A stretch of 64,000 bases of DNA, taken from positions 62,001 to 126,000 of the forward strand of contig JAFQAR010000043.1 of NCBI GenBank assembly GCA_017399905.1, given 5' to 3'. Positions within the stretch are counted from its first letter, which is position 1; the number at the start of each line of letters is the position of its first letter. The notes beneath the pieces were generated by a model. It worked only from the letters and a program-made list of their open reading frames with translations. It was not told the origin of the DNA and did no database searches. Both the position numbers and the translations under genes were made by a program. This DNA comes from Bacteroidales bacterium (GTDB lineage Bacteria > Bacteroidota > Bacteroidia > Bacteroidales > UBA932). This document shows positions 1-64,000 of the stretch, one piece after another.

Positions 1-1200
1 TCCGAAGAACTGGCCTCGAAGATAGAAGGCTTCAGGGCTGAGGCCAGGTTCATCAGGGCCTATCTCTACTGGATGGCTCTGGACTGCTTCGGAAGCGTTC
101 CGTTCACTACCGAGAATTCTCCTTTCGGAGGAACGTATTTCCCTAAGCAGGCATCCCGTTCCGACATCTTCGGCTACTGTGTGGAAGAACTTGAGTATCT
201 CATGTCCGACGAAAGCCCGATGCCGTCCGTCCGCTCTGTCTATCCGCGTGCGGACAAAGGCTCCGCAGCCGGTCTTCTTGCGCGAATGTACCTCAATGCC
301 GAGGTCTATACCGGCACTCCGATGTGGGCGGAAGCAAAGTCCGTATGCGAGGAGATATTCTCCATGGGATATTCGCTCTGTCCGGATTATGCGGCCCTTT
401 TCAGGGGCGACAACGGCGAGAACATGCAGGCCCGCGGAGAAATGCTGTGGGCGATAGATTATGATTCCGGCAATACGGAATCCTACGGCGGCACCACCTA
501 TATCCTCAGCGCTTCTCTTGCATCCACCGACATCACCGACCGGACGCGTCCGAACGGTCAGGTGAACGGCTGGGCCGGACTCCGTGTCCCATACGAATAT
601 GTGTCGGAATATTTCGATGTAAGCGGCCAGGACTACGAGACAGGGTCATATCAGGTTACGGACAAAAGGGGATCGATGTTCTTCATCAAAGGCAGGAAGG
701 AATCCATGGAAGGCGCCCTATACTCCTTCATGAACGGATGGTCCTGTCTGAAATTCAACAACATACCTCACGATCAGACTGATGAGTCCTATCTTCCGGT
801 ATCCGCCACCAAAAGCTTCTCCGACGTCGACTTTCCGATGATCCGTCTCGGAGAAATCTACCTCATCTATGCAGAGGCCTGCCTGAATCTGGGTACGCCG
901 TCCGTCGCCATCCCTCGGCTTTCCGAGCTGTCGGTCCGCGCCGGTGTCCTGCCGCCTGCCGCTTACGACAAGGATTACCTTGTCGCCGAACGCGCCCGCG
1001 AGCTCATGTGGGAAGCCCACCGCCGCACGGACCTCATCCGCTTCGGGCTCTACCACACCGGCGGCTACCTCTGGCCTTACAAAGGCGGTGACGCCTATTC
1101 CGGCCAGCCGTTCCCGGCCTACAGATGCATCTTCCCGATTCCTCCGACCGAGCTCGCCGCCAACGACGCCCTGGTCCAGAATCCTGGCTACTCTGATTAG
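1..1200 (+). CDS. susD: SusD/RagB-family outer-membrane starch-binding lipoprotein, 5'-truncated
   Basis: The frame is open from base 1, so the signal peptide and N-terminal part lie upstream of the window; 399 codons remain. SusD proteins sit on the outer membrane, bind glycan and form the lid of the SusC TonB-dependent porin. Visible family hallmarks are EARFIRAYLYW at the left edge, RLGEIYLIYAEACLN about two thirds of the way in, RARELMWEAHRRTDLIRFG near the end, and the closing VQNPGY. These correspond to the TPR-like helices and the conserved C-terminal end. The starch enzymes downstream make a starch or glycogen ligand likely. The partner susC is expected immediately upstream, outside the window. 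The ligand is inferred from context and not from binding residues. Confidence 0.93.
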   Translation, partial: SEELASKIEGFRAEARFIRAYLYWMALDCFGSVPFTTENSPFGGTYFPKQASRSDIFGYCVEELEYLMSDESPMPSVRSVYPRADKGSAAGLLARMYLNAEVYTGTPMWAEAKSVCEEIFSMGYSLCPDYAALFRGDNGENMQARGEMLWAIDYDSGNTESYGGTTYILSASLASTDITDRTRPNGQVNGWAGLRVPYEYVSEYFDVSGQDYETGSYQVTDKRGSMFFIKGRKESMEGALYSFMNGWSCLKFNNIPHDQTDESYLPVSATKSFSDVDFPMIRLGEIYLIYAEACLNLGTPSVAIPRLSELSVRAGVLPPAAYDKDYLVAERARELMWEAHRRTDLIRFGLYHTGGYLWPYKGGDAYSGQPFPAYRCIFPIPPTELAANDALVQNPGYSD

Positions 1201-1208
1201 GAAATGCG

Positions 1209-1314
1209 GTGGCGCGTAACTGTTTGACCGTCAACGCATAATGAAAACCTCCTGCTCCCTTTTGACGGCAGGAGGTTTCTGTAAGTGGTTGGTGGATAAC
1301 CGTTTAAGCGCCAC
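1209..1314. repeat. RAYT-associated 106-bp palindrome, copy 1
   Basis: It starts 8 bp after the susD stop. Outer arms GTGGCGC (1209-1215) and GCGCCAC (1308-1314) are perfectly inverted. The inner hairpin has an 11-bp perfect stem, AAACCTCCTGC (1245-1255) and GCAGGAGGTTT (1268-1278), around a 12-nt loop TCCCTTTTGACG. The same layout recurs at five other places in the window. It may also serve as the 3' end structure of susD mRNA. Confidence 0.85.
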
Positions 1315-1347
1315 GGGGTCTTTGTGAGTATTCGTCTGTGAAATCCG

Positions 1348-1377
1348 ACCGTTCGTCATAAACTTCCGACCGTTCGG
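1348..1377 (+). promoter_or_regulatory. LytTR-like direct-repeat operator
   Basis: Two 9-mers, ACCGTTCGT (1348-1356) and ACCGTTCGG (1369-1377), are spaced 21 bp start to start. Both fit the published LytTR-domain consensus [TA][AC][CA]GTTN[AG][TG]. A third, degenerate copy of the core TTCGT lies a further 21 bp upstream at 1331. The second repeat starts 41 bp before the -7 box. The identity of the binding protein is inferred. Confidence 0.6.
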
Positions 1378-1409
1378 CTCTTATATATAAATATATAAGA
1401 AAAAATCCG

Positions 1410-1417
1410 TATATTCG
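1410..1417 (+). promoter_or_regulatory. Putative -7 promoter box for the pullulanase operon
   Basis: TATATTCG matches the Bacteroidetes TAnnTTTG element at 7 of 8 positions. No TTG is present at the usual -33 spacing, which would suit an activator-dependent promoter served by the direct repeats upstream. Confidence 0.45.
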
Positions 1418-1468
1418 TAAGATGTGTAATTGTGCACATGTGAAAAACGGAAAAATCAGAACATAATC

Positions 1469-3427
1469 ATGAAAATATCGATCAAGAATTTACTGATGGG
1501 AACAATGGCGGCTGCCGCAATGGCTTCATGTGCGGCTGACGGTACCTTGCCGGTGCCTGAAACTGTGCTCGAGGAGTGCGTATACATGGGGGACAGGACT
1601 GAATTCGCTGTGTGGGCTCCGGATGCGGAGGCTGCCCAGCTCAGGCTCTACCATTCAGCCGATGAGGATGAGGCGGCTTTCAAGACCGTCAACATGAAGC
1701 TCGGAAAGGACGGACTCTGGAAAGCTGTCGTGAAGGATGATGTGAAGGGTGCGCTCTACAGCTTCCAGGTGAAGAAGGACGGAGCATGGCTCGAAGAGAC
1801 AGCCGGCATAGCTGCAAAGGCTGTCGGAGTGAACGGCATGCGTGGAGCCGTCGTGGATTGGGACGAGACCGATCCGGAAGGATGGGACGAGGACAGGAGT
1901 CCTGAGATCAGGCCATCGGACATCATCGTCTATGAGATGCACCACAGGGATTTCTCGATACATCCTTCGTCAGGCATAAGCAACAAGGGAAAATACCTTG
2001 CCCTCACTGAGGAAGGCACGAAGAATCCGGACGGTCTGGCGACAGGAATCGACCATCTGAAGGAACTTGGAGTGACCTATGTGCAGCTACTTCCCTCTAC
2101 TGATTTCGCCACCATAGACGAGACCCGTCTTGAGGACAATCAGTACAACTGGGGATACGAACCTCTCAACTACAATGCTGTGGAAGGCTCTTTCTCTACC
2201 GACCCGTACAACCCGACGACCCGTATCAGGGAGTTCAAGCAGATGGTGCAGGCCCTGCATAAGGCGGGATTCCGCGTAATCCTCGACGTGGTGTACAACC
2301 ACACTACAAATGCGGCGAATACGGGCTTCGAACGCACTATGCCGGGTTATTTCTACCGTATGCGCGAAGACGGTACCTTCTTCAACGGATCCGGCTGCGG
2401 CAACGAGACCGCATCGGAGCAGGAAATGTTCCGCAAGTACATGATCGAGTCGCTTGAATGGTGGATGAAGGAATATCACATAGACGGCTTCCGTTTCGAC
2501 CTCATGGCTATCCATGACATCGACACCATGAACGAGATAAGCGAACGTCTCCATGCCATCGATCCTGCTGTGGTTATCTACGGCGAAGGATGGGCTGCCG
2601 AGTCTCCTGCATACCCTGCGGAACAGATCGCCCTCAAGGCGAACACATATATGCTGGACAAGGTGGGAGCGTTCAGCGACAATATCCGTGACGCGGTGCG
2701 CGGACCGCTGGGATGCGAGAACGCCGGCTTCATGGACGGCGTGGCCGGCAACAAGGAGAACGTCGAGTTCGGCATTGTCGGCGGAATCGAGCATCCTCAG
2801 GTGACCGTGGAGGCATGGGCAGACAACCCTCTCCAGCATGTCAGCTATGTCAGCTGCCATGACGACCATTGCCTGCGCGACCGCCTCGAAGAAGCTGCCA
2901 AGGCCACCGAGAAACAGCGTCTGAGAATGGTCAAGCTTGCCCAGACAGCGGTCTACACCTCTCAGGGAATCCCGTTCATCTTCAACGGAGAGGAGCTCTA
3001 CCGCCACAAGCAGGGCGTAAAGAACAGCTACAACCAGCCTGACGCCATCAATGCGATAGACTGGACATACAAGACTAAGTACAGCGACCTCGTGAAGTAT
3101 TATTCGGAGCTTGCCGCCATCCGTCACGCCCATCCGGGCTTCTGCCTCGGCGACCCTGACCTCGTGCGCGAAAAGCTTCAGTTCATCGACGTCGACGATC
3201 CGTGCATCGTGGCATTCCGCATCAGCGGTCTCGAAGGCATCGATACGGCAAAGTCCCTTACAGTGGTCCTCAACGGCTCGAAGAAACATCGCAAGATCGC
3301 CATCCCTGAGGGCAGATACATCGTGCTTGCAGAGAACGGCGTGGCAGATGTTGACGGCATCGGAGCATACACGGGAGACTATTGCGCAGTGGCAGCGACA
3401 TCGGCAACCATACTTGCCGAAATGTAG
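1469..3427 (+). CDS. pulA: Type I pullulanase-like GH13 lipoprotein
   Basis: This is a debranching alpha-amylase-family enzyme expected to cut alpha-1,6 links in pullulan, amylopectin or glycogen at the cell surface or in the periplasm. The start at 1469 gives a lipoprotein signal ending MASC (Cys21); an upstream TTG at 1430 would add 13 unlikely residues. Order of parts: signal, CBM48-like beta-sandwich around residues 30-130, then the GH13 barrel. Pullulanase signatures are YEMHHRDFS (155) and YNWGYEP, the latter a one-residue variant of the family YNWGYDP. Catalytic residues are the nucleophile Asp344 in DGFRFD, the acid Glu373 in YGEGW and the transition-state stabiliser near HDDH (464-467). 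It is 652 residues long. It opens the run of four starch enzymes downstream of susD. Confidence 0.9.
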   Translation: MKISIKNLLMGTMAAAAMASCAADGTLPVPETVLEECVYMGDRTEFAVWAPDAEAAQLRLYHSADEDEAAFKTVNMKLGKDGLWKAVVKDDVKGALYSFQVKKDGAWLEETAGIAAKAVGVNGMRGAVVDWDETDPEGWDEDRSPEIRPSDIIVYEMHHRDFSIHPSSGISNKGKYLALTEEGTKNPDGLATGIDHLKELGVTYVQLLPSTDFATIDETRLEDNQYNWGYEPLNYNAVEGSFSTDPYNPTTRIREFKQMVQALHKAGFRVILDVVYNHTTNAANTGFERTMPGYFYRMREDGTFFNGSGCGNETASEQEMFRKYMIESLEWWMKEYHIDGFRFDLMAIHDIDTMNEISERLHAIDPAVVIYGEGWAAESPAYPAEQIALKANTYMLDKVGAFSDNIRDAVRGPLGCENAGFMDGVAGNKENVEFGIVGGIEHPQVTVEAWADNPLQHVSYVSCHDDHCLRDRLEEAAKATEKQRLRMVKLAQTAVYTSQGIPFIFNGEELYRHKQGVKNSYNQPDAINAIDWTYKTKYSDLVKYYSELAAIRHAHPGFCLGDPDLVREKLQFIDVDDPCIVAFRISGLEGIDTAKSLTVVLNGSKKHRKIAIPEGRYIVLAENGVADVDGIGAYTGDYCAVAATSATILAEM

Positions 3428-3515
3428 ATTGCCACGGTCCTGACGGACCTCGCAATGACGTGAGTGAATCCTCGATACGTCATTCCGAGGAGGCTGAAAG
3501 CCGACGTGGGAATCT
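3427..3515. repeat. Head-to-head pair of dispersed GTCATTCCGAG repeats
   Basis: A reverse-oriented unit (AGATTGCCACG ... CTCGCAATGACG, 3427-3460) is followed by a forward unit (CGTCATTCCGAGG ... GGGAATCT, 3478-3515). The pair fills the gap between the pullulanase and amylase genes and could fold into a large hairpin. The same short repeat occurs at many other sites in the window. Confidence 0.75.
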
Positions 3516-3540
3516 TTTGAAAGATAATAACATTAAAAAT

Positions 3541-4764
3541 ATGAAGAAAATACTTTTTACCATTTGTGCTGCCATTGCGGTACTGTCTTGCGGAAAGACG
3601 GAAACACCTCAGCAGCAGCCTCTTGAAAACTCGGTGGTGTACGAAATGAACGTACGTCAGTACACTCCGGAGGGAACATTCGCTGCTGCTCAGCAGCAGC
3701 TTCCGCGCCTTGCCGAAATGGGCGTGGACATCGTGTGGCTCATGCCGATTTATCCTATCGGTGTCGAAGGACGCAAGGGAACCCTCGGCTCATACTATGC
3801 CGTGAAGGACTATTGTGCCATCAATCCTGAGTTCGGAACACTCGAGGATTTCGACAACTTCGTGGCTGAGGCTCATAGGCTCGGCCTCCGCGTAGTTATC
3901 GACTGGGTGGCGAACCACACTTCTCCGGATGCCGTCTGGGAGAGCGAGAAGGCTCCTGAATGGTATGAGCGTGATGCCGAAGGCAACACCACCTTCACAG
4001 CCGACTGGTCGGATACCGCAAACCTCAATTATGAAAACAAGGATGTATGGAAAGGAATGGCGGATGCGATGCGTTTCTGGATGGAGCGCGGCATCGACGG
4101 CTTCCGCTGCGACATGGCCTGCGAAGTTCCTCTCGAATTCTGGCAGGAGACCATCGCCGGCCTCCGTGCAGACTATCCGGGAATGTACATGCTTGCAGAA
4201 GGTGAAGAGCCGAAGCTCCACAGCCTTTCTGACTTCGATGCATCATATTCATGGGAACTCCACCATATGATGAACGCCATCGCACGTGGCGAGAAGAACA
4301 TCCCTGAACTCCTCGAGTACATTGCCAAGGATGCGGAAAGACATCCTGCGGATGCGTTCCGTCTCATGTTCACATCGAACCACGACGAGAACTCTTGGGC
4401 GGGTACCGAGTTCGAGAGAATGGGTGACGCGGCAAAGCTCATGGCGGTCCTCACATTCACCCTTCCTAACGGTCAGCCTCTCATCTACACAGGACAGGAG
4501 ATGGGCTGGAACAAGAGATTCGAGTTCTTCGAGAAGGACCACGTGCCGGCTTGGGAGAAAAACGAGTATTTCGACTTCTACAAGTGGCTCATCGACATCC
4601 GCCACAACAACCCTGCTCTCTCTGCAGGCGACAAAGGCGGCAGGTTCGAGGTTGTATCTACCGATGACAGCACTCTCGTGTTCACACGTACCCTTCCGGA
4701 CAACAAGGTGACGGTAAAGGCCGAGCTCAAGGCTCCATGGAGCTATGAGATCATAGCTGAGTAA
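3541..4764 (+). CDS. GH13 alpha-amylase-type lipoprotein
   Basis: A compact 407-residue glycoside hydrolase of the alpha-amylase clan, predicted to hydrolyse alpha-1,4-glucan. The start at 3541 gives a lipoprotein signal with Cys17 (VLSC). GH13 regions are all present: DWVANHT, DGFRCDMA with nucleophile Asp191, LAEGEE with acid Glu220, and SNHDEN with Asp282. The chain lacks an obvious accessory binding domain and has a short C-terminal beta domain. It is separated from the pullulanase by a repeat-filled gap and followed 36 bp later by the susA-like gene. Exact specificity (maltogenic, neopullulanase or alpha-amylase) cannot be read from the sequence alone. Confidence 0.88.
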   Translation: MKKILFTICAAIAVLSCGKTETPQQQPLENSVVYEMNVRQYTPEGTFAAAQQQLPRLAEMGVDIVWLMPIYPIGVEGRKGTLGSYYAVKDYCAINPEFGTLEDFDNFVAEAHRLGLRVVIDWVANHTSPDAVWESEKAPEWYERDAEGNTTFTADWSDTANLNYENKDVWKGMADAMRFWMERGIDGFRCDMACEVPLEFWQETIAGLRADYPGMYMLAEGEEPKLHSLSDFDASYSWELHHMMNAIARGEKNIPELLEYIAKDAERHPADAFRLMFTSNHDENSWAGTEFERMGDAAKLMAVLTFTLPNGQPLIYTGQEMGWNKRFEFFEKDHVPAWEKNEYFDFYKWLIDIRHNNPALSAGDKGGRFEVVSTDDSTLVFTRTLPDNKVTVKAELKAPWSYEIIAE

Positions 4765-4800
4765 GCAGGCTCCGATAAAGAACAAAAACATACAGAAGAT

Positions 4801-8932
<4,132 letters not shown>

Positions 8933-8933
8933 T

Positions 8934-8941
8934 TATATTTG
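8934..8941 (+). promoter_or_regulatory. Putative -7 promoter box
   Basis: TATATTTG is a perfect TAnnTTTG element directly after the susB stop and 24 bp before the small ORF. It could let the peptide and the starch-binding lipoprotein be expressed separately from the enzymes. There is no good -33 TTG. Confidence 0.4.
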
Positions 8942-8964
8942 CGAAAATAAATCACATCAATATC

Positions 8965-9099
8965 ATGAAAACCATTACCGAAAAAGACAACTACACTTCT
9001 CCATCAATCGAGGTTGTGGAGATCCAGACAGAAGGAGTGCTCTGCATGAGCGGCACCGGTGCTTATGAAGATCTTACAGAAGAAGAATTCGAGTGGTAA
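8965..9099 (+). CDS. 44-residue Bacteroidales small protein of unknown function
   Basis: The product begins MKTITEKDNYTSPSIEVVEI and ends DLTEEEFEW. It has no signal peptide. The pattern of a basic start, a Y..P..EV segment, then EGVLCMSG and an acidic tail resembles a recurrent class of tiny Bacteroidales proteins that often sit just before genes for secreted or surface proteins; I know this class only as uncharacterised. The ORF has its own -7 box and lies 21 bp before the starch-binding lipoprotein, so the two are probably one transcript. The single Cys near the centre and the acidic tail are the most notable features. It could be a leader-type peptide, but no modifying enzyme is adjacent. 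Confidence 0.65.
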   Translation: MKTITEKDNYTSPSIEVVEIQTEGVLCMSGTGAYEDLTEEEFEW

Positions 9100-9120
9100 A
9101 CATTTTAAAATCTGAGAATC

Positions 9121-10791
9121 ATGAAAAAGATCTATGCATATATACTTGCCGCTGCCGGATTGTTTGCAGCTGCATCTTGTCAGGAAATAGTTGAACCTGC
9201 AGTGAACGCTCCGGAGGTGTCGGGCGAGACATTCTCCCTGACAGCCGTTGCCGGAACAGACACAAAGACTACACTTGTTGACGGAGTCAAGACACATTGG
9301 ACTCCTGGTGACGAACTTACCGTATTTGACGCAAACGGTACGAACCAGAAGTTTGTAACAGCTATTACCGAGCCTGCTGCCTCTGCAGTCTTCACAACCG
9401 AGACCTTCGCAATGCCTGATGATATGAACAATGCTGTCCTTCTCGCTGTCTATCCATATGTCGAGAATGCGGTCACTGATTTTCAGACACATGTCGCAGG
9501 TCTTGAAATCCCTAAGACACAGCAGGCTGTAAAGGATGGTTTCGACCCGGATGCAAGCATTGCCTATGCTCTTGCCATGGGTGAGGAAGCTGATAACCGC
9601 AACCTTTCATTCAAGAACCTTTACGGACTCTTCAAGTTTACGGTTGAAGACGAGGGTGTGACCAAGGTTACTATCAGGACCAATGGTGCAGAAGTTCTTT
9701 CAGGAACTGTAACTCTCCTTTTGAACGGAACAATCACCGCTGCGGGCGACAATACGCATGAAGTCACTCTTGAGGGAACATTCGAGAAGGGTGGCGTATA
9801 TTACGTAGCTGCCATCCCTGGAACATACAATAACGGTATTACCGTCCTCTACAACGACACCGAGATCAAGTCTACCGGCAAGGTCGTGGAGCTCAAGGCT
9901 AACACAGTCCTCAACCTCGGTTCAATCGGAACACCGGCTGTTTGGGGTGTATGCGGAACTTTCACAGGCAATTGGACTGTTTCACAGAATATCCATATGA
10001 CTCCGACAAACAACGGCTGGTATGTGCTTGAGGGTGTCGAGATGTACAAGGATGATCTCTTCAAGTTTGTCACTGAAGACTCATGGACAGGTTCTCTTGG
10101 CTACAAGGATGTTGTCCTGACTGCTGAAGATGCTGTAGAATATGCCCTCGTTGCTGACGGACAGAATCTCAAGGTAAACAAGAACGGTGTATTTACAATC
10201 AGTCTCAATCCTGCGGAAAAGAAGTTCAAGGTAGAGTGCACGGAAGAGTATACGGACCTTACCGTTAATATCACAGTTGATAACAAAGCCGGATGGGATC
10301 CGCTTTATATTTATCTGGAATCGAATGGAACAGCCATAACTGCTGCTGAAGGTGACCTTGTTACCGATAACGTATATGCGGTAAGCGGTGACTATATCGG
10401 AAGCACCCTTTCTTATCAGTTCATCTCGGGCTCGAAGACTTCGGAGAAGGCTAATGTTTCAATTACAAGGAATGGTGCTGTTGTTACCTTGGAAGAGACT
10501 GTGATAAAGCTCACATTCATGCTTGATACAGATAATTCAAAGCAGTGGTGGGGTACGACTGCCAAGATCCACGTCTGGGAAACAGGCACATCTTTCGATA
10601 CATCATGGCCTGGAAATGACATGGTTTATGATGAAAACTACACTTGGCATATCAATGTTCCATCGGAATTGGTGGGCAAGACAATCAAGTACCTTATCCA
10701 TAACGGCAATGGCTGGCAGTCTTCTGATTCAACGGTAACTATTACTGCAGAGGGTGTTACCGTAATGGGAAGTCAAATCGGCATCAACTAA
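9121..10791 (+). CDS. Surface starch-binding lipoprotein with fimbrillin-like N-terminus and C-terminal CBM
   Basis: Takes the place of SusE/SusF in this locus. The lipoprotein signal ends ASC (Cys20) followed by QE, compatible with Bacteroidetes surface export. Residues about 35-265 resemble the fimbrillin-like fold of Mfa-type proteins (TDTKTTLVDG, W.PGDELTVF). Residues about 270-370 look like a SusE/F-type binding module (WGVCGTFTGNW, then DDLFKFV). A middle beta-module spans about 375-455. The last about 95 residues resemble a CBM26-like starch module (KIHVWETGTSF followed by SWPGND). It is expected to hold starch at the cell surface. The modules are assigned from motif resemblance and aromatic spacing, not from a database search. 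A rho-independent terminator follows. Confidence 0.72.
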   Translation: MKKIYAYILAAAGLFAAASCQEIVEPAVNAPEVSGETFSLTAVAGTDTKTTLVDGVKTHWTPGDELTVFDANGTNQKFVTAITEPAASAVFTTETFAMPDDMNNAVLLAVYPYVENAVTDFQTHVAGLEIPKTQQAVKDGFDPDASIAYALAMGEEADNRNLSFKNLYGLFKFTVEDEGVTKVTIRTNGAEVLSGTVTLLLNGTITAAGDNTHEVTLEGTFEKGGVYYVAAIPGTYNNGITVLYNDTEIKSTGKVVELKANTVLNLGSIGTPAVWGVCGTFTGNWTVSQNIHMTPTNNGWYVLEGVEMYKDDLFKFVTEDSWTGSLGYKDVVLTAEDAVEYALVADGQNLKVNKNGVFTISLNPAEKKFKVECTEEYTDLTVNITVDNKAGWDPLYIYLESNGTAITAAEGDLVTDNVYAVSGDYIGSTLSYQFISGSKTSEKANVSITRNGAVVTLEETVIKLTFMLDTDNSKQWWGTTAKIHVWETGTSFDTSWPGNDMVYDENYTWHINVPSELVGKTIKYLIHNGNGWQSSDSTVTITAEGVTVMGSQIGIN

Positions 10792-10811
10792 ATATCATAT
10801 GCTTGTCTTTG

Positions 10812-10840
10812 AAGGCCTGGAGAATTCCGGGCCTTTTCTG
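10812..10840 (+). terminator. Rho-independent terminator of the starch locus
   Basis: The 9-bp stem is AAGGCCTGG / CCGGGCCTT with one G-U pair and a 6-nt loop AGAATT, followed by TTCTGTTT. It lies 20 bp after the starch-binding lipoprotein stop. Confidence 0.75.
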
Positions 10841-10846
10841 TTTCAT

Positions 10847-10882
10847 GTCATTGCGAGACTTCGAAGAAGTCGTGGCAATCCC
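10847..10882 (+). repeat. Dispersed GTCATTGCGAG repeat, single unit
   Basis: One unit running GTCATTGCGAG ... CGTGGCAATCCC with the internal complementary arms GACTTCG/CGAAGAAGTC. It sits between the terminator and the S9 peptidase gene. Confidence 0.7.
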
Positions 10883-10931
10883 ATTGAAAAATTTCGTACA
10901 TTTATCGGCTGAAAATTTTAACGGATAGATT

Positions 10932-13367
10932 ATGAAGAAGATTTTGACCCTGATTGCCGTCCTGACAGGCCTCTGTCTGTCTGCACGTCAGGAAGCTGAC
11001 GCCCAGGCAAGAATCCCTGAATACGTTCAGGCAGAAAAGTTTACGCAGGACAAGCTGAGCACCATGCTCTTCTCGACGACCGTCGATCCCCACTGGTTCC
11101 GAAAAGGAAACAGCTTCTGGTATGAATACAAGACCAGTGAAGGAAAGTTCTGGTATGTCGTGGACCCTTCCGCAAAGACTAAGAAACCGCTGTTTGACAG
11201 AGACGAGATGGCCTCGCAGCTGACGGAGATCGTCAAGGATCCGTTTGAAGTCCGTCATCTGCCGATCCGCAACCTCAAGGCAGGGGAGGACGGCCGCACC
11301 TTCACATTCGAAGTGACCTCAACAAAGGACAAAAAGGAAAACAAGGACAAAAAAGGGAAGAAGGGTGGAAAGGAAGTATTCTATTTCTCCTATGACTATC
11401 CGACCGGAAAACTGACCCATCTGGAGGACAAGGAAGAGGAGCCTAAGCGTCTTTCATGGGGTTCGGTGTCTCCTGACAGGAAGACCGTCGTCTATGCCAA
11501 GGACCTGAACCTCTACCGCATGAGCTACGAGGACTATCTCAAGGCGAAGAAGGATGAAAAGGATTCTACCATCGTGGAGATCCAGCTCACCACCGACGGC
11601 GTCGAGGACTTCGGATTCGGCATGCCTTACACCATGATGAACACGGACACGCTCTGCAACGGAAAGAGACGCCGCGTCTATGGCGTTTGGTCTCCGGATT
11701 CCCGCCATTTCGCGACGATCCTTGCGGACAACCGTGCCGTGAAGGACCTCTGGGTCATCGACGTGACCGCAAAGCCGCGTCCTACCCTCGAGACCTACAA
11801 ATACCAGATGCCGGGCGAAAAGGAAGCCCCTGTGGAACATCTCTACATCTTCGATATGCAGGACAACAGCCGCAAGGAGATCCGCACGTCCCGCTTCAAG
11901 GACCAGTCGATAGACATCGAGGCACGTCCGTATGAGCAGAAGCAGCGCGACATGGAAGATGTCTCGCGCGTATGGCAGGGTGACGCAGACCGCTTCTTCA
12001 TGACCCGCGGCAGCCGCGACCTACACCGCATCGATGTATGTACCTATACCGTCGGCCAGGACAGCATAGTACCGATAGTCGAGGAACGCATGAACACATA
12101 TCAGGAAACCCGTCCTGTCCATGTCGTCGACGGAGGAAAGAAGTTCATCCAGTGGAGCGAACGCGACGGATGGGCGCACCTCTACCTCTATGACGACCAG
12201 GGAAACCTGCTGAACCGCATCACAAAGGGCCCGTGGCATGTGGAGCAGGTCCTCAAGGTGGACGCAAAGGCCGGTGTGGTATACTTCACCGCCAACGGAA
12301 GGAATGCCGGCGAAAACCCTTATTATGAGCATCTCTACCGCGTGAACCTCGACGGAAGCGGACTCAGGCAGCTCACGAAGGGCGACTACTTCCATCAGGT
12401 GGAGATCGACGATGACGCCCGTTTCGTAGTCGACAACTATTCCCGTGTGAATACCGTACCTATGGCCGTCCTCCTCGACAACAACGGCAACAAGGTCATG
12501 GACATACAGGAAAGCGATTTCTCCCAGCTCTTCGCGAACGGCTACAAGTTCCCTGAACTCTTCACCGTAAAGGCTGCAGACGGCGTGACCGACCTCTATG
12601 GCGTGATGTACAAGCCTTTTGATTTCGATTCCACAAAGGTCTATCCTATAGTTGATTACGTATATCCGGGCCCTCAGGTCGAGGCCGTATATTATCCGTT
12701 CACACGTATGAGCGTACGCACCGACCGTCTCGCGCAGGCGGGCTTCATCGTGATATCGGTCGGCCAGAGGGGAGGCCATCCGAGCAGGTCGAAATGGTAC
12801 CACAACTACGGATATGGAAACATGCGCGACTATCCTCTGGCAGACCATAAATACGCCATCGAACAGCTTGCGAACCGTCATTCCTTCATCGATATCGAAC
12901 GGGTCGGCATACATGGCCATTCTGGCGGAGGCTTCATGAGTACGGCAGCCATGTGCATGTATCCGGACTTCTTCAAGGCGGCCGTATCATGTGCTGGAAA
13001 CCACGACAACAACATCTACAACCGCTGGTGGAGCGAAACTCATCACGGCGTGAAGGAGGTCGTGTCGGAAAAGGGCGACACAACGTTCGTCTACAAGATC
13101 GCGACTAATCCGGAGATAGCAAGGAACCTCAAGGGCCATCTCCTCCTTGTACATGGCGACATCGACAACAATGTCCATCCGGGCAATACCATGAGGGTGG
13201 TGGAAGCCCTCATCCGTGCCGGAAAGAGGTTCGACATGCTGATGCTTCCGAAGCAGCGTCATGGTTTCGGCGACATGAACGAATACTTCTACTGGAGGCT
13301 TGTGGATTATTTTTCCGAGCATCTTCGTGGTGAAAGTGAAGTTTCAGTCGATATTCCGAAGAGATGA
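10932..13367 (+). CDS. S9-family dipeptidyl peptidase (DPP IV-like)
   Basis: Secreted serine peptidase expected to release dipeptides from the N-termini of peptides in the periplasm. An N-terminal signal peptide (residues about 1-25) lacks a lipobox. A beta-propeller covers roughly residues 60-560, including a lysine-rich loop near 130-150. The alpha/beta-hydrolase domain follows, with Ser664 in GHSGGG, the Asp in the HGDIDNN segment (743-747) and His777 in QRHGFGD. The 811-residue length is typical of bacterial DPP IV/S9B enzymes. It is monocistronic, lying between a terminator with repeat and the small-RNA region. A TACATTTA element at 10897-10904 could be the -7 box. Confidence 0.92.
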   Translation: MKKILTLIAVLTGLCLSARQEADAQARIPEYVQAEKFTQDKLSTMLFSTTVDPHWFRKGNSFWYEYKTSEGKFWYVVDPSAKTKKPLFDRDEMASQLTEIVKDPFEVRHLPIRNLKAGEDGRTFTFEVTSTKDKKENKDKKGKKGGKEVFYFSYDYPTGKLTHLEDKEEEPKRLSWGSVSPDRKTVVYAKDLNLYRMSYEDYLKAKKDEKDSTIVEIQLTTDGVEDFGFGMPYTMMNTDTLCNGKRRRVYGVWSPDSRHFATILADNRAVKDLWVIDVTAKPRPTLETYKYQMPGEKEAPVEHLYIFDMQDNSRKEIRTSRFKDQSIDIEARPYEQKQRDMEDVSRVWQGDADRFFMTRGSRDLHRIDVCTYTVGQDSIVPIVEERMNTYQETRPVHVVDGGKKFIQWSERDGWAHLYLYDDQGNLLNRITKGPWHVEQVLKVDAKAGVVYFTANGRNAGENPYYEHLYRVNLDGSGLRQLTKGDYFHQVEIDDDARFVVDNYSRVNTVPMAVLLDNNGNKVMDIQESDFSQLFANGYKFPELFTVKAADGVTDLYGVMYKPFDFDSTKVYPIVDYVYPGPQVEAVYYPFTRMSVRTDRLAQAGFIVISVGQRGGHPSRSKWYHNYGYGNMRDYPLADHKYAIEQLANRHSFIDIERVGIHGHSGGGFMSTAAMCMYPDFFKAAVSCAGNHDNNIYNRWWSETHHGVKEVVSEKGDTTFVYKIATNPEIARNLKGHLLLVHGDIDNNVHPGNTMRVVEALIRAGKRFDMLMLPKQRHGFGDMNEYFYWRLVDYFSEHLRGESEVSVDIPKR

Positions 13368-13406
13368 TTCATCGCCCGAATCAGGCGTTTCATCTCCATG
13401 ATTCCT

Positions 13407-13436
13407 GCAGTTCGTCATTGAAATCGGACATTTCGT
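13407..13436 (+). promoter_or_regulatory. LytTR-like direct repeat, second locus
   Basis: GCAGTTCGT (13407-13415) and ACATTTCGT (13428-13436) are again 21 bp apart and each match the LytTR consensus at 8 of 9 positions. The second repeat begins 42 bp before the TAACTTTG box; the equivalent distance upstream of the pullulanase gene is 41 bp. Confidence 0.5.
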
Positions 13437-13469
13437 CAAAAAAAGCGGATAATGCTGGGGAATAATCGC

Positions 13470-13477
13470 TAACTTTG
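13470..13477 (+). promoter_or_regulatory. -7 promoter box of the predicted small RNA
   Basis: TAACTTTG is a perfect TAnnTTTG element. A start of transcription near 13483 would produce a transcript of about 120 nt that ends at the terminator at 13574-13604. Confidence 0.55.
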
Positions 13478-13482
13478 TTTCC

Positions 13483-13604
13483 CTTTTCATGAGACACTGT
13501 CTAACATATTGACTCTCATGTTAAAAAGGTGAATCAACTCTCCAGTAAGAGTGATATATAAAAGTGTGTGTGGAAAAAGCTCGCAGTGATGCGGGCTTTT
13601 TTTG
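13483..13604 (+). ncRNA. Predicted small structured RNA
   Basis: Between a perfect -7 box and a strong intrinsic terminator lie about 120 nt with no convincing reading frame. Hairpin 1 is CATGAGA (13488-13494) with TCTCATG (13514-13520). Hairpin 2 is ACTCT (13537-13541) with AGAGT (13548-13552) around the loop CCAGTA. Hairpin 3 is the terminator. The next gene has its own perfect -7 box after the terminator, which argues for an independent RNA over an mRNA leader. A leader with an attenuator for the aminotransferase is the alternative. I do not recognise a known family. Confidence 0.55.
13574..13604 (+). terminator. Rho-independent terminator of the small RNA
   Basis: The stem is AAAGCTCGC / GCGGGCTTT (13576-13584 with 13591-13599, one G-U pair), with a loop of AGTGAT and a run of seven T followed by GTTT. 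Two further A-T pairs extend the base. Confidence 0.8.
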
Positions 13605-13637
13605 TTTCCCCTATGGGGATATATGCCGGATTTTCAT

Positions 13638-13645
13638 TATATTTG
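13638..13645 (+). promoter_or_regulatory. -7 promoter box of the aminotransferase gene
   Basis: TATATTTG is a perfect TAnnTTTG element 30 bp before the ATG and 34 bp after the terminator of the upstream RNA. Confidence 0.5.
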
Positions 13646-13674
13646 AAACGGCTCTCCCCGCCAGAGACAAACTT

Positions 13675-14979
13675 ATGTTACCAATAGATGACAAAGTCCT
13701 GGACTCCGTATTGGGGCAGATGGACATTCTTGACATTTCCGGAGCTACAATCCGTCAGTCCGGAGCGATCGCAAGGGCTCTTGAGAGCTCTGCCGGCATC
13801 GAATTCCTTCATCTTGAAATGGGTATTCCCGGTCTTCCTCCGGCAAAAGTCGGAGTTGAAGCGGAAAAGTCCGCCCTCGATTCGGGTGTGGCTTCACAAT
13901 ATCCGCACATGACAGGCACGCCGGACCTCAAGCTTCAGGCATCCCGTTTCCTGAAGGCCTATCTCGATGTGGACCTTTCCCCGAACGGCTGCATCCCTAC
14001 CGTGGGTTCCATGCAGGGAAGCTTCTCCACCTTCCTTCTCTGCTCCCACCTTTCCAAGGAGAAGGATACCATCCTTTTCATTGACCCGGGATTTCCGGTG
14101 CAGAGGACGCAGGTCCATATCCTCAATATCAGGAGCGAATCCTTCGATATCTATGATTATCGCGGCGGGAAGCTGCGCGCGAAGCTCGAAGAGCATCTGC
14201 GCAGCGGCAGGATAGCCGCGATGATCTACTCCAGCCCTAACAATCCGGCATGGTTCAACCTTACCGAAGAAGAACTCAGGACCATAGGAGAACTCGCGAC
14301 CCTGTATGACACGATAGTCATAGAAGACCTCGCATACATGTGCATGGACTTCCGCAAGCCTCTCGGAAATCCTTATGAACCGCCTTTCCAGCCGACTGTA
14401 GCCAAGTATACCGACAACTACATCATCATGATGTCCGGCTCCAAGATGTTCAGCTATGCAGGCCAGAGGATAGCGATCATCGCCATCTCCGACTCCCTCT
14501 ACAAGAGGGAATATCCTCTCCTGAAGGAATTCTTCCACATGTCCCGTCTGGGTGACGCCTATGTGTTTGCCGTCCTGTACGCGGTGTCGTCAGGAGCGAG
14601 CCACTCGGCGCAGTATGCGCTGGCGGAGATGCTCCGTGCCGCTGCGGACGGGGAGCTCGACTTCGTGACTGCGGCGGCGGAGTACGCCCGCAGGGCCGCC
14701 ATAAGCAAGAAGATGTTCCTTGACAACGGTTTCCATATAGTCTATGCGATGGATGGGGACGAACCGGTCAGCGACGGCTTCTTCTATACGGTCGGCTACA
14801 AGGACATGTCAAGCGGCGAGCTCATGGGCGAACTCATGAAATACGGCATGTGCACCATATCGCTGTCGATGACGGGAAGCCGCCAGCAGGGCGTACGTGT
14901 CTGCGTATCACAGCTTAACCGCGAAGAGCAGTTCGACCTCCTTGCAGAGCGTCTCAGTCTCTTCGCTATAAACCATTGA
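13675..14979 (+). CDS. PLP-dependent class I/II aminotransferase
   Basis: A cytosolic fold-type I PLP enzyme; substrate unknown. The ATG at 13675 follows a perfect -7 box, while the longer frame starting with GTG at 13564 runs through the terminator and is rejected. Family features are GSMQGSF near residue 105, SSPNNPAW near 185, DLAYMCMDF near 220 (the Asp/Tyr that hold the cofactor), SGSKMFSYAGQRIAI near 255 (the Schiff-base Lys) and the C-terminal VRVCVSQL with the carboxylate-binding Arg. It is 434 residues, usual for the family. The CoA-transferase gene follows 74 bp later, after a dispersed repeat, so co-transcription is possible. Confidence 0.9.
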   Translation: MLPIDDKVLDSVLGQMDILDISGATIRQSGAIARALESSAGIEFLHLEMGIPGLPPAKVGVEAEKSALDSGVASQYPHMTGTPDLKLQASRFLKAYLDVDLSPNGCIPTVGSMQGSFSTFLLCSHLSKEKDTILFIDPGFPVQRTQVHILNIRSESFDIYDYRGGKLRAKLEEHLRSGRIAAMIYSSPNNPAWFNLTEEELRTIGELATLYDTIVIEDLAYMCMDFRKPLGNPYEPPFQPTVAKYTDNYIIMMSGSKMFSYAGQRIAIIAISDSLYKREYPLLKEFFHMSRLGDAYVFAVLYAVSSGASHSAQYALAEMLRAAADGELDFVTAAAEYARRAAISKKMFLDNGFHIVYAMDGDEPVSDGFFYTVGYKDMSSGELMGELMKYGMCTISLSMTGSRQQGVRVCVSQLNREEQFDLLAERLSLFAINH

Positions 14980-15004
14980 TGACTTCCTGTTATCCGGTTA
15001 TATT

Positions 15005-15039
15005 GTCATTTCGAGCATCCGAAGGATGTCGAGAAATCT
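15005..15039 (+). repeat. Dispersed GTCATTTCGAG repeat, single unit
   Basis: GTCATTTCGAGCATCC ... GGATGTCGAGAAATCT; the halves are complementary and could form a hairpin in the short gap before the CoA-transferase gene. Confidence 0.7.
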
Positions 15040-15053
15040 AATACAAGGAATTT

Positions 15054-16346
15054 ATGAAATACATGTCAGCGGCGCAGGCCGTACAACTGATCGAATCAGG
15101 TGACAGCATCTACATCCAGGGAAGCACTTCCATCCCTGAAATCCTCTCCAGGGCCCTTGCGGACAGGGGCGGGGAGCTCCGCGATGTCACTGTCTATGCC
15201 GCCTTTGCGGTAGGAAAGCATGACGCCCCGTACTGCCGCCCCGAATACAAGGACGCCTTCAATGTGAAGAGCCTCTTTGTAGCAAACAATGTACGTCGCT
15301 GGCTTGCAGATGGTTATGGCTCCACCATACCGGCCTTTCTCGGTGAGATCCCGGCTCTTTTCCGCGACGGCACGCTTCCGCTCGATGCCGTCTTCCTCAA
15401 TGTTTCACCGCCGGACAAGGACGGCTTCTGCTCCTTCGGAGTCTCCGCCGACCTTGCCGTATCTGCGGTCGAATGTGCCCGTAAGGTCATAGTACAGGTC
15501 AACAAGGCCATGCCGTTCTCATATGGCGATGCCCTCATCCATGTCTCACGCATCGATGCTGCCGTTGAGGCGGACGATCCTCTGGTTGAGGTCCCTACAG
15601 CCGTACCGACCGAGGTGGACACTGCCATCGGCCGCCATATAGCGGAGATGATTCCGGACGGGGCGACCCTCCAGATCGGTGTCGGAGGCATCCCGAATGC
15701 CGTCCTTGCCGCCCTGAAGGACCACCGTCATCTCGGCCTCCATACAGAGGCTCTCACCGACGGAGTCCTCCCTCTGCTCGAAAGCGGGGTCATCGACAAT
15801 TCTCTCAAGAAAGTCTGCCCGGGCATATCCGTCGCCTCTCTCGCCTTGGGATCGCGTCGTCTGTATGACTATATGGACTATCGTGAAGACCTGCTTCTCA
15901 AGGATGTGGCATGGACCAACGATCCGTTCCGCATAGCGCAGAACCCTAAGGTCATGGCAATAAATTCTGCGGTAGAGGTCGACCTGACCGGTCAGGTCTG
16001 CGCCGATTCAGTCGGTACACGCATCATCTCCGGTGTCGGCGGCCAGCATGACTTCATGTACGGAGGATCCCTTTCCGAAGGCGGCGACACCTTCATCGCC
16101 ATACCTTCCATGACCGAAAAGGGTGTGTCGAAGATCAAGCCCGTGCTCACGGAGGGAGCCGGCGTCGTGACCACCCGCCATATGGTCCGGAACATCGTGA
16201 CGGAATACGGCGTCGCCTCGCTCCGAGGCAAGAGCCTTGTCGAGCGCGCCCGCGCCCTCATCGCCATCGCCCACCCTTCGGTACGCGATGAGCTCGACCG
16301 CGCTGCCGCCGCCCGCTTCGGCCACGCCTACCTCCGCCTGAAATAA
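15054..16346 (+). CDS. Acetyl-CoA hydrolase/CoA-transferase family protein
   Basis: Class I CoA-transferase of the Cat1/4-hydroxybutyrate CoA-transferase type, moving CoA between acyl groups in fermentation or amino-acid breakdown. The two Rossmann-like halves are visible: an N-terminal half with IQGSTSIPE and VSPPDKDGFCSFG, and a C-terminal half with GVGGIPNAV, then HTEALTDG, which carries the catalytic Glu that forms the CoA thioester, and SGVGGQHDF. It is 430 residues. The acyl substrate cannot be told from the sequence. An upstream aminotransferase suggests, but does not prove, an amino-acid fermentation role. Confidence 0.88.
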   Translation: MKYMSAAQAVQLIESGDSIYIQGSTSIPEILSRALADRGGELRDVTVYAAFAVGKHDAPYCRPEYKDAFNVKSLFVANNVRRWLADGYGSTIPAFLGEIPALFRDGTLPLDAVFLNVSPPDKDGFCSFGVSADLAVSAVECARKVIVQVNKAMPFSYGDALIHVSRIDAAVEADDPLVEVPTAVPTEVDTAIGRHIAEMIPDGATLQIGVGGIPNAVLAALKDHRHLGLHTEALTDGVLPLLESGVIDNSLKKVCPGISVASLALGSRRLYDYMDYREDLLLKDVAWTNDPFRIAQNPKVMAINSAVEVDLTGQVCADSVGTRIISGVGGQHDFMYGGSLSEGGDTFIAIPSMTEKGVSKIKPVLTEGAGVVTTRHMVRNIVTEYGVASLRGKSLVERARALIAIAHPSVRDELDRAAAARFGHAYLRLK

Positions 16347-16350
16347 TTTT

Positions 16351-16456
16351 GTGGCACTCAAGTCGTTGATATACAGCAAGATGTGTAAACCTCCTGCCGC
16401 CAAAGGGGAGCAGGAGGTTTGGGTAAAGTGTTGATGGATAATGAGTTGCGTGCCAC
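16351..16456. repeat. RAYT-associated 106-bp palindrome, copy 2
   Basis: Begins 4 bp after the CoA-transferase stop. Outer arms are GTGGCAC / GTGCCAC. The inner stem AAACCTCCTGC / GCAGGAGGTTT surrounds the loop CGCCAAAGGGGA, the reverse complement of the loop seen in copies 4 and 6 or nearly so. Right flank: GTAAAGTGTTGATGGATAAT. Confidence 0.88.
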
Positions 16457-16489
16457 GGCCCGATGTGGTTATTATTCCGAAAAAAATTG

Positions 16490-16497
16490 TAAATTTG
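16490..16497 (+). promoter_or_regulatory. -7 promoter box of uvrA
   Basis: TAAATTTG is a perfect TAnnTTTG element 57 bp before the uvrA ATG, after the palindrome. Confidence 0.45.
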
Positions 16498-16553
16498 TAA
16501 GTCGGCCTTGTCCCTGCGGATGCTGCAGGAAAGCCGAATAATGCTGCAGGCAA

Positions 16554-19361
16554 ATGGATAAAAAGAACGGATACATAGAAATCAAAGGCGCAAAGGCTCA
16601 CAACCTCAAGGGGGTGAGCCTGTCCATTCCGCGCGGACAGTTCGTCGTCGTGACCGGACTCAGCGGAAGCGGCAAATCCTCGCTTGCCTTTGACACGATA
16701 TACGCAGAAGGCCAGAGGCGCTACATGGATACTCTCTCGACCTATGCGAAACATTTCATGGGCATACTCGAAAAGCCGGAAGTCGAGTCAATCACAGGTC
16801 TCAGCCCGATCATCGCGATAGAGCAGAAGACGACAGGAAACAATCCGCGGTCGACCGTAGGTACGATCACGGAGATCTACGACTTTCTGCGACTTCTTTA
16901 TGCCCGGGCGTCTACGGCGTATTCGCCGCAGACAGGGAGGGCGATGGTCCGCTACACAGACGAGCAGATAGTCTCTCTGATAATGGAGAACTACAAGGAC
17001 AGGAAATGCTATCTCCTGGCACCGGTCGTAAAGGGCCGCAAGGGACATTACAAGGAGCTGCTGGAGCAGATGCGCAAGCGTGGCTACACGCAGGTCCGTG
17101 TGGACGGAGAGCTCTGCGAACTTAATGAAATCACGGCTCTGGACCGCTACAAGGCCCATTTTATAGAACTTGTGATTGACCGTCTCAAGCCGTCTCAGAA
17201 AGACGAGAAGCGCATCAAGGACTCCGTGATGTCGGCTCTGAACCATGGAGAGGGCTCCCTGGCGATCATGGATATGGAGACGGGGGTGCTCAACCATTAT
17301 TCGAAGCATCTCGTATGCCCGGACACCGGCATATCCCTCGCCGAACCGGCTCCTCATTCCTTCTCGTTCAACTCACCTCAGGGCTACTGCCCTCACTGCA
17401 AGGGCCTGGGACTCATCGTGGACGTGAACATGGATACCATCATCCCTGACAGGAGGGTATCCATCGCCGACGGAGGAATAGTCCCGCTCGGAAAGATCCG
17501 GGAAACAAAGAAATTTGACGTAATACGCTCAATAGCACGTAAATACAGCTTCTCCCTTTATGACCCTATAGAAGACCTTCCGGACGAAGTTGTCTCGCTT
17601 GTCGTCTATGGTTCCGACGAACTTTTCAGGGTAGGCGAGGGTACATCTTCGGAAATGGTTTCATTCCCGGGCATAGTCGGAGACATAAATGAGAAGATCG
17701 TCTGTCCGGTCTGCGGCGGAACCAGACTGAACAAGGAGACGACCTACTTCAAGATAGACGGAAAGACCATCTCTGAGGTCGCCGCGATGGAGATAAGCCA
17801 GCTCAAGGAGTGGCTGGATTCTCTGGACGGCATCCTCGGAAAACGTGAAAACACCATAGCCCGTGATATCCTCAAGGAACTGAAGGACAGGGTGTCATTT
17901 CTTCTGGATGTGGGTCTGGAATATCTCTCCCTTGACCGTGCAACTGCATCATTGTCAGGAGGAGAAAGCCAGCGCATCAGGCTGGCGACCCAGATAGGTT
18001 CGAAGCTGGTGAATGTCCTGTACATACTGGACGAGCCGTCCATCGGACTCCATCAAAGGGACAACCGCAAGCTCATCGCTTCGCTCAAGAAGCTCCGCGA
18101 CGAGGGCAACTCCGTCATGGTCGTCGAGCATGACGCCGAGACCATGATGTCGGCCGACTGGCTGATCGACGTCGGCCCCGGAGCCGGAGGCGAAGGCGGC
18201 AGGATCTGCCTCTCGGCGCCCCTTTCCGCCCTCCTTCCGGATCCCGCTTCCTCTTCGGCTGAGGCCTCCGGTTCCGACCGCTTCATCATCGGCCCTTCCA
18301 CCACTCTGGACTACCTCCGTGGTTCCAGTAAGATAGAAGTGCCGCCACTCCGCCGCGAAGGCAACGGTCTTGTCCTCGGCATCCGTGGCGCCCGCGGCAA
18401 CAACCTCAAGAACCTTGACGTGGACTTCCCGCTCGGAATGTTCATAGGCATCAGCGGTGTCAGCGGCAGCGGCAAGTCGTCGCTGATCAACGAGACCCTC
18501 ATGCCTGTGCTCAAGAACAAGTTCTACAACGCCAAGCTGCAGCCCCTTCCGTATGACAAGGTCGTGGGTATCAGCAATATAGATAAGCTTATAGAGATAG
18601 ACCAGAGCCCTATCGGCCGCACTCCGCGAAGCAATCCGGCCACATTCACCGGCGTCTTCAACGACATCCGCAACCTCTTCGAGGCCACCACGGATGCCAA
18701 GGTCCGCGGCTTCAAGGCCGGCCGCTTCTCCTTCAACGTGCCCGGCGGCCGCTGTGAGGAATGTAAGGGCGCCGGCATCAAGGTCATCGAAATGAACTTC
18801 CTCCCGTCGGTCAACGTGGTCTGCAACGAGTGCCGCGGCCGCCGTTACAAGGACGACACACTTGCCGTCAGATACAAGGGAAAGAACATCAACGATGTGC
18901 TGGAAATGCCTGTAAGCGAAGCCTATGAATTCTTCGGAAACATCCCGTCGATAGCACAGAAGCTCAAGGCCATGGTCGATGTCGGTCTCGGATACGTCCG
19001 TCTCGGCCAGTCCGCCGTCACCCTTTCCGGAGGCGAGAGCCAGCGCATGAAGCTCGCTGCCGAACTCGCTCGAAAGGGCACCGGCAACACCCTCTACATC
19101 CTTGACGAGCCGACGACAGGCCTACATTTCGACGATATAAAGGTGCTCCTGGATGTGCTACAGCAGCTTGTGGAGCAGGGAAACACCGTAATCATCATCG
19201 AGCATAATCTCGATGTCCTGAAGTCGGTGGACTATATCTTCGACATGGGACCCGAAGGCGGAAAGGCCGGTGGAACGATAGTTGCGGCCGGAACGCCTGA
19301 GGAACTCGCCTCCGATCCCGCTTCGGTGACCGGCCCGTTCCTCCGCGAAATCCTTCCGTGA
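16554..19361 (+). CDS. uvrA: Excinuclease ABC subunit A
   Basis: DNA damage sensor of nucleotide excision repair; a dimeric ABC ATPase that loads UvrB onto lesions. The first Walker A is GLSGSGKSS near residue 36. The UvrB-binding and insertion regions follow. Zinc-binding cysteine pairs are CPHCKGLG and CPVCGGTRL in the first half and CEECKGAG / CNECRGRRY in the second. ABC signatures LSGGESQRI and LSGGESQRM and the second Walker A GVSGSGKSS are present. At 935 residues it is full length. A Ser/Ala-rich stretch near residue 560-580 separates the halves. Bacteroidales often carry two uvrA copies; which one this is cannot be said. Confidence 0.96.
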   Translation: MDKKNGYIEIKGAKAHNLKGVSLSIPRGQFVVVTGLSGSGKSSLAFDTIYAEGQRRYMDTLSTYAKHFMGILEKPEVESITGLSPIIAIEQKTTGNNPRSTVGTITEIYDFLRLLYARASTAYSPQTGRAMVRYTDEQIVSLIMENYKDRKCYLLAPVVKGRKGHYKELLEQMRKRGYTQVRVDGELCELNEITALDRYKAHFIELVIDRLKPSQKDEKRIKDSVMSALNHGEGSLAIMDMETGVLNHYSKHLVCPDTGISLAEPAPHSFSFNSPQGYCPHCKGLGLIVDVNMDTIIPDRRVSIADGGIVPLGKIRETKKFDVIRSIARKYSFSLYDPIEDLPDEVVSLVVYGSDELFRVGEGTSSEMVSFPGIVGDINEKIVCPVCGGTRLNKETTYFKIDGKTISEVAAMEISQLKEWLDSLDGILGKRENTIARDILKELKDRVSFLLDVGLEYLSLDRATASLSGGESQRIRLATQIGSKLVNVLYILDEPSIGLHQRDNRKLIASLKKLRDEGNSVMVVEHDAETMMSADWLIDVGPGAGGEGGRICLSAPLSALLPDPASSSAEASGSDRFIIGPSTTLDYLRGSSKIEVPPLRREGNGLVLGIRGARGNNLKNLDVDFPLGMFIGISGVSGSGKSSLINETLMPVLKNKFYNAKLQPLPYDKVVGISNIDKLIEIDQSPIGRTPRSNPATFTGVFNDIRNLFEATTDAKVRGFKAGRFSFNVPGGRCEECKGAGIKVIEMNFLPSVNVVCNECRGRRYKDDTLAVRYKGKNINDVLEMPVSEAYEFFGNIPSIAQKLKAMVDVGLGYVRLGQSAVTLSGGESQRMKLAAELARKGTGNTLYILDEPTTGLHFDDIKVLLDVLQQLVEQGNTVIIIEHNLDVLKSVDYIFDMGPEGGKAGGTIVAAGTPEELASDPASVTGPFLREILP

Positions 19362-19374
19362 CTCAGAGTCTGAA

Positions 19375-19480
19375 TGGTAGATAATTCACTCAGTATCAGT
19401 TGTTTCGTGTCCTGTGCGTGCTCCCCGATGACGGCACGCGGTGATATGTAAGTTGTTGAATGATAATGGAATAGTTACCA
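19375..19480. repeat. RAYT-associated 106-bp palindrome, copy 3 (degenerate)
   Basis: It is centred on the 12-nt loop TCCCCGATGACG (19422-19433) with a short stem GCGTGC / GCACGC. The outer arms TGGTA (19375-19379) and TACCA (19476-19480) are at exactly the spacing of the other copies. Right flank: GTAAGTTGTTGAATGATAAT. It fills the gap between uvrA and the nucleoside kinase. Confidence 0.7.
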
Positions 19481-19488
19481 CATAAATT

Positions 19489-21201
19489 ATGGAAAATATC
19501 AGAATCTATTGTGAAAATACCGGAAAGTACGAAGACGTGCCTATGGGATCGACTCTCAAATCGCTGTCGGAACGTATATGCCCGTCTGTCGATGCCAGAT
19601 GCGGAAACGATATGCCTGTGCTCGCAGCTCTCGTCGACCGGAAGCTCGTCTCGCTTGACTATAAGGTCATCAATCCGCATAATGTAACCTTCATAGGGTA
19701 TGACCATCCGGACGGACGACGTACATATATCCGTTCCCTCTGCTTCGTTCTTCAGAACGTCATACGCCGAATGTATCCGGACAAGGTGCTTGCGATAGAT
19801 TATTCGCTGCCGAGCGGCCTGTATTGCGAGATTCGCGAACTGTCTCCGATGGAAGACGGCCGTCCGCATGTGTATTTCGTCACCGACGAGGAACTCGAGA
19901 AGATCGAGGAGGGAATGTATGCCCTCATAGCTGCCGACCATCCGTTCAGCAAGACCATGCTCTCGCTTGACGAATGTACCGGACTTTTCACGGCCAATCA
20001 TCAGACCGAGAAGGTCAATCTTCTCAAGAGCCTCGGACGCTATCACTATAATGTATATTTCCTTGATGGACAAGCAGATACATTCTACGGTCCTCTTGCT
20101 CCTTCTACCGGTTGCCTCAAGACATTCAACATCATGGGCTTCAACAACGGCTTCTGCCTTCAGTACCCGATGGACGGCGACCACGACAAGGTGCTTCCTA
20201 TGAAGAGGCAGTCAAAGCTTGCGACCGCCCTCAAGGAACATTCGGACTGGTGCTCCGTGATGGGAGTGCGTGCTGTCGGAACCTTGAACGGCCTTGTCCG
20301 CTCAGGCGGAATCATCGACCTGATAAACCTTTCCGAGGCCCTTCATGAAAGGAAATATGCCGATATCGCAGATCAGATATATGCCCGTCGCGGCAGTGTG
20401 AAGATCGTGTTCATAGCCGGCCCTTCGAGCAGCGGAAAGACTTCGACCTCGAAGCGCCTTGCCCTGCAATGCCGCATTCTCGGTCTCAATCCTAAGGTCA
20501 TCGAGCTCGACAACTACTTCGTGGACAGGGAGTTCACCCCGCGCGACGAGAACGGCGAATACGATTTCGAATGTCTCGGTGCCATGGACCTGAAGCTCCT
20601 CGGCCAACAGCTCAACGACCTGCTTTCCGGCAAGGAAGTGGAGATTCCGCGCTTCGACTTCAAGGAGGGACGCAAGTTCTTCGAAGGCAACATGATGCAG
20701 CTGCATGAGAAGGATATCCTCATAATGGAAGGCATACACGCCTTGAATCCGGCCATGATCCCGGATGTCGACAGCTCGAAAGTCTTCCGCGTCTATGCGT
20801 CCGCCCTCACATCGCTGTCCATCGACGAGAACAACAATATCTCGACCTCCGATAACCGCATGCTGCGACGCATGATCCGTGACAACCGCACCCGCGGCAT
20901 CAACCCGGAGAATACCATCAGCATGTGGCAGAGCGTCCGCCGCGGCGAGAACCGCAACATCTTCCCGTTCCAGGAGAATGCCGACGCCGTCTTCAATTCG
21001 GCCCACATCTTCGAGCTGCCGGTGCTGAAATACTACGCCGAGCCGCTTCTGCGCCGCATCCCGCCTACTTCGGCGGCCTACACCGAAGCCAAGCGCATGC
21101 TCAAGTTCCTCGACTACATCGTCGCCCTGACTCCGGCCGAGATCGCCGCCATCCCGCCGACCTCCATCCTCCGCGAATTCATCGACGGCCAGACGCTTTA
21201 G
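19489..21201 (+). CDS. TGS-domain nucleoside kinase (uridine kinase-like)
   Basis: A fusion seen in Bacteroidetes: an N-terminal TGS/ThrRS-like module (residues about 1-250, with GSTLKSLSERI and HANHQTEK-like chemistry in TANHQTEK) followed by a uridine-kinase-type P-loop domain. Walker A is GPSSSGKTS at residues 311-319. The nucleoside-binding segment LDNYFVDREFTPRDENG and the lid arginines in RRMIRDNRTRG follow. It is 570 residues. It is predicted to phosphorylate a nucleoside, probably uridine or cytidine, in pyrimidine salvage; the role of the tRNA-synthetase-like half is unknown. The gene is flanked on both sides by copies of the 106-bp palindrome. Confidence 0.88.
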   Translation: MENIRIYCENTGKYEDVPMGSTLKSLSERICPSVDARCGNDMPVLAALVDRKLVSLDYKVINPHNVTFIGYDHPDGRRTYIRSLCFVLQNVIRRMYPDKVLAIDYSLPSGLYCEIRELSPMEDGRPHVYFVTDEELEKIEEGMYALIAADHPFSKTMLSLDECTGLFTANHQTEKVNLLKSLGRYHYNVYFLDGQADTFYGPLAPSTGCLKTFNIMGFNNGFCLQYPMDGDHDKVLPMKRQSKLATALKEHSDWCSVMGVRAVGTLNGLVRSGGIIDLINLSEALHERKYADIADQIYARRGSVKIVFIAGPSSSGKTSTSKRLALQCRILGLNPKVIELDNYFVDREFTPRDENGEYDFECLGAMDLKLLGQQLNDLLSGKEVEIPRFDFKEGRKFFEGNMMQLHEKDILIMEGIHALNPAMIPDVDSSKVFRVYASALTSLSIDENNNISTSDNRMLRRMIRDNRTRGINPENTISMWQSVRRGENRNIFPFQENADAVFNSAHIFELPVLKYYAEPLLRRIPPTSAAYTEAKRMLKFLDYIVALTPAEIAAIPPTSILREFIDGQTL

Positions 21202-21219
21202 GCCTCTTTGCGCCCGGGC

Positions 21220-21300
21220 TGCCGGGTTGTGGTCCGGTTGTTTGGTTGTCTGGTTGCTGGGCTGCTGGGATGCCTGGCTGTTTGACTGTCTGGGCTGCCG
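21220..21300 (+). other. GT-rich low-complexity tract after the kinase gene
   Basis: About 80 bp built of imperfect repeats of GGTTGTCTGGTTG and CTGGGCTGCTGGG, with few A residues. The tract lies between the kinase stop and the palindrome before the RAYT. No promoter or ORF is evident. Its strong strand asymmetry is unlike the flanking DNA. Confidence 0.6.
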
Positions 21301-21301
21301 T

Positions 21302-21407
21302 GTGGCGCCTAATCCTATGATAATCAATCTGTTGTATAATCCTCCTGCTCCCCTTTGGCGGCAGGAGGTTTGCGTAACTTGCTTTGGGTCAGGTGTTTAA
21401 GGGTCAC
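21302..21407. repeat. RAYT-associated 106-bp palindrome, copy 4
   Basis: The inner stem CCTCCTGC (21341-21348) / GCAGGAGG (21361-21368) surrounds TCCCCTTTGGCG. Outer arms GTGGCGC and GGGTCAC are partly matched. It lies 124 bp upstream of the RAYT start. Confidence 0.82.
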
Positions 21408-21531
21408 CGGGTCGGATGGTTTTGTCAGATTTTTCTTTTTCTTTGCATGATTATGCTTTTCTTATCATTGAAATTTCTTTTTTTTATCATGTTTTCGTGC
21501 TGATCAAGGTAGATTAGCGGAAAAAATTGAT

Positions 21532-22443
21532 ATGAGAAAGAGAAGACGGTTTTATAGAGGGAGTGTGAATCATATCTATCAGAGGACTACCTCTGGCAAT
21601 AACCTTTTTTATGGTTATGAAGATTTTCTTACATTTTTTACAATTATGTCCGTCGCAGTCCGGTCGGCTGGAATTCAGGTTCTGGCTGTATGTCTGATGT
21701 ATAATCATTTTCATATGCTTGTACGGACAGAAACGATGAGGCAGCTAAGTGATTTTATGAATCACTGCTGTTCATGGTATGCACGAGAATTCAATTTTGC
21801 AGTGGGACGTAGCGGTCAGCTTTTGAAGAAGAATTTCGGAAGTGCTCCGAAGAAGGATGACAAAGCTATCAGAAATACCATCAACTATATCGGTAATAAT
21901 CCTGTAGAGAAACGGATATGCAGTAGACCGGAACAATACAGATGGAACTTCCTGGCTTATGCGTTTTCCTCCTCTCCTTTTTCAGAGCCAATCACTATCA
22001 GGAATGTTTCTAAACGTTTGAGGAGAGCGATTAAGGCTGTCAGATCGATGTCTCAGCTGAATCTGCCTTTAAAGTCCAATTATATCTTATTACTATTTAA
22101 GGGTTTGAGTGATAGGGAGATAGAGCAGTTGGTGGATTGTATTGTTTCTGAATACATGTTCATAGATTTTGATGCGGCTGCATCTTATTATGGATCGCTT
22201 TCAAAAATGATTGAAGCTATGGCTTACAATACTGGTAGTGAGTATGATATAAGGGAAGAATGGGACTCTGAATCAGATATGGCATATGATCGGATGATAG
22301 AGGTTGTCAAGGACGTAAGTCCGGAGATGCCTGTCCATAAGGTTGCCGGACTGCCGGATAGCCGTAAAATGGAACTCATGAATATACTAAGAGAGCGGAC
22401 AGGTACTTCGTTACGTCAGTTAACCCGTTTTCTGTATCTTTAG
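21532..22443 (+). CDS. REP-associated tyrosine transposase (RAYT, Y1/HUH family)
   Basis: A single-strand DNA endonuclease of the Y1 HUH family. The HUH pair is His59-Phe-His61 in YNHFHML and the likely nucleophile is Tyr119 in NYIGNNP. The protein has 303 residues, about twice the length of IS200 TnpA, with a C-terminal helical extension that ends in a helix-turn-helix-like segment (SLRQLTRFLYL); this is usual for RAYTs. It is a single gene with no IS200/IS605 accessory orfB. Palindromes of one family stand 124 bp before and 1 bp after it, with another downstream, which is the classical RAYT/REP arrangement. It is expected to cleave or maintain those palindromes. Whether it is active is unknown. 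Confidence 0.9.
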   Translation: MRKRRRFYRGSVNHIYQRTTSGNNLFYGYEDFLTFFTIMSVAVRSAGIQVLAVCLMYNHFHMLVRTETMRQLSDFMNHCCSWYAREFNFAVGRSGQLLKKNFGSAPKKDDKAIRNTINYIGNNPVEKRICSRPEQYRWNFLAYAFSSSPFSEPITIRNVSKRLRRAIKAVRSMSQLNLPLKSNYILLLFKGLSDREIEQLVDCIVSEYMFIDFDAAASYYGSLSKMIEAMAYNTGSEYDIREEWDSESDMAYDRMIEVVKDVSPEMPVHKVAGLPDSRKMELMNILRERTGTSLRQLTRFLYL

Positions 22444-22444
22444 T

Positions 22445-22550
22445 GTGGTGCTTAAGTGGTTGATAGACAGCAAGATACGAAAACTTCCTGCCGCCAAAGG
22501 GGAGCAGGAAGTTTTCGTAAAGCGTTGAGGGATAATGGGTTAAGGAACAA
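22445..22550. repeat. RAYT-associated 106-bp palindrome, copy 5
   Basis: It has a perfect 14-bp inner stem CGAAAACTTCCTGC (22478-22491) / GCAGGAAGTTTTCG (22504-22517) around CGCCAAAGGGGA. Compared with the others, the C-to-T change in the left arm (CTTCCTGC) is matched by G-to-A in the right arm (GCAGGAAG), so pairing is kept. It starts immediately after the RAYT stop. Confidence 0.88.
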
Positions 22551-22551
22551 C

Positions 22552-22629
22552 GCGGCTGGCGAATACGCCGGCCAGCCGCTCAAAGCATACTGCGTGAGCT
22601 CGACCCAAGGGCTCACGCAATATGCTTTG
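22552..22629. repeat. Tandem strong hairpins downstream of the RAYT
   Basis: Hairpin 1 is GCGGCTGGC (22552-22560) / GCCAGCCGC (22571-22579), 9 perfect pairs with a 10-nt loop. Hairpin 2 is CAAAGCATA (22581-22589) / TATGCTTTG (22621-22629) continued, after a 2x2 internal loop, by GCGTGAGC / GCTCACGC. It differs in sequence from the 106-bp family. It may be a terminator-like barrier or a second RAYT-linked palindrome. Confidence 0.75.
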
Positions 22630-22692
22630 TGCATAGGCGTGTTTAGTCCTGAGATAGTTTTACCGATTATTGAATAATAGATTGTTAGCAAT

Positions 22693-22798
22693 GTCTAATG
22701 TAAGACGTTGACTAGTAGGTGTTTACGGAAAGTGCGTGCTCCCCTTTGGCAGCACGCACTTTCTGTAAGTTGTTGAATGGTATGTGGTTACATTTTAC
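22693..22798. repeat. RAYT-associated 106-bp palindrome, copy 6
   Basis: The inner stem GAAAGTGCGTGC (22728-22739) / GCACGCACTTTC (22752-22763) has a sequence unlike the CCTCCTGC stems yet is perfectly paired, while the loop TCCCCTTTGGCA is retained. Outer arms AATGTAA (22697-22703) and TTACATT (22788-22794) are symmetrical about the loop. The right end is 12 bp from the stop of the minus-strand hydrolase. Confidence 0.85.
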
Positions 22799-22810
22799 GG
22801 GCAATATGGA

Positions 22811-23893
22811 TCAGTCCTCGTAAGGTTCGTTGAAAGGCATGAGGAAAGGGTTGGTCATGCCTTCGGTGGCGAGGTCGGAGCAAGGGCCGTGGCCCGGAAC
22901 GACCGTGATGTTGCGAGGGGCGGGAGCGGAGGTGGCCCCGGCGGAGGTGACCCCGGCAGGGGTGGCCGGAGCGGCTGGGGAGCCGGAGGCGAATGAACCG
23001 GAGGCGAATGAACCGGAAGCGACAGGACCGGAAGCCGCAGAGCCGGAGGTGTCTGAACCGGGGGCGGCAGGGGAGTCGAGGGGGAGGAGCTTCTGGAGGA
23101 TGCTCTTCATGAGCTGGTCGTAGTCGCCGCCGGGGTGGTCGGTACGGCCGATGGCGCCGGCGAAGAGGGTGTCGCCGGTGAAGAGAACGCCGTCTTCGCG
23201 CTCGAAGAGGCAGATGCCGCCGGCGGTGTGGCCCGGAGTTTCGATGACTTCGAAACGGAGGGTGCCGACCTTGATGACATCACCCTCGACAACGGTTACC
23301 AGTCCTGAATCCGGTCCGCATGCTTTCTCATTGACTGGTCCGCACGCTGGTCCTGAAGCTGTCTCGTCTCCAGGTCCGCATCCCGCCTCTGAGGTCGGTC
23401 CGCATGCTTTCTCGCTGACTGATCCGCACGCTGGTCCTGAAGCTGTCTCGTCTCCAGGTCCGCATCCCAGCTCTGGAGCCGGTCCGCATCCCGGCTCTGA
23501 GATCGGTCCGCATCCCATTTCTGAAGCCGCTTCGACAGCTGATCCGGAAAGCAGTCCGTCAGCGAAGGCGGTCTCCGGCTCAGGCAGCCCGTACATCCGG
23601 CAGACGTACGGATTGGTGTTCCTGAGCGTATAGACCTCGTCCGGGTGCATGTATACCGGGATGCCGTACTCGCGGACCAGGGCATCGACACCGTAGATAT
23701 GGTCGAAATGCGCATGCGTGAGCATGATGGCGGCAGGGCGGAGGCCGCGCGAAGCGGTGAACGCAGTGAGGCGCGAAAGCTCAGCGGCCGAAGCGCAGCC
23801 GGGGTCCACAAAGGCGCATACGCCCGAATCGTCCCATACGACACTGCAGCGTGTCTGGAAGCTGTTGAAGGTGAAATGTTCTATATGTATCAT
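22811..23893 (-). CDS. Metallo-beta-lactamase-fold hydrolase with two repetitive inserts
   Basis: A glyoxalase II-like hydrolase, presumably acting on a thioester. The start at 23893 (MIHIEHFTFN) is preferred over the longer frame because of the family-like beginning. Metal ligands are visible: His60, His62, Asp64 and His65 in THAHFDH, then GHTAGG, FTGDTLF and VPGHGP. Related enzymes have about 210 residues; this one has 360 because of two low-complexity inserts. The first (about residues 115-200) is a Cys-Gly-Pro-rich repeat containing a duplicated 28-residue unit; the second (about 275-330) is rich in Ala, Ser, Gly and Pro. Both fall between core motifs and probably form surface loops. A minus-strand TAAATTTG box lies 22 bp upstream. 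Confidence 0.85.
   Translation of the reverse strand: MIHIEHFTFNSFQTRCSVVWDDSGVCAFVDPGCASAAELSRLTAFTASRGLRPAAIMLTHAHFDHIYGVDALVREYGIPVYMHPDEVYTLRNTNPYVCRMYGLPEPETAFADGLLSGSAVEAASEMGCGPISEPGCGPAPELGCGPGDETASGPACGSVSEKACGPTSEAGCGPGDETASGPACGPVNEKACGPDSGLVTVVEGDVIKVGTLRFEVIETPGHTAGGICLFEREDGVLFTGDTLFAGAIGRTDHPGGDYDQLMKSILQKLLPLDSPAAPGSDTSGSAASGPVASGSFASGSFASGSPAAPATPAGVTSAGATSAPAPRNITVVPGHGPCSDLATEGMTNPFLMPFNEPYED
23312..23479 (-). repeat. Two 84-bp in-frame direct repeats inside the hydrolase gene
   Basis: Units 23312-23395 and 23396-23479 are nearly identical (for example GCTGGTCCTGAAGCTGTCTC in both). Because 84 is a multiple of three, they encode a duplicated 28-residue block. Shorter GGTCCGCATCCC-type copies continue to about 23520. 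Confidence 0.85.
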
Positions 23894-23914
23894 CAAAAAG
23901 TCATTTAAAACACA

Positions 23915-23922
23915 CAAATTTA
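23915..23922 (-). promoter_or_regulatory. -7 promoter box of the hydrolase gene
   Basis: On the minus strand TAAATTTG matches TAnnTTTG perfectly, 22 bp before the ATG at 23893. Confidence 0.45.
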
Positions 23923-23935
23923 CATTAAAATTTAG

Positions 23936-23943
23936 TATGTTTG
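23936..23943 (+). promoter_or_regulatory. -7 promoter box of the deoxynucleoside kinase gene
   Basis: TATGTTTG is a perfect TAnnTTTG element on the plus strand, about 80 bp before the kinase ATG. It is divergent from the box at 23915-23922. Confidence 0.45.
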
Positions 23944-24022
23944 CTAATTATTATGCTAATATCGACGGATTATGTCTGCCGGTGTAGCTGACTGAATGGA
24001 ATAATAATTAAAAACATATGAC

Positions 24023-24643
24023 ATGCATATAGCGATTGCAGGAAATATAGGCAGCGGAAAGACAACTCTTACAAAGATGCTTGCTGCCCATTACGGATGG
24101 ACGCCGAAATTCGAATCGGTGGACTATAACCCATATCTCGCTGATTTCTACGACGATATGGAAAGATGGTCATTCAACCTCCAGGTGTACTTCCTCAACA
24201 AGAGATTCAAGGACGTCGTGGACATTTCAAAGGAGGACAATGTGATCATACAGGACCGCACAATCTACGAGGATGCACGCATCTTTGCGCCGAACCTCCA
24301 CGGAATGGGCCTCATGAGCACAAGGGATTTCGACAACTATTCCGACCTTTTCGACCTCATGATGTCCCTCGTGAATCCGCCTGACCTGCTCATCTATCTC
24401 CGCAGTTCGATCCCTAACCTCATCGGACAGATCCAGAAGAGGGGACGCGAGTACGAGAAAAGCATCAGGATCGACTACATCACCGGTCTTAACGAGCGCT
24501 ACGAGAACTGGATAAACAACTATCCTCACAAGCTTCTTGTCCTTGATGTGGACCGCATCAAGTTCGAGAACCGTCCTGAGGACTTCCAGGAGGTGGTCGA
24601 CAAGATCGACGCCGAGCTTTTCGGCCTGTTTCCGAACGAATAA
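24023..24643 (+). CDS. Deoxynucleoside kinase
   Basis: Salvage kinase that phosphorylates deoxyadenosine, deoxycytidine or deoxyguanosine. The P-loop is GNIGSGKTT at residues 7-15. The family motif QDRTIYEDARIF lies near residues 73-84 and the lid region RGREYEKSIR near 143-152. The 206-residue length is standard. It has its own promoter and is followed by a hairpin, so it may be monocistronic. Which deoxynucleoside is preferred cannot be read from the sequence. Confidence 0.92.
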   Translation: MHIAIAGNIGSGKTTLTKMLAAHYGWTPKFESVDYNPYLADFYDDMERWSFNLQVYFLNKRFKDVVDISKEDNVIIQDRTIYEDARIFAPNLHGMGLMSTRDFDNYSDLFDLMMSLVNPPDLLIYLRSSIPNLIGQIQKRGREYEKSIRIDYITGLNERYENWINNYPHKLLVLDVDRIKFENRPEDFQEVVDKIDAELFGLFPNE

Positions 24644-24657
24644 TCCAACCTGACAGG

Positions 24658-24686
24658 TGGCTTCTCCCTGAGAAAGGGGGAAGCCA
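24658..24686 (+). terminator. Hairpin after the deoxynucleoside kinase gene
   Basis: A 12-bp stem TGGCTTCTCCCT / AGGGGGAAGCCA with one G-U pair and the loop GAGAA. It lacks a T-run (TTCGTACTA follows), so it is either a weak terminator or a processing/stability element before the acyl-CoA ligase. Confidence 0.5.
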
Positions 24687-24713
24687 TTCGTACTAATACT
24701 AAACACAATCATT

Positions 24714-26624
24714 ATGGCAGAAAGATTAACCATCATCGACTTTGTCGAGAAGTATGTTGCCAAGTATTCGAAGAACCCTTTCCTCTGGGAAAAGAACCTC
24801 GATACTAACGTATGGGAACCTACAACTTATGAAGAGACATTGGCTAAGGCAAAACGCATTGCTGCCGGCCTCATGGCCCTCGGAGTACAGAAGGGCGAGA
24901 AGATTTCTTACCTCAGCGAAGGCCGCGACATGTGGGTCATCGGAGAACTCGGAGTCCTCTATGCCGGTGCTGTGAACGTACCTCTTTCCATCAAGCTGGG
25001 CGAGACCAACGACCTGGTGTTCAGAGTGAAGCACTCTGACTCGAAATATGTGATCACATCGAAGTTCCAGCTCGCAAAGATCAGAGCTGTCCTTCCTGAG
25101 TGCCCGATGGTGGAGAAGGTGATCATCTTCGACCGTATCGACGACATGAGGAAGAACGAGATCTACATAGGCGACGTCATCGAAATGGGAGACAAGTTCC
25201 TCGCTGAGCATGAGGAAATGTTCATCCAGAGATACAGGAGCATCGAACCTGACGACTATGCGAACATCAGCTACACATCAGGAACGACCGCTGACCCTAA
25301 GGGTATCCTCCTGACTCACAGGAACTACACAGCAAACGTAGAGCAGGCTCACTCTGTGATCGGAGTCGGCCCTGAAGACAGGATGCTCATCATCCTTCCG
25401 CTCGACCACTGCTTCGCGCACGTGGCCGGCTTCTACACGATGATGTCATACGGTGCTTCCCTCGGTATGGTTCCGTCTGGAAAATCAGGCAAGGAGGCCC
25501 TCAGAAACATATCTCCAAGCATCCAGGAGCTCAAGCCGAGCGTAATGCTTTCAGTGCCTACACTCGCAAAGAGCTTCAAGAAGAACATCGAGACTACAAT
25601 CTCAAAGAAAGGCAAGACAATCGAGAAACTCTACAACTTCGCCCTCAGGAACGCCATCGCATACAACAAGGAAGGCTACAACAAGGGAACTGAGTTCGTG
25701 GACATCTTCCGCAAGCCTCTCATGCTCCTCTTCGACAAGCTCATCTTCAAGGCAGTACGTCAGGGACTCGGCGGCAACATGAAGTTCTTCGTGGGCGGCG
25801 GCGCTCTCCTCGACATCGACCTCCAGAGATACTACTATGCCATCGGAATCCCTATGTACCAGGGCTATGGTCTTTCCGAGGCGACCCCTATCATCTCTGC
25901 AAACTCACCTGCAAGACATATCTTCGGCTCGTCAGGAAAGATCGTCCAGCCTATGGAGATCAAGATCCTCGACGCTGACGGAGTAGAGCAGCCTTTCGGA
26001 TCGAAGGGTGAGATCTGCATCAAGGGCGAGAACGTGATGGCAGGCTACTGGAAGAACCCTAAGTCTACAGCCGACACCATCGTGGACGGATGGCTCCATA
26101 CAGGTGACATGGGCTATATGCGTGACGAGGAAATGCTCTACGTCGTAGGACGTTTCAAGTCTCTGCTCATTGCGGCTGACGGCGAGAAATATTCACCTGA
26201 GGGAATCGAGGAGAACCTCGTGGAAAGCTCTAAGTATATCGACGGAGCCCTCCTGCACAACAGCCAGGATCCTTACACCATCGCCCTCATCACTCCTAAC
26301 AAGGAGGCTCTGAAGGCCTATGTGAAGGAACTCGGCCTTGACCCTGCTTCAAAGGAAGCGAAGGTCAAGATGCTCGAGCTTCTTCAGGATGAGGTCAACA
26401 TGTACCGCAAGGGTGGACGCAACTTCGGAGCATTCCCTGAAAGATGGCTTCCTGCAGCTGTCTGCGTGCTTCCTGAGCCTTGGACAGAGCAGAACCACTT
26501 CCTCAACAGTTCGATGAAGGTCGTCCGCGGCCGCGTTGAGGAGGCCTACAAGGCAAACATGGAGTATGCATATACTCCGGAAGGCAAGAATATCGTCAAC
26601 GACATGAATCTCGCATCGCTATAA
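24714..26624 (+). CDS. AMP-forming long-chain acyl-CoA ligase
   Basis: Activates fatty acids through an acyl-adenylate to acyl-CoA. The adenylate-forming signature YTSGTTADPKGILLTH lies near residue 182, GYGLSEATP near 385, and LHTGDMGYM near 462. The C-terminal lid domain follows. It is 636 residues, in the range of bacterial FadD-like enzymes. The end of the gene overlaps the convergent invertase gene by 29 bp. The substrate chain length is an inference from family resemblance. Confidence 0.9.
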   Translation: MAERLTIIDFVEKYVAKYSKNPFLWEKNLDTNVWEPTTYEETLAKAKRIAAGLMALGVQKGEKISYLSEGRDMWVIGELGVLYAGAVNVPLSIKLGETNDLVFRVKHSDSKYVITSKFQLAKIRAVLPECPMVEKVIIFDRIDDMRKNEIYIGDVIEMGDKFLAEHEEMFIQRYRSIEPDDYANISYTSGTTADPKGILLTHRNYTANVEQAHSVIGVGPEDRMLIILPLDHCFAHVAGFYTMMSYGASLGMVPSGKSGKEALRNISPSIQELKPSVMLSVPTLAKSFKKNIETTISKKGKTIEKLYNFALRNAIAYNKEGYNKGTEFVDIFRKPLMLLFDKLIFKAVRQGLGGNMKFFVGGGALLDIDLQRYYYAIGIPMYQGYGLSEATPIISANSPARHIFGSSGKIVQPMEIKILDADGVEQPFGSKGEICIKGENVMAGYWKNPKSTADTIVDGWLHTGDMGYMRDEEMLYVVGRFKSLLIAADGEKYSPEGIEENLVESSKYIDGALLHNSQDPYTIALITPNKEALKAYVKELGLDPASKEAKVKMLELLQDEVNMYRKGGRNFGAFPERWLPAAVCVLPEPWTEQNHFLNSSMKVVRGRVEEAYKANMEYAYTPEGKNIVNDMNLASL

Positions 26625-27198
26625 ACTTGTAATAAGTATTACGCGACACACCGATCTTGCGGCAGATCTTCGTAACAGGAAGACCTGCCGCAATCATTTT
26701 ATTGATCTGCTCTTCCTTTTCGCTGATCACCTGCATCTTGACCGTGCTGCCGGGCCGTCGTCCGAGCCGCACGCCCTCCGCCTTCTTCACCGCCAGAGCC
26801 TCCTTCGTGCGCATGGAGATCAGGTTCCTCTCGATCTCCGCGACAAGACCGAAGGCGAAGCACAGGACCTTGCTGTTGATCGAATTGTCGAAGGTGTAGC
26901 GCTCCTTCGTCGTGTAGATGCATATGCCCTTCTCAAGGCATCCGCCCATGATGGTCATGATCTCCGTCAGTGAACGGCTGAGACGCGATATCTCGCTGAC
27001 TATCAGCACGTCGCCATGCTTCATCCGCTTCAATGTGCGTCCGAGTTTCCGCTTTCTGTACGGAATCTTTCCGCTGACAGTCTCCGTTATCCAGCTGGAG
27101 ACGTACATCTCTTTTTCTTCAGCAAACCGACGGATCTCCTCCCGTTGGTTCTCCGGGTTCTGCTTCCCGGTGCTGACTCTTAAATATCCGATGGTCAT
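26596..27198 (-). CDS. Mpi-type serine invertase
   Basis: A small serine recombinase of the Hin/Gin/Mpi group. The start at 27198 gives MTIGYLRVST with nucleophile Ser9. The resolvase catalytic domain runs to about residue 135 (SEISRLSRSL, FAFGLVAEIERNLI). The basic linker VRLGRRPGS and a C-terminal helix-turn-helix (VTKICRKIGVSRNTYY) follow. It is 200 residues. In Bacteroides fragilis the homologous Mpi inverts promoters of many capsule loci; here the gene lies about 2 kb from upxY. Its targets may be anywhere in the genome: I saw no invertible promoter in this window. Its 3' end overlaps the acyl-CoA ligase gene convergently. Confidence 0.87.
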   Translation of the reverse strand: MTIGYLRVSTGKQNPENQREEIRRFAEEKEMYVSSWITETVSGKIPYRKRKLGRTLKRMKHGDVLIVSEISRLSRSLTEIMTIMGGCLEKGICIYTTKERYTFDNSINSKVLCFAFGLVAEIERNLISMRTKEALAVKKAEGVRLGRRPGSTVKMQVISEKEEQINKMIAAGLPVTKICRKIGVSRNTYYKFIAMRDSCR

Positions 27199-27247
27199 AG
27201 TTATAGATAATTTAATGGTTAACATCTGTAATTTACACAAAAAAACG

Positions 27248-27255
27248 TAACTTTG
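27248..27255 (+). promoter_or_regulatory. -7 promoter box of the ABC exporter gene
   Basis: TAACTTTG, a perfect TAnnTTTG, lies 26 bp before the exporter ATG in the 83-bp gap between divergent genes. Confidence 0.45.
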
Positions 27256-27281
27256 GGCGGTTTTAAGTCCCGGAAAATCAC

Positions 27282-28910
27282 ATGGAAAGCTACAGACATC
27301 ATATCAAGTGGTTATGGAAGACATCTGCAGGCTTCCGCATGAGCATCATGGCGGTCGGTCTGGTGAGCGTGATTTCCGTAGCCGTGTCCATGTTCCATGT
27401 GTGGGTCAGCAAGCATCTCGTCGACATAGCGACAGGCAGCGCCGAGGGCCGTCTGGCTCCCTACATCATCCTGATGGCGGCCTGCGCCCTGGCTCAGATC
27501 CTCTTCTATGTCGTCATCAGCCATCTCGAGACAAAGACAGACGTCAGCATACGCAACTCAGTGAGGTACAGCTACTTCATCAAGATTATGGAGAGCCGGT
27601 GGGCGGGCAAGGAGGCCCTGCACACGGGCGACATGCTGAACCGCCTGGAAGGCGATGTCGCCCGTGTGGCCGACACCCTTGCCCGCACGATGCCGGCGCT
27701 GCTCGCGACTGCCGTCCAGCTCGCCGCCGCCCTCCTCTTCCTCGGCTACCTCGACTGGCGTCTCGCCGCCGTGGTGGTCGTGATCATGCCAATAGCCCTC
27801 CTCCTCAGCCGCAGCTACATCAAGCGCATGCGCCGGCTTACGGGAGACATCCGCAGCACTGACAGCCGCATCCAGACCCATATCCAGGAAAACATCCAGC
27901 ACAGGACCCTCATATCCTCGATGGAGAATACAGGTCATGCGATAGACTCCCTCGGAGAGTTCCAGGACGACCTCAAGCAGCAGACCATCAACAGGAACAA
28001 CTATAACCTCTTCTCCCGCTCCATCATCCAGCTGGGCTTCTCGGCGGGCTACATCACCGCCTTCGCATGGGGAGTATCGGGCATCGCTTCGCATGCCATC
28101 ACCTTCGGAACCATGACTGCCTTCCTGCAGCTGGTCGGTCAGGTCCAGAGGCCTATCTCCAAGATAGCCAGGCAGATACCTACCCTGATACATACGATCA
28201 CGTCGATAGACAGGCTGGGCGAGCTGGATCTTCCGCAGGAAGAGAAAGGCGAGCCCGTGCGTCTCGCAGGCCAGCTCGGAGTACGGTTCTCGGATGTGGA
28301 TTTCAGGTATCCGGACGGCACTGTCAATGTGATCGAAGGATTCAGCTATGACTTCAGGCCGGGTACCATGACGGCAGTCGTCGGTGAGACAGGTATAGGA
28401 AAGAGCACGCTGATCCGTCTCATGCTTGCCCTCCTGCTTCCGGACAAGGGCAAGGTGGAGTACTATAATGACGAAGAGACCGTAAGCGCCTCTCCGATGA
28501 CCCGCTGCAACATCGTTTATGTGCCTCAGGGCAATACACTTATAAGCGGAACCATCCGCGAAAACCTCCTCGTCGGCAAGTCGGACGCGACTGAAGACGA
28601 GATGCGCGAGGCCCTCCACACGGCGGTCGCGGACTTCGTCCACGACCTGCCCGAGGGCCTCGACACCCTCTGCGGTGAGCGCGGAGCCGGCCTCAGCGAG
28701 GGTCAGGCGCAGCGCATTGCCATAGCCCGCGGCCTCCTCCGTCCGGGCGGCGTCCTCCTGCTCGATGAGCCGTCGTCCGCCCTCGACTCCCAGACGGAGT
28801 CGCTCCTCGTCGAGCGCATACGCGCCCGCCTCGGCCGCCGCACCCTCATCCTCGTGACCCACAATCCGCGCACCGCCTCTCTCTGCACCGGAACCGTGCG
28901 CATGTCATGA
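27282..28910 (+). CDS. ABC exporter, fused membrane and ATPase domains
   Basis: Half-transporter of the type IV exporter class (MsbA-like architecture). About six transmembrane helices occupy residues 15-300. The nucleotide-binding domain has Walker A GETGIGKST, the signature LSEGQAQRI, Walker B VLLLDEPSSALD and a His switch in LVTHNPRT. It is 542 residues. The substrate is unknown: it precedes upxY, but a promoter lies between the two genes, so it is not clearly part of the polysaccharide operon. It is divergent from the invertase gene. Confidence 0.88.
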   Translation: MESYRHHIKWLWKTSAGFRMSIMAVGLVSVISVAVSMFHVWVSKHLVDIATGSAEGRLAPYIILMAACALAQILFYVVISHLETKTDVSIRNSVRYSYFIKIMESRWAGKEALHTGDMLNRLEGDVARVADTLARTMPALLATAVQLAAALLFLGYLDWRLAAVVVVIMPIALLLSRSYIKRMRRLTGDIRSTDSRIQTHIQENIQHRTLISSMENTGHAIDSLGEFQDDLKQQTINRNNYNLFSRSIIQLGFSAGYITAFAWGVSGIASHAITFGTMTAFLQLVGQVQRPISKIARQIPTLIHTITSIDRLGELDLPQEEKGEPVRLAGQLGVRFSDVDFRYPDGTVNVIEGFSYDFRPGTMTAVVGETGIGKSTLIRLMLALLLPDKGKVEYYNDEETVSASPMTRCNIVYVPQGNTLISGTIRENLLVGKSDATEDEMREALHTAVADFVHDLPEGLDTLCGERGAGLSEGQAQRIAIARGLLRPGGVLLLDEPSSALDSQTESLLVERIRARLGRRTLILVTHNPRTASLCTGTVRMS

Positions 28911-28932
28911 GCCCACTTTACCTCCTAATTCC

Positions 28933-28963
28933 TTGTTATTCTGCAAAATAAGGTCTATCTTTG
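28933..28963 (+). promoter_or_regulatory. Bacteroidales sigma-ABfr-type promoter of upxY
   Basis: TTG (28933-28935), then exactly 20 nt, then TATCTTTG (28956-28963), fits the -33/-7 consensus TTG-N19-21-TAnnTTTG. Transcription would start near 28970, giving a leader of about 125 nt before the upxY ATG. Confidence 0.65.
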
Positions 28964-29051
28964 TTAGTGATATCGTGGATTGGGTGTGTCAATGTGTGAG
29001 AGCTTGGGTAGGGCAGTCGCACTCATTTCCAAAAATCAATATTTATAAATG

Positions 29052-29083
29052 TTTGACGTTCAGGGACTTACTTGGACGTCAAA
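29052..29083 (+). promoter_or_regulatory. Inverted repeat in the upxY leader
   Basis: TTTGACGT (29052-29059) and ACGTCAAA (29076-29083) are perfect inverted repeats around a 16-nt spacer, ending 11 nt before the upxY ATG and just before the GAGAAGG ribosome-binding site. They could form an RNA hairpin that affects translation or bind a dimeric protein. Confidence 0.5.
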
Positions 29084-29094
29084 GCCGAGAAGGT

Positions 29095-29658
29095 ATGCCC
29101 GATACTGAACCAATCCTCTGGTACGCGATGCGTGCGACATACGGCAGGAACCAGGAGGCGAAGAAAAAGCTCGATGAAGCCGGAGTCGAATCCTTCATTC
29201 CGATGCATCATGTGGTCACCATCGACAGAAGGGGAAGAAAGGTCAAGAAGCTTGTGCCGGTCGTGAGGGACCTCGTCTTCGTCAGGACCGACCGCAGCAG
29301 TATGCTCCTTCTCAAGGAACAACTGGACTATCTAAGAAACATCTACATCCCGACCGAGGACGGAAAGAAGCAGATCGTGGTCGTGCCCGACAACCAGATG
29401 GAGAACTTCATCAAGGTCACATTCGCTGCGGCCGACGGCATCCTCTTCTTCAGCCCGGACGAGATCAACCTCACCAAAGGCACACGCGTGCGCATCCACG
29501 GTGGCCAGTTCAACGGCCTCGAGGGCACGTTCATCAAAGTTAAGGGAGCCCGCGACAAGCGCGTCGTCGTCGACATTGCCGGCGTAATAGTCGTGGCAAC
29601 CTGCACCCTCAAGTGCGACCTTGTGGAGGTAATCAAAGACCCTGAAACGACAGAATGA
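29095..29658 (+). CDS. upxY: UpxY-family NusG-like transcription antiterminator
   Basis: Locus-specific NusG paralogue that lets RNA polymerase read through the polysaccharide operon. The start at 29095 is chosen because GAGAAGG lies just upstream and the product begins MPDTEPILWYAMRATYGRN, the normal NGN-domain start; the longer frame from 28933 would include the promoter. The NGN domain spans residues about 8-105 and a KOW motif (VRIHGGQFNGLEGTFIKV) about 130-165. It is 187 residues, as in UpxY proteins. The stop overlaps the next start (ATGA). It is first in the polysaccharide operon, the usual place for upxY. Confidence 0.9.
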   Translation: MPDTEPILWYAMRATYGRNQEAKKKLDEAGVESFIPMHHVVTIDRRGRKVKKLVPVVRDLVFVRTDRSSMLLLKEQLDYLRNIYIPTEDGKKQIVVVPDNQMENFIKVTFAAADGILFFSPDEINLTKGTRVRIHGGQFNGLEGTFIKVKGARDKRVVVDIAGVIVVATCTLKCDLVEVIKDPETTE

Positions 29659-30083
29659 TCATCGCAGTAGACTTCGACGGCACCATCGTCGAGCATCGTT
29701 ACCCGCACATCGGCAAGGAACTCCCCTTCGCCATAGCATCCCTCAAGCAGATACAGTCGGAAGGACACGCCCTCATTCTCTGGACCGCCCGTGAAGGCAG
29801 GCTCCTGCAGGAAGCCATCGACTTCTGCGAAAAGCGCGGCCTGGAGTTCTTCGCCGTCAACAGCAACTACCCCGGCGAGGAAGTCGACGAGGCCGGCATC
29901 CGCGCCCGCAAGCTCCACGCCGACCTCTTCATCGACGACCGCGCCGTCGGCGGCCTCCCCGACTGGGGCGCCATCTACGAGGTCGTCCACAACCGCTGGA
30001 CCTGGCGCCAGTACTACGAATACCTCGGCACCCTCCCCAAGGAGGAGAAGAAGGGGTTTTGGGCTAGGATTTTTGGGAGGTAG
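29655..30083 (+). CDS. Small HAD-superfamily phosphatase
   Basis: Predicted cytosolic phosphatase without a cap domain. The nucleophile motif is DFDGT (Asp6, Asp8), with WTAREG as motif II and FIDDRAVGG as the metal-binding motif. The 142-residue length resembles small Bacteroides HAD proteins found in polysaccharide loci. The ATG overlaps the upxY stop, so the two are translationally coupled. It is not an UpxZ, which is the usual second gene in B. fragilis capsule loci. The C-terminal LPKEEKKGFWARIFGR is basic. Confidence 0.85.
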   Translation: MIIAVDFDGTIVEHRYPHIGKELPFAIASLKQIQSEGHALILWTAREGRLLQEAIDFCEKRGLEFFAVNSNYPGEEVDEAGIRARKLHADLFIDDRAVGGLPDWGAIYEVVHNRWTWRQYYEYLGTLPKEEKKGFWARIFGR

Positions 30084-30086
30084 CAC

Positions 30087-30147
30087 GTCATTCCCGACTT
30101 GATCGGGAATCTGTCATTTCGAGCGAGCATCGCGAGTCGAGAAATCT
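30087..30147 (+). repeat. Two dispersed repeats in tandem
   Basis: Unit 1 (30087-30112) is GTCATTCCCGA ... TCGGGAATCT, unit 2 (30113-30147) is GTCATTTCGAGCGAGC ... GAGAAATCT. They mark the left border of the AT-rich accessory island. Confidence 0.75.
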
Positions 30148-30192
30148 GTTGGAATGGAATTTTCAAAGGAATAGAAAGAAAACTATTAATAT

Positions 30193-31257
30193 ATGAAACT
30201 GATACATTGTGGTTTAGCAAACAGAAGCTGGAGAACTGACCGGATAGGTTTGTTCTCTCAGAATCTTCTTGTGGGAAAGAATTCAGTAGGAAAATCGACC
30301 CTTATAAGGGGATTGTCGCACATGGCCTCTCTTCTCTCTCAAAGAAGGCCTTTGGGGAATAATGAAGATATAGCTTGCCTGATTGCCATAGAGGATGAAA
30401 AGTTTACAGCAATATACAGATTTGCGTGGAATGATGCGAAAGTCCAGGATGAGTTCCTGTCTGTAGTCTATGATGATGGACATAAAAAAGTGTGGATCGA
30501 ACGTACTGCTGAAACTGCAAAATTTGAAGGTGAAGTTGTAAACCCTCCTCAAGACAAGCTCCTGCTCAACTTGAAAAGAGATACTGTATTGTATCAGGAA
30601 ATCGAATCCATCATATCATGGGCAGAAAACGTAGATGCCTTTTCATTTAACGAGTTTGATATTGACGGAGACGACAGACTGTATTCGAGGTTCATAAATG
30701 GAGGAGATAACCTTTATTCAATGCTCAGAACTTTGGATAAGGACTCTATAGACAACGTTCTGAAAACAGCTGCGGATATGGACTACCATCTTGATAAGAT
30801 AGAGGCAGTGGAATTCGCTGATATAAAGAAAGTTCTTTTTGTCGAGAAGAATGTTGTGGAACCGCTTTTTGACGTTACTTTATCAAAAGGAATGTTCCGA
30901 ACGCTTTATCTCTTGATCTATCTTGAATATGTAACTAAATCCGGCAAACCGGCAACTCTTCTGATAGATGACCTTTGCGAAGGTCTCGATTATGACCGCT
31001 CCACCAAGCTTGGCAAGTATGTGTTTGATTATTGCTCAAAGAACGACATCCAGCTTATAGCCTCTTCAAATGACTCTTTCCTGATGGATGTGGTTGACTT
31101 GAATTATTGGAGCATACTTCAAAGAGATGGCAGCAAGGTTTCATCAATAAATTGTGAGAATAATCCCGAACTTTTCGAGGATTTCAGTTTCACTGGATTA
31201 AGTAATTTCGATTTGTTATCATCAGACTTTATAGCAAGACACAACAAAAAGAAGTAG
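30193..31257 (+). CDS. AAA/ABC-type ATPase of a putative defence pair (pair 1)
   Basis: An SMC-like soluble ATPase of 354 residues. Walker A is GKNSVGKST (residues 28-36), a signature-like LSKGMFRTLYLL lies near 235, Walker B LLIDDLCEGLD near 257, and LIASSND near 287 stands in the switch position. The region between holds helical insertions. The next gene starts 5 bp after the stop and encodes a putative TOPRIM-like protein; ATPase plus TOPRIM/DUF pairs are common in anti-phage systems such as PARIS. The gene is AT-rich compared with upxY-HAD upstream, suggesting transfer. I do not recognise a named family, so the defence role is inference from architecture. Confidence 0.75.
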   Translation: MKLIHCGLANRSWRTDRIGLFSQNLLVGKNSVGKSTLIRGLSHMASLLSQRRPLGNNEDIACLIAIEDEKFTAIYRFAWNDAKVQDEFLSVVYDDGHKKVWIERTAETAKFEGEVVNPPQDKLLLNLKRDTVLYQEIESIISWAENVDAFSFNEFDIDGDDRLYSRFINGGDNLYSMLRTLDKDSIDNVLKTAADMDYHLDKIEAVEFADIKKVLFVEKNVVEPLFDVTLSKGMFRTLYLLIYLEYVTKSGKPATLLIDDLCEGLDYDRSTKLGKYVFDYCSKNDIQLIASSNDSFLMDVVDLNYWSILQRDGSKVSSINCENNPELFEDFSFTGLSNFDLLSSDFIARHNKKK

Positions 31258-31262
31258 GGAAG

Positions 31263-31973
31263 ATGAATGTGAGGAAGGTGGCTCTGTTTGTTGAAGGATT
31301 GGCAGAGCAGGTGTTTGTGAGAGATTTCCTGGTTAAATGGTATGGCTGGGATATTAATAAAGTAGGTATCGATTGCTATATGCTTCATGCTGGTAATGAG
31401 CATTATGCTCCATACTCACATGGAAGTGTTGATAGTGAGAATTATTACCAGATCTTCAATGTCGGCAATGATAACAGTGTGCTGAGCGTTATGCTCGACA
31501 GGGCAGACAGATTGCATAATGCGGGTTATTCATTGGTGATAGGTTTGAAAGATATGTTCAATAAGGTTTACCATCAGAAAACATTTCAGAAGAACAACGG
31601 ACGTATCATAGATCCGGAACTCAATGAAAGGTTCATCCAAAGTGCAAAAGATACGATAGAGATTTCTTCCAAGCCATTGGAACTTCAGATGCACTTTGCC
31701 ATCATGGAAGTTGAAGCCTGGCTGTTGGGAATGCCTAAGCTTATGGAACATCTTCAAGATGTCAGCGATCCTGAAACGGACATCTACCACCCTGCGGTAA
31801 AGCTTAAGGAACTGATGGAGGACCTGGGTTCAGGATATGACAAACACAGCAAGGATATAGAGACCATAATCGGAGATCTTGAGAAGGAAGACTATCTCGC
31901 TTTGTATGAATCCGGTAGGTGCCAGTCATTCAGGAATTTTGTGGATTCATTAGTGGACGTAAAAGAAAACTAA
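31263..31973 (+). CDS. DUF4276/TOPRIM-like putative nuclease (pair 1)
   Basis: 236 residues. The start KVALFVEGLAEQVFVRDFL has the Glu-Gly of TOPRIM and DUF4276-type proteins. VIGLKDM near residue 95 and the acidic FAIMEVEAWLLGMPKL near 140 could supply further metal ligands, and EVEAWLL is typical of this broad group. No transmembrane segment is seen. Tight spacing to the ATPase gene implies one operon. In comparable pairs the ATPase senses an invader and releases or activates this effector. The nuclease assignment rests on short motifs only; a ligand-binding or adaptor function is possible. Confidence 0.6.
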   Translation: MNVRKVALFVEGLAEQVFVRDFLVKWYGWDINKVGIDCYMLHAGNEHYAPYSHGSVDSENYYQIFNVGNDNSVLSVMLDRADRLHNAGYSLVIGLKDMFNKVYHQKTFQKNNGRIIDPELNERFIQSAKDTIEISSKPLELQMHFAIMEVEAWLLGMPKLMEHLQDVSDPETDIYHPAVKLKELMEDLGSGYDKHSKDIETIIGDLEKEDYLALYESGRCQSFRNFVDSLVDVKEN

Positions 31974-32049
31974 ATCATGGAACATACGTCCCGACATCAG
32001 ATGAAGCCATGTTTATGCTTGTTTCGTGTAGTGCATTTATTTGTTATTT

Positions 32050-32076
32050 AAGTAAGAAAGTAAGTAAGTAAGTAAG
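32050..32076 (+). repeat. AAGT tetranucleotide tract upstream of ATPase 2
   Basis: An imperfect run of AAGT/AAGA units with four uninterrupted AAGT copies plus AAG (32058-32076), ending 15 bp before the ATG at 32092. A tract this close to a start could alter promoter spacing or translation by slippage. Confidence 0.7.
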
Positions 32077-32091
32077 ATAAAACATAAACAT

Positions 32092-33402
32092 ATGAAATTA
32101 TCATTAAGAAATGTCAATAAGATCAGAAAAGCAGATGTTGAGCTGAATGGATTGACTGTGATAGTTGGAGAAAATGATTCAGGAAAGAGTACGGTAGGAC
32201 GTATTCTTTTTACGATTATTAAATCATTGGTACATACAAATATAAATGATCAGAAAAGAACTGATGAACTTGTCAAGAAGTATGTGAACTCATTTTACAA
32301 GAGATTGTCAAAAGGTGAGTTTTCTGTTGTGGGTATGGAGCTAAGTCAGAGTCCATTTCCTAGGGTGGCAACAGAATTCATACGTGAAATACAAGAGGCG
32401 GTTTCGATAGACGAATATATTAAAGAGAAATGTGAGGATGTAGATTCTCTATCATCTTCTCCTAGATTAAAATCGTTGATGAAGGATGACCTCAATAGAA
32501 TACTGATCTGCAAGACTCACGATAATGATAGGGCTGCAAGCCTCCAAACTGTTTTTCAGTTTGTTGCAGAGTCTGAATTCCTAAATCAGCTGGGAGTAAA
32601 TAACGAAACCCTTGATATATCGTTATATGATGAAGCAGATAAAGAAATATTCAGTCATCGAATAGATGGAAGTAAGGCAGTAACTGGATGTAGAGATGGA
32701 GAACCATTGAGTGATGTAGTATACGTTGAGTCTCCGTTGTACATGCATCTTTTGGAACTTTTAAAAAGGACTCAGGTATATACTGAAACAGAAAACAAGC
32801 AATGGTTTCTATCTCCTATGGTTCCATATCACATTAAGGATTTTGCCGATAAATTGAATACGACGAGATCGAATACCATGAGTTTGTTCTCACATAATGA
32901 TTATAACTTCAACTCTAGTGAAATTGTAGGTGGGGAATTTGAGTATGACAAGAAAAAGAAATCACTTGTATTCAAGAAAGAAGGGATGGAGCTATACCCA
33001 TTAAATGTCGCGTCTGGTATCAAGATATTCGGTGTTCTACAGATATTGCTGGATTCAGGATACATAAGTGCTGAGTGTCCACTTGTCTGGGATGAACCAG
33101 AGAATCATCTTCATCCGGAATGGCAGGTTGAGTTTGCAAAGATATTGGTTCAGCTATCTAAATCAGGTGTTCCTGTCTTGATAACGACTCATAGTCCATA
33201 TTTTCTTCAGGCTATACGTTATTTCTCTGCATTGGAAAGAATCGAAGACTTTGTGAACTATTACTCAGCGGAATGTGTTGAAGGAAATATGGTGGATATG
33301 GTTGATGTGAAGGAAGATCTGAATAGTGTATTCCTTAAATTAGCTACACCGTTGAATAAGATTATGAATGTGGATGCTGCAAGACAAGGGTTAGAATTGT
33401 GA
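32092..33402 (+). CDS. AAA15-type ATPase of a second putative defence pair
   Basis: 436 residues. Walker A is GENDSGKST (26-34). The C-terminal half has LNVASGIKIFGVLQIL as the signature region, CPLVWDEPENHLHPEWQ as Walker B with the OLD/RecF-like DEPExHLHP form, and LITTHSPYFLQAI as the switch His. The central part is a helical insertion. This arrangement is that of OLD-family/AAA15 ATPases but without the C-terminal TOPRIM domain; the adjacent gene probably supplies the nuclease. The stop codon overlaps the start region of that gene. Function in phage defence is inferred. Confidence 0.8.
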   Translation: MKLSLRNVNKIRKADVELNGLTVIVGENDSGKSTVGRILFTIIKSLVHTNINDQKRTDELVKKYVNSFYKRLSKGEFSVVGMELSQSPFPRVATEFIREIQEAVSIDEYIKEKCEDVDSLSSSPRLKSLMKDDLNRILICKTHDNDRAASLQTVFQFVAESEFLNQLGVNNETLDISLYDEADKEIFSHRIDGSKAVTGCRDGEPLSDVVYVESPLYMHLLELLKRTQVYTETENKQWFLSPMVPYHIKDFADKLNTTRSNTMSLFSHNDYNFNSSEIVGGEFEYDKKKKSLVFKKEGMELYPLNVASGIKIFGVLQILLDSGYISAECPLVWDEPENHLHPEWQVEFAKILVQLSKSGVPVLITTHSPYFLQAIRYFSALERIEDFVNYYSAECVEGNMVDMVDVKEDLNSVFLKLATPLNKIMNVDAARQGLEL

Positions 33403-33404
33403 GT

Positions 33405-34013
33405 ATGACTGCAGAGCAATTTTATAAATATATTAAACAAAATTTTGATGTCAATGATGTGATTCTGTGCGATTTGCATAAGCCATGCAAATCAGTCCGC
33501 AGATGTAAGCATGAACCACATCATCCAGTGGTTGATTTTGATGATATTAAGAAAAAATATCATGCTGGCCTTTCAGGAGATACACCTGCATCTGTTGATG
33601 GAATAACTTTTTCAGGACGAAGACTTTGTTTTGTGGAGATGAAAGGTTGGGTGGAATTTCTGACTCATCTGAGGGCAAAAAACAAGGCTATTGCTATCGA
33701 GAAAAAAGCAGCTTCGTATGACTTAAATAAAAAGCTGTTTGATAGTTTAGATATATGTGAAGTTCTCTCAGGAACACAAGGTCAACTATCGGATGTGCCC
33801 ATTACGTTTGTTTTGGTTACAGATATTGAAACTGAATCAAATGGATTATTTATGTTCCATTCAAATCTGTTGAGACTTGCAGATCCGGCAGATAACTGGA
33901 TAGATACTTGTAATAAGGAGCTACGTGCCCGCTTGGATGCAATTCCTGATAATATACCAACTGTGTATATCAGTTGTAAGGATTTTGATGAGACTCTTGC
34001 CAAACTAGCATAG
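33405..34013 (+). CDS. Putative PD-(D/E)XK nuclease partner of ATPase 2
   Basis: A 202-residue soluble protein; an alternative GTG start at 33399 adds two residues and overlaps the ATPase stop. The core ASVDGITFSGRRLCFVEMKG fits the D...ExK pattern of PD-(D/E)XK nucleases, with Asp on one strand and Glu-Met-Lys on the next. An N-terminal Cys/His cluster (ILCDLHKPCKSVRRCKHEPHH) might bind zinc. The rest is alpha/beta. Pairing with an overlapping AAA15 gene suggests a two-component restriction-like system. I know no named system with precisely this pair. Confidence 0.6.
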   Translation: MTAEQFYKYIKQNFDVNDVILCDLHKPCKSVRRCKHEPHHPVVDFDDIKKKYHAGLSGDTPASVDGITFSGRRLCFVEMKGWVEFLTHLRAKNKAIAIEKKAASYDLNKKLFDSLDICEVLSGTQGQLSDVPITFVLVTDIETESNGLFMFHSNLLRLADPADNWIDTCNKELRARLDAIPDNIPTVYISCKDFDETLAKLA

Positions 34014-34073
34014 TTTTAGTGAAGAATGCTATAGTGAGGGACATAGATATTGAATATCAAACATATCAATAAA

Positions 34074-34433
34074 ATGAAACTATTAGACACCATTATGAAC
34101 TGGCTTGAGAAATATGGCCGTACTATATGGTACATGCTTCTATTAGTGTTATCAATTGTTTATGTTGCAATAAATTTCTGTGATTTTATTTCTACTGAAT
34201 TGTTGAAAGGGTTTACGGGCAGGCATGTTCTGTTTATTGTTTGTCTGGCCTTACTGGTGTCTCCTCTTTTTGATTCGTTTGAAGGTTTTGGCTTTAAACT
34301 TAGCAGGAGGAAAAAAGAACAGATGGATTCTGAACTGAGTGAATTATCTAAAAAAGTCTTGACCAAAGATGATATTCAGGTCAAGAATTTGGAGACTGAG
34401 TTCAAGAAGGTAAAGCGATACGAAGAAAAGTAG
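34074..34433 (+). CDS. Small membrane protein of unknown function
   Basis: 119 residues from the ATG at 34074 (a TTG eight codons upstream is less likely). Two hydrophobic helices, about 16-38 and 50-70, are followed by a charged, coiled-coil-prone tail (SRRKKEQMDSELSELSKKV). No catalytic motif is visible. It follows the nuclease-like gene by 60 bp and precedes the next gene by 3 bp, so it is probably in the same operon. Many defence operons end with a small membrane effector, but nothing in this sequence proves that role. Confidence 0.6.
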   Translation: MKLLDTIMNWLEKYGRTIWYMLLLVLSIVYVAINFCDFISTELLKGFTGRHVLFIVCLALLVSPLFDSFEGFGFKLSRRKKEQMDSELSELSKKVLTKDDIQVKNLETEFKKVKRYEEK

Positions 34434-34436
34434 GTT

Positions 34437-34703
34437 ATGAAAGATTATATATATAATAAAGTTCGAGATCTTGTTCAGGATGGTCTTAATCAAATGAGAA
34501 ATTATAATCTTTCTGAGAGCCAGTATATGATTTGGCTTAAGTATTCTCAAGAATTATTGAGAATTATCACAGTTGATTATAATCCTTCAATTTATCTGAA
34601 TTATCTGAAAGTTGGATTGAATATGAATAATTCGTTGACTCCGGCACAAAAGGTGGGGGTTTGTGTGGATTATCTGATAGGGGTTTTACGTGTTCTGCTT
34701 TAG
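34437..34703 (+). CDS. Small helical protein of unknown function
   Basis: 88 residues, predicted soluble and mostly helical, rich in Tyr, Asn and Leu (for example YIYNKVRDLVQDGLNQ). It begins 3 bp after the preceding membrane-protein gene, implying translational coupling. I recognise no domain. Confidence 0.55.
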   Translation: MKDYIYNKVRDLVQDGLNQMRNYNLSESQYMIWLKYSQELLRIITVDYNPSIYLNYLKVGLNMNNSLTPAQKVGVCVDYLIGVLRVLL

Positions 34704-34741
34704 AAAAACAATCCTTTTTATTCTCTTCGAGTAAGAATCCT

Positions 34742-35542
34742 ATGAAAAGATTTAAGAAATACTGGTGGCTTTTAATTTTGATAGTAGTTGCTCCTATTAT
34801 TATCAATTATGCCCTTCTTATACCAGCTTTCGGACCGGTTGTGGGAGATAATGTGCATTGGTTGTCTTTTTGGGGAAGTTATCTGGCAGCACTTATTCCA
34901 GCCCTCGGAGCCTTTATTATCCTATTTATTCAGCGGGAGGATAATCATAATGAAAACAAGCATAACCGTCAACTTCAGGTCGATGTTTTGAAATATCAGC
35001 AGGAAATGCAGTGGCTGAATGAGAATAAGGATATCCTGATTGATTTTGCTTTAACGCTTAGTAAAGATGACCTTATTGAACTATCAAATAAGATTGGTGA
35101 AGGCAAGGACATCCTGCAAGATGTTAAAGTTCTTATGGGAAATCTAGTAAAACATGATTCTCGAGTAGGATTTATGAATGTGCCTGAAAAAACTGAGGCA
35201 TATAAACAATTCAATGATGAAAGACATCGCGCTTTTTATGCGCATAGGGATGCTATCCTGGATCTTCAGGAAATAAATATTCTATTTATGAGGACTCCGC
35301 TGATTCAGCGGCATATGACGTTGCAAGCTCGTTTGCAGCAAGGACTGATTCATAAGGGATTACAAGAAGTGATTGCTACTTACCCAAATGAGGCAGCTTT
35401 CATTCAGGCGAATCCTTTTGATGTTTCCATCGGATTGATTTCACGAATTCCAGATTTACTTGAAACAACCCGTAAGGCTGCATTGGATTATGTAAGGGCT
35501 GAAGAAGAAAGAATAGCAAAGATTTTAACTGAAGACAACTAA
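34742..35542 (+). CDS. Two-helix membrane protein with cytoplasmic helical domain
   Basis: 266 residues from the ATG at 34742; the longer frame from 34661 overlaps the previous gene and lacks a sensible start. Helices at about 8-28 and 38-60 (WLSFWGSYLAALIPALGAF) precede a long, charged alpha-helical region. The WxxFWGSYL type of second helix occurs in uncharacterised membrane proteins of mobile and defence regions; this is recalled resemblance, not a search result. It is followed 17 bp later by another two-helix protein, so the two may act together. Confidence 0.65.
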   Translation: MKRFKKYWWLLILIVVAPIIINYALLIPAFGPVVGDNVHWLSFWGSYLAALIPALGAFIILFIQREDNHNENKHNRQLQVDVLKYQQEMQWLNENKDILIDFALTLSKDDLIELSNKIGEGKDILQDVKVLMGNLVKHDSRVGFMNVPEKTEAYKQFNDERHRAFYAHRDAILDLQEINILFMRTPLIQRHMTLQARLQQGLIHKGLQEVIATYPNEAAFIQANPFDVSIGLISRIPDLLETTRKAALDYVRAEEERIAKILTEDN

Positions 35543-35559
35543 AGTCAAACACCTGACCC

Positions 35560-36594
35560 ATGAAAAAACTCCTGGACCTCCTCATATCGGTACTTCTATT
35601 GGCGATGATAGCCCTCGTTGGTTACGTCGCATATGCGGTGTATGACCAACACAAGCAGGCGGAAGCATCACGCAGCAATGTCGAAACCTTCTTCGAGCGT
35701 ATCGAGGCTGCTCCGGCAGATGAAAACGGTGCGGTCCATATCTCCAGGGACGACCTCAAACTCCTCGCGGACTCGACGATAAACGACAACTCGAACGTTA
35801 TGGATATCAACAACTTCATATCCATAATGCTCACCCTGATAACATTGTGCCTGACATGTTCGGCGATCATACCATACGTCGTCGCAAAATTCATCTCCGA
35901 AAGCAAGATCAAGGACACTGTCGAAGACGTGTACGCAAAGGACAAGGAACGTACGGACAGGCAATACCACCGATCTGTAGAAAAGCTCGAAGTCGCTGAG
36001 GCACATATATCAAGGATGATTGCCTATAACCTCAAGAAAATGGATTCCATAAGGAAAGGCATAGTCATGACTCCACATGCATCATATGATTATTCGGAAC
36101 ATGCCGTGTGGACCATCGGTTGGGCATCGAAGGCATTGATCCGATACATAAGGAACGCCAATGCCAATAATGTCCGCCCGAACGAGGTAAGCAAGTTCTG
36201 CGCTGAATGTATCTCGTACATATGTGACTCAACTGTCGTTTTGTCCTCTATAAGTGTGTCTGGAAGTCACAAGGACAAAGCCCTCCGCGCTGTGTGTGAT
36301 GCTCTGGATGCATTGTTCTACTACAATGAGCTTCAGACGAAAAATACAAGCGTTGGTTGCATAATGTCCAAGGCCGATAAAGATAAATTATGCTGTTGTG
36401 CTGTCAATCTGTATCTGCGCATCGATCCGAAGCCGCTTCCATCAGCTTCGGCACCATGGCCTGCATCCGATAATATTGAAGCCATTGCCGCAAAGTCCAA
36501 GTATGAAGAATACATGAGGGATGACGATGGGAAGCCAGTTTCATGTAAAGATTTCAAGAATCATCTTGCGGACTTTTTGATAAAGAATTCATAA
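35560..36594 (+). CDS. Membrane-anchored protein of unknown function
   Basis: 344 residues. The first helix spans about 5-30, followed by a short loop with a SRDDLKLLADS segment. A second helix spans about 85-110, and a coiled-coil-prone segment and cytoplasmic helical domain make up the remainder. The base composition is closer to the housekeeping genes than to the AT-rich genes around it, suggesting a different origin. No catalytic motif is recognised. It is the last gene before a repeat array. Confidence 0.65.
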   Translation: MKKLLDLLISVLLLAMIALVGYVAYAVYDQHKQAEASRSNVETFFERIEAAPADENGAVHISRDDLKLLADSTINDNSNVMDINNFISIMLTLITLCLTCSAIIPYVVAKFISESKIKDTVEDVYAKDKERTDRQYHRSVEKLEVAEAHISRMIAYNLKKMDSIRKGIVMTPHASYDYSEHAVWTIGWASKALIRYIRNANANNVRPNEVSKFCAECISYICDSTVVLSSISVSGSHKDKALRAVCDALDALFYYNELQTKNTSVGCIMSKADKDKLCCCAVNLYLRIDPKPLPSASAPWPASDNIEAIAAKSKYEEYMRDDDGKPVSCKDFKNHLADFLIKNS

Positions 36595-36607
36595 ATCCTG
36601 TTGTTTT

Positions 36608-36805
36608 ACGTCATTGCGAGGAGGGCAAAGCCTCCATACGTCATTGCGAGGAGGGCAAAGCCTCCATACGTCATTGCGAGGAGGGCAAAGCCCGACGTGG
36701 CAATCTGATTACAATCATCCCGGCGAGCGAAGCACTCCCAGTCATTCCGAGCGAGCGAAGCACTCCCTGTCATTCCGAGCGAGCGAAGCGAGACGAGGAA
36801 TCTAA
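36608..36805 (+). repeat. Tandem array of the dispersed GTCATTCCGAG repeat
   Basis: The array starts with three 30-bp copies of ACGTCATTGCGAGGAGGGCA..., the third ending GACGTGGCAATCT. Two CATTCCGAGCGAGCGAAGCACTCC units and a closing unit GCGAGACGAGGAATCT follow. No unique spacers lie between the units, so it is not a CRISPR. Confidence 0.85.
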
Positions 36806-36866
36806 CCAAACACAAATGCAAAACCACTCCGAAAACACGAAGCGCATAGCGAAGAATACACTGATG
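36790..36866 (+). repeat. 77-bp direct repeat, left copy
   Basis: It begins GAGACGAGGAATCTAACCAAA, the end of the repeat array, and runs through CCACTCCGAAAACACGAAGC to CACTGATG. A nearly identical copy lies at 37890-37966, so the two flank the DUF2971 gene. Confidence 0.85.
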
Positions 36867-36891
36867 TAGCACGGACGATACAAATTTTATT

Positions 36892-37764
36892 ATGCAGGAA
36901 GAAATTACTCCACTATATCATTATACTTCTGTTGAAGGTCTGTATGGCATCTTTAAGGATTATTCAGAAATAAATCCTTTTGTCACGATGAGAGCAACAG
37001 ATATTAGTTTTTTAAACGATTCATCCGAATTTTTGTTTGGGGTTGAAGTTTGTAAGGAAGTTTTGAATATGTATGAAGATAATCATAAAATTGATTATGA
37101 CAATGGGGGTATTTCTTGGATAGTAAATAGTTATGTGCATTCTCCAAAGGAAAATTCAAAATTATTCAACTTCAAACAAGATATATGTGTTATATCATTA
37201 AGTAAGACAAGAAGTAGTGCTGCTATGTGGAGCATGTATGCTTCACAAGGTAAAGGTGTTAGTATAATATTTAATAGCGAGATATTAAGATCTATAAAAG
37301 GAGTATATTTAAATCCATGCTTTTATGCGAAAGATTCTTTTGATTTTCTAAACAAATATGAAAGAGAATTTGAGCAGTTCTATAATAACTCGAAAAGTAT
37401 ATCAATATCTGGTGTACCTGAAGAATATACTGATGGCTTAAAGCGATACATTAATGATTTCGGATTTTGCCAATCTTTGTTTTCTAATTTAGTGTCAATA
37501 ATAAAGAATTCTGCGTACGATTATGAACAAGAATATCGTATGGATATCACTAATATGAAACCTTATCTTTTTAGAGCAAGTAAAGGCCTTATAATTCCAT
37601 ATAAGGAAATAAAGATTCCTATTGAAGCTATTGAGGGAATTCTAATAGGTCCGGTTGCTGATTATAGTCTTATAAAATTGTCAATACAAAAGTATTTTAA
37701 TTCTTTAGGTCTTGAAAAATTAACAGATAAGGTATTTGAATCAAATGTTCCTTATAGAGGATAA
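36892..37764 (+). CDS. DUF2971-family protein
   Basis: 290 residues beginning with the typical LYHYTSVEGLYGIF and followed by FLNDSSEFLFG, the LND..E pattern of DUF2971. Later segments SKTRSSAAMWSMYASQGKGVSI and YEQEYRM also fit. The family's biochemical role is unknown to me; members are frequent in accessory and defence regions. The gene is very AT-rich, is bracketed by 77-bp direct repeats, and is followed 6 bp later by a truncated PIN-like ORF, which suggests it moved in as a cassette. Confidence 0.82.
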   Translation: MQEEITPLYHYTSVEGLYGIFKDYSEINPFVTMRATDISFLNDSSEFLFGVEVCKEVLNMYEDNHKIDYDNGGISWIVNSYVHSPKENSKLFNFKQDICVISLSKTRSSAAMWSMYASQGKGVSIIFNSEILRSIKGVYLNPCFYAKDSFDFLNKYEREFEQFYNNSKSISISGVPEEYTDGLKRYINDFGFCQSLFSNLVSIIKNSAYDYEQEYRMDITNMKPYLFRASKGLIIPYKEIKIPIEAIEGILIGPVADYSLIKLSIQKYFNSLGLEKLTDKVFESNVPYRG

Positions 37765-37770
37765 TGTTAT

Positions 37771-37905
37771 ATGAAAGTATACCTTGATAATTGCGTTTTG
37801 ATAGATATTGAGAAGGGGAAATATCCATTATCTGACTTTAAGAAAGATGGTTATGAGTATTTCTATTCAGATGCTCACATAAATGAGTTGAGACGAGGAA
37901 TCTAA
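37771..37905 (+). pseudogene. N-terminal remnant of a PIN-like ORF cut by a repeat
   Basis: A 44-codon frame starts MKVYLDNCVLIDIEKGKY and continues through a Tyr/Phe-rich segment to HINEL, resembling the first strand and helix of a PIN-like nuclease (YLDNCVL with the first acidic residue). The last residues (RRGI) and the stop are supplied by the right-hand copy of the 77-bp repeat. Intact PIN proteins are about three to four times longer, so this is a truncation. It probably formed a unit with the DUF2971 gene, which ends 6 bp upstream. Confidence 0.65.
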
Positions 37906-37966
37906 CAAAACACAAATGCAAAACCACTCCGAAAACACGAAGCGCATAGCAAAGAATACGTTGATG
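37890..37966 (+). repeat. 77-bp direct repeat, right copy
   Basis: Same sequence as 36790-36866 with only a few substitutions (CTAACAAAA for CTAACCAAA, CAAAGAATACG for CGAAGAATACA). It truncates the PIN-like ORF. The following 124 bp to the next gene hold no recognised element. Confidence 0.85.
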
Positions 37967-38090
37967 CTGTAAGGAATGGTGGGCAGAATGATTAGGAATA
38001 TAGGAGTTGAGAAATGTCATCACATTAAAGACAAACCGAAATTCCAGACTTTATTTTAGCTAATAAATTATGTAATACCTGCTTTTACAT

Positions 38091-38702
38091 ATGAAATATG
38101 GCGCGATTGTGCTCGCCGCAGGTTTTAGTACTCGATATGGCGGAGCAAAAAAACAAGATTTAGAGTTTCATGGCAAACAAATATGGCAGTACTCATACGA
38201 TACTGCAAGATCTATAGTCGGTCAGGACAATATCGTTGCAGTAGGTAAAGATATCCCTGGTGGTGAAACTCGTACAAAGTCAGTCATTATAGGATTGAAT
38301 GCTTTACCAGCAGATGTTGATAGAGTTATTATTCTAGATGCAGCACGCCCATTGGTGACAAAAGAGCAGATAAGGGAGCTACTTGAGAATCCCAATCCTT
38401 CATGTACATATGTCCGTCCTCTTGTAAATACTCCTATTTTCCGTGATGGAACATATGTGAATCGTTCTGATATGTATGATATGCTTGTACCTCAGGCATT
38501 TGATTATAAACTATTAGTTGAGGCTTATAGTAGCGGAAGATTTATAGATATGACAGATGAAACACGCGTTATGTATGAGTATCACGGTATTAAGCCTACT
38601 CTGATAGAAACTGATAATAATTTATATAAAGTTACTTATCCGGGTGATTTACTGATTTTAGAATCAATTTATCACCAAATGAGAGAAAACAGAGATGAAT
38701 AA
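38091..38702 (+). CDS. IspD/TarI-family cytidylyltransferase
   Basis: Nucleotidyltransferase expected to make a CDP-polyol such as CDP-ribitol from the polyol phosphate and CTP. The N-terminal AIVLAAGFSTRYGGAKKQ is the CTP-binding loop of the family, GETRTKSVIIGLNAL the IspD-type motif and ILDAARPLV the metal-binding region. It is 203 residues, a little shorter than IspD. It overlaps by 8 bp a short-chain reductase; the same two activities are fused in Haemophilus Bcs1/Acs1 and paired in Gram-positive TarI/TarJ. IspD itself is unlikely because of this context. Confidence 0.82.
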   Translation: MKYGAIVLAAGFSTRYGGAKKQDLEFHGKQIWQYSYDTARSIVGQDNIVAVGKDIPGGETRTKSVIIGLNALPADVDRVIILDAARPLVTKEQIRELLENPNPSCTYVRPLVNTPIFRDGTYVNRSDMYDMLVPQAFDYKLLVEAYSSGRFIDMTDETRVMYEYHGIKPTLIETDNNLYKVTYPGDLLILESIYHQMRENRDE

Positions 38703-39321
38703 GAAAGTTTTGATTACTGGAGGCAATGGCGGAATAGCTATCGCAATAAAGAGGGAGTTAGAATTAGCCGGTTATGAAGTATTCGCCCCTGGACATCAAG
38801 AGATGGATGTAACAGATATTATTTCCATAGAAAGAGTTGTATCGGACTTTATACCTGATATTTTGATTAATGCTGCTGGTTATGTTGTACCACAATCTGT
38901 AAAAAAAGCAGATTTGGTGAGTACAAGAAAACATATTGAGATAAATTTATTGGGAACATTTTATTGCACGCAAATAGCATTAAAATATAATTCTCAGCTG
39001 GATATTATAAATGTTGGCTCTGCTGCATCTGTGACAACTCATGCAACGTGGAGCGAATACTGTGCTTCTAAGGCAGGAGTGGTAATGGCTACTAAATGTT
39101 GGGCAGAAGATGGCCTTTATTCAGTTGTAATTTCTCCTGGACGTACGAAGACAAAAATGCGTAAAGCATTATTTCCCGATGAAGATCAAAATACCTTGTT
39201 GGAACCTGCTGATTTTGCTAAGGTGGTTATGAAAGCAGTTCGAAAGGAATATCCTTCAGGTTCTCACATTATTGTACGTAAAAACAATGTTCAAGATATT
39301 TTAAATAATATAGCTCTATGA
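38695..39321 (+). CDS. Short-chain dehydrogenase/reductase
   Basis: 208 residues with the NAD(P) loop TGGNGGIA at the start, NAAG near residue 62 and the active-site YCASKAG (Tyr/Lys) near 123. It is likely the reductase that supplies the polyol phosphate (for example ribulose-5-phosphate to ribitol-5-phosphate) for the upstream cytidylyltransferase, as in Bcs1. It overlaps that gene by 8 bp and the next by 4 bp, so all three are coupled. The substrate is inferred from context. Confidence 0.8.
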   Translation: MNKKVLITGGNGGIAIAIKRELELAGYEVFAPGHQEMDVTDIISIERVVSDFIPDILINAAGYVVPQSVKKADLVSTRKHIEINLLGTFYCTQIALKYNSQLDIINVGSAASVTTHATWSEYCASKAGVVMATKCWAEDGLYSVVISPGRTKTKMRKALFPDEDQNTLLEPADFAKVVMKAVRKEYPSGSHIIVRKNNVQDILNNIAL

Positions 39322-40917
39322 ATTGTTCAGAGTATTTAGTTGACTATCTGATCAAGAAAGGAGTAACCGATGTATTCGGTTATGCAGGTGGATATATAGT
39401 ACCATTTATGGATGCTCTTTATAAACGTCGGGATGAAATAAAAACTCATGTGTGTTATAACGAGCAAGGTTGTGCCTTTGCAGCTGTCGGATATGCTCGC
39501 ACATCGGGTAAGATCGGCGTTTTTTTTACAACTTCGGGTCCAGGCGCTGTTAATGGTTTCGGTGGCCTTGCTGATGCTTGGTTCGATAGTTTCCCAGTTT
39601 TAGCCATTTGTGGCAATGTCCCTACTAATGAAATGAAGGGATTTTCTGGTATCAGACAAACAGGATTCCAAGAGATGAATATTGTCTCAATGACTCGACA
39701 CATTACAAAGTATTCAGTAACGGCAAACTCGCCAGATAGTTTCGCTGAAATTGTAAATCGAGCTTATAATATGTCTAATTTAGGTCGTAAAGGAGGAGTT
39801 TTAATTGATTTTCCACTCAATATACAGCAAGCCGATATTATTATTAGGTAATGGTATAAGGCAATCTGGTGCACTTGAATTGGTGCACGAGTTTATCCGT
39901 AAGACAAATATCCCTGTGCTTACCACAATGAATGGTGTTGATCTAGCACAGGGCGATATTCATATCGGTTTCATTGGAACACATGGAAACCGTGTCGCTA
40001 ATTTAATACTCAACGAATGTGATTTGATCGTATCTATAGGTGCACGTTTGGGGATTCGGCAGGTCGGTCGTGATGCAAAAAACTTTGCTCCTAAGGCTGA
40101 TCTTGTTCGTTGCGATATTGACGAGTATGAACTTAGTCGAGATATCAAGCCAAATGAAAAGAAATATCATACAGATGTAAGAGATTTTATGCGAATGCTC
40201 CTTAATGAGGAAGTTTCAGACTTTTCAGTCTGGAGGAATCGATGTCTTGAAGCAAAGAAATATCTGAGCGACTATGATATTCAGCCCGGAAATAAAGCCG
40301 TGATGAAAATTTCCGATATGTTGCCTGAGAATCCGGTAGTGTCGGTAGATGTAGGCATGCACCAGTGTTGGTGTGCACAATCCCTTCATCTTAAAGGTTA
40401 CAAAGGACGCATTCATATTGGAGGTGGCTTTGGTTCTATGGGATGTGCCCTTCCTTATGCTATAGGTTCGTCAATCTCTATTGATAATGGCAAAGTGTTT
40501 TGTATATGTGGGGATGGCGGTTTCCAAATGAATATCCAAGAATTAGAAACTGTTAGAAGAGAACACCTTCCTATCAAGATCCTTGTTTTGAACAATAGAG
40601 TTTTGGGAAAAATTAGCGAGACGCAACATTTTAATCATGGTGATCGTTTTGCTGCAACAGCGGTAAGTGGTGGCTATACTGTTCCTGATTTTCAGAAAAT
40701 TTCGGAAGCTTATGGAATAAAGGCCGCAACTTTGTCTTCGTATGAGGAATTAGACAATTACAAGGAATGGTTTGATGATAACGAGCCTTGTTTGTTAAAT
40801 ATTTTTCTTCCAGAAGATAGCTTATTGACTCCTAAAATCAAATTTGAAACAGGTGTAATTTCGCCAGTGCTACCAGAAGGTGTTGAAGAAAAAGTAAAAA
40901 AAATACTGAACGATTAA
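39318..40917 (+). pseudogene. Thiamine-diphosphate enzyme (acetolactate synthase-like), frame disrupted
   Basis: The first frame, 39318-39851, encodes the PYR domain (GYAGGYIVPFMDAL, catalytic Glu in CYNEQGCAF, TSGPGAVNG). It ends at TAA just after VLIDFPLNIQQAD. The second frame, 39805-40917, is shifted and begins with KPILLLGNGIRQSG of the middle domain, followed by the PP domain with ICGDGGFQMN and LNNRVLGK. The roughly 30-residue linker normally present between these segments is missing, so a deletion with frameshift is likely. Its placement suggests it once altered a CDP- or nucleotide-linked precursor. Re-initiation from a TTG at 39805, giving two subunits, cannot be excluded. A sequencing error alone would not explain the lost linker. 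Confidence 0.75.
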
Positions 40918-40951
40918 TAGTCTGTAGTATTATATGTCATAATGTAACTCT

Positions 40952-42229
40952 ATGTTGGCTCTGAAATCAGTCTTAAAATCGATATTCTTAAAATTTATCC
41001 ATCAAGATTTTCATGGATCTTGGTTTGCATTGTTGCTTAGATTTAAGTATGAGCGTACTCTAAGTAGACTTAGAAAGATTTATGGTAGGCGCAAAATTGT
41101 TGTAGGCTTTTGTGTTTCAGAGATATCCAAGTGGAAGTCCCAGTTTCTTTATGATTGCTTAGCTAAAACAAATAATTATCGTCCTATTATTTTTGTATAT
41201 CCTTCTCTATTAGATTTTGGTCATAAGGAATTTACGGTAGAGGCATTGTTAGAAGAGAAATCGGGGTTCTTCGCAGATAAGGGTATGGATGTCGTTAATG
41301 TGTGGGATAGCGTTTCAAATCAGTGTGTGTTTCCTGAAGAATCGCGTCCTGATATTGTGTTTTATCAGCAACCTTGGGATATACCTCCGTTCCCATCACC
41401 TTCAAAGATAGCAGGTGGTGCATTAACTTTTTATATTCCCTATTATTTAATTAATAATTTTAATATAGAATTAGAATTAAGACAATTACTGCATCGACAA
41501 GTATTTGGCCATATTGTCCAAAATGAGGAAGTCGTAAGTTTTTTTGAATCAAAGCAGAAGCGGAACAACTATGGAGGCCGGTTGTTAGGATTAGGTCATA
41601 CGATTGTTGACAATCTTACAACCCGGATATTTCCAGAAGAGTTAGATTATGTTATTTATGCTCCCCATTTTTCCTTTCCAGCAACAGGGGTCGATAGGTA
41701 TTTGGTATATTCTACTTTTTTGGATAATGGTAAAATTATATTAGAGTTCGCGAAGCAGCATTCCAATATTAAGTGGGTGTTTAAACCTCATCCAAGGCTA
41801 AAATTTGAGTTAAAGCATACAGGCATTTGGTCTGATGAGGAGATAGATTATTATTATTCAGAGTGGGCGAGGATTGGCACTGTATGTGAAACTCCAGATT
41901 ATATAGAGCATTTCCAAAAGTCTTCGGCTATGATTACAGATTGTGGCTCTTTCCTGACTGAATACTCTTGCATGGATAAGCCATTAATACGTCTTTATTA
42001 TCATAAGGATAATTTGCCGCCAAATCCGATTCTTGAAAAACTGTATAGTACGTTTTATTATGCTCATAATAATGATGAACTGATGGCAATTTTGGATATG
42101 GTTATATGTCAACATCAAGATCCGCATCAAGCTGATCGTAACAATGAAATTGTTCGTTTGGGATTGAATAGAAGTGATGCGTCGGAAAGGATAATCAATT
42201 ATATTGATTCATTATTGTCTTCTAAATGA
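40952..42229 (+). CDS. CDP-glycerol/ribitol polyol-phosphate transferase (TagF/TarL-like)
   Basis: 425 residues with a GT-B-like fold of the CDP-glycerol glycerophosphotransferase family. The C-terminal half shows FKPHPRL, then MITDCGSFLTEYSCMDKPLI, the family nucleotide-binding segment. It transfers glycerol- or ribitol-phosphate from the CDP donor to a growing chain. With the cytidylyltransferase and reductase just upstream, a ribitol-phosphate donor is the simplest reading. The enzyme implies that this Gram-negative polysaccharide carries a phosphodiester-linked polyol. The start overlaps nothing; the stop overlaps the next start by 4 bp. Confidence 0.82.
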   Translation: MLALKSVLKSIFLKFIHQDFHGSWFALLLRFKYERTLSRLRKIYGRRKIVVGFCVSEISKWKSQFLYDCLAKTNNYRPIIFVYPSLLDFGHKEFTVEALLEEKSGFFADKGMDVVNVWDSVSNQCVFPEESRPDIVFYQQPWDIPPFPSPSKIAGGALTFYIPYYLINNFNIELELRQLLHRQVFGHIVQNEEVVSFFESKQKRNNYGGRLLGLGHTIVDNLTTRIFPEELDYVIYAPHFSFPATGVDRYLVYSTFLDNGKIILEFAKQHSNIKWVFKPHPRLKFELKHTGIWSDEEIDYYYSEWARIGTVCETPDYIEHFQKSSAMITDCGSFLTEYSCMDKPLIRLYYHKDNLPPNPILEKLYSTFYYAHNNDELMAILDMVICQHQDPHQADRNNEIVRLGLNRSDASERIINYIDSLLSSK

Positions 42230-43266
42230 ATATGATTGTTTTTTATCTTTTACTCGTTATTTTGTTAATATCAAGCGTTCGGTATAGTCATCGAGGTTTT
42301 TATACCGATTACCTTTCCTTTGATACTACTAACGGGATAAAAGGCATCTTCATCATATTGGTATTTATCAAACATGCTACGCCTTATGTCATTAATGCAG
42401 GATGGCAACCGGTAGGTATAATGGGTGACATTTTCTACTTTGTAAATAATAATGTTGGTCAATGGATCGTAGCTATGTTTCTCTTTTATTCCTGATATGG
42501 AATAATGGAGTCGATTAAAAGAAAAGGCAAGGATTATGTCCGTCAGATACCTCAGAAGCGTTTTCTTTCTGTCCTAATAAATTTCGACATTGCTGTTGTT
42601 ATCTTTATCGTAGTAGATCTACTGCTAAAGAAGACTCTTACTGTCAAACAATGTTTGTTGTCTTTTACAGGATGGGAATCTGTAGGCAATAGTAATTGGT
42701 ATATTTTCATAATATTGTTGATGTACCTTACTACCTATTTGGCCTTTTATAAAAATGAATCAGACGACATCAGGAAGCCTTTATTGGTCTCGATTGGTTT
42801 AACATTCGTATTCTGCCTGGGAATGTCATATCTGAAAGCTGAGTATTGGTATAATACAATGTTTTGCTATACGGCTGGATTAGTGTTTTCTGGGTATAAA
42901 GATAAGATTGAGGAGTTTGTAAAGTCCCACTATTGGCTTATACTGATTGTATCACTGATAGTCCTGTTAATAATAGATAGAATTCCATATTCCGCAAAAG
43001 GACTTATTTATAATGTCTTTGCAGTAGTTTTTAGCGCTTGTGTGGTATTGGGAACTATGAAATTTAAGATTAATAGCCATATATTATTGTGGTGTGGCAA
43101 GAATCTTTTCCCATTGTATATTTATCAGAGGGTACCAATGATTATATTGTCTTCTGTAAATGATGGTGCATTTGCTGCTGGTTATCCATTCTTATTTACA
43201 AGTACTTGTATGCTGATAACCGTGTTGATTACGTTAGGATATAAGTATATAGCCGTTAAGCTTTAG
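42226..43266 (+). pseudogene. Acyltransferase-3-type membrane protein with in-frame TGA
   Basis: The frame is continuous from 42226 to 43266 except for one TGA at 42493-42495. Translation gives ...WIVAMFLFYS, stop, YGIMESIKRKG..., where family members have Gly (FYSGYG), so GGA to TGA is the minimal change. The restored protein would have 346 residues and about ten transmembrane helices, typical of O-acetyltransferases of surface polysaccharides. The first helices include IKGIFIILVFIKHATPYV with the family His. Without suppression the gene is inactive; a restart at 42505 would lack the active-site region. Confidence 0.8.
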
Positions 43267-43271
43267 AAATA

Positions 43272-44705
43272 ATGGGAGAGTTGAAAGATAAGGCAATATC
43301 AGGTGTTAAGTGGAATGCTATCGGACGCTTTTCCACTCAGGGAGTCAACTTTGTAATTGGGTTGATTCTTGCTCGTCTTTTGTCCCCATCTGACTACGGC
43401 GTTGTTGGTATGGTGGGAATTTTCTTTGCCATAGCACAGACATTTATCGACAGTGGATTCGGATCGGCACTCATAAGGAAGAACGATTGTAATGATACGG
43501 ATTATTCAACAGCATTTTATTTCAATATTGTTGTAGGACTTGTTTGCTGCATCTTACTTTGTATTGCTTCGCCTTTTATTGCGGACTTTTTTAATACGCC
43601 GATACTGAAGGACCTTGTTAAGGTGATGAGCCTTAATATGTTAATAAGTTCTTTAGCAATAGTGCATGGAGCGAAACTTACACATTCAATAGATTTTAAG
43701 TCGCAATCTTTAGTGAATGTGATTACCGCTACAGTTTCTGGTGGATGTGGTATTTTGATGGCGTATAAAGGATTAGGAGTGTGGAGCCTGGTTCTTCAAA
43801 ATATAATAGGATCAATTCTAAGATTTATTTTATTAATTATTATTACTAAATGGTATCCTCGAAGAATATTTTCTATGGATTCTTTCAAGGAACTTTTTGG
43901 CTTTGGTGGTAAAATACTTATAGCTAGTCTATTGCATACTATTTATGCAAATATGACAACTATGCTGATAGGTAAGTTTTATTCTGCTAAAGATTTAGGC
44001 TATTATAGTCGCGGTGAAACTCTTGCAACTTATCCTAGTTCGAGTCTTACTGGAATACTACAAAGTGTAACATATCCTGTTTTGTCTAAAATTCAAGATG
44101 ATGATAAGCATCTGATCAATTCTTATCGCAAATTGATATCAATGACGTCCTTAGTTATATTCTTTGGTATGTTCTTGTTGGCAGCATTAGCTAAACCTCT
44201 TATAGTTACATTACTTACCGATAAATGGCTTGATGCGGTCATATACTTGCAGATATTCTGTTTCGCTTATATGTTTGATCATATTTGTGCTCTTAACCTC
44301 AATATACTTTATGTTAAGGGCTATTCTAATTTAGTTCTTAAACTGGAGGTTATCAAAAAGACTATTTCAATATCAATGATAGTGGCTGCTATCCCATTCG
44401 GTGTTTTGGCAATTTGCATTGCACGTGCTCTATATAGTCAGATAGCAATTCTCATAAATACGTATTATACTGGTAAGTTGTTTGATTTAGGATATGTTAA
44501 ACAGGTAAAGGACTTTAGTAAGTATTTGATTTGTGCTTTTATTGCTATAGTTCCATCGTTCTTATTGACTTATGTAAATATACATTCGATTCTACAGCTT
44601 ATACTTGGCGGTGTATCAGCATTATTTATATATTTTATTCTGTTACGTAATAATGTCTATTTTTTAGATTTATTATCAATAATAAAGAGAAGCTTAAAAG
44701 GGTAA
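43272..44705 (+). CDS. wzx: Wzx-type polysaccharide flippase (MOP superfamily)
   Basis: 477 residues with about 12-14 transmembrane helices. The start WNAIGRFSTQGVNFVIGLILARLLSP.DYG is characteristic of WzxC/polysaccharide-synthase-3 flippases. It moves lipid-linked repeat units across the inner membrane for Wzy polymerisation. It starts 5 bp after the acyltransferase frame and is followed 1 bp later by a glycosyltransferase. Confidence 0.9.
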   Translation: MGELKDKAISGVKWNAIGRFSTQGVNFVIGLILARLLSPSDYGVVGMVGIFFAIAQTFIDSGFGSALIRKNDCNDTDYSTAFYFNIVVGLVCCILLCIASPFIADFFNTPILKDLVKVMSLNMLISSLAIVHGAKLTHSIDFKSQSLVNVITATVSGGCGILMAYKGLGVWSLVLQNIIGSILRFILLIIITKWYPRRIFSMDSFKELFGFGGKILIASLLHTIYANMTTMLIGKFYSAKDLGYYSRGETLATYPSSSLTGILQSVTYPVLSKIQDDDKHLINSYRKLISMTSLVIFFGMFLLAALAKPLIVTLLTDKWLDAVIYLQIFCFAYMFDHICALNLNILYVKGYSNLVLKLEVIKKTISISMIVAAIPFGVLAICIARALYSQIAILINTYYTGKLFDLGYVKQVKDFSKYLICAFIAIVPSFLLTYVNIHSILQLILGGVSALFIYFILLRNNVYFLDLLSIIKRSLKG

Positions 44706-44706
44706 T

Positions 44707-45675
44707 ATGCCAAAAATTTCGATTATTGTTCCTGTTTATAATGCAGAGAACTATTTGTCTAAATGTGTTAGAAGTGTTTTATCGCAAACATTTTCTGACT
44801 TCGAATTGCTACTGATTAATGATGGCTCAACAGATGGTTCTTCAACAATATGTCAGGAATATAAAAATACAGATACTCGTGTTAGATTTTTTAATAAGGA
44901 GAATGGAGGAGTTAGTTCCGCTAGAAATGTTGGATTATGTAATGCAAGAGGAGAGTGGATTACTTTTATCGATTCCGATGATTATGTAGATAATGATTAC
45001 CTTGAGAATATGATAAATAAATCTCATGGTGATTTTGTTGCAAGCCATATGATTGCAGAGGGATGGAAGGAGTGGGTGGATATTCCATTACCTGATTGTG
45101 AATGGAATAATTCCCAGATGGTTTCGTTTATAGAACGATTATTACCACGTATGAACTTTATGGTTTGTAAATTATTTAGGTTGTCAATAATTAAATCAAA
45201 CAAGTTGCGCTTTAATGAGAATTTAGCATATGGAGAAGATACCTTGTTTATTATAGATTATTTAAAATATGCAAAATCAGTAGCAACGATATCGTCGGCC
45301 TCATATCACTACAATTATTATAATATGGGCTCCCTATCAAAGAAAAAGGTAGATTGGGATAAAATATCTAATACAATTGATTTGCTTTGTGAATCCATAC
45401 AGAAATTAAAGACTGAGTTTTCATGCGATTCTTGTTATTTTTCACAATTTTCTTTAATTAATATTTATGTCTCTAATTATTTTCAATCTCTGAGAGATTC
45501 TAATAATTTTATGAAGATATATAAAGCCTTAAAAACGGTTAACAAGAATAAAAATGTCAGATTGTTATTTCGAGGACATACAGATTTTCCCAAAAGTAGA
45601 CAACGAGTTTTTTTCGATTTTCTTATGACGTGCAGATGTCATATTGTATGTTCAGCAATTTTGTATTACATATAG
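44707..45675 (+). CDS. Family 2 glycosyltransferase
   Basis: A 322-residue GT-A enzyme. The beginning ISIIVPVYNAENYL and the metal-binding FIDSDDYVDNDYL are classic GT2 motifs, and AYGEDTLFI near residue 178 supplies the catalytic-base region. It adds one sugar to the lipid-linked repeat unit in the cytoplasm. Donor and acceptor cannot be read from the sequence. The gene is very AT-rich, as are its neighbours. Confidence 0.9.
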   Translation: MPKISIIVPVYNAENYLSKCVRSVLSQTFSDFELLLINDGSTDGSSTICQEYKNTDTRVRFFNKENGGVSSARNVGLCNARGEWITFIDSDDYVDNDYLENMINKSHGDFVASHMIAEGWKEWVDIPLPDCEWNNSQMVSFIERLLPRMNFMVCKLFRLSIIKSNKLRFNENLAYGEDTLFIIDYLKYAKSVATISSASYHYNYYNMGSLSKKKVDWDKISNTIDLLCESIQKLKTEFSCDSCYFSQFSLINIYVSNYFQSLRDSNNFMKIYKALKTVNKNKNVRLLFRGHTDFPKSRQRVFFDFLMTCRCHIVCSAILYYI

Positions 45676-45708
45676 TATTAATGATTCCTCATATAATATT
45701 AGAAAATT

Positions 45709-46674
45709 ATGATTAATGAGAAGTGTTTCGAATATTCGGCTGTTATTAGAACTTTAGGACGGGCTGGGGATAAATATAAATCTTTGCTGGATTCGTTGAA
45801 TAATCAAAGCGTTAAACCGAAAGAGATTATTGTATATATAGCAGAAGGCTACCCTTTGCCTAAAGAGACAATCGGAAAAGAAAAATATGTGTATGTTAAA
45901 AAGGGCATGGTTGCTCAGCGTGCTTTACAATATGAGGAGGTAAGTACGGATTATATATTATTTTTAGACGATGATTTGCTGTTACAGGATAGTTCTGTAG
46001 AATCAATGTATACGTTGTTAAAAAAAAATAATGCGGATGTGATATCCCCTGATATATTTCCGAATGCTAAACGTAATAAGCTTTCTGAATTAATGATGAC
46101 TATATCTGGACGAATGAGAGCTCGCCGAAATGACGGGTTGTGGGGGTATAAAGTAATGAGAACGACCGGCTATTCTTATAATTCGTCTCCTGATAAAGAT
46201 GTTTATTGGTCTCAAACTAATGCAGGAGCTTGTTTTCTGTGCAAAAAAGAGGATTTTATTAAGATACATTTTGAAGAAGAACTGTGGTTAGATAATGTGT
46301 CTTATCCTATCGGAGAAGATCAGGCTATGTATTATAAGATGTATCGAAGAGGTTTAAAATTATTAACTTGGTATAATCATAATATTCAACATTTGGATGC
46401 AGGAATGAATATGCTTAAGGACAAACAATTAAAACTTGTTTTTTCCGATTTTAGATTCAAGGTAATCTTTTGGCATAGGTTTATTTATAAGCCTGAGAAG
46501 AAGATGCTGTCAAATATTTTAAATATTCTTTCAATATCTTACTTTCTGTTTTTCTCGTTAACTATTTCTTTATTGAAATTGCAGTTTGACGTATTTGAAA
46601 TTAAAGTTGACGGATTGAAATCTGCTATCCAATATATGAAAACCGATAGTTACAAGAAATTAACTGTGATTTAA
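45709..46674 (+). CDS. Family 2 glycosyltransferase
   Basis: 321 residues. YSAVIRTLGRAGDKYKSLLDSL begins the nucleotide-binding half, LFLDDDLLLQD is the DxD motif, and GEDQAMYYKMYRRG carries the ED motif of the base. A hydrophobic C-terminal stretch (about 265-290) may anchor it to the membrane. It lies in the AT-rich core of the locus. The sugar is unknown. Confidence 0.85.
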   Translation: MINEKCFEYSAVIRTLGRAGDKYKSLLDSLNNQSVKPKEIIVYIAEGYPLPKETIGKEKYVYVKKGMVAQRALQYEEVSTDYILFLDDDLLLQDSSVESMYTLLKKNNADVISPDIFPNAKRNKLSELMMTISGRMRARRNDGLWGYKVMRTTGYSYNSSPDKDVYWSQTNAGACFLCKKEDFIKIHFEEELWLDNVSYPIGEDQAMYYKMYRRGLKLLTWYNHNIQHLDAGMNMLKDKQLKLVFSDFRFKVIFWHRFIYKPEKKMLSNILNILSISYFLFFSLTISLLKLQFDVFEIKVDGLKSAIQYMKTDSYKKLTVI

Positions 46675-46679
46675 TAATT

Positions 46680-47594
46680 ATGAGTAGTAGTAAAGTTGCA
46701 ATAATTATTCCGTATTTCGGACGTTTCCCTATATGGATGGACTTGTACTTGTATTCTTGTTCTCGTCAAGAAAATGTTGATTTTTTGTTCTATACTGATT
46801 GTGATTTTTCAAATTATAATAAATATAAGAATATTGTATTTATTAGTATAACTTATGATGACTATTGTAAGAAGATATCATCTTTCTTGAATATTGATTT
46901 TCGCCCAGAGAATCCCTATAAAATTGTTGATGTGCGTCCTTTTTTAGGAATGTTGCATGACGATGATTTAGTAAATTATGATTGGTGGGGATATGCGGAT
47001 ATTGATGTTTTATATGGTGATTTATCGATATTAATAAATTCAAAGAATCTTAATCGATATGATGTTATCACAACTCATGCTGATCGATTGGCGGGTCATT
47101 TTACGATAATTAGAAAGGCTTCTCGCTATACCCAAATGGGATATAATATAGATAAATGGCGAACTAAATTGGAAGATCCTCGTGGGTTAGGAGTTGATGA
47201 ACATGATTTTACAAAAGTTATACGGCCTGGAGTAACAACCTGGTTTCGTGTATATCGCTTTATCAATAAAATTGTAAAGATTGATTTATACGACTTTTTT
47301 ACAGTACCAAATTTAATTCTAAGAACGTTTTCTAGGATTCATATTAAAGAGTATAATACAAGTGATAGACCTAAAGATGGAGAGGTATGGGTATATGATA
47401 TAGATAAATGTTCTTTAATTACTCCTCAAGGTAAAAAATTACCATATTTGCATTTTCTTTTCTTTAAAAAAACGCCCTTTTGGAATCCCAAGAATTATTG
47501 GAAAGACGATTATTGGAAAATTGATTGTATCGCCTCCTCGGGCCGAGTTCTTATTTCAAACAAAAAAGTAGTATATGAATCAGAAAGTTGCTAA
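46680..47594 (+). CDS. DUF6625-like putative glycosyltransferase
   Basis: 304 residues beginning KVAIIIPYFGRFPIWMDLYL with YADIDVLYGDL as a DxD-like motif, a pattern shared with DUF6625 proteins of polysaccharide loci. It is probably a GT-A enzyme for a sugar or sugar-phosphate. The 3' end overlaps the next gene by 20 bp in another frame, so translation is coupled. Function is assigned only by fold-like motifs and context. Confidence 0.75.
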   Translation: MSSSKVAIIIPYFGRFPIWMDLYLYSCSRQENVDFLFYTDCDFSNYNKYKNIVFISITYDDYCKKISSFLNIDFRPENPYKIVDVRPFLGMLHDDDLVNYDWWGYADIDVLYGDLSILINSKNLNRYDVITTHADRLAGHFTIIRKASRYTQMGYNIDKWRTKLEDPRGLGVDEHDFTKVIRPGVTTWFRVYRFINKIVKIDLYDFFTVPNLILRTFSRIHIKEYNTSDRPKDGEVWVYDIDKCSLITPQGKKLPYLHFLFFKKTPFWNPKNYWKDDYWKIDCIASSGRVLISNKKVVYESESC

Positions 47595-48519
47595 AATACC
47601 AATTGTATTTGCTTTTGATGAGAACCTAATCTTGCCAGCAGCTGTTTGCATTTCTTCTCTTCTGGAACATGCTAATGAGAATACGTACTATGATATATAT
47701 GTACTTCATCCGAAGGGTGTAAATATGCAAAACTCTATTTTATCTCGAATATATGAGAAGTACCATAATTTTAATCTTTCATATATCGAGGTTGAGCCAG
47801 TTTTTAACAATGCATATGAGGTAAGAGGAATAACCAATCCTACGTATTACAGACTATTAATTCCAAAGTTGCTTCCGAATTTAGATAAGGTTTTCTATTC
47901 TGATGTCGATATCGTTTTTAGATCGGATCTATCTGGAATTTATAAAATGGATTTTGAAGATAATTATTTAGCTGCAACGTATGATATAGGTATGATTCTG
48001 TCTAAAGACGGATTAGACCATATTTCTTCTATCGGATTGAAAAATAGTAATAAATATTTGCAAGCAGGGTTTCTCTTAATGAATTCTAAGAAGATGCGTG
48101 AAGATAATTTGGTGGATACATTTATAGAGAAAGCACGTAATAAATATAAATATCAGGATCAGGATATTTTAAATATAGTTTGTGAAAATAAGTTTAAGTT
48201 ACTTCCGTTAATGTATAATATGACTGATTATGTATTTATGTTTTTACATCAAAAGCATGAATATTTTAATGAAATGCCAGCTGTAGAGATATCTGATGCA
48301 TTAGGAAAAGGGACATTACATTATAATGGGCATAAGCCATGGAAGAAATATTCGTTAAATTTTGATGTCTGGTGGGAATATTACCGTAACTCACCAGTTT
48401 TCGATGAACGATTCTATTATGAGTTCTTCAGAAAAAAGATGGACTTATATGATACTTTGACTTTATGGAAACGTATTAAGATTTTAGCAAGATATTTTAT
48501 TCACGGACGATTACAATAA
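47575..48519 (+). CDS. Family 8 glycosyltransferase
   Basis: 314 residues. IPIVFAFDENLILPAAVCI starts the GT8 fold, FYSDVDIVFRSDL holds the DxD and LHYNGHKPWKKY is the conserved C-terminal HxGxxKPW motif. GT8 enzymes are retaining galactosyl- or glucosyltransferases in surface glycans. It overlaps the preceding gene by 20 bp. The specific linkage is not predictable. Confidence 0.9.
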   Translation: MNQKVAKIPIVFAFDENLILPAAVCISSLLEHANENTYYDIYVLHPKGVNMQNSILSRIYEKYHNFNLSYIEVEPVFNNAYEVRGITNPTYYRLLIPKLLPNLDKVFYSDVDIVFRSDLSGIYKMDFEDNYLAATYDIGMILSKDGLDHISSIGLKNSNKYLQAGFLLMNSKKMREDNLVDTFIEKARNKYKYQDQDILNIVCENKFKLLPLMYNMTDYVFMFLHQKHEYFNEMPAVEISDALGKGTLHYNGHKPWKKYSLNFDVWWEYYRNSPVFDERFYYEFFRKKMDLYDTLTLWKRIKILARYFIHGRLQ

Positions 48520-48550
48520 GTGATTTGTTCTTAATGTTAAGGTATATTTG

Positions 48551-49423
48551 ATGGATATAATAGTTAACTTGGCCTGTGGCCTGGCCAACAGGATGTTTCA
48601 ATATACATATTACCTATATCTTAAGAGTTTGGGGTATAAAGTAGGTGTGGATTTCTATAGGACTGCCAAACTGTCCCATGAGAATGTAGAGTGGGAACGA
48701 ATATTCCCACAGGCTCATCTTCCTCAGGCTTCTTTCTGGAAAGTTCAATGGATGGGAGGTGGAAGTGATGTTTTCTGTAAGATTCGCAGAAGATATTTGC
48801 CATTTACTCATAAGGTATTTCAGATGCCTACAGCATTTGATGCTCTTTTGCCAGATAATGATAAGGGTAGCCAGTATATAATGGGAGTTTTTCAGAATGC
48901 AAAGATGGCAGATGCTGTAAAGACTGAAGCGCAAAAGGCATTCACGTTTGATCCGTTTGAAGAAGGACGAAATGCCGATTTGATGCGTGAAATGCAGGAA
49001 TGTGAGTCCGTTGCAATACATGTGCGGAAGGGAAAGGATTATGCATCAAGAATCTGGTATCAGGATACGTGTCCGGTTCAGTATTATACGGATGCTGTAG
49101 AACTTATGAGGGAGAAGTTGGAGAATCCAAGATTCTATGTGTTTACTGATAATCCTGATTGGGTAAGAGAAAATCTTATAGGATTTGAATATACTCTTGT
49201 TGAGGGGAATCCTCCAGCTGGTTGGGGTAGCCACTTCGATATGCAACTGATGAGTTATTGCAAGAATAATATCATATCAAACAGTACATATGCTTGGTGG
49301 GCTGCTTTTCTGAATAAGAATGTCGACAAAATGGTTATATGTCCTGAAGTCTGGTTCAATCCCAAGAGCACAAAAGAATACACATCATCAAAGGTCCTTT
49401 GTGAGGGTTGGATTGCCTTGTAA
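48551..49423 (+). CDS. Alpha-1,2-fucosyltransferase-like enzyme (GT11)
   Basis: 290 residues from the ATG at 48551 (a TTG one codon upstream is possible). GLANRMFQYTYYLYLKSLG is the GT11 N-terminal motif, VAIHVRKGKDY the HxRxGD-like GDP-fucose site, and ISNSTYAWWAAFL the third family motif. In the HxRRGD site the usual second Arg-Gly-Asp is changed to Lys-Gly-Lys-Asp. It is predicted to cap the repeat unit with fucose or a related sugar. No GDP-fucose synthesis genes are in the window, so the donor must be made elsewhere. Confidence 0.87.
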   Translation: MDIIVNLACGLANRMFQYTYYLYLKSLGYKVGVDFYRTAKLSHENVEWERIFPQAHLPQASFWKVQWMGGGSDVFCKIRRRYLPFTHKVFQMPTAFDALLPDNDKGSQYIMGVFQNAKMADAVKTEAQKAFTFDPFEEGRNADLMREMQECESVAIHVRKGKDYASRIWYQDTCPVQYYTDAVELMREKLENPRFYVFTDNPDWVRENLIGFEYTLVEGNPPAGWGSHFDMQLMSYCKNNIISNSTYAWWAAFLNKNVDKMVICPEVWFNPKSTKEYTSSKVLCEGWIAL

Positions 49424-49433
49424 ATAATAAAAT

Positions 49434-50417
49434 ATGCCTAAAGTTTCCATCATAATCCCCATCTTCAAAGTCCGCAACTTCATTGAAAGGTGCGTTTATT
49501 CACTGTTTGAGCAGACTTTGGAAGATGTTGAATATATCTTTGTCGATGATGCGTCGCCTGATGACAGTATCGATATCCTGAAGTCGTGCATTGAGCGTTA
49601 TCCTTCGCGTCAGGGTCAAACCACCATTCTGACTCATGAGCAGAACAAGGGACTTCCTGCTGCCAGGAATACAGGTCTTGCAGTCGCTACAGGAGAATAT
49701 ATTTTCCATTGCGACAGCGATGATTTTGTGGAGAAGGATATGCTGGAGGAGATGTATAAGGCAGCGAAGGAGAAGGATGCGGATATGGTCTATTGCGATT
49801 TCTATCTTTCGTTTGAGAAGAATGAGAGGTATATGTCCAATCCGGCATATGAGACAGCAGAAGATATGTTCAAGCTGGGACTTCTTGGCGGAAACATGAA
49901 ATACAATGTGTGGAACAAGTTGGTCAGAAGAAGTTTGTATACAGACAATGATATATGGTTTCCTGCTGGTCATGGAATGGGCGAGGATATGACTATGATC
50001 AGGCTTGCGGCATGTGCGAAGAGCGTTGCTTATGTGCCGAAGGCATTCTATCACTACGTCAAGCTGAATGCGAATGCATATTCGGCTACAATGTCGGAAA
50101 GGCATAAGATTGATATCCGTTTCAATATGGATCAGACTGTAGAATTCCTGCAGAAAAGGTTTGGAGATTCGTTGGACAAAGAGATTTCATTCTTCAAGCT
50201 GAATACAAAGCTTCCGTTCCTCATTACAGACGATGAGACACAATATGAAGTCTGGAAGGAGTGGTGGCCGGAGGCGAACAAATATATATGCGAAAACAAG
50301 CAGCAGCCGTTAAGGACAAGAATTGTGCAGTGGTTGGCGGCGAAAGGTCAGTTCTGGGCTGTGAAGCTTTATTTCAAGGTGGTTTACAAGTTGGTTTACG
50401 GAGTGATTTATAGGTAG
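49434..50417 (+). CDS. Family 2 glycosyltransferase
   Basis: 327 residues; VSIIIPIFKVRNFIERCV at the start and FHCDSDDFVEKDML as the DxD motif, with GMGEDMTMIRLA as the ED region. Base composition rises here toward that of the housekeeping genes, so this gene may be on the more conserved side of the locus. It ends 2 bp before the polymerase start. Confidence 0.9.
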   Translation: MPKVSIIIPIFKVRNFIERCVYSLFEQTLEDVEYIFVDDASPDDSIDILKSCIERYPSRQGQTTILTHEQNKGLPAARNTGLAVATGEYIFHCDSDDFVEKDMLEEMYKAAKEKDADMVYCDFYLSFEKNERYMSNPAYETAEDMFKLGLLGGNMKYNVWNKLVRRSLYTDNDIWFPAGHGMGEDMTMIRLAACAKSVAYVPKAFYHYVKLNANAYSATMSERHKIDIRFNMDQTVEFLQKRFGDSLDKEISFFKLNTKLPFLITDDETQYEVWKEWWPEANKYICENKQQPLRTRIVQWLAAKGQFWAVKLYFKVVYKLVYGVIYR

Positions 50418-50419
50418 AT

Positions 50420-51727
50420 ATGAAAGCTATCTTAGTTGTTTTAACGACAATATTGACCAGTTTCTATTTCTTTCCTTTTGAATTCGTGTTCTTACCTGGT
50501 GTCAATACCAAGATGGCAATGGCAGGAGTCGGCTTGGTGTGGTTTGGATTTAATATTGCGAAAGGCAGGAAAGGAAATGTGGATAAAGATTTCTTTATTT
50601 TGTCGTTGATTGCGTTGTCTCTTTCATTGTTCAGTCTGGTGGCAATGGTTTATAATAATACTCGTGATGGATCTTTCTTGACATACTTTGTTTCGATGTG
50701 GGTGTGGCTTGGAGGTGCATATACTGCAATAAATGTTATCAAGAAAGTTCATGGATATGTATCTGTAGAACTTGTTTGTAATTATTTGATTGCCGTATGT
50801 GTAGCTCAGTGCATTATTGCATATTCTATGACAATAATCCCATGGCTTAAGAGTTTTGTTGATAGTTTCTTAGGTGGAAACGATGCTTTTATGGGGAAGG
50901 CTGGTGATAGAATGTATGGAGTAGGAGCTGCATTAGATGTTTCTGGTCTGCGATTTTCAGCAGTGTTAGTAATGATTGCTTTCCTATCTATAAATTATAT
51001 GAGTCAGAATAAATTTACTTTATTATTATATGTAATTGCTTTTCTTTTTATATGTGTTGTTGGTAACATGATGGGTAGGACAACGACGGTTGGCGTTATT
51101 CTGTCATTTTTGTTTTGGATTGTATTTAGTATAAATTATGGAATAAAGAATAAGATAAAATATTTATGGATATTATTGATTATTCTAATATCAATAATAT
51201 TACCATTTATTATTATTCAATATAATGTAAATCCTGATTTTAAAGAACAAATTCGCTTTGCATTTGAGGGTTTTTTTTCAATGGCAGAGACGGGACGATG
51301 GGAAACAGGGTCAAATAATATTTTATTGAACCGTATGATTGTTTTTCCAGAAACATTGAAGACATGGTTAATTGGAGATGGATATGGAGCAAATCCATCT
51401 GGAGATCCGTATTACATAGGCCCAGATTACCATGGTTTTTATATGGGAACAGATATAGGCTATTTAAGATTTTTGTTCTATTTTGGAATATTTGGTGCTA
51501 TAGCATTGGTGAGTTTGATCTGTTATGCAGCAGCCTCGTGTATCAGGCGCTTTCCATCATATAAAATTATGTTTCTGTTGATTCTAGCTGTTAATCTTAT
51601 TGTATGGTTTAAAGTCTCAACAGATATCTTTATGGTTTTTGCCCTCTTTCTTTGTATTCCTAAGGAAGATAACGATGCATATGAAAAGCAATATGAAAAT
51701 CCTATACCAGATCAACTCGACCTGTAA
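50420..51727 (+). CDS. wzy: Wzy-type O-antigen/capsule polymerase
   Basis: 435 residues with about 10-12 transmembrane helices and one large periplasmic loop near residues 280-345 (MAETGRWETGSNN, YGANPSGDPYY), the arrangement of Wzy polymerases. It joins flipped repeat units in the periplasm. Wzy proteins share little sequence, so the call depends on topology and on the neighbouring flippase and glycosyltransferases. Its 3' end overlaps the next gene. Confidence 0.83.
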   Translation: MKAILVVLTTILTSFYFFPFEFVFLPGVNTKMAMAGVGLVWFGFNIAKGRKGNVDKDFFILSLIALSLSLFSLVAMVYNNTRDGSFLTYFVSMWVWLGGAYTAINVIKKVHGYVSVELVCNYLIAVCVAQCIIAYSMTIIPWLKSFVDSFLGGNDAFMGKAGDRMYGVGAALDVSGLRFSAVLVMIAFLSINYMSQNKFTLLLYVIAFLFICVVGNMMGRTTTVGVILSFLFWIVFSINYGIKNKIKYLWILLIILISIILPFIIIQYNVNPDFKEQIRFAFEGFFSMAETGRWETGSNNILLNRMIVFPETLKTWLIGDGYGANPSGDPYYIGPDYHGFYMGTDIGYLRFLFYFGIFGAIALVSLICYAAASCIRRFPSYKIMFLLILAVNLIVWFKVSTDIFMVFALFLCIPKEDNDAYEKQYENPIPDQLDL

Positions 51728-52823
51728 CCCTGGCGGAATGGAACGCGTGCTTCTCAATAAGGTCCGTTATCTTGTTGAGAAGAAAGGGTGGGATGTGACT
51801 GTGGTTACCACCGATCAGCACGGAAGACCGCCGTTCTATCCTTTCCCTGATGGCGTGAAGATGGTGGATCTTGGAGTGAACTATTCGGACGATAACGGCA
51901 AGCCGTTCCTGAAGAAGTTCTTTGGTTTTCTTAAGAGACGTCGTATACATAAAGAGCGTTTTAAAGCCTTGCTGGAGCAGGTTAGGCCTGATGTCGTCGA
52001 TTGTTTCTATCCTGGAGAATGTTCGTTTGTTCCGGGATTGAAGGATGGCAGCAAAAAGGTTATGGAACTGCATCAGAGCAAACTTTTCCACCATCAGTAC
52101 AACAGGTCAGGTTTGATGGGCCTGGCTGATAAATACAGAGCAGCAATGGATGAGAAGCTTGTCCGCAAGTTTGACAGATTCGTTGTCCTGACAGAAGAAG
52201 ATAAGGAGATGTGGGGAGAGATGCCGAACATAATAGTGATTCCTAACGCTGCGAATTTTATTGCAGACAGCTATTCTGATTGTTCTGCAAAGAGAGTGAT
52301 TGCTGTAGGACGCCTGGACTATCAGAAGAGCTTTGACCGTCTGATTCAGGTTTGGGAAAAGGTCAACGAAAAGATGCCAGACTGGAGGCTTGATATATTC
52401 GGACAGGGAGAATGGAAGGAGATGTTGCAGATGATGATAGATGAGAGAGGTTTGCGGGATGTCGTGAAACTTAATGCCCCTACGAAGAATATCGGAAAGG
52501 AGTATGCGGAAAGCTCTATGATTGTCATGAGTTCTCATTATGAGGGTTTCCCGATGGTGCTGGTAGAGGCTATGGCATGCGGCCTTCCTGCGGTTTGCTT
52601 TGACTTTAAGTGCGGGCCGAGGGATATAATCAATGAAGATGCAAATGGACTTATTGTTCCGAATGGTGATCTTGAAGGACTGGCTGAAGCGATGATAACA
52701 CTTATGAAGGACGATGAACTGAGGAAGAGGATGGGGGAGAGTGCGAAGAAGGTGGTTGAGAAATATTCGGAAGCGAATGTGATGGAGAAGTGGGTGAATT
52801 TGTTCGAAGAGATTCTTCGCTGA
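51675..52823 (+). CDS. Family 4 glycosyltransferase
   Basis: 382 residues from the ATG at 51675, chosen because AAGGAAG lies 7 bp upstream; ATG codons at 51681 and 51693 are alternatives and the last gives MKILYQINSTCNPGGMERV, the typical beginning. All overlap the polymerase gene. The retaining GT-B signature is VGRLDYQKSFDRLI followed by SSHYEGFPMVLVEAMACGLP (the E-x7-E nucleotide-binding region). It ends with EEILR and a stop that lie inside a reverse-oriented dispersed repeat. Confidence 0.88.
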   Translation: MHMKSNMKILYQINSTCNPGGMERVLLNKVRYLVEKKGWDVTVVTTDQHGRPPFYPFPDGVKMVDLGVNYSDDNGKPFLKKFFGFLKRRRIHKERFKALLEQVRPDVVDCFYPGECSFVPGLKDGSKKVMELHQSKLFHHQYNRSGLMGLADKYRAAMDEKLVRKFDRFVVLTEEDKEMWGEMPNIIVIPNAANFIADSYSDCSAKRVIAVGRLDYQKSFDRLIQVWEKVNEKMPDWRLDIFGQGEWKEMLQMMIDERGLRDVVKLNAPTKNIGKEYAESSMIVMSSHYEGFPMVLVEAMACGLPAVCFDFKCGPRDIINEDANGLIVPNGDLEGLAEAMITLMKDDELRKRMGESAKKVVEKYSEANVMEKWVNLFEEILR

Positions 52824-52859
52824 CGCTCAGAATGACAAAAGAGACGCTCAGAATGACAG
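52811..52859 (-). repeat. Two reverse-oriented dispersed repeat units
   Basis: GATTCTTCGCTGACGCTCAGAATGACA followed by a shorter GACGCTCAGAATGACAG. The first unit overlaps the last codons and stop of the preceding glycosyltransferase gene. Confidence 0.75.
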
Positions 52860-52866
52860 TTACGAT

Positions 52867-54099
52867 ATGAAGAAACTATTGCAGATAAATCCGGTCATAA
52901 GGAATAATACCTCCACTGGACGTATTATGCAGGAGATTGGCGATGTTGCCATGGCAAATGGTTGGGAGAGTTATATCGCATATAGTAAAGGAAGGGATGG
53001 TATCAGACCTTGCAAGTCCAATCTTCTGCCAGTCGGAAACAAGCTCAGCGTAGCCATTCATGGATTATGGACAAGACTGACAGACAGGCATGGTCTTGCT
53101 TCAAATGCTGCTACAAGAAAGTTCATCAAGGATATAAAGAGGCTTCAGCCCGATATAATTCATATCCATAATATTCACGGCTACTTCTTGAATTATCAGA
53201 TCCTGTTTGACTATCTTAAGCAAGCTGATATCCCTGTAGTTTGGACGGTTCATGATTGTTGGCTATATACCGGTCATTGCTATTATTATTCAAGCGCCCG
53301 TTGTGACAGATGGAAGACCGGATGTGGACAATGTCCTCAACGTGGTCAGTTTCCAACCAGCTGGTTCATTGATAACTCTGCTAGGAATTTTAATGACAAG
53401 GCGCTTGCGTTCAATTCAATAAAGGATAAGCTCATAATAGTGCCTGTGTCGAAGTGGATACGAGGAGAAATGTCCCACTCCTTCCTCAAGGACTGCAACT
53501 TCCAGGTGATCCATAACGGCATAGACCTCAATGTCTTTGACGTTCAGCCGGATGACAAGGCTGTCAGAGAAAAATATAACTTAGGAGATAAGAAGATTAT
53601 CCTCGGTCTCGCAAGCATATGGAGCAAGGAGAAAGGTTGGGCCGATTTCATGGCGATGTCGAAGATGCTGGACGAGGATGAGGTGATCGTGATGGTGGGA
53701 GTTAACGACGAGCAACTGAAGAAACTTCCGGCAAACATTGTCGGCATAAGAAGGACTGAGAATGTCCGTCAGCTGGCGGAGCTGTATTCGTCCGCGACGG
53801 CGTTTGTGAATCCGACATGGCAGGACAACTATCCGACCGTCAACCTTGAGGCGATAGCTTGCGGAACTCCGGTTGTGACTTACAGGACAGGAGGAAGTAT
53901 AGAGGCTGTGACTGAAGAGACCGGATTTGTGGTGGAACAAGGCGATGTGGAAGGACTTCTTGCTGCGGTCCGTGAAATAGCAAGTAAAGGAAAAGAACAA
54001 TATACTGCGAAATGCAGGGCTCACGCTCTGAAGAACTTCCGCAAGGAGGAGCGTTACGCAGACTATCTGAAACTCTATGAAAATATTACACATAGGTAA
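52867..54099 (+). CDS. Family 4 glycosyltransferase
   Basis: 410 residues. The N-terminal half has DIIHIHNIHGYF and a Cys/Tyr-rich segment WLYTGHCYYYSSARCDRW typical of a Bacteroidales GT4 subgroup. The C-terminal half has GLASIWSKEKGWADF and PTWQDNYPTVNLEAIACGTP, the nucleotide-sugar site. It overlaps the next gene by 23 bp. It follows two dispersed repeat units. Confidence 0.9.
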   Translation: MKKLLQINPVIRNNTSTGRIMQEIGDVAMANGWESYIAYSKGRDGIRPCKSNLLPVGNKLSVAIHGLWTRLTDRHGLASNAATRKFIKDIKRLQPDIIHIHNIHGYFLNYQILFDYLKQADIPVVWTVHDCWLYTGHCYYYSSARCDRWKTGCGQCPQRGQFPTSWFIDNSARNFNDKALAFNSIKDKLIIVPVSKWIRGEMSHSFLKDCNFQVIHNGIDLNVFDVQPDDKAVREKYNLGDKKIILGLASIWSKEKGWADFMAMSKMLDEDEVIVMVGVNDEQLKKLPANIVGIRRTENVRQLAELYSSATAFVNPTWQDNYPTVNLEAIACGTPVVTYRTGGSIEAVTEETGFVVEQGDVEGLLAAVREIASKGKEQYTAKCRAHALKNFRKEERYADYLKLYENITHR

Positions 54100-55189
54100 A
54101 TTCTACCCGATAGAGGGTGGCGTGGATAAGGTGATGCTGGATCTGACTAAAGGGCTGTCGGAGAGAGGGGTGTATTGTGATATGCTTTGCGCCGCCAACG
54201 GAGAGGCGCAGGTGGTGCAACTGAATGAATTTGGGCGTGTCATTGCGACAAAGACTCTATTCCAGTTGGCAGCTACGATGATATCTCCGGCAATGATCTG
54301 GAAGTTGAGAAAGATTGCTGCAGAATACGACGTGATCCATATCCACCATCCGGATCCCATGGCTTGCATGGCTCTTTTCTTTTCAAGGTACAAAGGCAAG
54401 GTGGTCCTTCATTGGCACTCGGATATTCTTAAGCAGAAGGTTCTGCTGCAGTTCTATAAGCCGTTCCAGAAATGGCTGATTAAAAGAGCAGACAAGATTG
54501 TCGGAACGACTCCGGTATATGTCGCTCAGTCAAAAGCTTTGGCGGGGGTTCAGGATAAGGTCGGATATATTCCGATCGGAGTTCAGGATCTGTCAGATGT
54601 CAATGCCGAGCCGGAAAAGATAAAGTCAGCATATCCGGGAAAGAAGATAGTCTATACGCTCGGACGTCTGGTCGGGTACAAGGGATATGAATATCTCGTG
54701 AAGGCGGCTTCATATCTGCCGGATGATTATGTTGTCCTTATAGGTGGAAGAGGTCCTCTGCATGAGACTCTGTCAACTCAGATACAGGAACTTGGTGTTT
54801 CGGATAAGGTCAATCTTCTGGGATATATTTGTGAAGAAGACTTTGCTTCCTATTACAAGGCCTGTGACCTGTTCTGTCTGAGCTCAATATGGAAGACAGA
54901 AGCTTTTGCAATTGTTCAGGTTGAGGCTATGTCCTGCGGTAAGCCGATAGTAGCGACAAGGATTCCTGAGTCCGGCGTTTCGTGGGTGAACAAGCATGGA
55001 TATTCCGGTCTCAATGTCCCTGTGGAGGATGCAAAGGCTCTGGCCGATGCCATCATTGCACTGACTTCTGATAAGGAAGTCTACGAGCGATATTCGTCGC
55101 AGTCCCGCCAGCATTATGAAAACAATTTTACATACGCGGGAATGATAGACAAGTGCCTGTATATGTATGATGAAATATTGAACCGATGA
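54077..55189 (+). CDS. Family 4 glycosyltransferase
   Basis: 370 residues. GKFYPIEGGVDKVMLDLTKGL is the acceptor-side loop, YTLGRLVGYKGYEYLVKAAS and SSIWKTEAFAIVQVEAMSCGKP form the donor site of GT4 enzymes. Overlaps of 23 bp with the gene before and 4 bp with the epimerase after it indicate tight coupling. Donor sugar unknown. Confidence 0.9.
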   Translation: MKILHIGKFYPIEGGVDKVMLDLTKGLSERGVYCDMLCAANGEAQVVQLNEFGRVIATKTLFQLAATMISPAMIWKLRKIAAEYDVIHIHHPDPMACMALFFSRYKGKVVLHWHSDILKQKVLLQFYKPFQKWLIKRADKIVGTTPVYVAQSKALAGVQDKVGYIPIGVQDLSDVNAEPEKIKSAYPGKKIVYTLGRLVGYKGYEYLVKAASYLPDDYVVLIGGRGPLHETLSTQIQELGVSDKVNLLGYICEEDFASYYKACDLFCLSSIWKTEAFAIVQVEAMSCGKPIVATRIPESGVSWVNKHGYSGLNVPVEDAKALADAIIALTSDKEVYERYSSQSRQHYENNFTYAGMIDKCLYMYDEILNR

Positions 55190-56088
55190 AGAAGTTACTC
55201 TTAACGGGAGCTACCGGTTTTCTCGGAAAGAATATGATTCCTGTTCTGGAGAAAAGCTATGCCCTGACAACGCTGGGGCGCTCACAGAAGAATGATGTAC
55301 AATGCAATCTGTCAGAAAATGTTCCGGCATTGAATGACGGTTATAACATCGTTCTGCATGCGGCCGGTAAGGCTCATGTCGTGCCAAAGACACAATCCGA
55401 GAAGGATGAATTCTATCAGGTGAATCTTGAAGGTACGAAGAACCTTTGCAAGGCTTTGGAGTTGTCTCCAGCCCTGCCTGAAACTTTTGTGTTTATTTCT
55501 ACGGTAGCTGTTTATGGTCTGGATACAGGTCTGGATATAACAGAGGAGTCACCTTTAAAAGGTGAAAATCCGTACGCCGACAGTAAGATTCTTGCTGAAA
55601 GATATCTGCAGGAATGGTGTGCGGATAAAGGCGTGTCTCTTGTCATTCTGAGGCTTCCGTTGATTGCTGGAATCAATCCTCCTGGAAACCTTGGGGCTAT
55701 GATACGCGGAATCAGTACAGGAAGATATTTCAGCATAGGAAAGGCTGAAGCAAAGAAAAGTGTCGTCATGGCTTCTGACGTTGCTGCAGTCATTCCATAT
55801 CTTGAAGGAAAGAATGGAATCTATAATCTGACAGACGGGTATGACCCGTCGTTCGGCGAATTGGAAGAACTTATTTCTCGTCAGATGAATAAGAGAAAGC
55901 CTCTCTCTCTGCCATATTTCATGGCTTGGATGCTTGCCAAATGCGGAGACCTCTTGGGACGTCGCGCTCCTATAAACTCAAATAAGCTGGGAAAGATCGT
56001 TAATCCGTTGACTTTCAGTAGTGTAAAAGCTCAAACTGAGCTGAGGTGGACCCCTAGCCCTGTGCTGGATAATTTCAAGATATCATGA
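55186..56088 (+). CDS. NAD-dependent epimerase/dehydratase of the capsule initiation pair
   Basis: 300-residue extended SDR. The NAD loop is TGATGFLG, STVAVYG precedes the active site, and YADSKILAE carries the Tyr-x3-Lys. In Bacteroides capsule loci this type of gene sits directly before the undecaprenyl-phosphate sugar transferase, as here, where they overlap by 4 bp. It probably makes the 4-keto or epimerised UDP-sugar used for initiation. The exact product is unknown. Confidence 0.85.
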   Translation: MKKLLLTGATGFLGKNMIPVLEKSYALTTLGRSQKNDVQCNLSENVPALNDGYNIVLHAAGKAHVVPKTQSEKDEFYQVNLEGTKNLCKALELSPALPETFVFISTVAVYGLDTGLDITEESPLKGENPYADSKILAERYLQEWCADKGVSLVILRLPLIAGINPPGNLGAMIRGISTGRYFSIGKAEAKKSVVMASDVAAVIPYLEGKNGIYNLTDGYDPSFGELEELISRQMNKRKPLSLPYFMAWMLAKCGDLLGRRAPINSNKLGKIVNPLTFSSVKAQTELRWTPSPVLDNFKIS

Positions 56089-57062
56089 TTGTGGTAAAGT
56101 ATATCATTATTGCACTCCTCCTGCTTTGTCTGGAGCTGCTTTATTTCAGGATTGCGGACAGGCTGAACATCATCGATAAGCCAAACCTGAGAAGTTCTCA
56201 CAAGACGATTACCTTGCGTGGTGGCGGCATCATCTTCCTCTTCGCCTTGTGGCTTTATGCTGCATGCTTTGGATTTCCGTATGCGTGGTTCATTGCAGGA
56301 GCGACTCTGATTGCGGCAATCTCTTTCGCAGATGATGTTTCATCGGTGCCTAACAGGTTCAGGATTGTGGTGCATTTCATCGCCATGCTGATGATGTTCC
56401 ATCAGCTGGGTATCCTGACCTTAAGCCAATGGCCGGCTGTCCTTGTGTCTTTGATCGTATGCACATATATAATCAATGCCTACAACTTCATGGACGGCAT
56501 CAACGGCATAACCGGAGGATATTCGCTGGTGGTTCTTGGGACCTTGGCGATCGTCAATCATAAGCTCAACTTCATCGATATGAATCTCATCGCGATTCTG
56601 ATGATTAGTCTTGTGATCTTCTGCTTCTTCAATTTCAGGAAGACCGCAAGATGCTTTGCCGGTGATGTGGGAGCTGTGGCAATTGCCTTCGCTGTGATAT
56701 TCATGGTGTTTTCACTGATCATCAAGACTGAGAATGTGCTCTGGATCATGCTGCTTGTGGTCTATGGAGTCGATACCGTACTGACCATCCTGCACAGGCT
56801 GATGCTGAAGGAGAACATCTTCAAGCCTCACAGGAAGCATGCCTTCCAGCTTATGGCCAATGAACTGAAGATGCCTCACACCGTGGTCACATCCATCTAT
56901 ATGGCGATACAGGCTGTAGTGTCACTGGGACTGATATATCTGCCTGTAAACCAATGGATCTATTCGATATCGGTCATACTGGTTCTGTGTGCCGCATACA
57001 TACTGTTCAAACGTAAGTATTATCATCTGCATGAAGAGTATCTTCGTGCGCAAAATCAATAA
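56085..57062 (+). CDS. Undecaprenyl-phosphate sugar-1-phosphate transferase (WecA/MraY family)
   Basis: 325-residue polytopic membrane enzyme that starts repeat-unit synthesis by moving a sugar-1-phosphate to undecaprenyl phosphate. Family motifs are FADDVSSVPNR, the catalytic YNFMDGINGITG (Asp/Asp pair) and CFAGDVGAVAIAF, with HRKHAFQLM near the C-terminus. About ten helices are predicted. It is coupled to the upstream epimerase. Confidence 0.92.
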   Translation: MIVVKYIIIALLLLCLELLYFRIADRLNIIDKPNLRSSHKTITLRGGGIIFLFALWLYAACFGFPYAWFIAGATLIAAISFADDVSSVPNRFRIVVHFIAMLMMFHQLGILTLSQWPAVLVSLIVCTYIINAYNFMDGINGITGGYSLVVLGTLAIVNHKLNFIDMNLIAILMISLVIFCFFNFRKTARCFAGDVGAVAIAFAVIFMVFSLIIKTENVLWIMLLVVYGVDTVLTILHRLMLKENIFKPHRKHAFQLMANELKMPHTVVTSIYMAIQAVVSLGLIYLPVNQWIYSISVILVLCAAYILFKRKYYHLHEEYLRAQNQ

Positions 57063-57065
57063 CCT

Positions 57066-59009
57066 ATGAATCTGGAATTCATCAAAAAGATTGTACCGGA
57101 AAGGTTTCTGCCAAGGTGGGCCATCCTCATTATGGATGTAGCCATAGTGGCGGTGTCGTTTCTGTTTGCCTATCTGATTGCCTATCAGTTCGACCGTTCG
57201 GCGGAGAGTATGGTCTCATTCCGAAATGCCGTGATAACAGGCGTTTCCTTGAGTTTCGTTGCGTTTGCGGTGTTCAAGCCATACCGTAACGTGCTCCGCT
57301 TTTCGTCATTTCAGGACATCCTGAAGATTTTCGTGACATTGGCATTTGCATATGCGGCAAACACTCTGATCGATAGGTTCGTCTTCGTTCGTATGGAGGT
57401 GAGGATCCCTCCGATGAGCATCGTTACTATTGCATATCTCATTGCCTTTCTCGTGATGAGCATTTCCCGTATAATGGTCAAGATGATATGGGAAAGACTG
57501 TCATTCGACCAGCAGAAAAGCAAGCTCACCTTCGTCTATGGAGCCAAGGTGATGGGCTGCAGCATCGCGAAGATGTTGAGGTCAGACCCGATGAGCAAAT
57601 ATGAGGTGGTCGGTTTCATTGCGGACGAGCCTGACCTTGCGGGCAAGACGATTGTGGGACTTCCGGTATACAAGAATGATGACAAGCTGGTGGATATCAT
57701 CAACAAGAAGAATATCGAAGCTGTTATCATTTCTCCGGCAAAGCATGAGGAGGTACAGAATACGGATTTCCTCAACAGGATGCTCGCGTTGGGTCTCAAG
57801 GTCATGACCGTCTCTGCGATAAAGGAATGGGATGATGATAGTCTGGACCATTCGAAGGTGCGCGAATACAGCATCGAGGACCTTCTTCAGAGACCTCCTA
57901 TCCAGATCGATATGAAGAAGGTGGCATCCCATATCGAAGGAAAGAGAGTGCTCGTGACGGGTGCGGCTGGATCGATCGGATCTGAGATCATGAGACAGGT
58001 GGTGATGTTCAATCCTCAGCAGCTTATCCTCCTTGACCAGGCGGAGACCCCATTGCACGACGTAAGGCTGGAGATAAGTGACACATGGAGGGATGTGAAC
58101 GCTGTGACCGTGGTTGCGGACGTTTCAAACAAGTCCAGGATAGAGAGCGTGTTCGAGAAATACCGTCCTCAGTATGTCTTCCATGCTGCTGCCTACAAGC
58201 ATGTACCGATGATGGAGGTTGATGTCTATGAATCGGTCCAGAACAATATCGTGGGAACCCGTGTGCTTGCGGACCTTGCCGTGAAGTATGGAGTCGAAAA
58301 GTTTGTTATGGTGTCGACGGATAAGGCGGTGAATCCTACGAATGTGATGGGATGCAGCAAGAGGATATGTGAAATCTATGTTCAGTCATTGGCGAAGAAG
58401 ATCGCTAAGGAAAAGAAGAATGTCACTCAGTTCATAACCACCCGTTTCGGAAATGTACTTGGATCGAACGGTTCTGTGATCCCGAGGTTCAAGGCACAGA
58501 TCGAGAAGGGAGGACCTGTCACCGTGACCCATCCGGAGATCATAAGGTATTTCATGACCATTCCGGAGGCCTGCAGGCTCGTTCTTGAAGCCGGAAGTAT
58601 GGGTAACGGAGGTGAGATTTACGTGTTTGACATGGGTAAGCCGGTCAAGATTGCAGACCTTGCGAAGACCATGATCAGGCTTTCCGGAAAGAAGGACGTG
58701 ACGATCGAATACACCGGTCTGAGACATGGCGAGAAGCTTTACGAGGAACTTCTGAACGTGAAGGAACTTACGAAGCCGACTTCGCATGAAAAAGTGATGA
58801 TCGCCAATGTCAGGGAGTATGATTATGATTATGTCAAGGCTGAAATCGACGCCCTGATAGATGTGAGCCTTACATACGACAATATGAAGATTGTTGCCAA
58901 GATGAAGCAGATCGTTCCTGAGTTCGTCAGCCAGAATTCTGCTTACGAGGTGCTGGATAAGAAAAATGATGAGACCTATGAGACTGAATCCGAAATTGAA
59001 ACTGCGTAA
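57066..59009 (+). CDS. Membrane nucleoside-diphosphate sugar 4,6-dehydratase (CapD/WbpM-like)
   Basis: 647 residues. Four transmembrane helices (about 15-150) precede a CoA-binding-like domain with FVYGAKVMG. The SDR catalytic domain contains GAAGSIGSE near residue 300, STDKAVNPTNVMG.SKR with the altered catalytic motif of the large dehydratases, and TTRFGNVLGSNGSVIP. It converts UDP-GlcNAc to the 4-keto-6-deoxy intermediate for QuiNAc, FucNAc or related sugars. It follows the initiating transferase by 3 bp. Its 3' end overlaps the PqqD-like gene. Confidence 0.93.
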   Translation: MNLEFIKKIVPERFLPRWAILIMDVAIVAVSFLFAYLIAYQFDRSAESMVSFRNAVITGVSLSFVAFAVFKPYRNVLRFSSFQDILKIFVTLAFAYAANTLIDRFVFVRMEVRIPPMSIVTIAYLIAFLVMSISRIMVKMIWERLSFDQQKSKLTFVYGAKVMGCSIAKMLRSDPMSKYEVVGFIADEPDLAGKTIVGLPVYKNDDKLVDIINKKNIEAVIISPAKHEEVQNTDFLNRMLALGLKVMTVSAIKEWDDDSLDHSKVREYSIEDLLQRPPIQIDMKKVASHIEGKRVLVTGAAGSIGSEIMRQVVMFNPQQLILLDQAETPLHDVRLEISDTWRDVNAVTVVADVSNKSRIESVFEKYRPQYVFHAAAYKHVPMMEVDVYESVQNNIVGTRVLADLAVKYGVEKFVMVSTDKAVNPTNVMGCSKRICEIYVQSLAKKIAKEKKNVTQFITTRFGNVLGSNGSVIPRFKAQIEKGGPVTVTHPEIIRYFMTIPEACRLVLEAGSMGNGGEIYVFDMGKPVKIADLAKTMIRLSGKKDVTIEYTGLRHGEKLYEELLNVKELTKPTSHEKVMIANVREYDYDYVKAEIDALIDVSLTYDNMKIVAKMKQIVPEFVSQNSAYEVLDKKNDETYETESEIETA

Positions 59010-59244
59010 GATCGGCAAGAAATATATGGTGGTGGATGCGGAGACGGGGTCTGCGAAGATGACCAATGTGTTTACCTTCAATGCGTCTGCGGCCATGCTT
59101 TGGGAGAGGATAGGTGCCTCTTCTTTCGTGCCGGACGATCTGGCGATGTGGCTCTGCGAGTGCTACGATGTGGATATGGCGACGGCCCGTGCCGATGTGG
59201 AGAAGCTGCTCCGCTGTTGGGTCGACGGAGGGCTTGTGATCTGA
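58978..59244 (+). CDS. PqqD-family protein
   Basis: 88 residues from the ATG at 58978 (MRLNPKLKLRKIG), preferred over 58966 because family members begin this way. The winged-helix fold of PqqD/RiPP-recognition elements is indicated by KLRKIGKKYMVVDAETG, FTFNASAAMLWERI and the DV..LL..WV.GGLV ending. Such proteins bind leader peptides in RiPP pathways, yet they also occur without a known peptide beside polysaccharide genes in Bacteroidales. It overlaps the dehydratase gene by 32 bp and lies 5 bp before the nucleotidyltransferase. Confidence 0.82.
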   Translation: MRLNPKLKLRKIGKKYMVVDAETGSAKMTNVFTFNASAAMLWERIGASSFVPDDLAMWLCECYDVDMATARADVEKLLRCWVDGGLVI

Positions 59245-59249
59245 AACCG

Positions 59250-60341
59250 ATGGAGCAGGGACGCGAGGTAAGGGCGATGCTGGCCTTGTTGAGGGCCGGA
59301 CTTTGGGGAGGGACCGATCCTGAGATGGAGAAGGTCTTCCCTTTGACGCAGCAGGAGTGGAACGATGTCTTCCTCCTGTCGCGTCGTCAGACCGTGCTCG
59401 GCCTTACGTACCGCGGACTTGATTTCCTTGCCGACGACATGCAGCCGCCGATGGCTCTGGCGGTGAAGTGGATGGCCCATGTGGACCGTATCGAGGCCGC
59501 CAATGCGAAGATGGACAAGGCTGTATGTTCGCTTTTCTCGAAGTTCGCGCAGAACGGCGTCGATGCCGTGCTGCAGAAGGGGCAGGGAATGGCCCGAATG
59601 TATCCGGAACCTCACCTTCGCGAGTGCGGGGACATCGACCTGTATTTCCCGGGACATGACGGGGGGTCCGATCCGCTTGAGGGTATCTTCGATGCGCAGA
59701 GGCAGAGGATGCCGGACCACAGCTGGTCGTATGAGGCTGACGGGGTCATAATAGAGCATCATCCGTTTCTGCTTGACATACAGAATCCGCTCAGGCAGAA
59801 GTATATACGTTCGCTGATTGCGGAAAAGGGGTTTGAGACGGTTCCGGTAGGGGATCCGGATCCGGTCGAGGTGACGGTGCCTGCACCGGAGGTGAACCTG
59901 CTTCTGTTGAGTTCGCATATCCTGAAGCATGCGCTCGGGGTCGGAATCGGCCTCAGGCAGATCTGTGACTATGCAGTCGCTTGCCGGTACTATGCTGACC
60001 GCATTGACCCTGACGGAATGAGAGATATCTGGCGTCGTACGGGACTTTCCCGCTGGTCGGAGCTGCTGGACGGGTTTGTAAGGAGATTTCTCGACTCGGA
60101 CTGCGTCCTCGCTCGAAATGACAAGGGGGATAAAAATTCCGACAATTTATTGGATATTATCTTGAAAGGCGGTAACTTTGGCGTTTATTCGAAAGACAGG
60201 GCTGTTGCCTCACGTAACGTGCTGTCACGCAAGGCTCATACGCTGAAGTCTTTCGTTGGAAATATGCGCTTCGCCCTTGCCTACGCCCCCGGCGAATGGT
60301 TCTGGACGGCAGCGCAGCTTATGGGAGGACAGTTGAGATGA
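59250..60341 (+). CDS. Nucleotidyltransferase-fold protein (NTP_transf_5-like)
   Basis: 363 residues from the ATG at 59250; the longer frame overlaps the PqqD gene. LQKGQGMARMYPEPHLRECGDIDLYF is the family's active site, with the G-D-I-D metal-binding pair. Downstream EHHPF and LLSSHILKHAL fit the same family. In lasso-peptide clusters related enzymes act with PqqD and HprK-like proteins. A 40-bp dispersed repeat lies in frame at 60084-60123 and encodes RFLDSDCVLARND within a variable loop just before ILKGGNFG. The stop overlaps the kinase start (ATGA). Confidence 0.82.
   Translation: MEQGREVRAMLALLRAGLWGGTDPEMEKVFPLTQQEWNDVFLLSRRQTVLGLTYRGLDFLADDMQPPMALAVKWMAHVDRIEAANAKMDKAVCSLFSKFAQNGVDAVLQKGQGMARMYPEPHLRECGDIDLYFPGHDGGSDPLEGIFDAQRQRMPDHSWSYEADGVIIEHHPFLLDIQNPLRQKYIRSLIAEKGFETVPVGDPDPVEVTVPAPEVNLLLLSSHILKHALGVGIGLRQICDYAVACRYYADRIDPDGMRDIWRRTGLSRWSELLDGFVRRFLDSDCVLARNDKGDKNSDNLLDIILKGGNFGVYSKDRAVASRNVLSRKAHTLKSFVGNMRFALAYAPGEWFWTAAQLMGGQLR
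60084..60123 (-). repeat. Dispersed repeat embedded in frame in the nucleotidyltransferase gene
   Basis: AGATTTCTCGACTCGGACTG ... CTCGCTCGAAATGACA is the reverse complement of the GTCATTTCGAGCGAGC ... GAGTCGAGAAATCT unit at 30113-30147. The reading frame passes through without a stop. Confidence 0.75.
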
Positions 60342-61231
60342 CGGAGCATTATACGGTGGCGGACTTTTCTTTTGCGGTGACGCTTCTTGAGGAAAGGGAC
60401 CTGGATGTGCTCCTGCCGTCTTTTCGGTCTTTCAGAAGCAAAGCCCCTGCCGAAGGGGACAAGCTCTTTGAACTTGTGGAACATGCGTCACTTCCTCCGA
60501 GGGAGGCAGATGTGCTTCTGGACGAGGATAGCAACGATATGGGACATACCCTCCTGTACCGCACGCCTTCCGGCTACCGCATAGAGCTTGACTACGACAA
60601 CGGTCTGCCCCATGTGGTGGAGTTCGATGAGGCTGTTGCAGATGTGCGGGCCTTCATCCGTTGGGACGACCGCTTTGTGAAGACGGCCTTGAGTTCGATG
60701 CTGCGCATCGTGTTTGCTCAGGCGATACTTCCGCGCGGAGCCATATCCGTTCATGCTTCCGTCGTGGTGAATGACAGCAAGGGCTTTCTCTTCATGGGAA
60801 AGAGCGGCACGGGAAAGAGCACCCATTCGCGCCTTTGGCTGAAGCACATCGAAGGCTCTTGGCTGCTGAACGACGACAACCCGATGCTTCGTCTGACTGA
60901 GGGCGGGGTCAGGGTGTACGGGTCGCCATGGAGCGGAAAGACGCATTGCTACAGAAATGAAAGTGCTCCTGTGGCGGGCATCGTGAGGCTGAAGCAGGCT
61001 CCGCGCAACCGTTTCCGCGTGTGCGAGGACATAGCGGCCTTCAGCGCAGTGCTTCCGGGCTGTTCGGTCCTCAGACAGGACATGAGGCTCCATGAAGCTC
61101 TTTGCGAGACCCTTGCGGATCTTACGGAGATGACCCTTGTGGGAGAGCTCGAGTGCCTTCCTGACAGGGAGGCTGCAGAAGTCTGCAGACGAGGAATGGC
61201 TACTGTCATTCCGAGCGAGGCCAAAGGCTGA
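60338..61231 (+). CDS. HPr kinase-like P-loop protein
   Basis: 297 residues from the ATG at 60338, which overlaps the previous stop. The P-loop GKSGTGKSTHSRLWLKHI near residue 156, followed by WLLNDDNPML and GSPWSGKTHCYRN, is the pattern of HprK/PEP-carboxykinase-like kinases found with PqqD and nucleotidyltransferase genes. The N-terminal about 140 residues form a separate domain. In Paenibacillus-type lasso-peptide clusters such kinases phosphorylate the peptide tail; here the substrate is unknown. The last codons (VIPSEAKG and stop) come from a dispersed repeat. Confidence 0.82.
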   Translation: MTEHYTVADFSFAVTLLEERDLDVLLPSFRSFRSKAPAEGDKLFELVEHASLPPREADVLLDEDSNDMGHTLLYRTPSGYRIELDYDNGLPHVVEFDEAVADVRAFIRWDDRFVKTALSSMLRIVFAQAILPRGAISVHASVVVNDSKGFLFMGKSGTGKSTHSRLWLKHIEGSWLLNDDNPMLRLTEGGVRVYGSPWSGKTHCYRNESAPVAGIVRLKQAPRNRFRVCEDIAAFSAVLPGCSVLRQDMRLHEALCETLADLTEMTLVGELECLPDREAAEVCRRGMATVIPSEAKG

Positions 61232-61339
61232 CCAATGTCATTCCGAGCGAGGCAAAGAGTGAAGTGCTGTCATTCCGAGCGAGGCCAAAGGCCGACCAAT
61301 GTCATTCCGAGCGAGGCCAAAGGCCGAGCCGAGGAATCT
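61205..61339 (+). repeat. Four tandem dispersed repeat units
   Basis: Four GTCATTCCGAGCGAGG units separated by short CAAAGGC-type segments; the last continues to GAGGAATCT. They span the end of the HprK-like gene and most of the gap before wza. Confidence 0.85.
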
Positions 61340-61370
61340 ATGTAGATTGTGTGTAACAAAAAGTATAAAA

Positions 61371-62177
61371 ATGAGGATTATAAAACCTTTTTTGGTGGTC
61401 GTTACGATGATGATTCTTGCTTCGTGTGCATCGAGCAAGAAGTTCGTCTATCTGAACGACATGGTGCCTGGCGAATCATATCCGATCAATACGGAGATGA
61501 GTACGGTAGTGCACGAAAATGACAGGCTCGACATCAAGGTCAGCTGTAAGAATCCTGAGCTCGCCGTACCGTTCAATGTACAGACAGGAGCCTACCAGGT
61601 AGCAGCCGACGGAAGTGTGAAATCTGCCGGAGTTGACGTACTTGAGCAGGGCTACAGGGTCGATGCCGAGGGAAACATCGTTTTCCCGATTCTCGGCAAG
61701 ATCAATGTGGCAGGCAAGAGCCTCAAGGATGTGTCTGACCTGATTGCCGGTATGATCGAGGAAGGCAACTACATCAAGGATCCCGAGGTATCGATTGAGT
61801 TCCTGAACTTCAAATACACGGTGTTGGGAGCGGTCAATTCTAAGGGTACATATACAGTTGACGGCGATAAGGTGACAATCATAGAGGCGATTGCAAAGGC
61901 TGGAGATGTAACCAGGGCTGCTCGTCTTGACAGGATTGCAGTGATTCGTATGGTTGACGGAAAGCAGCAGATATTCTATAACGATCTTAGGACGGCTGAC
62001 ATCTTCATGTCTCCTACGTATTATTTGCAGCAGAATGATATTGTTTATGTGGAGCCGAAGTATAGGACCAGAAATGAAAATACATGGCAGTGGGTTTCAT
62101 TTGGAACCTCTCTCATATCAGTGGTTTCCACTATTTTGTGGGCTCTTACAGGAACAGGTATAATTGGTGGCAATTAA
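61371..62177 (+). CDS. wza: Polysaccharide export outer-membrane lipoprotein
   Basis: 268 residues from the ATG at 61371; the upstream open frame is repeat DNA. The lipoprotein signal ends ASC (Cys19). The Poly_export/SLBB core is visible: ENDRLDIKVSCKNPELAVPFN, GNIVFPILGKINVAGKSLKD, and the SLBB segment TVLGAVNSKGTYTVDGDKVTIIEAI. A hydrophobic C-terminal helix (SLISVVSTILWALTGTGI) could form the outer-membrane alpha-helix barrel as in Wza. It works with the Wzc-type kinase that begins 3 bp later. Confidence 0.92.
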   Translation: MRIIKPFLVVVTMMILASCASSKKFVYLNDMVPGESYPINTEMSTVVHENDRLDIKVSCKNPELAVPFNVQTGAYQVAADGSVKSAGVDVLEQGYRVDAEGNIVFPILGKINVAGKSLKDVSDLIAGMIEEGNYIKDPEVSIEFLNFKYTVLGAVNSKGTYTVDGDKVTIIEAIAKAGDVTRAARLDRIAVIRMVDGKQQIFYNDLRTADIFMSPTYYLQQNDIVYVEPKYRTRNENTWQWVSFGTSLISVVSTILWALTGTGIIGGN

Positions 62178-62180
62178 TAT

Positions 62181-64000
62181 ATGAGTATGCAAAATAAGAA
62201 ACAAAACGACAGCATAAATATTTTAGACCTCTTTTTCTATTTGCTCAGCAAATGGAAGTGGTTCATGCTTTTCGCCATCATTGGAGTACTGGCTGCATAT
62301 GCCATTTATTCGGCTACAAGCTTTACATATTTCGCTTCCGCAACAATTGCGATTAAAAATCCTGAGAATAAAGCTGTTTCAGCCAGCTTGAACAGGTATG
62401 ACAATCTTATCAATAAGGTGAATGTGACCAATGAGATTTACCGTTTCAGGTCGCATAAACTGATGAAGGAGGTCGTGAGACGTACAAACTCTGATGTTTG
62501 TTACAAACAGTCAAATCGTCTTCGTTATCTTGAGCTATATTCCAATTCTCCATTCCGTGTTTCGTTTCCGGAAGATTTTGCTGAAAAGTGGATGTCTTTG
62601 TATGTTACAGCAATATCTCCTGAGAAAGTATTGATTTCAGGAATTAACGGAAGTGAAGGTTCGTATGATTTATCAGTTGGAGATACCTTGTCGGTTATGG
62701 GAACCTCTATAGTGGTGACTCCTACTAACTATTTTGATAAGTCATGGATAGGAGAGTCTTTGCTTGTGGAAAAAAGACCGGTCAGTGCAATGGCCTCTCT
62801 GTTTATCTCAAACTTAGGGATTCGGCAGGAAGCCGAAGAAGCTTCTATTCTTAAACTTTCGTTTCAGGACGCCTCTCCAGTAAGGGCTTCTGCTGTGCTG
62901 AATACCTTGATCTCGACTTACAATGAGGATGTTATCCGTGAGAAGAACCAGATTGCGATAAATACGGCTGACTTCATCAACGAAAGATTGATCATAATTG
63001 AGAATGAACTCGGTGGTGTGGAGTCTGATATCGAGGCCTTCAAGAGACGTAACAAGGTGCTGGATCTTGGCTCGGAAGCAAGTGCTTCGGAGAGTGCATC
63101 TCAGAGATATAGTGCAGAGGTTCTTGAACTTCAGACAAAGATAAGCGTGGCTCAGTCCATGAAGGACTATCTTATGGATCCTTCCAAGGATACGGAGCTT
63201 ATACCTGTAAATGCTGGTCTTGATAACGCGAGTGTGGAGTCGCAGATAAACCAGTATAATGTCTTGAAGCTCCGCAGAGATAAGCTTATAGAGGAAGGCA
63301 GCGGACAGAACCCTATTGTTCAGGATCTGAACAACTCCATGACTTCCCTCAAGCAGTCGATAGTGCGTTCTGTTGACAATATGATAGCAAACCTCGAGGT
63401 TGAGTTCAATAAGGCCCAGAGTGAGGAGAACAGGGCTTATGCCCGTATGTTCTCTATCCCAAAGAAGGAGCGTGAACTTATCTCTATCGAACGCCAGCAG
63501 CAGATCAAGGAGTCCCTTTATATTTTCCTCCTGAACAAGCGTGAGGAGAATGCCTTGACTCAGGCTATGGTGGACAATAATGCTCAGATTATAAATGAAG
63601 TATATGGCAGCAGTAATCCGATTGCTCCTAACAGGACAAAATGGCTTTTCCTCGGTTTCTTAATAGGTGTTGCAATACCTGGAATTTGGTTTCTTATGAA
63701 ACTCTTCCTGGATACAAGAGTTCAGAGCCGCAGGGACATAAAGGATGCTGTGTCTGTGCCTTTCCTTGGAGAGATACCTCTCGATAAGGATCACCAGAAG
63801 GAAGACAAGGGCTTGATCGTGGTGGACGGCGGCGGACATACATATTCTGAAGCTTTCCGTATTCTCCGTACAAACATGGCCTTCATGAAGAAGAAGGATC
63901 AGGCCATGCAGGTGATTACCTTCGTTTCCTTCAATGAGAGTGCAGGTAAGACCTTCGTTTCCGGAAACCTTGCCGTAAGTTTTGCTCAGGCAAAGAAGAA
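62181..64000 (+). CDS. wzc: Wzc-type polysaccharide co-polymerase/tyrosine autokinase, 3'-truncated
   Basis: About 606 codons are present and the frame runs off the right edge. The first transmembrane helix (about residues 28-48, WFMLFAIIGVLAAYAIY) opens the Wzz domain, a long coiled-coil region follows (about 260-450, ERQQQIKE near the end), and the second helix lies near 490 (WLFLGFLIGVAIPGIWFL). The cytoplasmic BY-kinase domain begins with EAFRILRTNMAF, and its Walker A is FNESAGKTF. The rest of the kinase and the Tyr-rich tail are outside the window. It is probably the regulator of chain length together with wza. Confidence 0.92.
   Translation, partial: MSMQNKKQNDSINILDLFFYLLSKWKWFMLFAIIGVLAAYAIYSATSFTYFASATIAIKNPENKAVSASLNRYDNLINKVNVTNEIYRFRSHKLMKEVVRRTNSDVCYKQSNRLRYLELYSNSPFRVSFPEDFAEKWMSLYVTAISPEKVLISGINGSEGSYDLSVGDTLSVMGTSIVVTPTNYFDKSWIGESLLVEKRPVSAMASLFISNLGIRQEAEEASILKLSFQDASPVRASAVLNTLISTYNEDVIREKNQIAINTADFINERLIIIENELGGVESDIEAFKRRNKVLDLGSEASASESASQRYSAEVLELQTKISVAQSMKDYLMDPSKDTELIPVNAGLDNASVESQINQYNVLKLRRDKLIEEGSGQNPIVQDLNNSMTSLKQSIVRSVDNMIANLEVEFNKAQSEENRAYARMFSIPKKERELISIERQQQIKESLYIFLLNKREENALTQAMVDNNAQIINEVYGSSNPIAPNRTKWLFLGFLIGVAIPGIWFLMKLFLDTRVQSRRDIKDAVSVPFLGEIPLDKDHQKEDKGLIVVDGGGHTYSEAFRILRTNMAFMKKKDQAMQVITFVSFNESAGKTFVSGNLAVSFAQAKK

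Follow-up and report, generated by a model that had tools for sequence, protein, structure and literature searches.

A stretch of Bacteroidales DNA of 64,000 nucleotides (contig JAFQAR010000043.1; referred to as the window) contains a gene for an OLD-like ATPase that is immediately followed, on the same strand, by a gene for a small nuclease candidate. This arrangement raises the question of whether the two genes together constitute an anti-phage system and, if so, to what extent such a system differs from the ATPase-nuclease pairs that have been described. The question was addressed by analysis of the two proteins and their conserved residues, of the pairing of their homologues, and of the genomic surroundings, followed by comparison with known systems.

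The ATPase and the nuclease candidate

The first gene was described in a first-pass annotation as encoding an OLD-like ATPase devoid of TOPRIM, which is borne out by matches to the Pfam families AAA_21 (1e-17) and AAA_15 (4.7e-16), and by the lack of a match of any Pfam TOPRIM model to the ATPase or the nuclease candidate at E-values up to 1. Moreover, only 69 residues follow H367, which leaves no room for a TOPRIM domain in the ATPase. Residues 1-422 match phrog_14430 (8.9e-49), and the best PADLOC matches are defence models, including HEC-02A (8.3e-28; a model of 338 positions matching a protein of 436 residues) and PD-T4-4_A (1.9e-25). Similarity to SMC_N of Pfam is weak (0.0014) and below the cut-off, and the solved structures that match the ATPase by sequence include an OLD protein, PtuA, and AriA of PARIS.

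The invariance counts of the ATPase derive from an alignment of 43 rows (A8), in which the conserved motifs make up what is, as judged from the sequence, an ABC-type site (Table 1). The NVASGIK stretch would represent the ABC signature, and the unvarying positions in and behind Walker B are D334-E335-P336-E337, H339-P342, and W344-Q345. By analogy with WonA, the FLKLATPL stretch near the C-terminus is a candidate docking site for the nuclease. The ATPases of four relatives (L046, L047, L049, and L055; frames of 603-616 aa) carry an additional N-terminal domain of approximately 165 aa, which remained without match in a Pfam scan of two of them (L046 and L055).

Table 1. Location of the two genes and their conserved motifs in the window, with the basis of each assignment.
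Feature	Position	Strand	Basis
OLD-like ABC ATPase (436 aa); putative regulator that senses infection	32092..33402	+	AAA_21, AAA_15, phrog_14430, PADLOC
Walker A, residues 26-34	32167..32193	+	G26, N28, G31, K32, S33 invariant, 43/43 rows of A8
ABC signature-like NVASGIK, residues 305-311	33004..33024	+	N305, G309, K311 invariant, 43/43 rows of A8
Walker B and next motif DEPENHLHPEWQ, residues 334-345	33091..33126	+	invariant in 43 rows except N338, E343
H-loop H367-S368-P369	33190..33198	+	43/43 rows
C-terminal FLKLATPL, residues 414-421	33331..33354	+	P420 invariant, L417 at least 90% (43 rows)
PD-(D/E)XK-type nuclease candidate, proposed effector	33405..34013 (or from 33399)	+	motif conservation
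N-terminal C22, C28, C34 (with H25)	33468..33506	+	C22, C28, C34 in 19/19 rows of A6; H25 varies
D46 in conserved IDFD stretch (VDFD in window)	33540..33542	+	57/57 rows
D65, proposed catalytic Asp	33597..33599	+	57/57 rows
ExK motif E78-M79-K80	33636..33644	+	E78, K80 in 57/57 rows
K110 in K-x2-D-S stretch	33732..33734	+	57/57 rows
C-terminal C191	33975..33977	+	19/19 rows of A6

The second protein has the 202 residues originally reported when it is counted from ATG 33405, and 204 residues when it starts at GTG 33399 (33399-34013). The overlap of the two genes that had been reported as well is real for the GTG start (4 nt), while the ATG start leaves 2 nt between the genes; as the nuclease genes of the nearest relatives (L019-L021) begin with an ATG immediately past the ATPase stop codon, ATG 33405 is the likelier start and the genes probably abut. 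Residue numbers are therefore counted from this ATG. Both the motif (V64-D65-G66 ... F76-V77-E78-M79-K80-G81) and the Cys/His cluster (C22-x2-H25-x2-C28-x5-C34) that had been noticed in this protein are present.

The window nuclease remained unmatched in Pfam, PADLOC, and NCBIfam at E-values up to 1, and the best match in PHROG had an E-value of only 0.05, with none better in the four family libraries. No match was obtained among PDB sequences (E-values up to 10), among phage and plasmid records (tblastn, 1e-5), or among viral contigs when the nuclease was searched alone. The PADLOC survey proposed for the pair thus recognizes the ATPase (HEC-02A and PD-T4-4_A), while the nuclease matches no model and escapes the 2023 PADLOC collection.

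Conservation of the nuclease was determined in an alignment of 57 rows, hand-chosen as complete partners (A7), which leaves out L084, L040, L082, L101, L052, L060, L092, L098, and some near-copies. D46, D65, E78, K80, and K110 are unvarying in these 57 chosen rows, and hence the first refutation set beforehand, a lack of conservation of the ExK residues in homologues, did not occur. When the profile of this alignment was compared with 17 HSDR_N_2 proteins (from 20 loci; L158, L160, and L170 were left out), the D...ExK stretches aligned in register with a score of 25.6, at a probability of only 11.7% and against a best score of 22.9 for 40 column-permuted control profiles. An in-register alignment was also obtained with HEC-02B-like proteins (26.6, versus 14.6 for the best of 30 permuted profiles) and with the partners of ATPases that are more distantly related; the scores were 29.1 versus 18.1 for L009-type partners and 33.1 versus 16.9 for the L011 partner (best of 30 permuted profiles in both cases), and 21.0 versus 17.5 (permuted) for the L012 partner alone. 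Taken from its sequence, the window protein is predicted to have a nuclease fold and nuclease activity.

Pairing, phylogeny, and the four cysteines

Because the partner is too divergent to serve as a lone query, relatives were sought with the ATPase, and the best 80 of 340 genome loci obtained with the ATPase alignment were taken together with 49 viral loci, 3 of which contain a nearly full-length ATPase match. Pairs were counted in 77 loci of this set with a closed ATPase frame and at least 450 nt downstream, excluding seven loci at contig ends and including the four best of the 49 viral loci (L099-L102), of which L102 was then set aside. Six loci that represent the same places as others (L002-L007, equivalent to L045, L055, L083, L054, L026, and L027) were counted once in this set as well as in the 57-row set.

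The adjacent partner is kept across the relatives of the ATPase, so that the second refutation set beforehand, a known partner of a different kind, did not occur either: 76 of the 77 loci have an adjacent open reading frame of at least 80 aa on the same strand, which overlaps or abuts the ATPase gene in 51 cases, lies within 30 nt in 21, and is farther away in 4, with start offsets taken at the earliest start codon and hence biased towards overlap. By rule, the adjacent frame bears the D...ExK motif in 72 of the 77 loci, which is more than expected by chance: among the other open frames of these loci with a length of 150-280 aa, 13 of 306 bear it, and of the partner proteins after shuffling, 1748 of 15200. 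In L034 a partner with the motif is visible by eye in another frame, the rule-based script having picked the wrong one, while the L084 partner misses the ExK lysine, L040 and L082 have shortened partners, and the frame of L101 is broken. L052, L060, L092, and L098 were counted as motif-positive, yet their partner frames are cut short. A DNA query with the L015 pair found no match in E. coli genomes, nor did the L087 partner as a query in plasmids.

The distribution is patchy. Among 299 genomes of the family, the pair was seen in the window's own genome alone; the PHROG model for the ATPase matched 11 of 295 genomes of the order at 1e-25, the own genome included, and a nuclease profile (A2) found 2 matches in 395 genomes of the phylum, i.e., the own genome and one weak, partial match. 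In the ATPase tree (43 rows) the window pair falls into a Bacteroidales clade that comprises 19 of the sampled rows and has a support of 100/99; 17 of its 18 relatives there are labelled as Bacteroidales or its families and one (L027) only as Bacteroidia. A tree built from the nucleases of these 43 rows recovers the clade (97/94), but includes the cysteine columns and is hence not independent of them. Because the clade is present in both trees, ATPase and nuclease have travelled together within it. At depth the trees disagree: the ATPase tree joins the LC[ST]D group to the SCC group (93/86), the nuclease tree to the Firmicutes group (100/98), which may reflect an old partner swap or tree error; the SCC group does not form a single clade in either tree.

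In one sub-clade, a third gene encoding approximately 715 aa is located directly 3' of the nuclease gene (L038:3017-5155, L041:6569-8731, and L042:5622-7769). The three third genes are homologous (33-45% identity) and have in common the motifs SAPxATGK[ST] and IDALDEG, which resemble STAND/NACHT Walker motifs. They have no Pfam match at 0.001, and tblastn at 1e-4 was blank in the other fetched loci searched.

Four cysteines of the nuclease (Table 1) are invariant in the 19 chosen rows of the Bacteroidales clade (A6), which are 26-45% identical to the window nuclease. L031, which is similar to these rows and was kept outside A6, ends early and misses the C-terminal cysteine. Of the 20 rows of the SCC group, 16 combine a cysteine near the N-terminus (mostly CC) with the aligned C-terminal one. 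Nine rows from proteobacteria and campylobacteria contain a single N-terminal cysteine, which is mostly part of LC[ST]D, and most of them also have a terminal or near-terminal cysteine; in nine Firmicutes, Fusobacteriota, and viral rows the cysteine pair is mostly absent. Overall, 45 of the 57 rows have cysteines at both ends, 5 at neither, and 7 at one end only. Coupled gain and loss of the N- and C-terminal cysteines was evaluated on the 43-row ATPase tree and is unproven, because the tree offers five independent pairs only and the sign test does not reach significance.

According to PMC3466216, four cysteines bind an Fe-S cluster in Cas4 and AddB and zinc in DUF3799, one ligand being N-terminal and three C-terminal. 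Like these RecB-type nucleases, the window candidate has four conserved cysteines distributed over both ends, but with three at the N-terminus and one at the C-terminus their arrangement is the reverse of that in Cas4/AddB. That the four cysteines form a metal staple is a guess from the sequence; if they do bind metal, the protein would represent a PD-(D/E)XK effector whose staple is reversed.

Genomic surroundings and proposed function

The GC content of the window drops from approximately 57% at 29-30 kb to 35-42% at 30-34 kb. Directly ahead of the pair, where the first-pass annotation had placed it, a second ATPase pair (module 1) is located at 30193-31973. Its ATPase matches AAA_21 and, in PADLOC, AriA (4e-17) and AbiLi (7.8e-17), and its second protein shows weak similarity to DUF4276 (0.0038, sub-threshold) and to HEC-01B (0.0042); both proteins, searched by tblastn at 1e-4 over the fetched loci, match the window's own locus only. 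Behind the pair, 34050-36594 encodes membrane-like proteins, one of which weakly matches a SLATT-type model (0.0023), and tblastn over the fetched loci with the four proteins of this region matched the window's own loci only for three of them and nothing for the fourth. This region is followed by two short tandem arrays (36607-36789; units of 30 and 28 nt) under an 88-aa open reading frame on the minus strand, and by a DUF2971 protein (36892-37764; 3.2e-8) that matches the PADLOC candidate PDC-S31 (3.1e-12) and is possibly a further defence gene of the island. Module 1 and the genes at 34050-37761 were considered as parts of the system and rejected, as tblastn detected none of them next to the pair in relatives.

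A NusG-family gene and a HAD-like gene lie upstream of the pair, and genes for an IspD-like protein, a TPP enzyme, a polysaccharide flippase-type protein, and a glycosyltransferase lie downstream. On account of these downstream polysaccharide-type genes, the region from 29092 to 62000 was assigned as a capsule-type locus. Beside it, a serine recombinase gene (26596-27240, minus strand) scores 261.3 bits with the Mpi master invertase model, for which the cut-off is 272. Phase variation by way of an invertible promoter close to the NusG-like gene was considered and dropped, with no convincing inverted repeat in 26400-30300.

Polysaccharide genes also surround the pair in 5 of 26 clade loci. L028 has Wzz and a gene that matches window gene 57066, L029 and L048 have genes identified by eye as Wza-, Wzc-, RmlB-, or UGD-like, L032 has a UGD-like gene, and L039 two glycosyltransferases. 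These relatives occupy two places in the ATPase tree, and the window pair is found in a third. When probes derived from L048, L029, and the window were applied as a panel, they matched 5 of 26 clade loci (L028, L029, L032, L048, and L037), 1 of 23 SCC loci, and 1 of 34 others; the match in L037, an uncertain nucleotidyltransferase, was kept outside the capsule count. Because the panel is biased and the flanks are of unequal length, the recurrence is a lead only; if upheld, it would connect two forms of protection from phages that tend to be investigated apart from each other.

The pair is probably a two-gene anti-phage system in which an OLD-ABC ATPase acts as sensor and a PD-(D/E)XK nuclease as suicidal effector, as in WonAB. 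The ATPase, presumably dimeric, would sense some sign of infection, and its ATP cycle would license the small nuclease, which would be bound in a complex on the C-terminal extension of the ATPase; the nuclease would cut nucleic acid of the infected cell, thereby aborting the infection. By analogy with WonAB, its target may be RNA (tRNA or rRNA), and DNA is possible as well; any assignment of the target is less certain than the defence reading. The conserved partner and motif residues, the clade common to both trees, the in-register profile alignments, the patchy spread, the low-GC island, the neighbouring ATPase pair, and the experimentally tested WonAB of the same plan were counted in favour of this reading, and the lack of a PADLOC match of the nuclease, the 11.7% probability of the HSDR_N_2 comparison, the deep tree conflict, and the defective partners were counted against it.

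Alternatively, the pair could act by direct restriction, recognizing and cutting invading phage or plasmid DNA in a host that survives. PD-(D/E)XK enzymes are mostly DNases, which agrees with such an activity, as does the pairing of OLD-ABC ATPases with HNH, PD-(D/E)XK, or PIN nucleases in BREX contexts of 594 taxa, described in PMC12839542. However, Pfam finds no DNA-recognition or methyltransferase domain in either protein, and overproduction of WonB arrests growth and leaves the genomic DNA undegraded (PMC12137116), making restriction an unlikely function. A housekeeping role in DNA repair, as for RecF or SbcCD, is very improbable; the sub-threshold similarity of the ATPase to SMC_N hints at such a role, but the patchy distribution, the low-GC island, and the defence models as best PADLOC matches argue against it.

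A role in the capsule locus itself, in regulation or processing, would fit the polysaccharide genes around the window pair and five clade relatives. It is equally hard to maintain, since in a partial survey (the probe panel and 20 flanking ORFs of 18 loci) the other 21 of the 26 loci showed no polysaccharide gene nearby, three loci adjoin YhcG (L026), Fic (L020), or SMEK-NACHT (L037) genes, and the wider ATPase family extends over several phyla in the ATPase tree. Within the preferred reading of a suicidal defence pair, it is conceivable, but doubtful, that the Bacteroidales clade is a distinct subtype, in which three N-terminal cysteines and one C-terminal cysteine form a zinc or iron-sulfur centre that holds the nuclease together and possibly also switches it, the Cas4/AddB staple in reverse; which repeatedly travels within capsule loci, so that suicide inside the cell is inherited, and possibly expressed, along with masking of the surface; and in which the STAND-like NTPase encoded by the third gene of L038, L041, and L042 provides a second sensor layer.

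Comparison with known ATPase-nuclease systems

The initial suggestion that an OLD-type ATPase with a nuclease in trans is a variation without a name did not stand, as dyads of an OLD-ABC ATPase and a PD-(D/E)XK nuclease have been published as WonAB (2025), as OLD-ABC ATPase + Novel REase, and as PD-T4-4; no further name for this plan was found in the open-licence literature. The window pair has the general characteristics of these dyads, i.e., OLD-like ABC motifs without TOPRIM in cis, and an adjacent gene with conserved D...ExK residues. Hence the plan is known, and what is new is the Bacteroidales clade with its four cysteines.

The closest parallel in plan is WonAB, encoded by the WASA-1 prophage of Vibrio cholerae and composed of an OLD-ABC ATPase and a PD-(D/E)xK nuclease. 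In PMC12137116 it is described as an abortive-infection system that requires both genes and both active sites for defence and that halts translation upon activation, with rRNA or tRNA suggested as target, and the same account is given in PMC12409358. Like WonAB as described there, the window pair is a two-gene operon of a non-TOPRIM OLD-type ABC ATPase, with Walker A, Walker B, and H-loop residues, and a small candidate PD-(D/E)xK protein in trans. Unlike WonB (16.1 kDa, K71), the window nuclease has 202 residues, K80, and four conserved cysteines; the word 'cysteine' is absent from the main text of the WonAB paper (PMC12137116). The OLD-ABC ATPase + Novel REase of the ABC survey of Krishnan et al., said in PMC12137116 and PMC12409358 to cover all detected WonAB homologues, has the same gene plan, with a representative from Anaerovibrio.

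PD-T4-4, reported in PMC9519451, is classed under the PD(D/E)XK nucleases in PMC10952713. The window pair shares with it the match of its ATPase to PD-T4-4_A, but the nuclease has no match to PD-T4-4_B, and none of the 57 nuclease relatives is listed for that model at E-values up to 0.01. The partner of a distant ATPase relative (L012) matches PD-T4-4_B at 9.2e-9; a search with this model over 229 genomes gave no match anywhere, the controls being likewise blank, and is therefore uninformative. A similar situation applies to HEC-02, as the window ATPase matches HEC-02A and its nuclease does not match HEC-02B, for which the best model (PDLC04229) matches 5 of the 57 nuclease relatives weakly (best 4.9e-6). 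The two HEC-02-like ATPases examined are shorter (332 and 349 aa) than that of the window.

PARIS, Septu (PtuAB), Gabija, and the OLD nucleases have ATPase motifs and a distant kinship in common with the window ATPase. Their nuclease parts are TOPRIM or HNH (PMC12839542 in part; PARIS is treated in PMC10568477). In contrast to PARIS, OLD, and Gabija, the window pair has no TOPRIM detectable by Pfam, fused or adjacent, and unlike the HNH partner PtuB of Septu, its partner belongs to no Pfam family. With K32, E335, K80, and the four cysteines offered as residues for testing, the pair extends the recently recognized defence plan of an ABC ATPase sensor and a small nuclease effector to a clade of the Bacteroidales.
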